32,267 bases of DNA from Chloroflexota bacterium (GTDB lineage: Bacteria > Chloroflexota > UBA6077 > FW602-bin22 > JAMCYS01): positions 1-32,267 of the forward strand of contig JAMCYS010000147.1 in NCBI GenBank assembly GCA_023473795.1, given 5' to 3'. The position numbers and the translations under genes are program-made. Below the pieces are notes generated by a model, which saw only the letters and a list, made by a program, of their open reading frames with translations, did not search any database and was not told the origin of the DNA. Of the stretch, positions 1 through 32,267 are shown piece by piece; position 1 is the stretch's first letter; every line of letters starts with the position of its first letter.

Positions 1-110
1 CCGCCACAAGCGCTGGCAGGCCCGCCGTGGTCACTGCCGGCGGCACCAACGTGCCACGGGGTTGCAGGCAGATTACTACGACACATCATAATCCAACTAC
101 GGTTGTAGTA

Positions 111-872
111 CTAAGGCTGCAAAACGATCTTGCTCAACGAAACAGCCCGGCTGGCTTTGAGCACGAAGGCGTGTGGCAGATCGTCTAGTGGCATCGTTCG
201 TGAGATCAGGCGCTCTGGCTTCACTCTGCCCTCAGCCATCAGGGCGATCAGGTCGGGCCACACGCCGGGGTTGCCGCGAGAACCGAAGATATCTAGCTCC
301 TTGGCGGTGATTGGCCGGGTGGGCGTGGCGAAGGGCAAGCTCGAGGCCCCGAAGATGCCTATGCGCCCACCCCGTCCGGCCAGGTCGAGTGCCAGCGCGA
401 ATGCCCCACCCGTGGTCACGGTAGCGATCGTGACGTCCGGACCGCAGCCCTCGCCCAGCCCTGCCGCCGTAGCGGTTACCTCACCGCCGCGTTCGTCCAG
501 GGCGACATCGGCCCCTTCTTCGCGAGCTTTGGCCAGACGTTCCGCGTGGTGGCCGAGGACCACTATACGTCCGGCTCCGAGGGCACGCGCCAGCTGCGTG
601 AACACTTGGCCGAAGAAGCCGTCGCCCACAATCAGCACGTCCTCCCCCTGGTGAAAGCGCGCTCTCTGCAGACAGTGGAGTGCCCCTGCGAAGGGCTCTA
701 CCAGGGCGCCGGCCGCGAAACTAAGCTGCTCGGGCAGGTGGTGCGCGTTGGCCGCGGGCGCCACCGCGAACCCGGCAAAGCCCCCGTCGCTGTCCTGGCC
801 TATGTGGTTGAATGATAGACAAAGGTTTGGCCGTCCCGTCAGGCACATACGGCGCCGCCCGCAGCTAATGAG
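111..872 (-). pseudogene. Zinc-dependent alcohol dehydrogenase, C-terminal fragment
   Basis: The reading frame matches a medium-chain zinc alcohol/polyol dehydrogenase from the structural-zinc lobe (LISCG...CLTGRPNLC) through the Rossmann domain (VLIVGDGFFGQVFTQLARALGA, here a variant of the usual GxGxxG) to a normal C-terminus. About 95 N-terminal residues of the GroES-like catalytic domain, including the first catalytic Cys and the GHE motif, are missing. The structural-zinc cluster also looks degraded (CGRRRMC where CGRCxxC is usual). Upstream of about position 872 the frame stays open but no longer resembles the family and runs into the recombinase fragment. I therefore call it a truncated gene; the left breakpoint is an estimate. 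Confidence 0.7.
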
Positions 873-957
873 ACGCCGAGAGGCAAACCGCCATATGGGT
901 CTGCCTACTCCGCTCGGTACTAGTCTCGTACGGCCTCCTGTGCGATACGGCAGGATT

Positions 958-1377
958 CTATTGCACCTGGCGAAGCATGCGGTCGAGGGTATCAGCGGCA
1001 TCCTTCTGCAGTGTCGGCAGGACGTGGCTATAAGTTGTCAGGGTCAGGGCGACACTAGAATGCCCAAGACGCTCGGCGACTACCTTGGGATTAGCACCCG
1101 CGGCGAGCAACAAGCTGGCACAGGAGTGCCGGAGGTCGTAGGGCCGAATCCTCGGCACGGCCGCCCGGTCGCAAACCCGGAAGAACACGATGCGGATACG
1201 CGTGTCCTCCAGCGGCGTCCCCACTTCGGAGGGTAACACGAGGTCGTTGTCTTTCCAGAGCGGTCCCTTCTGCAGGCGAGTGACGTTCTGCCCGACTCGG
1301 TGCTGGCGCAGCAGCGCTACCACATCGGCGCCAAGCGACACTGGACGCCGGCTGCCTGCCGTCTCTCTTGTTGTGCA
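958..1377 (-). pseudogene. Tyrosine recombinase/phage integrase, catalytic C-terminal fragment
   Basis: This frame encodes the end of a phage-type integrase: a stretch like AGSRRPVSLGADVVALLRQHR, then RPYDLRHSCASLLLAAG (the HxxR box, with Tyr in place of the usual first His), ERLGHSSVALTLTTYSH (the LGH box and nucleophile Tyr region) and a charged tail. The frame is closed by a stop at 1378-1380, so the N-terminal DNA-binding domains and the first catalytic Arg region are missing, and nothing integrase-like is visible upstream. It abuts the truncated alcohol dehydrogenase, which suggests the remains of an integrated element that cut that gene. It is probably not functional. Confidence 0.75.
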
Positions 1378-1628
1378 TCAGCACTGTTATGAGGAGTTAC
1401 ACGCGCCTACACGCAGGCTACAAGACGACTGGCCAAGGCATTGGAGGGTCAACCGGCACGAGTGGAACTATGAACGCGGCAACGTCCCGACCATCGGCCG
1501 GTGTCACTGTCACTGCCGCGCTCAGATGGAATTCCCCTTTCTCATTGCCGGCTACTGTTGCAGCCAACCCCTCAAGGGAGGATGATAAGTAAGTAACTCA
1601 GCCGCATGAGGGAGAGGAGACGAGCACT

Positions 1629-2969
1629 ATGGCACAGAGGCAGGACAGCGTCACGGAGGCCTATCTGGGACGCACGCAGCGATCGCAGGCTCTATACAAG
1701 CACGCGCTAGAGCTGATGCCCGGCGGCACGACGCGCAGCACGACGTTCTACACCCCTAACCCGGCTTACATCGCCAAGGGCGAGGGCTGCTACGTCGTCG
1801 ACATCGACGGGAACCGGCTCATCGATTTCCTGAACAACTACACGTCTCTGATACTGGGCCACGCTCATCCCAAGGTCGTGGAGGCTGTCACCGCGCAGGT
1901 GCAGCTGGGCTCCGCTTTTGCCGCGCCAACGGAGAGGGAGGTGCGGCTCGCCGAGCTGATTGGCGCCCGGGTGAAGTCAGTCGAGCAGATCAGGTTCGCC
2001 AACTCGGGCACCGAGGCGACGATGTTCGCCATGCGACTGGCGCGAGCTCACACCGGCCGGCCCAAGATCGCCAAGTTCGAAGGGGGCTACCACGGTACGC
2101 ACGACTATGCCCTGGTCAGCACCTCCCCATCGTTGGACGCGGCCGGCGCCGACGACCGGCCAGAGGTAGTGCTGGACTCTCCCGGGGTGCCGCCGGCAAC
2201 GGCGGCGCAGGTGGTGGTCCTCCCGTTCAACGACCGAGACGCCACCGCCGCCATCGTGCGCGCGCACAAGGATGAGTTGGCGGGCATCATCGTCGAGCCG
2301 GTTATGGGCGCCGGGGGCATCATCGCCCCACGCGACGACTTCCTCGGCTTTCTGCGGCAGATCACTCGCGACCACGGGATGCTGCTGATTTTTGATGAAG
2401 TGATCAGCCTACGGCTGGCGCCCGGCGGGGCGCAGGAGCTCTACGGGGTGACACCCGACTTGACCACGATGGGCAAGATCATCGGCGGCGGGTTCCCAGT
2501 GGCAGCCTTCGGCGGCAGAGCGGACGTGATGGCCTTCACCGACGCCAGGCGCAGCGGTGCCCTGGCCGTGCCGCACGGGGGCACTTTCAACGGCAACCCG
2601 GTTGGCACGGCAGCCGGCATCGCTACCCTGGAACTGCTGACCCCCGACGTCTACGCCAGGCTCAACCAGCTGGGCGAACTCGTTCGCCAACGGCTCAACG
2701 ACCTGTTCGCCCGGCGCCGGGAGAAGGCGCAAGCCATCGGCGTGGGGTCGCTGTTCAACATTCACTTCACCGCCGGGGAGATTCGCAACTACCGTGACGT
2801 GGCCCGCTCGGACAGAGCTCGGATGAAGCGCTTCCATCTGGCGCTGCTCAACCACGGCGTAATGCTCGCCCCACGGGGTATGGGCGCGATCTCCACGCCG
2901 ATGAGGGAGGCGGAGATCGAAGCACTCGTGGCGGCCGTCGACGAGGCCCTGACCGACACGCGGCCCTAG
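1629..2969 (+). CDS. Glutamate-1-semialdehyde 2,1-aminomutase-like class III aminotransferase
   Basis: A 446-aa PLP-dependent fold-type I enzyme of the class III aminotransferase/GSA aminomutase group. Visible motifs are the N-terminal PGGTTRSTT, FLNNYTSLILGHAHP, NSGTEATMFAMRLARA (cofactor phosphate loop), FEGGYHGTHD, EPVMGAGGI, LIFDEVISLR (Asp contacting the pyridine N) and TMGKIIGGGFPVAAFGG, with K283 as the expected Schiff-base lysine. Length fits the family. The ATG start has a purine-rich site (GAGGAG) upstream. True HemL would make 5-aminolevulinate for tetrapyrroles, but many genes with this profile act on other amino acids, and no other heme-pathway gene is nearby apart from a HemW-like radical SAM gene. 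Function beyond aminotransferase/aminomutase is open. Confidence 0.85.
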   Translation: MAQRQDSVTEAYLGRTQRSQALYKHALELMPGGTTRSTTFYTPNPAYIAKGEGCYVVDIDGNRLIDFLNNYTSLILGHAHPKVVEAVTAQVQLGSAFAAPTEREVRLAELIGARVKSVEQIRFANSGTEATMFAMRLARAHTGRPKIAKFEGGYHGTHDYALVSTSPSLDAAGADDRPEVVLDSPGVPPATAAQVVVLPFNDRDATAAIVRAHKDELAGIIVEPVMGAGGIIAPRDDFLGFLRQITRDHGMLLIFDEVISLRLAPGGAQELYGVTPDLTTMGKIIGGGFPVAAFGGRADVMAFTDARRSGALAVPHGGTFNGNPVGTAAGIATLELLTPDVYARLNQLGELVRQRLNDLFARRREKAQAIGVGSLFNIHFTAGEIRNYRDVARSDRARMKRFHLALLNHGVMLAPRGMGAISTPMREAEIEALVAAVDEALTDTRP

Positions 2970-3025
2970 CCGATACGGTGGACAAGTTGACGTACTGACT
3001 TGCGCTCGGGTAGGTGCTGCTGCGC

Positions 3026-3106
3026 CTAGCCCAACAGCACCTGCCCGAACCCAAGTAGGGCGAACAGGCCAGCGGCGAGCATACCAGCCATGCGGCCGGC
3101 GAGCCG
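3026..3106 (-). pseudogene. Relic: C-terminal end of a CcdA/TauE-like membrane protein gene
   Basis: Read on the minus strand, these codons give 26 residues plus a stop that match the last 26 residues of the membrane protein encoded at 5328-5948 at 21 of 26 positions (both contain AGMLAAGLFA and end GQVLL plus one residue). The match includes the stop codon and breaks off in front of the radical SAM gene at 3140; an in-frame stop lies a few codons further upstream. It is a leftover of a second copy of that gene, not a functional gene. Confidence 0.8.
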
Positions 3107-3139
3107 AGGCAGGGACGATCACGCGGGGGTGCACGAACC

Positions 3140-4021
3140 ATGTGGGATAGACTTCGATTCTATACGCGGTTCGTCTGGCGCTGCGTTGTGCTGCAGCGTT
3201 GGGACCTGCTCATCTACGGCGTCGCCGTGACGGATCGGTGTAACCTCAGCTGCCGTGGCTGCGACGTCTCCAACACCGGACGTCCCGACATGACTTGGGG
3301 CCAGCTGGTCGATGTGATGCGGAACGCCTGGAACCGCGGCTTCCGCGAGTTGTACTTCACTGGTGGGGAACCGATGTTGTGGCGCTGTGAAGAACGTACA
3401 CTTGAGGATGCGATCGCCGCGGCGAAGCGAACCGGCTTCTTCCACGTGCACGTCTACACCAATGGCACGCTCGGCCTTGACACGTCGGCCGACCTCGTCT
3501 GGGTCAGTATGGATGGACTGCCCGGCACCTTCGAGTTGCGGCGAGGCGACCATTTCAACCAAGTTGAACGCGCCATACGCGAGGGCCGGCACCTCAAAGC
3601 GGCCATCATCTACACCATTGACCGCAACACTGCTAGCGGCATCGAACCGTTCCTGCGCTGGGTGGACGAAACGGGGTTTCCAGTGCTCGGCGTCATGTTC
3701 TACTTCCATACACCCTACTATGGGCGCGACGAGTTGTTCTTGACCGCTGATGAGCGCTCGCCGATCATCGACAGGCTTCTGGGGTGCATACGGGCAGGAC
3801 TGCCGATCATCAACTCGCGGGCCGGTCTGCTCGCCCTGAAAGCCGGTGATTGGACACGACGGATACCTACGGCCCATGTCGTGGATATCGATGGGGAGTA
3901 TGTATGTTGCCGCGCGTCTGACGCGGTATGCGCGGATTGCGGCTATGCGGCCTGCACCGAGATCACGGAGTCTCTACGTCTGCGCCCAAGCGCACTGCTC
4001 GGCATGGCGAGGTACTGGTGA
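3140..4021 (+). CDS. Radical SAM protein, MoaA-like
   Basis: A 293-aa radical SAM enzyme. The cluster motif is CNLSCRGC (C34, C38, C41) after a short hydrophobic N-terminus, followed by the ELYFTGGEPML SAM-binding GGEP motif and a YTNGT strand. The C-terminal part has VDIDGEYVCCRASDAVCADCGYAACTE, a Cys-rich region that could bind an auxiliary cluster, although it is shorter than a full SPASM domain. ATG is preceded by GGGGGTG. Its stop overlaps the GTG of the next gene (GTGA), so the two radical SAM proteins are probably made together. The substrate is not evident. Biosynthesis of a modified peptide, cofactor or lipid is possible and unproven. Confidence 0.85.
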   Translation: MWDRLRFYTRFVWRCVVLQRWDLLIYGVAVTDRCNLSCRGCDVSNTGRPDMTWGQLVDVMRNAWNRGFRELYFTGGEPMLWRCEERTLEDAIAAAKRTGFFHVHVYTNGTLGLDTSADLVWVSMDGLPGTFELRRGDHFNQVERAIREGRHLKAAIIYTIDRNTASGIEPFLRWVDETGFPVLGVMFYFHTPYYGRDELFLTADERSPIIDRLLGCIRAGLPIINSRAGLLALKAGDWTRRIPTAHVVDIDGEYVCCRASDAVCADCGYAACTEITESLRLRPSALLGMARYW

Positions 4022-5313
4022 ATAGTCTAGGCCACACGCTCTCACGGCTCGCAACCCGCGCCGTCCGCCGCTACCTCGTAGGTCCCAGTCAGCGCTGGAC
4101 CTTCGAGCCGCCTGCGCCCGGCTGGACGCCGTCGCGCGTTGAGCGCACCTCACTGTATCTGCACGTGCCGTTCTGCCGCTCTTGCTGCCCATACTGTCCC
4201 TATACCAGAGTTCCCTATGACGAGGCGCTTGTGAAGCCGTACACTTCGGCCGCACTCGCCGAGGTCGACTGGTGGGCCGACAGAATCGGGCCGGCCGAGG
4301 TGACAAGCGTCTACATTGGCGGCGGCACGCCGACGCTGGCGCTGGGCAGCGTCGCTTGTGTAATTGGGCGGGTGCGCCAGCGTTTCCGCCTGACAGGCGA
4401 CGTTTGTATCGAGACAAACCCCGCTGATGTGGAGAATGCAACCATCGCGCAACTGCACGATGCAGGCGTAAGACTCGTGTCGCTGGGCATTCAGTCGTTC
4501 CGTGCCCAGAACCTCAAGCTGCTGGGGCGTCGCTACGAACCGTCGATCGCGGAGCGCGCGCTTGGCTTGCTCGTGGAGAGCAGCTTCGCCTCGGTCAACG
4601 TGGATCTCATGTTTGCCCTCCCTGGACAGACGGTCGGCGACGTGATCGCCGACCTGGACCGGGCCGCGCAGCTCGGGGCGAACCAGCTCACCACTTACCC
4701 GCTCTTCACCTTTCCCTACACCTCAGTCGGGGAGTATTTGCGCCTGAGAGCGGTGCGCCTGCCGAATCCGCGCACTCGCCGGACGCACTACCGGGCGATC
4801 GGCGACTGGTGCGCGGAGCACGGCTTCGAGCGCGTGTCGGTGTGGGGCTTCAAGCGGGGTGCCGTTCCGCGCTATTCGTCGGTTACCAGGGACGGCTACA
4901 TTGGGGTCGGCCCGGGGGCTGGCTCGCACCTGCCCGACGGGTTCGTGCTGAACACCTTCGATCTCGCCAGTTGGATCGACGCGATGCGCGCGGGACGAGC
5001 GGCAACGGCCCTGTGTATGCCGTTTGCCGATGAGATGTCTGGCTGGTGGTGGCTCTACTGGCGCTTCTATGACGGGCGCATTCCACTGGACGACCTCGAC
5101 GTGGCTCTCGGTAGGGACGCACCCAAGGCCCGTCGGTGGCTGAGGGTCGTGGAACAGGCCGGACTTGCCGTTCGCCAGGCCGGGTATCTGGAGCTCAGCG
5201 AGTCGGGCGCGTTCTGGCTCCACCTGGCGCAGAACCACTTTGCGCTGAGTTACGTGAACACGCTGTGGACGGAAGCTCGTCGCCAGCCGTGGCCGCAGGC
5301 AGTGGCTATCTGA
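4018..5313 (+). CDS. HemW/HemN-like radical SAM protein
   Basis: A 431-aa protein with the coproporphyrinogen-oxidase-like radical SAM layout: SLYLHVPFCRSCCPYCPY (CxxxCxxC), VYIGGGTPTL, ETNPADV, VSLGIQSF, NVDLMFALPGQT, followed by a winged C-terminal part. I place the start at GTG 4018 because it overlaps the previous stop as GTGA and has GCGAGG about 8 nt upstream; longer in-frame starts would lie inside the preceding gene. HemW proteins are heme chaperones, and other members of the group are methyltransferases or oxygen-independent oxidases. Pairing with a MoaA-like enzyme and a GSA-aminomutase-like gene is unusual for a housekeeping HemW, so I leave the symbol empty. Confidence 0.85.
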   Translation: MNSLGHTLSRLATRAVRRYLVGPSQRWTFEPPAPGWTPSRVERTSLYLHVPFCRSCCPYCPYTRVPYDEALVKPYTSAALAEVDWWADRIGPAEVTSVYIGGGTPTLALGSVACVIGRVRQRFRLTGDVCIETNPADVENATIAQLHDAGVRLVSLGIQSFRAQNLKLLGRRYEPSIAERALGLLVESSFASVNVDLMFALPGQTVGDVIADLDRAAQLGANQLTTYPLFTFPYTSVGEYLRLRAVRLPNPRTRRTHYRAIGDWCAEHGFERVSVWGFKRGAVPRYSSVTRDGYIGVGPGAGSHLPDGFVLNTFDLASWIDAMRAGRAATALCMPFADEMSGWWWLYWRFYDGRIPLDDLDVALGRDAPKARRWLRVVEQAGLAVRQAGYLELSESGAFWLHLAQNHFALSYVNTLWTEARRQPWPQAVAI

Positions 5314-5327
5314 GCACCCACCCACTC

Positions 5328-5948
5328 CTAGGCCAACAGCACCTGCCCGAGGCCGAGGACGGCAAAGAGGCCAGCGGCGAGCATTCCAGCTATGCGCCCC
5401 ACCAGACGAGGGGCCTCCCAGCGGCCCAGAGCGCCCAGGGGCACGAGCGGCAGCAGGTAGAGAGCTGTGCCGGCGAAGAACGCGGCGAAGAACAGCGCGC
5501 CCTCCAGAGGGCCGCCCGCGCCCAGCGCCGTAGCCAGCGCCAGCAGAAACGGCGGGCAAACGCTAAGACCGGTGAGGAAACCGAAGGCCCAGGGGGCGCG
5601 AAAGACACGGGCAGGCAGCAGCCGGCACACCGGCAGGGTGGCGACACGTGGCCCCAGGCCGGCGAGGTGGGCGGCAAGCACGAGGGCCAGCAACAGCATG
5701 GCTACGCCGCCCAGCCGACGCAGGGCCTGGCTACCCGGGTCCAGAGCCGTCCCCAGGGCGCCTACGGCCGCGCCGAAGATAAGGTAGGCGAGCAGGCGGC
5801 CGCCGGCAACCTGAGCGACGACGGCGGCGCTGCCTCGCCAGCCGCGTTGACCGACGAGCAGGGCAGGCACCAGGGCCGGCGCGCAGGCCCCGAGGCAGAA
5901 CAAGCCCGTAGATAACCCCAGAAGCAGGCCCTGCCAGAGCAAATGCAT
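5328..5948 (-). CDS. CcdA/DsbD- or TauE/SafE-like polytopic membrane protein
   Basis: A 206-aa protein with about six hydrophobic segments. The first contains LFCLGACAPALVPALL and a central one GLSVCPPFLLAL, the paired Cys/Pro signatures of the cytochrome-c-biogenesis/DsbD transmembrane and TauE/SafE group. Such proteins carry electrons across the membrane through a Cys pair or move sulfur compounds or metals. It lies 13 nt after the 33-aa membrane peptide and downstream of the NapH-like polyferredoxin, which points to a role in membrane electron transfer or metalloprotein maturation. It converges on the HemW-like gene with a 14-nt gap and no visible terminator. The end of the gene is duplicated at 3026-3106. 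Confidence 0.75.
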   Translation of the reverse strand: MHLLWQGLLLGLSTGLFCLGACAPALVPALLVGQRGWRGSAAVVAQVAGGRLLAYLIFGAAVGALGTALDPGSQALRRLGGVAMLLLALVLAAHLAGLGPRVATLPVCRLLPARVFRAPWAFGFLTGLSVCPPFLLALATALGAGGPLEGALFFAAFFAGTALYLLPLVPLGALGRWEAPRLVGRIAGMLAAGLFAVLGLGQVLLA

Positions 5949-5961
5949 GGTCGCCGTGCCG

Positions 5962-6063
5962 CTACTGGGAGGCGTACAACAGGCAGCCCATGGCCACGAA
6001 GAACATCAGCACTAGGTAGGCCCAGGAGGCCACAGTCAGCCAGCGGGTGCGAGAGCGAATCAT
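5962..6063 (-). CDS. 33-aa single-pass membrane peptide
   Basis: A short frame: a basic N-terminus (MIRSRTRW), one hydrophobic segment of about 20 residues (roughly positions 10-29, with WAYLVLMFFVAMGCLLY at its core) and a short polar end. Its ATG overlaps the TGA of the polyferredoxin gene (TGATG), so translation is very likely coupled, and the CcdA-like gene follows 13 nt later. The size, the positive-inside start and the coupling suggest a small subunit or assembly peptide of the same membrane complex. I do not recognise a family. Confidence 0.65.
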   Translation of the reverse strand: MIRSRTRWLTVASWAYLVLMFFVAMGCLLYASQ

Positions 6064-7238
6064 CAGGCCCCTCCCATCGGCGGCATCGTGCCGGTCTGCC
6101 AGTAGATCTCCAGACCGTTAACGTAGCTTGACAGAAGAAGAAGTGAGAAGGCGACCGCTAGGGCAATAAAGGCGCCACGCGCCCTAGCGTTAGAGCCGAT
6201 CAGCCGGTAGTCAATGGCCTTCTGCGGGCAGCGATCCATACAGGTGCCACAACGCGTGCATTCCATCGCCGTGCCCCCCTTGGCGACGGTAGCCGGGGTG
6301 ATGGCCGAGTTCGGGCAGACTCGCGCGCAAATGCCGCAATCTTTGCACTTCTCGCGGTCCACCTTGACCCTGAAGGGGCTGAGCAGGCCGACTATGGAAT
6401 TGAGGGGCAACAAAGGACAGCCATACGTGCAAAACAAGCGTCTCTTGGTGAGAAAGGGCCCGATCACGAGCAGCCCCATGCCCAGCGTCACGATGACTAT
6501 GACCGTCAGCCATTCGACGGTCCTGGTCACCGCCGGAGGGTCATAGGCCAGCCGCAATGGGCATAGCCAGGCGCAGAAGATCGGCTCGAGCGCCACCAGG
6601 GCGACGAGGATCAAGAAGAGGAGCAACCCGTAGGGCAGCCAGCGCAATTGCCTATGCCAGCGCTCGGGGATCTCGACCAAAGGGCGCCCGCCGCGGCGCG
6701 TGGGGCCCAGTCGGGAGAAGAACTGGTCCATGGGACCGAAGAAGCACATCCACGAGCACCAGCCGCGTCCGAGAAGCAGGCCGAAGCCGACCCACATCAC
6801 GGTTATGCTCAGCGCCGCCTGCACCGTCGTCGGGAAGATCATTTGGCCGTTCAGCAACAGAGGGGGCAAGACGAAACCGATCGTAACCGGGCAAATCGGC
6901 GCTCCAACTGTCGCCAGCTGTTGTTCGCTGAGCAGGATCGAGCCGCGGTTGATCGTGTTGCTGATCTCGAAGACAGCGGTGAACAGCAACCCGGTGGAGA
7001 GGAAGATTAGGAGGCGCGCGTTTTCCACGCGCCCGCTGCGCAGAATGTAAACCGTGACGCCCAGCGCTAGCGCCACAAACGCCACCCCGATTAGGGGGTT
7101 GCCTCTTTGCGCCTGAGGCGCTGCCACCAGGAACGACACCAGGGCAACGCTAACCAGAACCGGGAGTACCGTCCAGCGCCAGGGCGTGCGTAACGACGGC
7201 GGCCGCTTGGCGACCGGCGTCGCGACCTCTTCCGACAT
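6063..7238 (-). CDS. NapH/NosR-type membrane polyferredoxin (4Fe-4S)
   Basis: A 391-aa membrane iron-sulfur protein with several hydrophobic helices. It has the CX3C(P) signatures of the NapH/NosR/FixG group (CSWMCFFGP, CAWLCPLR, CTYGCPLL), then two soluble 4Fe-4S motifs CKDCGICARVCP and CTRCGTCMDRCP, and a last transmembrane helix. I start at the ATG encoding MSEEV because GGAGGA lies 7-8 nt upstream. The family moves electrons from the quinol or ferredoxin pool to periplasmic reductases or to maturation systems. No reductase is in view, so the partner is unknown. The gene overlaps the 33-aa peptide gene and lies downstream of the 70-aa protein in the same direction. Confidence 0.88.
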   Translation of the reverse strand: MSEEVATPVAKRPPSLRTPWRWTVLPVLVSVALVSFLVAAPQAQRGNPLIGVAFVALALGVTVYILRSGRVENARLLIFLSTGLLFTAVFEISNTINRGSILLSEQQLATVGAPICPVTIGFVLPPLLLNGQMIFPTTVQAALSITVMWVGFGLLLGRGWCSWMCFFGPMDQFFSRLGPTRRGGRPLVEIPERWHRQLRWLPYGLLLFLILVALVALEPIFCAWLCPLRLAYDPPAVTRTVEWLTVIVIVTLGMGLLVIGPFLTKRRLFCTYGCPLLPLNSIVGLLSPFRVKVDREKCKDCGICARVCPNSAITPATVAKGGTAMECTRCGTCMDRCPQKAIDYRLIGSNARARGAFIALAVAFSLLLLSSYVNGLEIYWQTGTMPPMGGA

Positions 7239-7280
7239 AGCGATTCCTCCTCTACTGCCGGGCAGGCCGGCCAAGAACCT

Positions 7281-7493
7281 CTAGTTGGCCTGTCCCTCTA
7301 AGTGCCTTACCGAGACGAGCGGCAAGCCCAGGTCCCTCAACCTTGATAGCAGCCCGTAGAGCGCCGCCTGATCGGCAACCGAGCCTGTGAAGACGGTCTC
7401 GTCCCGATCGGTATGGGCGATAGTCAGGCTGGCGAACCACGCGGCCCAGTCTGGGTCCAGCCGCCCCTTGACTACTATTTCCACGCTCAGCAT
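7281..7493 (-). CDS. Small conserved-looking protein, 70 aa, unknown function
   Basis: A 70-aa protein starting MLSVEIVVKG with GGAG upstream. It has an alternating strand/helix pattern: a beta strand, an amphipathic helix (DWAAWFASLTI), a strand (ETVFTGSV), DQAALYGLLSRLRDLGL and a last strand PLVSVRHLE. The DQAAL-LLSRLRDLGL segment looks like a small alpha/beta (ferredoxin/ACT-like) fold that I believe recurs in short hypothetical proteins of Chloroflexota and relatives, but I cannot name the family with certainty. It precedes the polyferredoxin gene by 42 nt. High GC at codon third positions supports it being real. Confidence 0.7.
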   Translation of the reverse strand: MLSVEIVVKGRLDPDWAAWFASLTIAHTDRDETVFTGSVADQAALYGLLSRLRDLGLPLVSVRHLEGQAN

Positions 7494-7518
7494 GCTTTTC
7501 GCTCCGCGCTGCCGCCGC

Positions 7519-7593
7519 TCACTGCTGCCCGTTTTCGAACAGAGGCTTGAGGAGAGGGTTGGCGCCAATACGGATCAGGGCGATGGCGAACAC
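7519..7593 (-). CDS. Possible 24-aa micro-protein
   Basis: A GTG codon with GGAGG 7 nt upstream opens a 24-codon frame (VFAIALIRIGANPLLKPLFENG...) with a hydrophobic N-terminal half, ending 25 nt before the 70-aa gene. Its Shine-Dalgarno sequence lies in the 3' arm of the hairpin at 7598-7632, which would hide it from ribosomes. The spacing is good but the frame is very short; the hairpin could instead be a terminator and the frame chance. Confidence 0.3.
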   Translation of the reverse strand: MFAIALIRIGANPLLKPLFENGQQ

Positions 7594-7597
7594 CGGC

Positions 7598-7632
7598 GGA
7601 CCTCCGCGGAGCACGAGACGTCGCGGAGGTCC
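7598..7632. repeat. 11-bp perfect inverted repeat (GGACCTCCGCG)
   Basis: Arms at 7598-7608 and 7622-7632 with a 13-nt loop. In minus-strand RNA it lies after the 37-aa gene and ahead of the 24-aa frame, and its 3' arm contains GGAGG. No U-run follows, so it is either a weak terminator, a processing stem or a structure that blocks a ribosome site. Confidence 0.6.
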
Positions 7633-7645
7633 GGGTTTGCGCCTC

Positions 7646-7759
7646 TTATATCTTTCGCCGTGCCTGGCCAACGCCCCAGGCCAGCATTCCGAGTCCCATG
7701 AAGAAGATGCCCAGTCCGATTGGCCCACCCCACCACAACGCCATCCAGATCATGTCCAC
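7646..7759 (-). CDS. 37-aa membrane peptide
   Basis: A short frame from a GTG with GGAGG 8 nt upstream. The product begins VDMIWMALWWGGPIGLG and continues with a hydrophobic helix ending in a basic QARRKI tail, so a single-pass peptide. An alternative ATG two codons later is 14 nt from the ribosome site and less likely. It is the first gene after the LuxR-type regulator in the same direction. Short Trp- and Gly-rich membrane peptides with a basic tail are often small subunits of redox complexes; here that is only a suggestion from the neighbouring polyferredoxin. Confidence 0.6.
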   Translation of the reverse strand: MDMIWMALWWGGPIGLGIFFMGLGMLAWGVGQARRKI

Positions 7760-8021
7760 GCCGCCTTCCTCCTTTCTTCGTGAGATTGGCTGTCCTCCCG
7801 AACGCAGGCGTTGCCCGTGGCCCGTCAAGACGGGCGCTGTTGCGCTCTGCCCGAGACGTGAGGGTCGACTCTGATGGTATGACTCAAGTCTGTCACCCGT
7901 GGGGCACAGAGTCATCTACCGAAGGATCGATCCAGGGGTTTAGCCGGGGGGTTTAGGGGCAAGGCCTTACCGACGGGTAGCCTGCCCTCGCCAAGGCATG
8001 GAGCCACAGGGCAAGTGAAGT

Positions 8022-10625
8022 CTAGAGAAGACGGAGCGCCTTGGCGCGGGCGACTGCCTCGGCGCGGCTGCGCGCCCCCAGCTTGCCACAGAGGTTATGG
8101 ACGTGGCTCTTGGCTGTCCCCAGGCTGATTGTCAGCTTGCTGGCGATCTGACGATTTGACAGCCCGGCCGCCAGCAATCTGAGCACTTCAAGCTCGCGCT
8201 CGCTCGGCGGCTCCAGCAGCGACGGCGTGCCGGGTGGCCGCCGGGGACTCCCGCCGCCGGCAGCCAGAATCCTGCCCACGTACTCGGGCGATATGCCGCG
8301 CAGCGCCGCCTCGTGGAGCAGCGGCGCGAGATGGCCGCCGACGTCGGCGAACGAGCGCAGGTAGCCTTCGGGCTGCGCCCTATCAAGAGCGTCGAGGAGA
8401 AACGCCAGCCCGTCGTCCGCCTTCTCGCAGGCCACGGCCTGCAGCACGCGCACGGCAATCAGCCCGTAGCCCCAGCCGGCGGCGGAGGCCATCTCGGATC
8501 GCCGGCCCAGCTCCTCGGCGGCGCCCGACTTATCGCCCCGAGCGATCAGAAGGCGGGCCCGCGTGAGGCCGAGGAAAAGGTAGAACCCGTGCGAGTCGAC
8601 GTTCTCGCCCACCATCTCTGCCATTCGCTCAGCCGAGGAGAGGTCGCCCTGCGCGAGAGCGATTTGGACGTGACAGGCCACGCAGCGAGCCCGAGTGAGC
8701 GCCGGCACGTCGTACTCTTGCGCCAGCTGGTGACATTCTTCGATGGTGGCCATGGCAGCTGGCAGGTTGCCCTCCGCCAGTCTTAGGTGAGCCTGCATTC
8801 GATAGGCGGAGACGAGGAACTCGGAGTTGCCGCCGTGACGGCTGATGGCCATGCTCTGGCTGAGGTGCCGCCCGCACTCCTCGAGGTCGTTCCACTCGTA
8901 GTGCAGTAGCGCCAAGTCCATCTGGACCAAGGCGAGGGTTGGAGAGTGACCGCCCTGGGCCGCGATCTGAGCGAGGGAGTCGGCGGCCTGGCGTAAATGC
9001 CCTCGCGAAGCCAGCGTTCTGGCCAGGAACGTCTCCGCGGTGTCGCGAGCGTAATGGTTGGCGGACTGCCGCGCGGCGGTCAGCGCCTCGCGCAGCGTGG
9101 CTTCGGCCCTTGCCAGCTGTCCCCCGTGCCAGTACGCCAGGCCCAGGTTGGCGGCGAGAATGCCGCGCGACGACGCATCGGACTCGGGCAAGAGCGACAG
9201 AGCGCGCTCGGATAGCGCCACCATCCGGGGACCGTCACCGCGTGCCCGCGCGAGGTAGGCCCGCGCGGCGGCGATGCCGCCAACTAGCCGTGAATCCTCC
9301 TCAGCCTGGCTCTCGGCGAGGTCGAGCAGCGACTCGGCTGCCTGAAGCTGGCCGACGAGCAGTAGTGGCCAGGCATAGCCTTGGCACAGCTCCGGACTGG
9401 CCTGAACGACTGCCTCTGGCAGCCGCCGAAACCAGCCGATGAGCGTGGCAACCTCGCCCCGCCGCAGCAGGGCAGGGTACGCCTTGCCTATCAGCGCCGC
9501 CGCTCGTCCCCAGTCGCGGGCGGCCAGTGCGTGGTGTACGGCCTCGGCGTCGAATCCTTTGGCGTCATACCATTCGCTCGCCCGCCGATGCAAACCCTCC
9601 AGATCGTGCTCACCCGAGGTCTGCAGGCGGTGGCGGAGCAGATCGGCGAAGAGATGGTGGAAGCGGAACCAGTGGCGCTCTTCGTCAAGCGGTACTGTGA
9701 ACAGGTTGGTCTGCTCGAGATCCCGCAGTAACCGCGCGCTGTCGTTGCGTTCGGCAATCCAGTCGCACAGTGGAGCGCAGAAGCGGTCCAGCACCGAAGT
9801 GCGCAGTAGGAAGTCTTGAACGTCCGCGACCTGGCGCTGGAGCACCTCCTCCATCAGATAGTCGAGAACGTAGCGGTGGCTACCCGCGAACGACTGCACG
9901 AAGTGATGGCGGTCCTCACAGTCGCGCAGCGAGAGGCCGGCCAGCTGGAGACCGGCGACCCAGCCTTCTGTGCGCCGGTGCAAGGTGGCGACATCGGCGG
10001 ACGACAGGTCGAGACGCATTACTCGCCGGAGAAAGTCGGCCGTCTCGGCGACGCTGAACATCAGATCGCCTTGGCGAATCTCCAGGGCCTGGTTGCTCAC
10101 CCGCAGACGCGCCAGCGGCAGGGGCGGGTCCTCACGAGAGATAACGATCAGGTGCATCTGTTCTGGCAAGTGCTCGACGAGAAAAGCCAGCTGGTGGTGG
10201 ATAGGCAGGGAGTGTATGAGGTGATAGTCGTCGAGCACCAAGACGAATGGTCTGGCCGTGCTAGCGACATCATTCAGCAGGCTCGTCGCGACCGCCTCCG
10301 GCGTAGACGGTGGCAGCGAATGGAGCGCTGCCTGGGCCGCCTGGCCGAAGGTAGCGTCGATGCCCTGCAGCGTGGCTATGAGGTAGGCCGTGAAGCGTGC
10401 CGGGTCGTTGTCGCCATCGTCCAGATTGAGCCAGGCAAACGGCAGCCGTGCGTTGCGCAGCCATTCGCTTACAAGCGTGGTCTTCCCGCAGCCGGCCCCC
10501 GCCGAGACGACTGTCAGCCGGCCCTCGCGCGAGTGAGCTAAACACGCGAACAAGCGCGGCCGCGGTACCAGCGCGGTCCGCGTTACGGGGGCCCGCATCT
10601 TGGTTTGTAGCAGCTCGCTCGTCAC
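8022..10625 (-). CDS. LuxR-family, MalT-type ATPase transcriptional regulator
   Basis: An 867-aa STAND-type regulator. The N-terminal NTPase has Walker A GAGCGKTT (residues 43-50) and a Walker B strand FVLVLDDYHLI, then a winged-helix region, a long Ala/Leu-rich helical repeat (TPR-like) central part, and a C-terminal LuxR helix-turn-helix (SERELEVLRLLAAGLSNRQIA...GTAKSHVHNLCGKLGA). Length and order match MalT, which oligomerises on ATP and an inducer before activating transcription. GTG start follows GGGGGATC. A TATAAT box lies 25-30 nt upstream on the minus strand (10655-10650). The redox cluster lies directly downstream on the same strand and is the obvious but unproven target; the promoter of the radical SAM/DUF1464 pair lies just upstream, divergent. 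Confidence 0.92.
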   Translation of the reverse strand: MTSELLQTKMRAPVTRTALVPRPRLFACLAHSREGRLTVVSAGAGCGKTTLVSEWLRNARLPFAWLNLDDGDNDPARFTAYLIATLQGIDATFGQAAQAALHSLPPSTPEAVATSLLNDVASTARPFVLVLDDYHLIHSLPIHHQLAFLVEHLPEQMHLIVISREDPPLPLARLRVSNQALEIRQGDLMFSVAETADFLRRVMRLDLSSADVATLHRRTEGWVAGLQLAGLSLRDCEDRHHFVQSFAGSHRYVLDYLMEEVLQRQVADVQDFLLRTSVLDRFCAPLCDWIAERNDSARLLRDLEQTNLFTVPLDEERHWFRFHHLFADLLRHRLQTSGEHDLEGLHRRASEWYDAKGFDAEAVHHALAARDWGRAAALIGKAYPALLRRGEVATLIGWFRRLPEAVVQASPELCQGYAWPLLLVGQLQAAESLLDLAESQAEEDSRLVGGIAAARAYLARARGDGPRMVALSERALSLLPESDASSRGILAANLGLAYWHGGQLARAEATLREALTAARQSANHYARDTAETFLARTLASRGHLRQAADSLAQIAAQGGHSPTLALVQMDLALLHYEWNDLEECGRHLSQSMAISRHGGNSEFLVSAYRMQAHLRLAEGNLPAAMATIEECHQLAQEYDVPALTRARCVACHVQIALAQGDLSSAERMAEMVGENVDSHGFYLFLGLTRARLLIARGDKSGAAEELGRRSEMASAAGWGYGLIAVRVLQAVACEKADDGLAFLLDALDRAQPEGYLRSFADVGGHLAPLLHEAALRGISPEYVGRILAAGGGSPRRPPGTPSLLEPPSERELEVLRLLAAGLSNRQIASKLTISLGTAKSHVHNLCGKLGARSRAEAVARAKALRLL

Positions 10626-10710
10626 GGCGATCCCCCGGCCACTGCCTCTATTATATTATCGCAAGGGGTGCGAGTATGGAAGAGCACGGACTGCCGCTCG
10701 TGCCTGCCGC

Positions 10711-10739
10711 TTGACCAGCGACGACGGCTAGCTTACAAT
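10711..10739 (+). promoter_or_regulatory. Sigma70-type promoter of the radical SAM/DUF1464 unit
   Basis: TTGACC at 10711-10716 and TACAAT at 10734-10739 with a 17-nt spacer, a near-consensus pair. Transcription would begin near 10746, about 80 nt before the GTG at 10827. A small stem (AGCCCA/TGGGCT, 10747-10763) sits at the very 5' end of the predicted RNA. Confidence 0.65.
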
Positions 10740-10826
10740 CACGTCAAGCCCAAGGCGTGGGCTCCTTCTTCACCAGGGTTCTTGCTATGACAGGCGCGGG
10801 CCACCCAGGCAAGACATAACCGCAGG

Positions 10827-11849
10827 GTGTCTCGTCTGTACGAGGGAGCAAGAACTTTGGAGAGGCCCCTTCTCATCGATTGGTCCTTCACTTCACGCTG
10901 CAACCTCGCCTGCCCATTCTGCCGCGGCTACGCCACGGTTGAACTGGACCGCCAGCGAACCGTCACTCTGGCGGCCGAAATAGCCGCGCTCCGTCCCGAG
11001 CGAGTAATGGTCGAGGGGGGAGAGCCGTTCCTCCGTGCCGAGCTGCCAGAGGTGGCCGAGCTCATCGCCGGGGCTGGCATCCCACTCACCATCTTCAGCA
11101 ACGGCACCGCCGTGAGGTTCGAGTGGCTTGCCCGGCTGCGGAATCTGCCAGTCGACGTCGCGGTAAGCATCGACGCCGACGACGAGTCCGTCTACCGCCA
11201 GGTGAGACCGGGCGCCGACCTGGCCACCGTTTGGCAAACCGTGCATCGCCTGCAGGAGAGCGGCAGCCTCTCCGGCATAGTAATCACTGCCTCCGCCCTG
11301 AATGTGGCCGAGGTGCTGCCCGTCCTCCAACGAGCCCGGGCGCGTGGCGCACCCGGTGCCACTGTCATACCAATCAAGCCTTGCCCGTCCTATCAGCAGC
11401 TGCGACTCACCGCGGGGCAGAAGGCCGGCTTGTACCGTCAGATCGCTTCCTACCGCGAGGACACCGGGTACCCGATCTTCGTCGACGAACCGTTCTTCGA
11501 ACCTTGCTTCGGCGGGGGCCAAGGCGACGCACAGGGATCAGTGGCAGCTGCCGGCGCCGGCTGCATCTTTGGCAGATATCTGTTCCTGGGCGCCGACGGT
11601 AGCGTTAGCCCCTGTACCTTCGCCGATTCCGTCGCTTCGGTTGCCCGCTCTCCCCTGGCCGCAGCTTGGCAGGCGATCAGCGTGGATCCGGAGATCGTTC
11701 GCGCGCGCGACCGCAGTCAGCTCGGCGGCCACTGTGGCGTTTGCCCGGACCGCGCCCGCTGCGGGGGCTGCCGGGTTGTCTCGGCGGCGGCGAGCGGGGA
11801 TTGGGGCGCGGCCGACCCGAATTGTCCCAGAAATCAAGCGGAGGAGTAG
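10827..11849 (+). CDS. Radical SAM/SPASM-domain protein
   Basis: A 340-aa radical SAM protein. WSFTSRCNLACPFCRG carries the CxxxCxxC cluster (C25, C29, C32), followed by VMVEGGEPFLR and FSNGT. The C-terminal third has the Cys pattern expected of a SPASM/twitch auxiliary-cluster domain: CIFGRYLFLGADGSVSPCTF, then HCGVCPDRARCGGCR and a last DPNC. SPASM proteins often modify peptides or mature enzymes. The GTG start has only a weak ribosome site (CGCAGG, very close); no better in-frame start was found. The DUF1464 gene starts 3 nt after the stop, so the two form one transcription unit. No precursor peptide gene is apparent beside it. Confidence 0.87.
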   Translation: MSRLYEGARTLERPLLIDWSFTSRCNLACPFCRGYATVELDRQRTVTLAAEIAALRPERVMVEGGEPFLRAELPEVAELIAGAGIPLTIFSNGTAVRFEWLARLRNLPVDVAVSIDADDESVYRQVRPGADLATVWQTVHRLQESGSLSGIVITASALNVAEVLPVLQRARARGAPGATVIPIKPCPSYQQLRLTAGQKAGLYRQIASYREDTGYPIFVDEPFFEPCFGGGQGDAQGSVAAAGAGCIFGRYLFLGADGSVSPCTFADSVASVARSPLAAAWQAISVDPEIVRARDRSQLGGHCGVCPDRARCGGCRVVSAAASGDWGAADPNCPRNQAEE

Positions 11850-11852
11850 TTA

Positions 11853-12857
11853 GTGAGGAGCCTTGGCATCGATCCAGGCACGATGAGCTTCGACTTCTGC
11901 CTGCTCGCGGAGGACGGCTCCGTGCTGGCAGAGACATCCATACCCTCGACCGAGATCATGGCTCGGCCGCTGCGACTGGTCGACGTAGTGCGAGAACTCA
12001 GAGCCGACATTGTGGTCGGCCCTTCCGGCTACGGCGTGCCGGTCTGCACCCTTAGAGCAGCGGATGAGGCGGTGCTGCAGCGCCTGCTGCCCGCTGATGA
12101 GGGGGAGGTAGCGGTGAATGAGGGCATCCGTTCGGCGCTGAGGCTGTTGCGGCAAGAGGGAGCGCCGGTGGTGTTCACTCCCGGAGTGGTTCACCTGCCC
12201 ACTGTGCCCGAGCACCGCAAGCTGAACCGCTTTGACATGGGCACTGCCGACAAGCTCGCGGTCGCGTTCCTCGCTCTAGCGGAACGGACGCGGCGCCAGC
12301 CGGGCGGTGGGCAAGCCCAGACGTTCGTCCTGCTCGAGATTGGCTTCGGCTTCACGGCGGCGGTGGCCGTAGTCGAGGGTCGGGTCGTAGACGGCATCGG
12401 GGGCAGCATGAGCTTCGGCGGCTGCCATAGTAGTGGCTTCGTCGACGCGGAGCTGGCCTACCGGCGGGGAAAGGTGCCGTATCTCGATCTCTTTCGTTAC
12501 GGTGCCGCCGAGCTGGCCGGCGAGGCTCTCGTGGAGGATTGGCCGCCAGCAGGGCCGGCAGCCTCTGTCCTGGTTGAAAGAGCCCTGCAGACTGCCTGTG
12601 CTCTGCTACCCATAGTCGGCCCGGGACAGCCCGTTGTACTATCGGGCAGGCTTGCCGACGTTGACTGGGTTAGGGGGGCCGTGGAACGGGGGCTCGCGCC
12701 GTGGGCGGCAACGGAGACGATCGTGCGCCGGGCTGGGAGAGTCAAAGCCGCGGCCGAGGGGTCGGCGCGTGTTGGCCTCGCCTTGCTGGGTGGCGCCGAG
12801 TCCGCGCTGGCGGTTGAGATGGGCCTCGTCCCGGCCGAGCGCCTGCCGGTGCTCTAG
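11853..12857 (+). CDS. DUF1464 family ASKHA-fold protein (putative acetate/butyrate-kinase-like)
   Basis: A 334-aa protein recognised from its N-terminal LGIDPGTMSFDFCLL (an actin/sugar-kinase-type phosphate-1 loop), VVGPSGYGVPV, the strongly diagnostic VVHLPTVPEHRKLNRFDMGTADKLAVA, the phosphate-2-like VLLEIGFGFTAAVAV with GIGGSMSFGG, and the adenosine-loop-like PVVLSGRLA. This is the pattern of DUF1464, known mainly from archaea and predicted to be an acetokinase-like kinase with no established substrate. GTG start follows GGAGGAG at good spacing, 3 nt after the radical SAM gene. The pairing suggests a shared pathway, for example phosphorylating the radical SAM substrate or product. Confidence 0.8.
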   Translation: MRSLGIDPGTMSFDFCLLAEDGSVLAETSIPSTEIMARPLRLVDVVRELRADIVVGPSGYGVPVCTLRAADEAVLQRLLPADEGEVAVNEGIRSALRLLRQEGAPVVFTPGVVHLPTVPEHRKLNRFDMGTADKLAVAFLALAERTRRQPGGGQAQTFVLLEIGFGFTAAVAVVEGRVVDGIGGSMSFGGCHSSGFVDAELAYRRGKVPYLDLFRYGAAELAGEALVEDWPPAGPAASVLVERALQTACALLPIVGPGQPVVLSGRLADVDWVRGAVERGLAPWAATETIVRRAGRVKAAAEGSARVGLALLGGAESALAVEMGLVPAERLPVL

Positions 12858-12875
12858 TCTTACCCGGCAGGCGCT
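12838..12875 (+). terminator. Hairpin straddling the DUF1464 stop codon
   Basis: Perfect 12-bp inverted repeat (AGCGCCTGCCGG at 12838-12849 and its complement at 12864-12875) with a 14-nt loop containing the TAG stop. There is no T-run, so termination may be weak or factor-assisted; it could also stabilise the 3' end. Confidence 0.45.
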
Positions 12876-13770
12876 CCCTGGGCTCGGCCGGCGCCTGGAG
12901 CCAGATCTCGGCGCGCGCAGAGTGAAATACGCGGTCCCCCCACCGGCCGACGTCAGCCAGTGTAGACGGGCCTCCTTCTTGAGGATCGGCCCGCCCCGCA
13001 ATGGGGCATTTGGGGAGGATCGCTTGGGCTGTTGACAGTAGGGTTCGGCGCCGCCTTCCATAGACGGCGGGTTGCCGGTCGGGGTGCCATTCTCCGTTGG
13101 CCGTCCCCGGCGCACGCTCTGCAGCGTCGAGACCACCAGCGGCGCCGACCGTTCCAAGGCACGCGCCTTACGAGCGGCGACACGTGTCGACACCGCCTCT
13201 GGCAGCACCTCCACCAGACGTACGAGCGCCAGCCTGGTTAGCGTAGCACGCGAGTCAAGACTACTGCTGGCCAGATAGCCTTGGCTTCCATTCCGGCGAG
13301 TGAGCGGGAGGCGGCAATACACTGCCTCGCGAGCGCCTGAACATAGAAGTCCTGCTCAGACAGCGCTCGCCTCTCGGCATCTGGCTCGCGCACGCCGGCG
13401 GGCCTTGCTGCCAGAGGTCGACCCTCTCGTGGCGGCCGTCGACCAGGCTGCCGCGGGCGGCACTAGCGGAGGAAGGGAAGCGGCCGCTGTTCTACCGCTC
13501 GCGTCGACTGTAGACCACGCGGCCGGATGGTTCTACGGAATCTGTTCGACGCCGGGGCACGCTACCCGGATCAGTCCACCTAGGGCCAGTCACCTGTGGG
13601 AGCCAGGGCGAAATCGTTCTCCGGTTGGAGTTTCAACCTGGTAGAATTGGCGCACTCTGGCATGGCGGCCGGCCGAACAGAAGCGCTCCGCGGCAACGTT
13701 GCCTTGATTTGGCTTGACGGCTTCTCGCCAAGTGGCCGGCGACCGCGGCGAGGCAAGAGGAGGGTATCCC
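12876..13770. other. Gap without a convincing gene
   Basis: About 900 nt. Long frames exist on both strands but show no recognisable domain. A minus-strand frame in the 13.2-13.5 kb area gives a plausible-looking ending (LSEQDFYVQALARQCIAA...) that I cannot assign; it may be a gene relic. A GGAGGG ribosome site at the right edge belongs to the next gene. Confidence 0.5.
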
Positions 13771-15036
13771 GTGACTACCAGAATAGCACTGCTCACGCCC
13801 GGTCTCTCCGCGGACAGGGGCGCCGCGGTGGCATCGCTTCTGGCTGAGAGGTTTGGCGCTGAGATCGAGATCGAGCAACTCGACGCCGAGAGCGACGAGT
13901 ACCGCGCGCAGACCGTGAAGGCGCTGGCCTCAGACCGCTTCGCGGTAATCCTTTCCTCGGTTGCCCGCATCGACCCCCACGTGCTGCCGCAGGCCAAGGC
14001 ACCGGTGATCGTCGTGTCGCTGGCCGATGCCGTAGTTGGCAGAGCCGCCGACGTGGTGGCCACCCTGCGCCGGCTGGGGCTGAACGCCTCCCTCGCCGTC
14101 TCCTGGGACGATGCCGTCGCGCGGGTAAGGGACATCCTCGGAACGCCCATCCTGGAAGGCAAGCGCGTGCTTATCTTCGCCGAGCCGTTCGACTCGGCCA
14201 CCCATCCCGCGCCCAACCTCACTTACGAGTACATCAAAGGTCGCACGGGCGTGGACGTGCAGTATCGCCCGGTGACCGAGCTCGCCAAGGCGCTGGGCGA
14301 CGTGGATGAAGCCCGGGCGCGAGCCGAGATGGAGCGCTGGCTGGCCGGCGCCAGTGAAGGCCTTGAACCCTCGTCGGCGACCGTTCTGGAGTGCAGCAAG
14401 CTCTACCTCGCGCTCAAGGATTTCGTCGAGAGGGAGAACCTGGCGGGGGTATCGCTTGACTGCGTGCGCCACACCCGCGAGGGCAAGCCCGCCCTGCCGC
14501 ATCCCTGCCTGGCCTTCTCGCGGCTGCGCGACGAGGGCGTGGCCGCACCCTGCGAAGCGGACGTGTGGTCCATGCTCTCCGAGCTGCTCCTAGAAGGGGT
14601 GGCGGGCAAGCCCGCCTTCATGGGCAACGTCGGCGAGGTGGACCTAGCCCGGGGCACGATGAGCCTTCTGCACTGCGTGGTGCCCCTGCGCCTGGTAGGC
14701 TACGGGACCCAGCCCGTCTCCTATGGGCTGCGGCACTATCACGATCTTGGCAGGGGTGTTTCTCTGGAGGTCGCCTTCCCCAGCGATACCGAGGTGACGC
14801 TGGGGCAATTCGCCAAGGACCTCCGGACCTTCAGCATCTGGCCGGGCACCATCGTGGACACGGGGTCGGGTGCCTGCCGCAGCCGGGCGACGATTCGCAT
14901 ACCTGACTCTGAGCGCTTCCTCCGCAGTCTGCCCAGCTGTCACTATGTGATGGTCTACGGTCGATATGCGTCGGAGATCGCCGGCATCCTGGCGCGTTTG
15001 AACGTTCAGACCGTGGGGCCGATGCTCTACCAGTAA
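13771..15036 (+). CDS. L-fucose/L-arabinose isomerase-like protein
   Basis: A 421-aa protein of the FucI/AraA-like sugar isomerase group. An N-terminal alpha/beta domain (TRIALLTPGLSADRG) is followed by a middle domain with a helix pattern SSATVLECSKLYLALKDFVERENLAGVSLDCV and LPHPCLAFSRLRDEGVAAPCEADVWSMLSELLLEGVAGKPAFMGNV, which holds the acidic residues that bind the catalytic metal in this fold. A C-terminal beta domain follows (YGLRHYHDLGRGVSLEVAFPSD). GTG 13771 is chosen because GGAGGG lies 8 nt upstream. It is followed by an alcohol dehydrogenase, which suggests a sugar or polyol catabolic pair. Many family members are not fucose isomerases, so the substrate is unknown. Confidence 0.75.
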   Translation: MTTRIALLTPGLSADRGAAVASLLAERFGAEIEIEQLDAESDEYRAQTVKALASDRFAVILSSVARIDPHVLPQAKAPVIVVSLADAVVGRAADVVATLRRLGLNASLAVSWDDAVARVRDILGTPILEGKRVLIFAEPFDSATHPAPNLTYEYIKGRTGVDVQYRPVTELAKALGDVDEARARAEMERWLAGASEGLEPSSATVLECSKLYLALKDFVERENLAGVSLDCVRHTREGKPALPHPCLAFSRLRDEGVAAPCEADVWSMLSELLLEGVAGKPAFMGNVGEVDLARGTMSLLHCVVPLRLVGYGTQPVSYGLRHYHDLGRGVSLEVAFPSDTEVTLGQFAKDLRTFSIWPGTIVDTGSGACRSRATIRIPDSERFLRSLPSCHYVMVYGRYASEIAGILARLNVQTVGPMLYQ

Positions 15037-15075
15037 GGCAGACTGTTTTCGCGAGCGGCCGAGATGGTCGCAGAG

Positions 15076-15103
15076 GGCCCTCACTGCGGAAAGAGTGAGG
15101 GCC
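15076..15103 (+). repeat. 10-bp hairpin between the isomerase and dehydrogenase genes
   Basis: GGCCCTCACT at 15076-15085 and its exact complement at 15094-15103 with an 8-nt loop. It lies 40 nt after one stop and 25 nt before the next start. No T-run follows; it may modulate expression between the two genes. Confidence 0.5.
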
Positions 15104-15128
15104 GGTTCAACCAATGAGGAGAGTGAGA

Positions 15129-16136
15129 ATGCGCGGCGCGGTCTTCTATGGCAAGAACGACCTGAGGGTCGAGGATATGCCGTTGCCACAACCGGTGGCG
15201 GGCGAGGTCCTCATCAAGATTCAGGTCTGCGGCGCCTGCCACACAGACCTGGCGATCCTGGAAGGCGCCTACCCAGTGCGCAGCCTGCCCATCACTATAG
15301 GGCACGAGTATGCGGGCACGGTGGTCGAGGTTGGGGAGGGCGTCAGCAGCGTGAGATCGGGCGACAACGTCACGGTGCTAGTTGCTGCCGGCTGCGGTCA
15401 CTGCTACCTGTGCCGACGGGGCTTGGAACACCTCTGCCCCAATCCAGCCCCCCGGCGTGGCGGCTATATGGAATACGCCGCCGTGCCCGAGAGGCAGGTG
15501 TACAAGCTGCCCCAGGGAGTGTCCGCGCTGGCGGGCTCAATGTCGGAACCGGTGGGCGTCTGCCTGCACGCGGTGGAGAGGGCCCGGCTGTCCCCAGGCG
15601 ATACGGTCGTGGTAATCGGGGCAGGGCCGATCGGCCTGACCGTCCTGCAAGTGGCACGCCTGGCCGGGGCAAAGACCGTCATCCTCTCCGAACCCAACGA
15701 CTACCGGCGCGAACTCGGCCGCAAACTCGGGGCAGCGTTGGTGGTCGACCCCCGTCGAGAGGGCCTGGCCGCGGCGGTTGCCGAAGCGACCGAGGGCGTG
15801 GGGGCGGACAGCGTCCTGGAGACCGTGGGCCTTGTGCCTACACTGGAGGAGTGCCCGCGTCTCGTGCGCAAGGGCGGCACGGCAGTGATCGTGGGAGTGA
15901 GCGCGCAGGAGGCCACAGCCCGTTACAATCCGTTCGACCTATTCTATCGTGAGGTGGCCATCGCGGGCACGATAGGCGTGGGGCAGCAAATGGCACGAGC
16001 CGTGAGCCTGTTGCCCGAACTGGAAATGGAGGGGCTTTTCAGTCACGGTTTCGAGTTGGCGGACGTTCGCCGGGCCATCGAGCATCGGCGCGGCGGGGAA
16101 GGACTCAAGAGCTACGTGCGGCTGAACGGTGCTTGA
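15129..16136 (+). CDS. Zinc-dependent medium-chain alcohol/polyol dehydrogenase
   Basis: A 335-aa MDR-superfamily enzyme, complete unlike the fragment at the left edge. CGACHTD (catalytic Cys), GHEYAGTV (catalytic His/Glu), the structural-zinc lobe CGHCYLCRRGLEHLC, and the NAD(P) site VVVIGAGPIGLTVLQVARLAGA are all present; an acidic residue after the next strand (LSEPN) suggests NAD. ATG 15129 is chosen because GAGGAG lies about 9 nt upstream; an ATG 15 nt earlier lacks such a site. It probably oxidises or reduces a polyol or ketose linked with the isomerase-like protein upstream. Confidence 0.88.
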   Translation: MRGAVFYGKNDLRVEDMPLPQPVAGEVLIKIQVCGACHTDLAILEGAYPVRSLPITIGHEYAGTVVEVGEGVSSVRSGDNVTVLVAAGCGHCYLCRRGLEHLCPNPAPRRGGYMEYAAVPERQVYKLPQGVSALAGSMSEPVGVCLHAVERARLSPGDTVVVIGAGPIGLTVLQVARLAGAKTVILSEPNDYRRELGRKLGAALVVDPRREGLAAAVAEATEGVGADSVLETVGLVPTLEECPRLVRKGGTAVIVGVSAQEATARYNPFDLFYREVAIAGTIGVGQQMARAVSLLPELEMEGLFSHGFELADVRRAIEHRRGGEGLKSYVRLNGA

Positions 16137-16499
16137 TCTGAGAGATCGGCACCGGAAGGGCTGGCCGGCGGGTCACCGCGAGTCGAGCAGGCTTCGTGGT
16201 TCTCTCGCATCGGCGTCTTCAGTCCCGCGACTTCCCCCCGCGGCGCCTCGTGCAAGGAGATGTTGGCACGCATTCTGCTCGCCTGGGGCGCGGCTACCGA
16301 GTGGATGTGACGGTTGGGAACGCCCCAGGGCGCGGTACCCGGGGGGGGAGCGGCCGCTATCAAGACTGAGAGAGGGGTCGCGAATGAATCTGTATGTCGC
16401 GACGCCCGCAAGATCTCGGGCGTCGCGACCCCCCATCAAGACATACACGTGAAGACATCTTGTCAACTAGGTAAACGGTCGCGTCCCGAGGAACGCTAG
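16137..16499. other. Non-coding stretch with a strong hairpin
   Basis: No gene seen. The main structure is a perfect 13-bp stem, GTCGCGACGCCCG at 16396-16408 pairing with 16417-16429 around an 8-nt loop. TGTATGTC (16391-16398) and its complement GACATACA (16440-16447) offer an alternative pairing, as does an upstream GGGGTCGCGA with TCGCGACCCC. The nested symmetry resembles the end of a small mobile repeat. Confidence 0.5.
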
Positions 16500-16688
16500 C
16501 GGTGCCTAGAATACCGGGACTACTTCGGCAACAGCGTTGTCTCGCGCCGGCGCCTGCTTCCCCAGCTGACCATCAAGGATGGGCAGGTCCTCGCGCCCCA
16601 GGCGCAGGTGCCCGTGCCCTGGCGCTTCCTTAGCCGTGGCCCGAACGCCCTAGAGGTTAGCGCTTTCCAGCCTCGACCAAACGCTTGA
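16500..16688 (+). pseudogene. Possible gene relic (C-terminal fragment, perhaps enolase superfamily)
   Basis: A 62-codon open stretch with GC-rich third positions and no start codon, directly after a stop. It reads YRDYFGNSVVSRRRLLPQL and then TIKDGQVLAPQ. The latter resembles the last strand of mandelate-racemase/enolase-type enzymes (usually followed by GPGLGVE), but the sequence diverges there. It could be an eroded tail of such a gene; the family call is weak. Confidence 0.3.
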
Positions 16689-16952
16689 TGGCACCTAAGA
16701 ACGAACGGCGCTGCGCCGGCAAGGAGGGGCGGAGATACTCCAAGGTCCGCCCGTTGGCAGGCCCAGATAGTGCGCCCCGGCGGAACCCCGCGGTTTGCCG
16801 ACGGAGCGGGCGATCTGCTCTGGCGCTCTGGCCAGGTGGCCGCTGGCGCCAGTAGCCAGGTCATTGGCAGGGGTTAGCGGGCATCAGCGCCGACCAAGTC
16901 GGGCATTGGAGTGCAGATCGAGGGAGGGTGCGCGCTGAAGGCAGCTAGGAGA

Positions 16953-17246
16953 CTACTTGGCCCGGCCACGCTCGCGTTTGCCGGGGCGCGGGTCGCCAGT
17001 CCGTGGCAGTCTGGACAGGCCGCGCGTGCGCTCGGCCTCGGCGCGCTTCTGCCACCAGGCGAGCATGGCCGACTCGTTCTCGCCGAGGGGGCTGCCGGCG
17101 TCCCGGTAGGCGCGCGCCAGGGCGGGCCGGAGGCTGGCGTATAGACTCGGCTGCCGGGAGGCGATGTCCTGCACCGGCGTCGCTATGACGGCAAGCCACT
17201 CGACGATTCGCTCGGCCGCGACGGCTGTAGCCACCATTTCCTTCAC
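16953..17246 (-). CDS. Hypothetical helical protein, 97 aa
   Basis: Starts at GTG 17246 with GCGGAGAGA upstream. The product (VKEMVATAVAAERIVEWLAV...) is predicted largely helical with a cluster of aromatic residues (SLYASLRPALARAYRDAG, MLAWWQKRAEAERT) and a basic Arg/Lys-rich tail. Codon third positions are mostly G or C, as in the real genes here. A perfect palindrome GAAGAATTCTTC lies 30 nt upstream at 17276-17287. I recognise no family. Confidence 0.45.
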   Translation of the reverse strand: MKEMVATAVAAERIVEWLAVIATPVQDIASRQPSLYASLRPALARAYRDAGSPLGENESAMLAWWQKRAEAERTRGLSRLPRTGDPRPGKRERGRAK

Positions 17247-17287
17247 TCTCTCCGCGGACAGACCTTGATAAGAAAGAAGAATTCTTC

Positions 17288-17782
17288 AGTCTCCTACCGC
17301 AGGCAGCGTGCCAGCGGTCGGCATCGCAGGTCGCTTGGAGGGGCCGCGCCCGAAAGCAGCGCCAACCTGTCCCTCATAGGGTCTCGCCCATAAGGGAGGG
17401 CCATAAAAGGGCGCCGGCCAGTTTCGGGGCGGCCTACACGCGTTTACACGCGGGCTAGAGGGCGGTTTCGTTGGGCTCCGCGACCCCGTTCCGTGCCGTA
17501 GGGGCGGGGCGCGCCCCGCCCGCCAGGCCCAGCAGGGCCCGCAGCCTGGCTTGGGGCAGATCCCCGCGGCTGCGGCTGCCCGCGGGCCGGCAGTGCGAGT
17601 CCCCACCGGGGACTCGCCCCCTCGCGGCAGAGCCCGGCCCCTACGGAAACGACTCGTAGTGGCGACCGGTGGTGCGAGGTCCTGAAAGCGGCAGCAAGCC
17701 GCCGCGCTCCACATTTGGCACCAACAGCGGCCGGCTTGCTCGTCAGAAGAGCAATTGCTGCCAAAATTGGCCAACTTAGCTA
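17288..17782. other. Repeat-rich non-coding stretch
   Basis: No convincing gene. Contains a palindrome GGGCGGGGC/GCCCCGCCC (17502-17521) preceded by CCGTAG and, further on, GGCCCCTACGGAA, both members of the dispersed CTACG-tailed repeat family. A doubled TACACGCG motif at 17434-17451 resembles one at 1397-1414. Confidence 0.5.
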
Positions 17783-17810
17783 TTGACTTTGGCAGGGACG
17801 CTGCTACAAT
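17783..17810 (+). promoter_or_regulatory. Sigma70-type promoter of the synthase/GntR operon
   Basis: TTGACT at 17783-17788 and TACAAT at 17805-17810 with a 16-nt spacer. Transcription should begin near 17817, inside the palindromic operator pair. Confidence 0.65.
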
Positions 17811-17813
17811 ACC

Positions 17814-17835
17814 ATACATGTATCGTTGTATACAA
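17814..17835. promoter_or_regulatory. Tandem palindromes, probable GntR/FCD operator
   Basis: Two perfect 10-bp palindromes 2 nt apart: ATACATGTAT (17814-17823) and TTGTATACAA (17826-17835). The second fits the TNGTNNACNA style of FadR/GntR-family operators. They cover the expected transcription start, which would suit repression by the GntR/FCD protein encoded second in this operon. Confidence 0.6.
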
Positions 17836-17852
17836 GCATCCAATTTGACATC

Positions 17853-18030
17853 CGTGCATAATTGGCAGGTATGGCGGTAGGGGCGGGGCTCCGTACCCGC
17901 CCGCCCGTCTAATCCCCACGCCGAGCTGGCAACTACGCCGCTACGGCGGCCGCGGCCGCCCCCTTCGCTACGCTTCGGGGACATGGCTGGCGGGCGGGTA
18001 CGGAGCCCCGCCCCTACGGGATTATGCACG
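17853..18030. repeat. Composite inverted repeat, 29-bp perfect inner arms
   Basis: Inner arms of 29 bp at 17877-17905 and 17989-18017 are exact complements; outer arms CGTGCATAAT (17853-17862) and its complement (18021-18030) are also exact. The interior carries further GC-rich palindromes and a CTACGG motif. It lies in the 5' leader between the promoter and the synthase gene, 38 nt before its start. The structure suggests a non-autonomous mobile repeat or a paired REP element. Confidence 0.75.
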
Positions 18031-18067
18031 AATGCCAGTCCAATCCAGGCCGTGGAGGTAACTGACG

Positions 18068-19456
18068 GTGATCGAGCTGAGCAAGAAGTCCAATGTTCTC
18101 GAGCAGGATCCCTACAAGTTCTCCTTGCAGGACGTGGCCGCGCCCAACCTCTATAGGGACCTCTATCCCTACGACGAGATCCCGCGGGTGCCGTTCAATC
18201 ACCGCCGCGTGCCCATGAATATGCCGGCCGAGATCTGGATCACCGACACCACCTTCCGCGACGGCCAGCAGTCGCGCGCGCCCTACACGGTCCAGCAAAT
18301 GGTGGATCTCTTCGACATGCTCCACCGGCTGGGCGGGGAGAAGGGGCTGATCAGGCAGACGGAGTTCTTCGTCTACAGCGACAAGGACCGGGAAGCCCTC
18401 TTCAAGTGCATGGACCGGGGCTACGAGTTTCCGGAGATCACGACCTGGATACGAGCCACGAAAGGCGACTTCCAGCTGGTCAAGGACATCGGGATCAAGG
18501 AAACGGGCATTCTGGTCAGCTGCTCCGACTACCACATCTTTAAGAAGCTCAACATGACCCGCGCGCAGGCGATGACCCACTACCTCGAGATAGTGTCCGC
18601 AGCCATGGAAGCGGGCCTGAGACCGAGGTGCCACTTCGAGGACATCACCCGCGCCGACTTTTACGGCTTCGTAGTGCCCTTCGCCAACGAGCTGATGGAC
18701 CTGTCGCGCCAGTCGGGCATCCCGGTGAAGATTCGCGCCTGCGACACCATGGGCTACGGGGTGCCCTACACCGGCGTAGCATTGCCGCGCAGCGTGCCCG
18801 GCATCATCTACGGCCTGCAGACCTACTCGGACGTGCCGTCGGCGATGCTGGAGTGGCACGGGCACAATGACTTCTACAAAGGCGTGGTCAACGCCTCCAC
18901 CGCCTGGCTTTACGGCGCCTCGGCGGTGAACTGCTCGCTCCTCGGCATAGGCGAGCGGACCGGCAACGTGCCCCTGGAGGCCATGGTGGTCGAATACGCT
19001 TCGCTTCGGGGTTCGACCGATGGCATGGATACGACCGTTATCACCGAGATAGCCGAGTACTTCGAGCGCGAAATCGGCCACGACATCCATCCGATGACGC
19101 CGTTCGTCGGCAAGAGCTTCAACGTCACCCGGGCCGGAATCCACGCGGACGGTCTGCTGAAGGACGAGGAGATCTATAATATCTTCGACACCGGCAAGCT
19201 GCTCAACCGGCCCGCCTCGGTGTCGGTGAGCAACGTGTCCGGTTTGGCCGGCATTGCCTACTGGTTGAACGATTACTTCGGCCTGCAGGGCGCTAACCGC
19301 GTGGACAAGAAGGACGAAATAGCCTCCGTGATCAAAGCCTGGGTTGACCTGGAGTACGCCGGCGGCAGGCAGACGGTCATCAGCGATGAGGAACTAGTCG
19401 GCCTGGCGCAGGCGTATGACCCGGTCAAGTTCGCCCGGCAAAGGGTGAGAGCATGA
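18068..19456 (+). CDS. Isopropylmalate/homocitrate synthase family enzyme, probably Re-citrate synthase
   Basis: A 462-aa HMGL-like TIM-barrel acyltransferase: IWITDTTFRDGQQSR (catalytic Arg and metal-binding Asp), RCHFEDITRADFYGFV, KIRACDTMGYGVPY, EWHGHNDFYKGVVNA (metal-binding HxH) and GIGERTGN. Condensing enzymes of this family add the acetyl group of acetyl-CoA to a 2-oxo acid. The N-terminal LYRDLYPYDEIPRVPF region and the overall sequence look to me like the subgroup, often labelled isopropylmalate synthase, that contains the Re-citrate synthases of anaerobes (Clostridium kluyveri, Dehalococcoides), but that assignment is from memory. No LeuA regulatory domain follows. GTG start has GGAGG 9 nt upstream. 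It is co-transcribed with a GntR/FCD regulator. Confidence 0.8.
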   Translation: MIELSKKSNVLEQDPYKFSLQDVAAPNLYRDLYPYDEIPRVPFNHRRVPMNMPAEIWITDTTFRDGQQSRAPYTVQQMVDLFDMLHRLGGEKGLIRQTEFFVYSDKDREALFKCMDRGYEFPEITTWIRATKGDFQLVKDIGIKETGILVSCSDYHIFKKLNMTRAQAMTHYLEIVSAAMEAGLRPRCHFEDITRADFYGFVVPFANELMDLSRQSGIPVKIRACDTMGYGVPYTGVALPRSVPGIIYGLQTYSDVPSAMLEWHGHNDFYKGVVNASTAWLYGASAVNCSLLGIGERTGNVPLEAMVVEYASLRGSTDGMDTTVITEIAEYFEREIGHDIHPMTPFVGKSFNVTRAGIHADGLLKDEEIYNIFDTGKLLNRPASVSVSNVSGLAGIAYWLNDYFGLQGANRVDKKDEIASVIKAWVDLEYAGGRQTVISDEELVGLAQAYDPVKFARQRVRA

Positions 19457-19457
19457 G

Positions 19458-20135
19458 ATGAAGCGACTGGACACGATCCCGAGCGGCGGCAGCTCCTTGC
19501 GGGCACAGGTCTTCAAGGAGATTGAACAGGCGATACTGAACGGGGCCTTTGCCCCTGGCGATAGTCTGACGGAGTTGAGGTTGTCGGCCGAGCTGGGCGT
19601 GAGTCGCACGCCGGTGCGGGAAGCGCTGCGGCAGCTCGAGCTCGAGGGTTTGGTCACGACCATCCCCAACAAGGGCGCGGTCGTGGTGGGGGTTTCCGAG
19701 AAGGACATCGACGACATCTACACCATCCGCAGCTACATCGAGGGGCTGGCGGCGAAGTGGGCGGCCGGCCACATCACGGACGATGAGATTGCCGCCCTAC
19801 GCGAGATCGTCGAGTTGCAGGAGTACTACGTCAGCCGGGGCGATACGCTGCAGGTGTGGCATCTCGACGGCCGTTTCCACGAGCTGATCTACGACTGCTG
19901 CCGCAGCCGGCCGCTCAAGCACACCCTGTCCAGCTTTCACCACTACATACAGAAGGCGAGGGCGCTGTCTTTCAAGACGGCGGGCCGGGCCAAGGTGGCG
20001 GTGCAGGAACACCGCGAGATTCTCGAGGCCATCGCCAAGCGCGATTCCGGCGCCGCCGAGATCAAGTCGGCCGAGCACATCAAGAACGCGAAGAACAACT
20101 TCCTCGAGAGGAACCAGATAACTAGCGCCCTCTAG
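19458..20135 (+). CDS. GntR-family transcriptional regulator, FCD (FadR) subfamily
   Basis: A 225-aa regulator. The N-terminal winged helix has the classic GntR pattern AILNGAFAPGDSLTELRLSAELGVSRTPVREALRQLELEGLVTTIPNKGAVV. The C-terminal all-helical FCD domain carries the likely metal ligands in HLDGRFHELI, QEHREILEAI and AEHIKNA. Ligands of this subfamily are usually small organic acids, so citrate or another product of the synthase is a reasonable guess. It starts 1 nt after the synthase stop, so it is cotranscribed and probably autoregulates through the palindromes at 17814-17835. Confidence 0.9.
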   Translation: MKRLDTIPSGGSSLRAQVFKEIEQAILNGAFAPGDSLTELRLSAELGVSRTPVREALRQLELEGLVTTIPNKGAVVVGVSEKDIDDIYTIRSYIEGLAAKWAAGHITDDEIAALREIVELQEYYVSRGDTLQVWHLDGRFHELIYDCCRSRPLKHTLSSFHHYIQKARALSFKTAGRAKVAVQEHREILEAIAKRDSGAAEIKSAEHIKNAKNNFLERNQITSAL

Positions 20136-20235
20136 GGGCCCGCCGCCGGCAGAGCCCCCGGGGGGCGCGCCGCGCCCGGCGCCCCTCCTGTATAGGTCAA
20201 ATTGCGCCAAGAGATTGTTAGGTTGGCCTGTGGCC

Positions 20236-20267
20236 CCGTAGGGGCGACAGGCCGGTCGCCCCTACGG
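20236..20267. repeat. 13-bp inverted repeat of the GTAGGGGC/GCCCCTAC family
   Basis: CCGTAGGGGCGAC (20236-20248) and its exact complement (20255-20267) around a 6-nt loop, in the gap between the convergent GntR gene and the secreted-protein gene. It could serve as a bidirectional terminator, and it is one of several dispersed copies. Confidence 0.65.
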
Positions 20268-20328
20268 CCGCCTGGCCGCCGCCATTCCCCCTCCCTGTGG
20301 GAGAGGGAGCAAGCAACCTCCCGCGCCC

Positions 20329-21888
20329 CTACCGGCACTGCGTGGCGTAGGCGGAGGCGACGTAGCTCCGTAAGGCGGCCGGCGAGTCGTGGGCGGTGGC
20401 GGCCAGTTGGTTGAAGCGCGCCTGCAGGGCGTTCTGCGGCTGGGGCAGGTTGCCGCCCCAGAGGGCATACCAGGCCTCCGCGCTCGTTTGGAAAGCCCTG
20501 ACCTCGGCATCGAGACAACCCTGGCCGGATTCGGGAAGCGGCGTCTTCGCGTCCTCCACGGCGTGGCGCAGCTCGTGCGCCAGCACCTCCGCGCGCTCAA
20601 ACTCGCTGTAGTCGTCCAGCTCGTCGCTCAGCCGCACCAGTCCCAGGCCATAGGAGCCCAGCTCGCCGTCCGGTAGGTCGGCGCGAATTACGGGCACGCC
20701 ATGCCCTGCCGCCCGGCGCAGCAGGTCGGCGCCGACGGGCACGCCCGCCAGCTCCCGCACGGTGGTCCGCAGCCAGGGGTCCACCTGCAGGCAGCGCTCG
20801 GCCCCCACCGGCAGGCAGGCCATCTCGGTCGAGCCCTGGCGCTGCCAGTTCCAGCGGAACGAGAGGCTGTGGTTGGGGTCGATAGCAGGGTAGGTGCCGT
20901 CGGGGCGGGTCCAGTCGTAGAGAAGCGTCTTCTCCTCTCCCGGCGCGAAGTCGGCCTCCAGCTCGCCGCCCAGCACGACTGGCAGCGCCCCGGGTGTGGG
21001 CGAGACGCGTGCCCCCAGGCGGATGCGCCGCGGCACCGGGCAGTTGTTGCGCACGGTCACCTCGGCCGCGACCTTGTCGAAGGCGAGGGCGAAGAAGCGA
21101 TAGCGCACGATGTCCACGTCGGCGCTCTTGATGGCGCTGGCGGGGTTGGACTGGCAACCGGCGGCGTCGCTCACGGCCAGGCCGGCGCTGGTCTCCGGCA
21201 CGGCGGCCGGGGCGGGCACCAGGCCGGCCTGTCGGGCCAGGTCGCCGACCAGCACGCCCACCACGCTGCCCTTGACCGGCATGCCGGGCACGTCCTCCAG
21301 CCACAACTGGAAGGCGTAACGCTGAAAGCGCTGCACGAGGAACGGCCCGACGCGCTGCGGTCGGGAGGCCGGCAGGCCGTAGCGGTTGTAGCCGCCGCCC
21401 TGCCGGTAGACCTGGGCAATGGCGGGCTCGCTCAACCAGGACTCGCGTTCCGCCACCGCCTGCTGCCAGGTACCGCCGCCGTCGGCCAGGGGACTGGGGA
21501 TGCCCATACTCGCCAGCAGGGGCTCCTGGCCGGCGTCGCTCAGCCAGTCCATAATATTGGCGAGAACGGCCTGGCTACTTTCCGGCCGCCACTGCAAGGC
21601 GCCGCGCTGGAATAGCTGGTAGGTGAAGCCCTGGGCGGCAAAGGTCCGGCTGATGGGGTAGCCGAGCGACTCGACGCCGCCCAGGCGCCGGAACTCGCTC
21701 CAGAAGGCGCCGTCGTTGCCGTCGGAGACCGCGAAGCCGCTATTCTGACCGCCGCCGGTCTGGGTGAAGAAGTGGCCGCTGGGCACATCCCAGTCCCGGG
21801 CGGGCGACTGGGCGGCGGCGTGGCCCAGGCCGGCGAACGGCGCCAGCAGCAGGAGCAAGGCGAGGCCGAAGGGAAGTAGCCGTCTCAT
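20329..21888 (-). CDS. Secreted protein with shared N-terminal module and HExxH metallopeptidase-like end
   Basis: A 519-aa exported protein. The Sec signal peptide (MRRLLPFGLALLLLLAPFAGLGHAAAQ) is followed by a module of about 190 residues shared with the next gene upstream (DWDVPSGHFFTQTGGGQNSGF, WSEFRRLGGVESLGYPISR, LQWRPES, YAFQLWLEDVPG). Then come a beta-rich middle domain and a C-terminal zincin-like motif LAHELRHAVEDA (HELRH at about 438-442) with a conserved-looking acidic site DAEVRAF about 20 residues later that could be the third zinc ligand. The ATG is set by GGAGG 6 nt upstream; an in-frame GTG earlier overlaps that site. The GYP repeats faintly recall LGFP cell-wall modules. Peptidase activity is predicted only. 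Confidence 0.72.
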   Translation of the reverse strand: MRRLLPFGLALLLLLAPFAGLGHAAAQSPARDWDVPSGHFFTQTGGGQNSGFAVSDGNDGAFWSEFRRLGGVESLGYPISRTFAAQGFTYQLFQRGALQWRPESSQAVLANIMDWLSDAGQEPLLASMGIPSPLADGGGTWQQAVAERESWLSEPAIAQVYRQGGGYNRYGLPASRPQRVGPFLVQRFQRYAFQLWLEDVPGMPVKGSVVGVLVGDLARQAGLVPAPAAVPETSAGLAVSDAAGCQSNPASAIKSADVDIVRYRFFALAFDKVAAEVTVRNNCPVPRRIRLGARVSPTPGALPVVLGGELEADFAPGEEKTLLYDWTRPDGTYPAIDPNHSLSFRWNWQRQGSTEMACLPVGAERCLQVDPWLRTTVRELAGVPVGADLLRRAAGHGVPVIRADLPDGELGSYGLGLVRLSDELDDYSEFERAEVLAHELRHAVEDAKTPLPESGQGCLDAEVRAFQTSAEAWYALWGGNLPQPQNALQARFNQLAATAHDSPAALRSYVASAYATQCR

Positions 21889-21932
21889 GGTGAACCTCCG
21901 TGTCACGAAGACGGGCCGACTGGACGGCTTCG

Positions 21933-21968
21933 GACGCGCGGCCGGCTATATCACACCGGCCGCGCGTC
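21933..21968 (-). terminator. 13-bp hairpin between the two secreted-protein genes
   Basis: GACGCGCGGCCGG at 21933-21945 and its exact complement at 21956-21968 with a 10-nt loop, 12 nt after the upstream gene's stop in minus-strand RNA. There is no U-run; it may be a weak terminator that lowers expression of the second gene. Confidence 0.5.
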
Positions 21969-21979
21969 TTAGCTAGTTA

Positions 21980-23188
21980 CTAGGGCAGCGGTTGCAGCGA
22001 GCTGGCTATCCAGTCGAAGATGCCCTCGTTCCTGCTCCAGCTGCTCTCCGGCGCCACGCCGCAGAAGTAGTAGTAGTTCTTATCCACATAGAAGCTGTAG
22101 CGCATAGCCCGCAGCTTGAGGCCTGATTCGCGGCCGGTGCCACTGTAGCCCTGCTTGACGATCACCCGCTCGCCAAACCTGACGACCGTGGCGTTGCCGA
22201 TGGCCAGGTTATCGACGCTGATCTCGGAGCCAAACTCCTTCTTGTAGGCATCGCTGCTCCAGATGGACGCGATCTGCTCGGGCGAGTAGGTCACCTCGTC
22301 GGTGCCAGTGTCGAACGCGAGGCCCGGCCTGTAGAGTCCCTCCTCTACGTAGGAGGCGAAGAAGCCACCCGTCCACCCTTCCGCCTTGTTGGCCGTGTAG
22401 GTCCAGTTGTATGGATGCAGGGCCTGGAAGTGGCGTTCCTTGTCCTGGTACACCAGCTCCGCATCGCCGGCAGTCGCGACGGGCAGTAGCCCCGCCTCGA
22501 CCGCGATGGCGCCACCCAGGCCAAATGTCACCTGGCCCTTCTTGGCCCAGGGCACGTCCTCTTTCCACTGCTGGATGACCACCCGCTGGGCCCGCAGGAC
22601 GTAGTTGTTGCCCATGTCGACCACGTCCGTGGTGGGCAGGCCGTTCATCGTCACCGGGTCACCGCCCACGCCCAGGTAGGCCTGCTTGATGGCCGGGAAG
22701 TTGTCCATCACCGCCAGGCGCCCCTTGACGACCTGGTCCCAGGGCAGGCCGGCCTCTTGCCACTGCTTGGGCTCGGGCGTCTGGCGCACGGTCTTGAGCC
22801 AGGCGTCCTTGCCCTGCTCGTGGGCCAGGTCGAAGACGTTGACGAACGACACCTGCCTGGCATCGGGCCGCCACTGGAAGACGACCTTCTGCATCGCCTG
22901 GCAGGTGAAGCCGTTCCACTCAAAGCGCCGAGAGACGGGGTAGCCGGCGCCGTTGACACCGCCCAAGCGCTGGAACTCGCTCCAGAAGGCAACGCCGTTG
23001 TCGTCGGTGATCGAGAAGCCGCTGTTCTGGCCTTTGCCGGTTTGGCTGAAGAAGTGGCCGCCCTGAATGTCCCAATCCTTGGGCGGGTCGGCGGCCTGGA
23101 CGGGGACAGGACCGGCCAGGCCGCCGACACACAGGGACGCCAGCAGAAGAACGGTGACGACGAGTTTGACGAGGCGGTTGGCTTTCAC
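21980..23188 (-). CDS. Secreted paralogue: shared N-terminal module with a PsbP/lipoprotein-like end
   Basis: A 402-aa exported protein. The signal peptide (LVKLVVTVLLLASLCVGGLAG) and the following module of about 190 residues align with the 519-aa neighbour (DWDIQGGHFFSQTGKGQNSGF, WSEFQRLGGVNGAGYPVSR, FQWRPDA, VIQQWKEDVPW, AVEAGLLP). The C-terminal part is unrelated to the neighbour's: FQALHPYNWTYTANKAEGWTGGFFASY and later strands, ending FDWIASSLQPLP, resemble the small alpha-beta fold of PsbP-like or similar extracytoplasmic proteins. No HExxH is present. GTG start follows GGAG. It precedes the other gene on the same strand, so they arose by tandem duplication plus domain exchange. Confidence 0.72.
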   Translation of the reverse strand: MKANRLVKLVVTVLLLASLCVGGLAGPVPVQAADPPKDWDIQGGHFFSQTGKGQNSGFSITDDNGVAFWSEFQRLGGVNGAGYPVSRRFEWNGFTCQAMQKVVFQWRPDARQVSFVNVFDLAHEQGKDAWLKTVRQTPEPKQWQEAGLPWDQVVKGRLAVMDNFPAIKQAYLGVGGDPVTMNGLPTTDVVDMGNNYVLRAQRVVIQQWKEDVPWAKKGQVTFGLGGAIAVEAGLLPVATAGDAELVYQDKERHFQALHPYNWTYTANKAEGWTGGFFASYVEEGLYRPGLAFDTGTDEVTYSPEQIASIWSSDAYKKEFGSEISVDNLAIGNATVVRFGERVIVKQGYSGTGRESGLKLRAMRYSFYVDKNYYYFCGVAPESSWSRNEGIFDWIASSLQPLP

Positions 23189-23700
23189 GGCGCTGCTCCT
23201 TCGCTTTATTGCCTACCCTGCGGGCGGGCTACGCCGCCTGGCCTGCCCACCCACCGGTGGACTCCCTCATGGTAGCGTACTGATGCTATCTAAACAAGCC
23301 ATTTACGACTCAACTGGTTGGCCCTCTCATCGAGGATAAGTGTAAGGAACCGGGAAGTTCGCCGCATCGAGGGGAATATGCATGTTTGGCAACGACAGCG
23401 GCGAGCGCGTCAGCCGCGCCGCTGAGAGGAACTATGTAGGCGCGCTCGCCCGCTCAGACTGCGAAAGCGTCTCGTTGGGCAGGGCCGCGGACCGGCAAGG
23501 CGCAAGGCGAGTCAGCGGCGGCAAACGGGCAAGAACCCGCGATACGCATGTGGCGGATCGATTCCTGCCCTCACGGTGAGCAGCGGCAGCAGGCTCATAG
23601 CCGCCGACAGAAACCGGCTCGGCGGCCATCAGCGCCAAGGTTCGAATGGACGCGCGAACGCGGTCGGCAGCAGGGCGGAGCGGCGGTCGTCGTCGCCGGG
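23189..23700. other. Gap without a convincing gene
   Basis: About 510 nt between the divergent secreted-protein gene and infA. It should hold the promoter of the secreted-protein gene, but no clear pair of boxes stands out. Frames present are unlike proteins. Confidence 0.5.
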
Positions 23701-23730
23701 TTGTCAGCTGGCACGATGGCGTGCTATGCT
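23701..23730 (+). promoter_or_regulatory. Sigma70-type promoter of infA
   Basis: TTGTCA at 23701-23706 and TATGCT at 23725-23730 with an 18-nt spacer. The predicted transcript starts near 23737, which places the upstream in-frame ATG (23716) outside the RNA and leaves a leader of about 30 nt carrying AGGAGG at 23754-23759. Confidence 0.6.
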
Positions 23731-23766
23731 TGCCGCAATCACCCAGCACAACTAGGAGGAATTACA

Positions 23767-23985
23767 ACGAAAAAGGACGCAATCGAAGTCGAAGGTAAAG
23801 TAGTCGACGTTCTGCCCAACGCCATGTTCCGGGTGGGACTGCCCAACGGCCACGTGGTTCTAGCAGCCATCTGCGGCAAAATGCGGATGCATTTCATCAA
23901 GATTCTTGCCGGCGATACGGTCAAGGTAGAGCTCTCGCCTTATGACCTCACTCGTGGTCGCATCACCTACCGCATGCGAACCTAG
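23767..23985 (+). CDS. infA: Translation initiation factor IF-1, apparent ACG start
   Basis: The product is clearly IF-1, an OB-fold protein that binds the 30S A site: [40 protein letters not shown] and [13 protein letters not shown]. There is no ATG, GTG or TTG at the expected start. ACG at 23767 lies 7 nt after a perfect AGGAGG and gives exactly 72 residues, the usual IF-1 length. An ATT at 23761 is only 1 nt from the ribosome site, and an in-frame ATG at 23716 lacks a ribosome site and lies upstream of the predicted transcription start. The gene stands alone, not in a ribosomal protein operon, so it may be a second copy. The [11 protein letters not shown] region differs somewhat from typical HISGKMRKNY. 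Confidence 0.88.
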
Positions 23986-24650
23986 TCCCCACTCCCTGGC
24001 GCGCAATCGCCGCTAGCCATAGCGACGCGTTGGTTCTCATCGCTGGCTAGTGGGCTGCGCCGTCCCCGTGGCGGTTGCCGGGCGCCGGGTAGAGCCAAGG
24101 AAGCCGCCGCACGTAGACTGGGCCGCCCGTTCAAAGCTCAAGGAGCGGGGCCGCGCCTTCCCTTTACTCCACTCCGCTCTGGACTGCCTGCCCGCGCACC
24201 CACCCTGGACAAGGGAACGCTCGTGGATGGCCGGGCGCTGCCCGGCCGCTACGGAACGGATAGGCGACTGACCACCAATCGCTACCTCGTCCGCAGGGGC
24301 AAACCTTGAATCCCCCGACAGGTGGCCGCGCGCGCCGAAGGGGGTCGCCACCCCTCGGGTGGCAGCCCGCGCTCCGGCGTCTCCGTCCCTAGGGCCGACC
24401 GGAGCCGGGCACAAAGCGCGGCGCTACGAACCCGGAGCCCGGCGGGCCCCCTAGTGGAGGGTGGCAGCCCCCTGCCGGGGGACAAGCCGCGCTACGAGAG
24501 GAAGGCCCCCTTAGTCCCAGCGGGCCGAACCTCTTGCCCGAAGAGGGCGCGCACGGCGGTCCGGGCAGTCGTATACTGGGCGCTGCCCCCGCATCCTAGA
24601 ACATCGAGGGACGCGGGGACGCTGGCCAATCTCAGCCGGAGGCCCGGTTC
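23986..24650. other. Repeat-rich gap before the transporter gene
   Basis: About 665 nt with no gene seen. It holds several copies of the dispersed GC-rich hairpin family, for example a GGGTCGCCACCCCTCGGGTGGC stretch around 24345-24365, a GGGTGGCAGCCCCCTGCCGGGGG-like stretch near 24460-24482, and CGCTACGA tails near 24421 and 24490. GGAGG at 24638-24642 serves the next gene. Confidence 0.55.
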
Positions 24651-25874
24651 TTGTCTCTTTCCGCCCCGACCGGCGTTCCCGACAGCCTGCTCAATCGCGA
24701 CTTCGTCCTGGTAACGCTGGCCAATTTCGTCAACTCGTTCGGCACGCAGATGCTGACGGCGACGCTGCCCGTCTACGTCCTGGTTCTGGGGGGCAACCAG
24801 ACCGACGCGGGCGTCGTCAGCGGCACCCTGGCCTTCACGGCGCTGCTCTTGCGCCCCGCCATCGGCTGGCTGACCGATGTCTGGCTGCGACGCCCGCTGG
24901 TGCTGGTGGGGACAGCCTGCTACGGGCTGGGCAGCGTAGTCTACTTGCTGGCCAACTCGGTGCCGACGCTCGTTCTGGGCCGGGTCGTCCACGGCTTCGG
25001 GCTGTCCAACTACACCACCGCCTCGGGGGCATACCTGGCGGACATCGCGCCCCTGAGGCGGCGGGCGGAAGCGATCGGCTTGTTCAGCGCCGCGCAGGCG
25101 GTCGGCCTGATCATCGGTCCGGCGACAGGCTTCTTCATCGTCGATTGGCTGGGCTTCCGCAGCATGTTCTACTTCGCGGCCGGCCTGGCCTTCCTAGCCT
25201 GCGCCGTCTCCTTCTTTGCCCGCGAGCGCCGTCGCCGGCCGGCGGGACCGCGACCGGCCTGGTCGCTGCGCACGGGTATCGTGGCGCTGGAGGCGCTGCC
25301 GATGGCCTGGACGACGACGTGCCTGGGCATGGGCTTCGGGCCGATCAGCGCCTTCATCGCCATCTACGCTAGCGCGCGCGGCGTCGAGAATCCGGGGTTC
25401 TTCTTCACCGTACAGGCGCTGGCGCTGATCATCTCGCGGCCCTTCGCCGGGCGCCTGGCCGACCGACGAGGACGGGAGACAGTGCTGCTCCCCGGGGTGG
25501 CCCTGACCGCGTTGTCACTGCTGGTTCTGCCCTGGGCCGGCGACTTCCCGAGCATCCTAGCCGCGGGCGCGCTCTTTGGCCTGGGCTTTGGCCTGGCCCA
25601 GCCCGCCACCATGGCCCTGCTGATCGACCGGGTGGGCTCCCAGCGGCGGGGGATGGCTATGAGCACCTACTACACCGGCTTTGACCTGGGCATCTCCATC
25701 TCGTCGGTGGCGCTGGGAATGGTGAGCCAGAGCTGGGGCTTCGGTGCCATGTGGACTATCTCGGCGGCCTGCGTGTTGCTGGGCCTGCTGGGACTGTCCG
25801 GCGGGCGCGGCCAGCGACCGGCCGTTCTGGCCGGGGAAAAGACGACGAAGTTCGTCGGACCGCTTGACAGATGA
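24651..25874 (+). CDS. Major facilitator superfamily transporter
   Basis: A 407-aa protein with about 12 hydrophobic segments. The loop between helices 2 and 3 has an MFS motif A variant (RPAIGWLTDVWLRRPLVLVG), repeated in the second half (RPFAGRLADRRGRETVLLPG), and helix 5 carries a motif-C-like GLIIGPATGFF. This profile fits drug- or metabolite-efflux members. The TTG start is supported by GGAGG 8 nt upstream; no better start exists nearby. The promoter of the aromatic operon overlaps the end of this gene, so it is transcribed separately from, but directly upstream of, that operon. The substrate is unknown; export of an aromatic compound is only a guess from position. Confidence 0.85.
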   Translation: MSLSAPTGVPDSLLNRDFVLVTLANFVNSFGTQMLTATLPVYVLVLGGNQTDAGVVSGTLAFTALLLRPAIGWLTDVWLRRPLVLVGTACYGLGSVVYLLANSVPTLVLGRVVHGFGLSNYTTASGAYLADIAPLRRRAEAIGLFSAAQAVGLIIGPATGFFIVDWLGFRSMFYFAAGLAFLACAVSFFARERRRRPAGPRPAWSLRTGIVALEALPMAWTTTCLGMGFGPISAFIAIYASARGVENPGFFFTVQALALIISRPFAGRLADRRGRETVLLPGVALTALSLLVLPWAGDFPSILAAGALFGLGFGLAQPATMALLIDRVGSQRRGMAMSTYYTGFDLGISISSVALGMVSQSWGFGAMWTISAACVLLGLLGLSGGRGQRPAVLAGEKTTKFVGPLDR

Positions 25875-25893
25875 GTCCCGGCCGTAGTACACT
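25864..25893 (+). promoter_or_regulatory. Promoter of the aromatic amino acid operon
   Basis: Perfect TTGACA at 25864-25869 and TACACT at 25888-25893 with an 18-nt spacer, overlapping the last codons of the MFS gene. Transcription should start near 25900, 15 nt before the leader-peptide ATG. Confidence 0.72.
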
Positions 25894-25914
25894 AACCGCG
25901 GATAAAGGCAAGTG

Positions 25915-26016
25915 ATGGCTAGACTAGATTCGACCTGCGCGTACTATTTTTATCGCTTCTTTTGGTACTACGCGGCCGTGAGCACGCGGGGTCGAGTCGT
26001 CACGCCACCTGACTAG
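25915..26016 (+). CDS. Aromatic leader peptide (33 aa)
   Basis: ATG preceded by AAAGG at 6 nt. The peptide begins MARLDSTCA, then YYFYRFFWYY (residues 10-19: five Tyr, three Phe, one Trp, one Arg), then AAVSTRGRV and a short tail to TAG at 26014-26016. Nine aromatic residues out of ten in a row, between a consensus promoter and an intrinsic terminator in front of a DAHP synthase-pheA-tyrA operon, is the signature of an attenuator leader. The stop lies about 20 nt before the terminator stem. The product itself has no expected function beyond sensing charged tRNA-Tyr, tRNA-Phe and possibly tRNA-Trp. Confidence 0.85.
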   Translation: MARLDSTCAYYFYRFFWYYAAVSTRGRVVTPPD

Positions 26017-26034
26017 CATCTAGCAACCGAGAAC

Positions 26035-26073
26035 AAAGAGCGTGGGATTCGCCCCCCACGCTCTTTTTGTTTT
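26035..26073 (+). terminator. Intrinsic terminator of the attenuator
   Basis: AAAGAGCGTGGG (26035-26046) pairs perfectly with CCCACGCTCTTT (26055-26066) around an 8-nt loop, followed by TTTTTGTTTT. It is the best intrinsic terminator in the window and lies 60 nt before the start of the DAHP synthase gene. Confidence 0.9.
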
Positions 26074-26134
26074 GCCAGCGAGAGGCATTCTCGCCGCCAG
26101 TCCGCAGCGCCGGCATTACACAAGGAGGGCTGAC

Positions 26135-27166
26135 TTGGTCATCGTGATGAAGCACAATGCCACGGCCGACGAGATCACAGAGGTTGTTGCCAACATCGAG
26201 TCCCTCGGCTACAAGGCGCACCTGTCCCGAGGGGAGGAACGGACGATCATCGGCGTCATCGGCGACGAGCGCCCCGTGGAGCCCGAGCGCTTCGAGCTGC
26301 TGCCGGGCGTCGAGCGGGCGGTGCGCATTCTGCACCCGTTCAAGCTCGCCTCCCGCGACTTTCATCCCGACGACACGCTGGTCCGAATAAACGGCGTGAG
26401 CGTGGGCGGCAGAGAGGTCGTGTTGATGGCGGGCCCCTGCTCGGTGGAGTCGCGCGAGCAGCTGATGGAGACCGCGGCCGCCGTTAAGGCCGCCGGTGCC
26501 CAGGTGTTGCGCGGCGGCGCCTGGAAGCCGCGCAGCTCTCCCTACTCTTTTCAGGGGCTCGGTCTGAAGGGGCTGGAGCTGCTGCGCGAGGCCAAGGCTG
26601 AGTACCATCTGCCCATCGTGACCGAGGTGATGTCCCCCCAGGAGGTCACGCTGGTCGCCCAGTACGCGGACGTGCTGCAGCTGGGCGCGCGCAACATGAA
26701 CAACTTTCCCTTGCTGGCCGCCGTGGGCGAGGTGCAGAAGCCGGTGCTATTGAAGAGGGGCATGATGGCCACGGTGGAGGAGCTGCTGATGGCCGCGGAG
26801 TACATCCTGTCGCGCGGCAACCAGAACGTGATCCTCTGCGAGCGGGGCATCCGCACCTTCGAGCCCTCGACGCGCAACACGTTCGACATCAACGCCATCC
26901 CGGTGCTGAAGTCGCTGACCCACCTGCCGGTCATCGCCGATCCCAGCCACGGTACGGGCAAGAGGGAGCTGGTGACGCCCATAGCGAGGGCGGCGGTCGC
27001 CGCGGGCGCCGACGGGTTGCTGATCGAGGTGCACAACAATCCCGCCCGGGCGCTGTGCGACGGCGCGCAGTCGCTGACGCCGGAGGGTTTCGACGCTTTG
27101 GTGGCGGACGTGCGCCGGGTGGCCGAGGCCGTGGGCAGGACGGTGGGATTGCCGTGTCTGGCATGA
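26135..27166 (+). CDS. aroF: 3-deoxy-7-phosphoheptulonate (DAHP) synthase, AroA-beta type with N-terminal regulatory domain
   Basis: A 343-aa enzyme catalysing the first shikimate-pathway step, phosphoenolpyruvate plus erythrose 4-phosphate to DAHP. Residues 1-70 form a ferredoxin-like regulatory domain as in the Thermotoga enzyme ([20 protein letters not shown]). The barrel shows [59 protein letters not shown] and DPSHGTGKR, covering substrate and metal sites. I choose TTG 26135 because AAGGAGGG ends 5 nt upstream and the resulting N-terminus (MVIVMK) matches the family; a longer frame would start inside the terminator. The N-terminal domain implies feedback control by aromatic amino acids on top of attenuation. 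The symbol is generic. Confidence 0.93.
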
Positions 27167-27255
27167 ATGCCAGAAGTAGGGATAGGTTTCCGTCTCTGGC
27201 ATGAATGCCAGGAGTAAGGAAAGGTTACCGTCTCTGGCATGAATGCCAGAAGTAG
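27157..27255. repeat. Three tandem copies of a 38-bp palindromic repeat
   Basis: The palindrome CTGGCATGAATGCCAG occurs at 27158-27173, 27196-27211 and 27234-27249, exactly 38 nt apart, with related spacers (AGAAGTAGGGATAGGTTTCC and variants). The third unit is incomplete. The first copy supplies the last codons and the TGA stop of the DAHP synthase gene. Confidence 0.85.
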
Positions 27256-27540
27256 CGGTGCCGGCGGCTGAAGCCGCGGCCGGCCCATAGCGCGGGGGTC
27301 GCCACCCTTCCTGATTCCTTCGAGGAGAGCGGACTGAAGTCCGCACTACGAACGACAACGACGTAGACCCCGCGTTTGTAGTGAGGGCTTCAGCCCTTCC
27401 GGTCCAATTGCCACCAAGTCCACGCCCAGACCGCGGGGGACGAGCCCCCGCGCTACGGGGATCGGCGACCGCTGAGAACACCCCAAAGGGGAACGGCAGA
27501 CTCCGCGCTGCAAGCTGAAGGCAGGCACCTGGAAACGGGC
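27256..27540. repeat. Cluster of dispersed hairpin repeats (REP-like)
   Basis: No gene. Four hairpins follow one another: GCGGC-TGAA-GCCGC (27264-27277), GCGGAC-TGAA-GTCCGC with ACTACG tail (27329-27350), the same type inverted as GTAGTG then AGGGC-TTCA-GCCCT (27378-27397), and GCGGGGG-ACGAG-CCCCCGC with GCTACG tail (27433-27457). Stem sequences differ but pairing and loop are kept, as in REP/REPIN elements. Confidence 0.75.
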
Positions 27541-27555
27541 ATTTGAGGGAGTGAT

Positions 27556-28809
27556 ATGCAGGCAGACGAGAATAGCGCCGCGCGGGTCGAGGAGCTGCGC
27601 GGCGAGATAGACGCGACGGACAGGCAGCTAGTGGAGCTGCTGAACCGGCGTGCCAGCCTGGCGGCGGCCGTCGGCCAGGTGAAACGAGACGCGGGGCAGG
27701 CCGTCTACCGGCCGGAGCGCGAGGAGCAGGTGCTGGCTCAGGCGGCCGCCCGCAGCGGCGGACCACTGGGGGCGGCCGCCATCAGGGCGATCTTCAGCGA
27801 GGTGATCTCAGCCTGCCGGTCCCTCGAGCGGGACGTGCGCGTGGGCTACCTCGGCCCGCCGGGCACGTTCACCCACGAGGCCACGCTGCGCAAGTTCGGC
27901 GCGAGCGCCACCATGGTGGCCTGCGGCACGATCGAAGAGGTCTTCCGCGAGGCCGAGCGGGGCAACGTCGAGTACGGCGTGATCCCGGTGGAGAACTCGA
28001 CGGCCGGCTCGGTGGTGCCCACGCTGGAGGCTTTTCTGGAGTCCAGCCTGCAGGTGTGCGCCGAGATCGAGCTGCCCATCGTGCACAACCTGTTCTCGCG
28101 CGGCCAGCTATCGGAGATACGGCGCGTCTACTCGCACCCGCAGTCATTTGCCCAGTGCCGCCGCTGGCTGGCCGAGCACCTGCCCCAGGCCGAACAGGTG
28201 ACGGTCGCCAGCAACAGCCTGGCGGTGAAGATAGTCGCGGCAAACGACGTCGGAGAGGCAGCGCCCTCAGACTCTCATAAGCGCGGGGACGCAGCCCCCG
28301 CGTCCTTAGAGACCGGTGGTCGCGGGGACGGGGCCATCGGGCCCGAGGCGGCGGGCAGGCTCTATGGCGTGCCCATCCTCGTCAGCCACATCGAGGACTC
28401 GACGGTGAACGTGACCCGCTTCCTGGTGCTGGGTCGCGAGCGGAGCGCGCGCACGGGCCGGGACAAATCCGCCATCGTCTTTTCGATCAAGAACCGGCCC
28501 GGGGCCCTACGGGACGCGCTGGACGTGTTCGCGAGCCGCGGCATTGACCTCACCTGGATCGAGTCTCGTCCGCTGAAGCGCGACCTCTGGCAGTACGCTT
28601 TCTTCGTGGATCTGGTGGGCCACCCCGACGACGCGACCGTGGGGGAGGCGCTGCGCGAACTGGAGGCAGAGGCGGTGTTTCTCAAGGTGCTCGGCGCCTG
28701 GCCGATGGCGCCGCAGGCGGGGCAGGTGGCAAGCGCGGGGAGAGCCGGGGCCCCCGAGCCTCTAGGGTCTATGGGTCGCGAGCACGACGGGGTGAGCGAG
28801 GCAAAATGA
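27556..28809 (+). CDS. pheA: Chorismate mutase / prephenate dehydratase (P-protein)
   Basis: A 417-aa bifunctional enzyme of phenylalanine synthesis. Residues 8-90 are an AroQ chorismate mutase (ELRGEIDATDRQLVELLNRRASLAAAVGQVK). Next is the prephenate dehydratase domain (VGYLGPPGTFTHEA, VEYGVIPVENSTAGSV, RVYSHPQSFAQCRRWL, HIEDSTVNVTRFLVLG). Last is an ACT domain (KSAIVFSIKNRPGALRDALDVFASRGIDLTWIESRP) that binds Phe for feedback inhibition. A stretch of about 27 residues at 233-259 has no counterpart in the family and derives from a hairpin repeat. The C-terminal 30 residues after the ACT domain are also repeat-like. ATG has GAGGGAG upstream; the stop overlaps the tyrA start by 4 nt. Confidence 0.93.
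   Translation: MQADENSAARVEELRGEIDATDRQLVELLNRRASLAAAVGQVKRDAGQAVYRPEREEQVLAQAAARSGGPLGAAAIRAIFSEVISACRSLERDVRVGYLGPPGTFTHEATLRKFGASATMVACGTIEEVFREAERGNVEYGVIPVENSTAGSVVPTLEAFLESSLQVCAEIELPIVHNLFSRGQLSEIRRVYSHPQSFAQCRRWLAEHLPQAEQVTVASNSLAVKIVAANDVGEAAPSDSHKRGDAAPASLETGGRGDGAIGPEAAGRLYGVPILVSHIEDSTVNVTRFLVLGRERSARTGRDKSAIVFSIKNRPGALRDALDVFASRGIDLTWIESRPLKRDLWQYAFFVDLVGHPDDATVGEALRELEAEAVFLKVLGAWPMAPQAGQVASAGRAGAPEPLGSMGREHDGVSEAK
28252..28332. repeat. Hairpin repeat inserted in frame in pheA
   Basis: This stretch encodes pheA residues 233-259 (GEAAPSDSHKRGDAAPASLE and following). It contains GCGGGG (28283-28288) and CCCCGC (28296-28301), plus a second CGCGGGGACGG, the same core as the intergenic GCGGGGG/CCCCCGC repeats. 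The dehydratase frame and motifs continue normally on both sides. Confidence 0.65.
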
Positions 28810-29684
28810 AGGACCTGGCAGAATCGACGGTGGCCATTGTGGGCCTGGGCCTGATGGGGGGCTCGCTGGCGCTGGCGCTGCGCGAACGGCAGGTGTGCCG
28901 GCGGATCCTGGCGGTGACCCGCGATGGGGAGACCAGGCGCGCGGCGGTAGCGAGCGGCAGCGTGGACGCCGCCGGCGCCGACCTGCGGCTCGCGGGGGAA
29001 GCCGATCTTGTCGTGCTGGCGACCCCTGTTCGCAACATAAAGGAGCAGATGAGGGCCGTCGGGGCAGTAGCCAAGCCGGGCGCGATAGTGATGGACCTGG
29101 GCTCGACCAAGCGGGAAGTGACTCAGGCCTTGGTGGAACTGCCCGCCGGCCTGGAGCCGATCGGGGCTCATCCGATGTGCGGCAAGGAAACGTCAGGTTT
29201 CGGGGCGGCCGAAGCCGCGCTCTACAGGAACGCCGTCTTCGTGCTGACGCCGCTAGAGCGCACGGCGCCGGAGACGGTGGCTTGGGCGCAGGCCCTGGTG
29301 AGCGGCATCGGGGCGCGGCCGCTGCTGCTGGCGGCGGAGCGTCACGACGAGATAGTGGGCACGGTCAGTCACCTGCCGTACCTCGTGGCGGTGGCGCTGA
29401 TGGCGACCGCCGACGATCAGGCCGGCAGGGAGGAACTGCTGTACACCCTGGCGGCGAGCGGCTTCCGGGACACCACGCGCGTGGCCGCCAAGGAAACGGC
29501 GGTAATGCTGGACATACTGCTGACGAACAAGGACAACGTGGCGCCGGTCGCCCGCGCCTGCGCCGCCAACCTGGCCAAACTGGCCGAGCTGCTGGAGTCG
29601 GCCGACGAGGGCGCCCTGCGGCAATACCTGGAAGCGGCAGCGGTCAGCAGGCGCTCGCTGTTCCCGCGCCAGCGGCCTGCCTAG
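28806..29684 (+). CDS. tyrA: Prephenate dehydrogenase
   Basis: A 292-aa NAD(P)-dependent enzyme making 4-hydroxyphenylpyruvate for tyrosine. The Rossmann motif is VAIVGLGLMGGSLALAL, followed by LVVLATPV, VMDLGSTKREV, GAHPMCGKETSGFGAA (active-site His and Gly-rich loop) and the helical C-terminal domain with HDEIVGTVSHLPYLVAVAL. There is no ACT domain, unlike the TyrA of many Gram-positives, so feedback would rest on DAHP synthase and attenuation. ATG overlaps the pheA stop as ATGA, with GCGAGG upstream, giving translational coupling. Confidence 0.92.
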   Translation: MKDLAESTVAIVGLGLMGGSLALALRERQVCRRILAVTRDGETRRAAVASGSVDAAGADLRLAGEADLVVLATPVRNIKEQMRAVGAVAKPGAIVMDLGSTKREVTQALVELPAGLEPIGAHPMCGKETSGFGAAEAALYRNAVFVLTPLERTAPETVAWAQALVSGIGARPLLLAAERHDEIVGTVSHLPYLVAVALMATADDQAGREELLYTLAASGFRDTTRVAAKETAVMLDILLTNKDNVAPVARACAANLAKLAELLESADEGALRQYLEAAAVSRRSLFPRQRPA

Positions 29685-29695
29685 GGCGCGGGAAC
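29660..29695. repeat. 11-bp inverted repeat straddling the tyrA stop
   Basis: GTTCCCGCGCC (29660-29670) and its exact complement (29685-29695) with a 14-nt loop that holds the TAG stop (29682-29684). A second small stem GGAAC/GTTCC follows. No T-run; transcription presumably continues into aroA. Confidence 0.6.
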
Positions 29696-29717
29696 GCTGT
29701 TCCGAAGGAGTTGTGAA

Positions 29718-31043
29718 ATGACCAGCCTGCGCATCGTGCCCGCCGGCCGGGGACTGCGGGGGAGCGTTCGCGTGCCGTCCGACAAGTCCGTGTCGCACCG
29801 CGCGGCCATCCTGGCGGCCCTGGCGCCCGGGGAGACCCGCATCCGCAATTACCTGGAGGGCAGGACGACCGCGGCGACGCTTAGCTGCCTGCGCTCGCTG
29901 GGGGTGGAGAGCAATAAGGTGGTCGAGGGCGAACTGGTCGTGCGCGGGCGCGGCCTTCGCGGGCTGCAAGAAGCGAGCGAAGTGCTGTTCTGCCAGGGCT
30001 CGGGCACGACGATGCGCCTGCTGGCTGGGGTGGCGGCTGGGCAGCCAGGGCTGACGGTGCTCGACGGCACGCCGGCTCTGCGGCGCCGCCCAATGGCCCG
30101 GGTGGCGGAGCCGCTGCGGGCGATGGGTGCCACGGTTCTAGCCCGGGAGGGCGGGCGCCTGCCGCCCCTGGCAATACAGGGCGGGCAGCTGCGGGGGGTG
30201 GACTGGACGCTGCCCGTGGCCAGCGCGCAAGCGAAGTCGGCGGTCCTGCTGGCGGGTCTCTGGGCGGAGGGGCCGACGACGGTGCGCGAGCCCGGGCCGA
30301 GCCGCGACCACAGCGAGAGAATGCTGCGGGCCTTCGGCGTGGCCGTCGAGTCGACCGACGCCGGTGCCGGCAGGGTGGTGCGCCTCTCGCCGCCCGAACG
30401 GCTGCAGTCCCCGGGGCTGCTGAGCATACCCGGCGACATTTCCTCCGCGGCTTTCCTGCTGGTGGCTGCCCTGCTGGTGCCCGGCTCCCAGGTCGCGGTG
30501 GAGGGGGTGGGAATCAACCCCACGCGCACGGGCCTGCTGGACGTTCTGCGGGCGATGGGAGCGCGGATTGACGAAGAGAACCTGAGAGAGGAATCGGGAG
30601 AGCCCGTGGCGGATCTAACGGCCACTTATTGCGAGGGCCTGGCGGCGACCGAGGTGGGGGGAGAGCTGGTGCCGCGGGCCATCGACGAGTTCCCGACGCT
30701 GGCGGTGGTGGCCACGCAAGCCAAAGGGCGAACGGTCGTGCGCGACGCCGCGGAACTGAGGGTGAAGGAGTCGGACCGCATCTCGGCGCTGGCCGAGGAA
30801 CTGCGCCGCCTGGGAGCGGCAGTGGAAGAGCGGGCGGACGGCTTCGCCATCGACGGGCCGACGCGGCTGCGGGGAGCGCACGTCAATGCGCATGGCGACC
30901 ATCGCCTGGCGATGGCCCTGGCCATCGCCGGCCTGCTGGCCAAGGGGGAGACGGTCGTTGAGGGCTGGGAGTGCGTGGCGGACTCGTTCCCGGAGTTCGA
31001 GGCCACACTGGCGCAAGTCGCCGGCCGCGAGGTGAGCGGATGA
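29718..31043 (+). CDS. aroA: 3-phosphoshikimate 1-carboxyvinyltransferase (EPSP synthase)
   Basis: A 441-aa enzyme with the double inverse alpha/beta-barrel layout. It joins shikimate 3-phosphate and phosphoenolpyruvate. Motifs: VPSDKSVSHRAAILAAL (Lys/Ser binding substrate), GSGTTMRLLAGV (PEP loop; QGSGTT where GNSGTT is usual), LRRRPMARVAEPLRAMGA, SAQAKSAVLLAGL, DEFPTLAV (catalytic Asp), RVKESDRISAL and HGDHRLAMALAIAGL. ATG follows GGAG 8 nt upstream, 33 nt after tyrA, and its stop overlaps the aroE start as ATGA. Confidence 0.95.
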   Translation: MTSLRIVPAGRGLRGSVRVPSDKSVSHRAAILAALAPGETRIRNYLEGRTTAATLSCLRSLGVESNKVVEGELVVRGRGLRGLQEASEVLFCQGSGTTMRLLAGVAAGQPGLTVLDGTPALRRRPMARVAEPLRAMGATVLAREGGRLPPLAIQGGQLRGVDWTLPVASAQAKSAVLLAGLWAEGPTTVREPGPSRDHSERMLRAFGVAVESTDAGAGRVVRLSPPERLQSPGLLSIPGDISSAAFLLVAALLVPGSQVAVEGVGINPTRTGLLDVLRAMGARIDEENLREESGEPVADLTATYCEGLAATEVGGELVPRAIDEFPTLAVVATQAKGRTVVRDAAELRVKESDRISALAEELRRLGAAVEERADGFAIDGPTRLRGAHVNAHGDHRLAMALAIAGLLAKGETVVEGWECVADSFPEFEATLAQVAGREVSG

Positions 31044-31924
31044 AGCGGCTCTACCTGCTGGGCCAGCCGATCGGCCATTCCCTATCGCCGGCCATTCACA
31101 ACGCCGCCCTGGCCGCCCTCGGCCTGGACTGGCAGTACGGTCTGCTCGAGGTGCCAGCCGCCGGCCTGCCCGAGGCCGTCGCCCAGGTGCGGGCCGACGA
31201 CTGCGTTGGCGCCAACGTGACCATTCCCCATAAGGAGACGGTGATCCGCCTGCTGAACGGTCTCGGCGAGAGTGCCTGGGAGGTCGGCGCGGTGAATACC
31301 CTCGTCAAGCGAGAGGGCCGGCTGGTGGGCGAGAACACCGACACCGCGGGCTTCCTGCGGGGACTGGCGGATTTGAGCATCAAGGTAATTGGGGCGCGCG
31401 TGACGGTGCTGGGCGCCGGGGGCGCGGCGCGGGCGGTTTGCTTCGCCCTGGCGCGCGAGGGGGCCCGGAGCCTGACGATCTTGAACCGCACGCCAGCGCG
31501 AGCCGAGCGGTTGGCGAGCGAGCTGAGGGAGCGGTTTCCCCAGACGACGGTCCGCCTGGCGCCGGTCGAGCCGGCCGACCTGGCGGTGAGCGCCGTGCCG
31601 GCCGAGGCGCCGCTGGACTGGGTCAGTCTGGACATCGCTCCCGGAGCCGCCGCCTACGACCTGAACTACCGCCTGGCGACGACGCCCTTCCTGAGGGAGG
31701 CCGAGGCGAGGGGAGCAAGGACGGCCAACGGCCTGGGTATGCTGGTGTACCAGGCCGCAGCCTCTTTGGAGATATGGACCGGCAGCGCCCTGGCACCATC
31801 AGATCACCCGGGTCACGAGAACGAGGAGCCGCCGCTGGCGGCGATGTTCGCCGCGGCCAGGCGGGCATTGTCCCCGCGTCCTCTGACCCCAAATGGCGCG
31901 GGGACACGGGGGGACAATCGATGA
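31040..31924 (+). CDS. aroE: Shikimate dehydrogenase
   Basis: A 294-aa NADP-dependent enzyme reducing 3-dehydroshikimate. Motifs: GQPIGHSLSPAIHNAAL (shikimate-binding Ser pair), GANVTIPHKE (catalytic Lys), ENTDTAGF (catalytic Asp), the nucleotide loop VLGAGGAARAV with NRT after the second strand (basic patch for NADP) and a C-terminal NGLGMLVYQAA. ATG 31040 overlaps the aroA stop by 4 nt. The last 20 or so codons (RRALSPRPLTPNGAGTRGDN) lie in an inverted repeat and are probably a repeat-derived extension. The stop overlaps the aroC start by 4 nt. Confidence 0.94.
   Translation: MKRLYLLGQPIGHSLSPAIHNAALAALGLDWQYGLLEVPAAGLPEAVAQVRADDCVGANVTIPHKETVIRLLNGLGESAWEVGAVNTLVKREGRLVGENTDTAGFLRGLADLSIKVIGARVTVLGAGGAARAVCFALAREGARSLTILNRTPARAERLASELRERFPQTTVRLAPVEPADLAVSAVPAEAPLDWVSLDIAPGAAAYDLNYRLATTPFLREAEARGARTANGLGMLVYQAAASLEIWTGSALAPSDHPGHENEEPPLAAMFAAARRALSPRPLTPNGAGTRGDNR
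31867..31918. repeat. Inverted repeat at the aroE end and before the aroC start
   Basis: ATTGTCCCC (31867-31875) and its complement GGGGACAAT (31910-31918) form outer arms; GTCCCCGCG (31870-31878) can instead pair with CGCGGGGAC (31897-31905). The repeat ends 2 nt before the aroC ATG, so it covers the region where its ribosome site should be. Confidence 0.65.
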
Positions 31925-32267
31925 CGCTGCGTTTCTTGACGGCGGGCGAGTCGCACGGGCCGGGGCTAGTGGGGATCGTCGAGGGCCTGCCGGCCGGTCT
32001 AGCGGTGCGGCGGGAAGCCGTCGACGCCGACCTGGCGCGCCGGCAGATCGGCGTGGGGCGCTCGGCGCGCATGGAGATAGAGCACGACCAGGTGGAGATA
32101 CTGAGCGGCGTCGTCGCGGGGATGACGATCGGCTCGCCAGTGGCGCTGACGATCAAGAATCTGGACTACGCCAACTGGCAGGGGAAGAAGATCGCCAAGC
32201 AGACGGTGCCGCGGCCGGGGCACGCCGACCTGGCCGGAGGCCTGAAGTACGGGCTGGCAGACCTGCG
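31921..32267 (+). CDS. aroC: Chorismate synthase (partial, runs off the window)
   Basis: The first 115 codons of chorismate synthase, the last step of the shared pathway, which needs reduced FMN. MTLRFLTAGESHGPGLVGIVEGLPAG is the family start, with the active-site His in GESHG, followed by RRQIGVGRSARMEIEHD and VPRPGHADLAGGLKYG. ATG overlaps the aroE stop as ATGA. The gene continues past the right edge; aroB, aroD/Q and aroK are not in view and may follow. Confidence 0.95.
   Translation, partial: MTLRFLTAGESHGPGLVGIVEGLPAGLAVRREAVDADLARRQIGVGRSARMEIEHDQVEILSGVVAGMTIGSPVALTIKNLDYANWQGKKIAKQTVPRPGHADLAGGLKYGLADL

Follow-up and report, generated by a model that had tools for sequence, protein, structure and literature searches.

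Described systems closest to this locus

Many SPASM-type radical SAM enzymes mature peptides or proteins. Besides kinases, the ASKHA proteins include the activators of 2-hydroxyacyl-CoA dehydratases. In the CitG/CitX logic, transfer of a triphosphoribosyl group is followed by transfer to an acceptor. In the synthesis of methanopterin, the RFAP synthase step commits p-aminobenzoate to this pathway (PMC6787355), and the roles of the genes in bacterial H4MPT/methylofuran clusters (mtdB, orfs, fhc) have been covered in a paper that does not mention DUF1464 (PMC8141765). The open-access literature searched contained no mention of the terms DUF1464 and COG2441, and no description of a radical SAM-DUF1464 gene pair was found in the literature searched.

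A two-gene unit

The window (the whole analysed stretch of 32 267 nucleotides) contains two open reading frames on the plus strand, separated by a gap of 3 nt, that encode a radical SAM/SPASM protein and a DUF1464 protein. This is the arrangement given in the sequence-only reading of this DNA, and the near-consensus promoter that it placed ahead of the genes is present as a sequence pattern (1 site observed versus 0.2 expected in shuffles). The features are as follows.

10711..10739, plus strand: promoter-like site TTGACC-17-TACAAT, found by pattern scan with 10/12 matches
10827-11849, plus strand: longest open reading frame of the radical SAM/SPASM protein (PF04055), 340 amino acids from the GTG at 10827
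10842..10848, plus strand: Shine-Dalgarno-like GAGGGAG, preceding the TTG at 10857
10857..11849, plus strand: likelier extent of the radical SAM/SPASM enzyme, with a TTG start at 10857, from the alignment of homologues
11853..12857, plus strand: DUF1464 (PF07318) ASKHA-like protein, 334 amino acids, E = 8.8e-71

The true start of the radical SAM gene is probably the TTG at 10857 rather than the GTG at 10827, because the homologues, which begin with ‘M-NNPYMIDW', align there and the ribosome-binding site is better; the protein would then consist of 330 amino acids. The DUF1464 gene is the sole copy in the window's assembly. A MalT-like LuxR regulator (8022-10625, minus strand) is encoded divergently, directly upstream of the pair, and is absent from the other paired loci. 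Downstream, the region 13714-16136 combines a weak match to the SftI sulfoquinovose isomerase with a zinc alcohol dehydrogenase, which suggests sugar catabolism without relation to the pair.

Recurrence and co-divergence of the pair

When GTDB genomes were scanned with the DUF1464 protein of the window, 16 loci were obtained, 15 of which (2 of them cut by a contig end) have the radical SAM gene upstream on the same strand. Together with the window, two more genomes of its phylum, the archaeon G571 and two genomes of the Acidobacteriota phylum, these make up 21 paired loci with the radical SAM gene located directly 5' of DUF1464; they represent no fewer than six phyla of bacteria and archaea. 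The genomes include Dehalococcoidia, WOR-3, Zixibacteria, Aminicenantes, Deltaproteobacteria, Acidobacteriota and Euryarchaeota. The two genes overlap or are separated by at most 24 nt in 18 of the 21 loci, with a 4-nt overlap in ten, and lie 77, 130 and 400 nt apart in the other three. In the window's phylum, which is probably Chloroflexota, exactly 3 of 400 genomes contain the radical SAM orthologue (418-520 bits, the next-best score being 186 bits), in each case adjoining DUF1464. Comparison of the neighbours of the paired loci identified no third conserved gene beside the pair, apart from occasional two-locus matches, mainly among close relatives.

The two proteins have diverged in concert. 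Their pairwise identities correlate with r = 0.97 across 17 loci and with 0.78 within the 13-member core clade; in both cases, 0 of 2000 permutations gave a value as high. A chance adjacency devoid of a functional link is extremely improbable, given the 21 loci in at least six phyla with differing neighbours, the co-divergence and the radical SAM orthologue never being seen without DUF1464; recurrence, phylum-wide co-occurrence and co-divergence jointly refute it. The pairing highlighted in the sequence-only reading is thus not confined to this genome but is well supported as genuine and widespread.

In the unrooted tree, 18 of the 19 paired DUF1464 proteins fall on one side of a branch with support 97/96, and the window's copy is divergent, sitting on a long branch with 30-39% identity to the others. 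The DUF1464 of G571 lies outside the main paired group and may reflect either a separate pairing event or early branching. Because the core paired clade is shallow and poorly resolved across phyla, with an archaeon (L011) inside it, the tree suggests that the pair moved horizontally as a unit.

The radical SAM protein

The protein belongs to the radical SAM superfamily: the match to PF04055 scores 66.4 bits against a cut-off of 29.5 (E = 4.6e-18), and the CX3CX2C motif (C25, C29, C32) is invariant in 16 aligned homologues. A SPASM region is indicated by the seven-cysteine pattern C246-X11-G-X4-C263, C303-X2-C306-X5-C312-X2-C315, C333, which is likewise invariant in 16 homologues, as are, among the homologues, the motifs KPC and DEPFF. 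The highest family scores are 91.5 bits for AhbD, 77.4 for GeoRSP and 75.3 for NirJ2; the protein falls outside the AhbD, NirJ, GeoRSP and MftC equivalogs, with the best score at 91.5 bits versus a cut-off of 500, and no NCBIfam equivalog scores above its cut-off for either member of the pair. The orthologues constitute an undescribed radical SAM/SPASM subfamily that has a constant kinase-fold partner and has apparently been transferred across bacteria and archaea.

Among solved sequences, PqqE is the closest. The model resembles peptide-type SPASM enzymes and viperin-like ones to about the same degree, and the substrate class is therefore not fixed by structure. The nearest solved structures to the model or sequence, namely SuiB, PqqE, SkfB, a sactipeptide thioether enzyme and anSME, are mostly modifiers of peptides or proteins, as would be expected if the pair matured a peptide or protein encoded elsewhere, with DUF1464 phosphorylating or escorting that substrate. 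However, the AhbD/NirJ and viperin-type matches fit small-molecule substrates equally well, no small open reading frame is common to the surroundings of the pair (within 1 kb, 14 loci, E < 0.01), so that this search near the pair found no RiPP precursor gene beside the maturase, no other neighbour recurs there, and unpaired DUF1464 is linked to cofactor genes; we consider a peptide or protein substrate unlikely.

The DUF1464 protein

The assignment to DUF1464 is clear from its Pfam score (PF07318, 239.2 bits versus a gathering threshold of 23.5), and a search of the PDB found no sequence relatives. A Foldseek search with the predicted model (mean pLDDT 66.7) retrieved butyrate, acetate and ROK kinases (best E = 1.5e-10, TM about 0.5; 485 matches at E <= 0.001), so that the protein is predicted to adopt an ASKHA kinase fold, in agreement with the sequence-only reading. 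By sequence, membership in the acetate/butyrate kinase family is not supported: hhalign comparison with Escherichia coli AckA is not significant, and a Pfam scan produced no further family at E up to 5.

Comparison of 20 paired and 32 unpaired DUF1464 proteins identified 29 common positions that include all putative active-site acids, with D7, G9, PSG, D128-GT-DK, E162, D198 and E200 among the invariants, whereas only six residues are specific to the paired clade. Because the putative active-site residues are common, the paired and unpaired forms can be expected to catalyse the same kind of reaction. By analogy with other ASKHA proteins, the conserved DPGT, EXG and SGR segments are the putative places of ATP binding.

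Instead of acting as a kinase, DUF1464 could use ATP to activate or switch its partner, akin to the activators of 2-hydroxyacyl-CoA dehydratases. The ASKHA fold and the presence of a dehydratase activator (4eht) among the Foldseek matches would fit this role, as would the observation that the window-type radical SAM protein was never seen unaccompanied by DUF1464. Nevertheless, the kinases outscore the activator in Foldseek, DUF1464 lacks invariant cysteines that could hold an iron-sulfur cluster, and the DUF1464-only genomes lack the window-type enzyme, making such a role improbable.

DUF1464 without the radical SAM enzyme

DUF1464 is mostly archaeal, as the sequence-only reading stated: it is present in 44 of 151 genomes of the phylum of the Nitrososphaerota locus L013, compared with strong matches in about 5 of 400 and 6 of 396 genomes in two bacterial phyla. 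This distribution makes an archaeal origin of the family likely, short of proof from the tree, which is unrooted. Whole-genome searches of 27 DUF1464-only genomes (25 of them archaeal) found no radical SAM orthologue, the best score being 179 bits versus 390-575 bits for the true partners; a constant requirement of DUF1464 for a window-type enzyme elsewhere in the genome is thereby ruled out. The alternative raised in the sequence-only reading, that DUF1464 has unrelated neighbours throughout, holds in part: the radical SAM gene is often missing, yet many of the other neighbours are pterin or C1-cofactor genes.

Among 40 loci, DUF1464 is accompanied by a GHMP protein of the RFAP synthase family in 12, by a CitG-like protein in 7 and by a DUF447-like protein in 5. 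In L110, genes for an MptE-like protein, PTPS, an MptA-like GTP cyclohydrolase and DUF1464 are consecutive; L111 combines PTPS, GCHY-1 and DUF1464; and an MptD-type dihydroneopterin aldolase is encoded close to DUF1464 in L092 and L112. The latter locus also encodes a DmrX-like flavoprotein (203 bits to TIGR02700, below the cut-off of 251), with a similar protein in L109. At some archaeal loci, no neighbour of the pterin or methanopterin type was seen.

The GHMP protein beside archaeal DUF1464 and DUF447 is a divergent member of the RFAP synthase family in L097 (4289-5260), L101, L108 and L125, and G432, which has a GHMP protein beside DUF1464, also encodes, at another place, an RFAP synthase with a higher score. 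DUF1464 is also present in Sulfolobus acidocaldarius. In the Sulfolobales-like loci L088, L099, L104 and L105, DUF1464 is part of a conserved run with a nucleotidyltransferase-fold protein, a CitG-like protein and a small metallophosphoesterase, with CoaBC close by. This run resembles the CitG/CitX logic and, by that analogy, could serve to build the ribosyl-phosphate tail of a cofactor resembling methanopterin. A distant DUF1464-like protein, also unaccompanied by the radical SAM enzyme, is found in large genomes that belong to a single family (f30) of the window's phylum (L022-L041); at several of these loci, its gene is flanked by those for a GAF-type regulator and a membrane protein. These matches are many and weak, most spanning only the first half or the middle of the DUF1464 family.

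Unpaired DUF1464 of bacteria is found in C1 clusters. In G002, of the window's phylum (L117:2002-8778), the consecutive genes encode an MtdB-like protein, DUF1464, an ATP-grasp protein, and proteins of formylmethanofuran dehydrogenase, namely an FwdD-like protein, FwdB (525 bits) and an FwdA-like protein (called by eye only). In G718, of the Acidobacteriota phylum (L202:6777-11538), a gene resembling that of dihydropteroate synthase (167 bits to TIGR00284, whose cut-off is 257; DUF6513 above cut-off) is followed by MtdB, DUF1464 and ATP-grasp; the gene order in G759 is identical. G015 contains fragments of MtdB and DUF1464, then ATP-grasp, and G746 contains DUF1464 and ATP-grasp. Altogether, the 11 assessable strong bacterial DUF1464 genes from the two phylum surveys are all either paired with the radical SAM gene or part of a C1 cluster (3 and 2, respectively, in one phylum, 3 and 3 in the other). 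Bacterial H4MPT/methanofuran clusters thus appear to include DUF1464 as a component that has gone undescribed. A role in methanofuran synthesis, considered because of the ATP-grasp neighbour, was not adopted because pterins are favoured by the archaeal operons.

Cofactor pathways in genomes with the pair

Of 17 pair genomes, only G571 has an RFAP synthase (TIGR00144) above cut-off, versus 7 of 9 DUF1464-only genomes tested, and CitG is found in 0 of 17 versus 7 of 7 DUF1464-only archaea tested, with the qualification that many of the genomes are incomplete assemblies, in which the absence of a single gene is weak evidence. Searches of the window's own genome (G000) likewise found neither RFAP synthase, the marker of the H4MPT pathway, nor CitG. 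Judging by gene content, the pair genomes, with the exception of G571, lack methanopterin synthesis by the known route. FolK, in contrast, is present in every one of the 17 pair genomes, the archaeal G407 and G571 among them, versus 1 of 11 DUF1464-only archaea. The carriers of the pair appear to make folate rather than methanopterin, the weight of this conclusion falling mostly on G407 and G571, given that folate-making is common among bacteria; FolK occurs in most bacteria and carries little weight there. A role of the pair as a substitute for a missing FolK is ruled out by the same count. The idea that the pair might stand in for PabB in making p-aminobenzoate was examined with TIGR00553, for which no PabB above cut-off was detected in 30 genomes; the matches are probably in part TrpE, and 11 of the 17 pair genomes have no match. 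No pterin or folate neighbour recurs at the paired loci.

A possible function of the pair

Our tentative preference, held at less than even confidence, is for a self-contained two-enzyme operon that acts on one small molecule, with DUF1464 as the phosphotransferase, probably in pterin/C1-carrier metabolism. The operon would have spread horizontally as a self-contained unit. The radical SAM/SPASM enzyme would generate 5'-deoxyadenosyl radicals and modify the small molecule, and DUF1464, binding ATP in a cleft like that of acetate and butyrate kinases, would phosphorylate, and thereby activate, this molecule, either ahead of the radical step or following it. The substrate would most likely be an intermediate common to methanopterin and folate synthesis, at the level of a pterin or p-aminobenzoate, because unpaired DUF1464 is often found in pterin/H4MPT clusters, the carriers of the pair appear to make folate and the putative active-site residues are common; the product would be a modified C1 carrier or a related cofactor. 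The identity of the substrate is the weakest step of the proposal. The methanopterin link, overlooked in the sequence-only reading, is the best clue to function.

Several observations count against the proposal: RFAP synthase (except in G571) and CitG are missing from the pair genomes, the paired loci are devoid of recurrent pterin or folate genes, and DUF1464 has no significant sequence link to AckA, its model being of limited confidence (pLDDT 66.7). The first of these, along with the varying neighbours of the paired loci and the six residues specific to the paired clade, would be explained if the paired DUF1464 had been recruited to an unrelated pathway (e.g. for a sugar or carboxylate natural product), so that the pterin context of the other family members would be uninformative. 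Such recruitment appears doubtful because the 29 positions, including all putative active-site residues, are common to both forms.

DUF1464 is, then, a good candidate for an enzyme of pterin/C1-carrier cofactors. A narrower version of the preferred reading, in which folate-makers use a new radical SAM/ASKHA pair to produce an alternative or modified C1 carrier of the pterin type (or its aryl/pterin precursor), the DUF1464 of the pair deriving from an undescribed archaeal methanopterin enzyme, is rather unlikely in all its specifics. Either way, an uncharacterised domain gains a testable hypothesis: DUF1464 may carry out a so far unassigned step of pterin (methanopterin) synthesis in archaea and bacteria.

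Comparison with known systems

The radical SAM protein shares CX3CX2C, the seven-cysteine SPASM region and weak family matches with the AhbD, NirJ, GeoRSP and PqqE-type enzymes, but its scores are far below the AhbD/NirJ/GeoRSP cut-offs (400-500 bits), the last cysteine spacing is X2 instead of the usual X3, and its own KPC and DEPFF motifs, together with the constant pairing with DUF1464, set it apart. DUF1464 has a predicted fold in common with acetate/butyrate and ROK sugar kinases (E about 1e-10, TM about 0.5) but, unlike a member of the acetate kinase family, shows no significant profile similarity to AckA, the confidence of the model being moderate. In the bacterial H4MPT/methylofuran C1 clusters, the unpaired DUF1464 lies inside and the paired DUF1464 outside. 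The archaeal DUF1464 proteins of Thermoproteota and Nitrososphaerota belong to the same family as the window's protein over almost the full length and have the same invariant residues; in contrast to it, they are often encoded among pterin/methanopterin genes, in genomes that, where tested, lack the window-type radical SAM enzyme.
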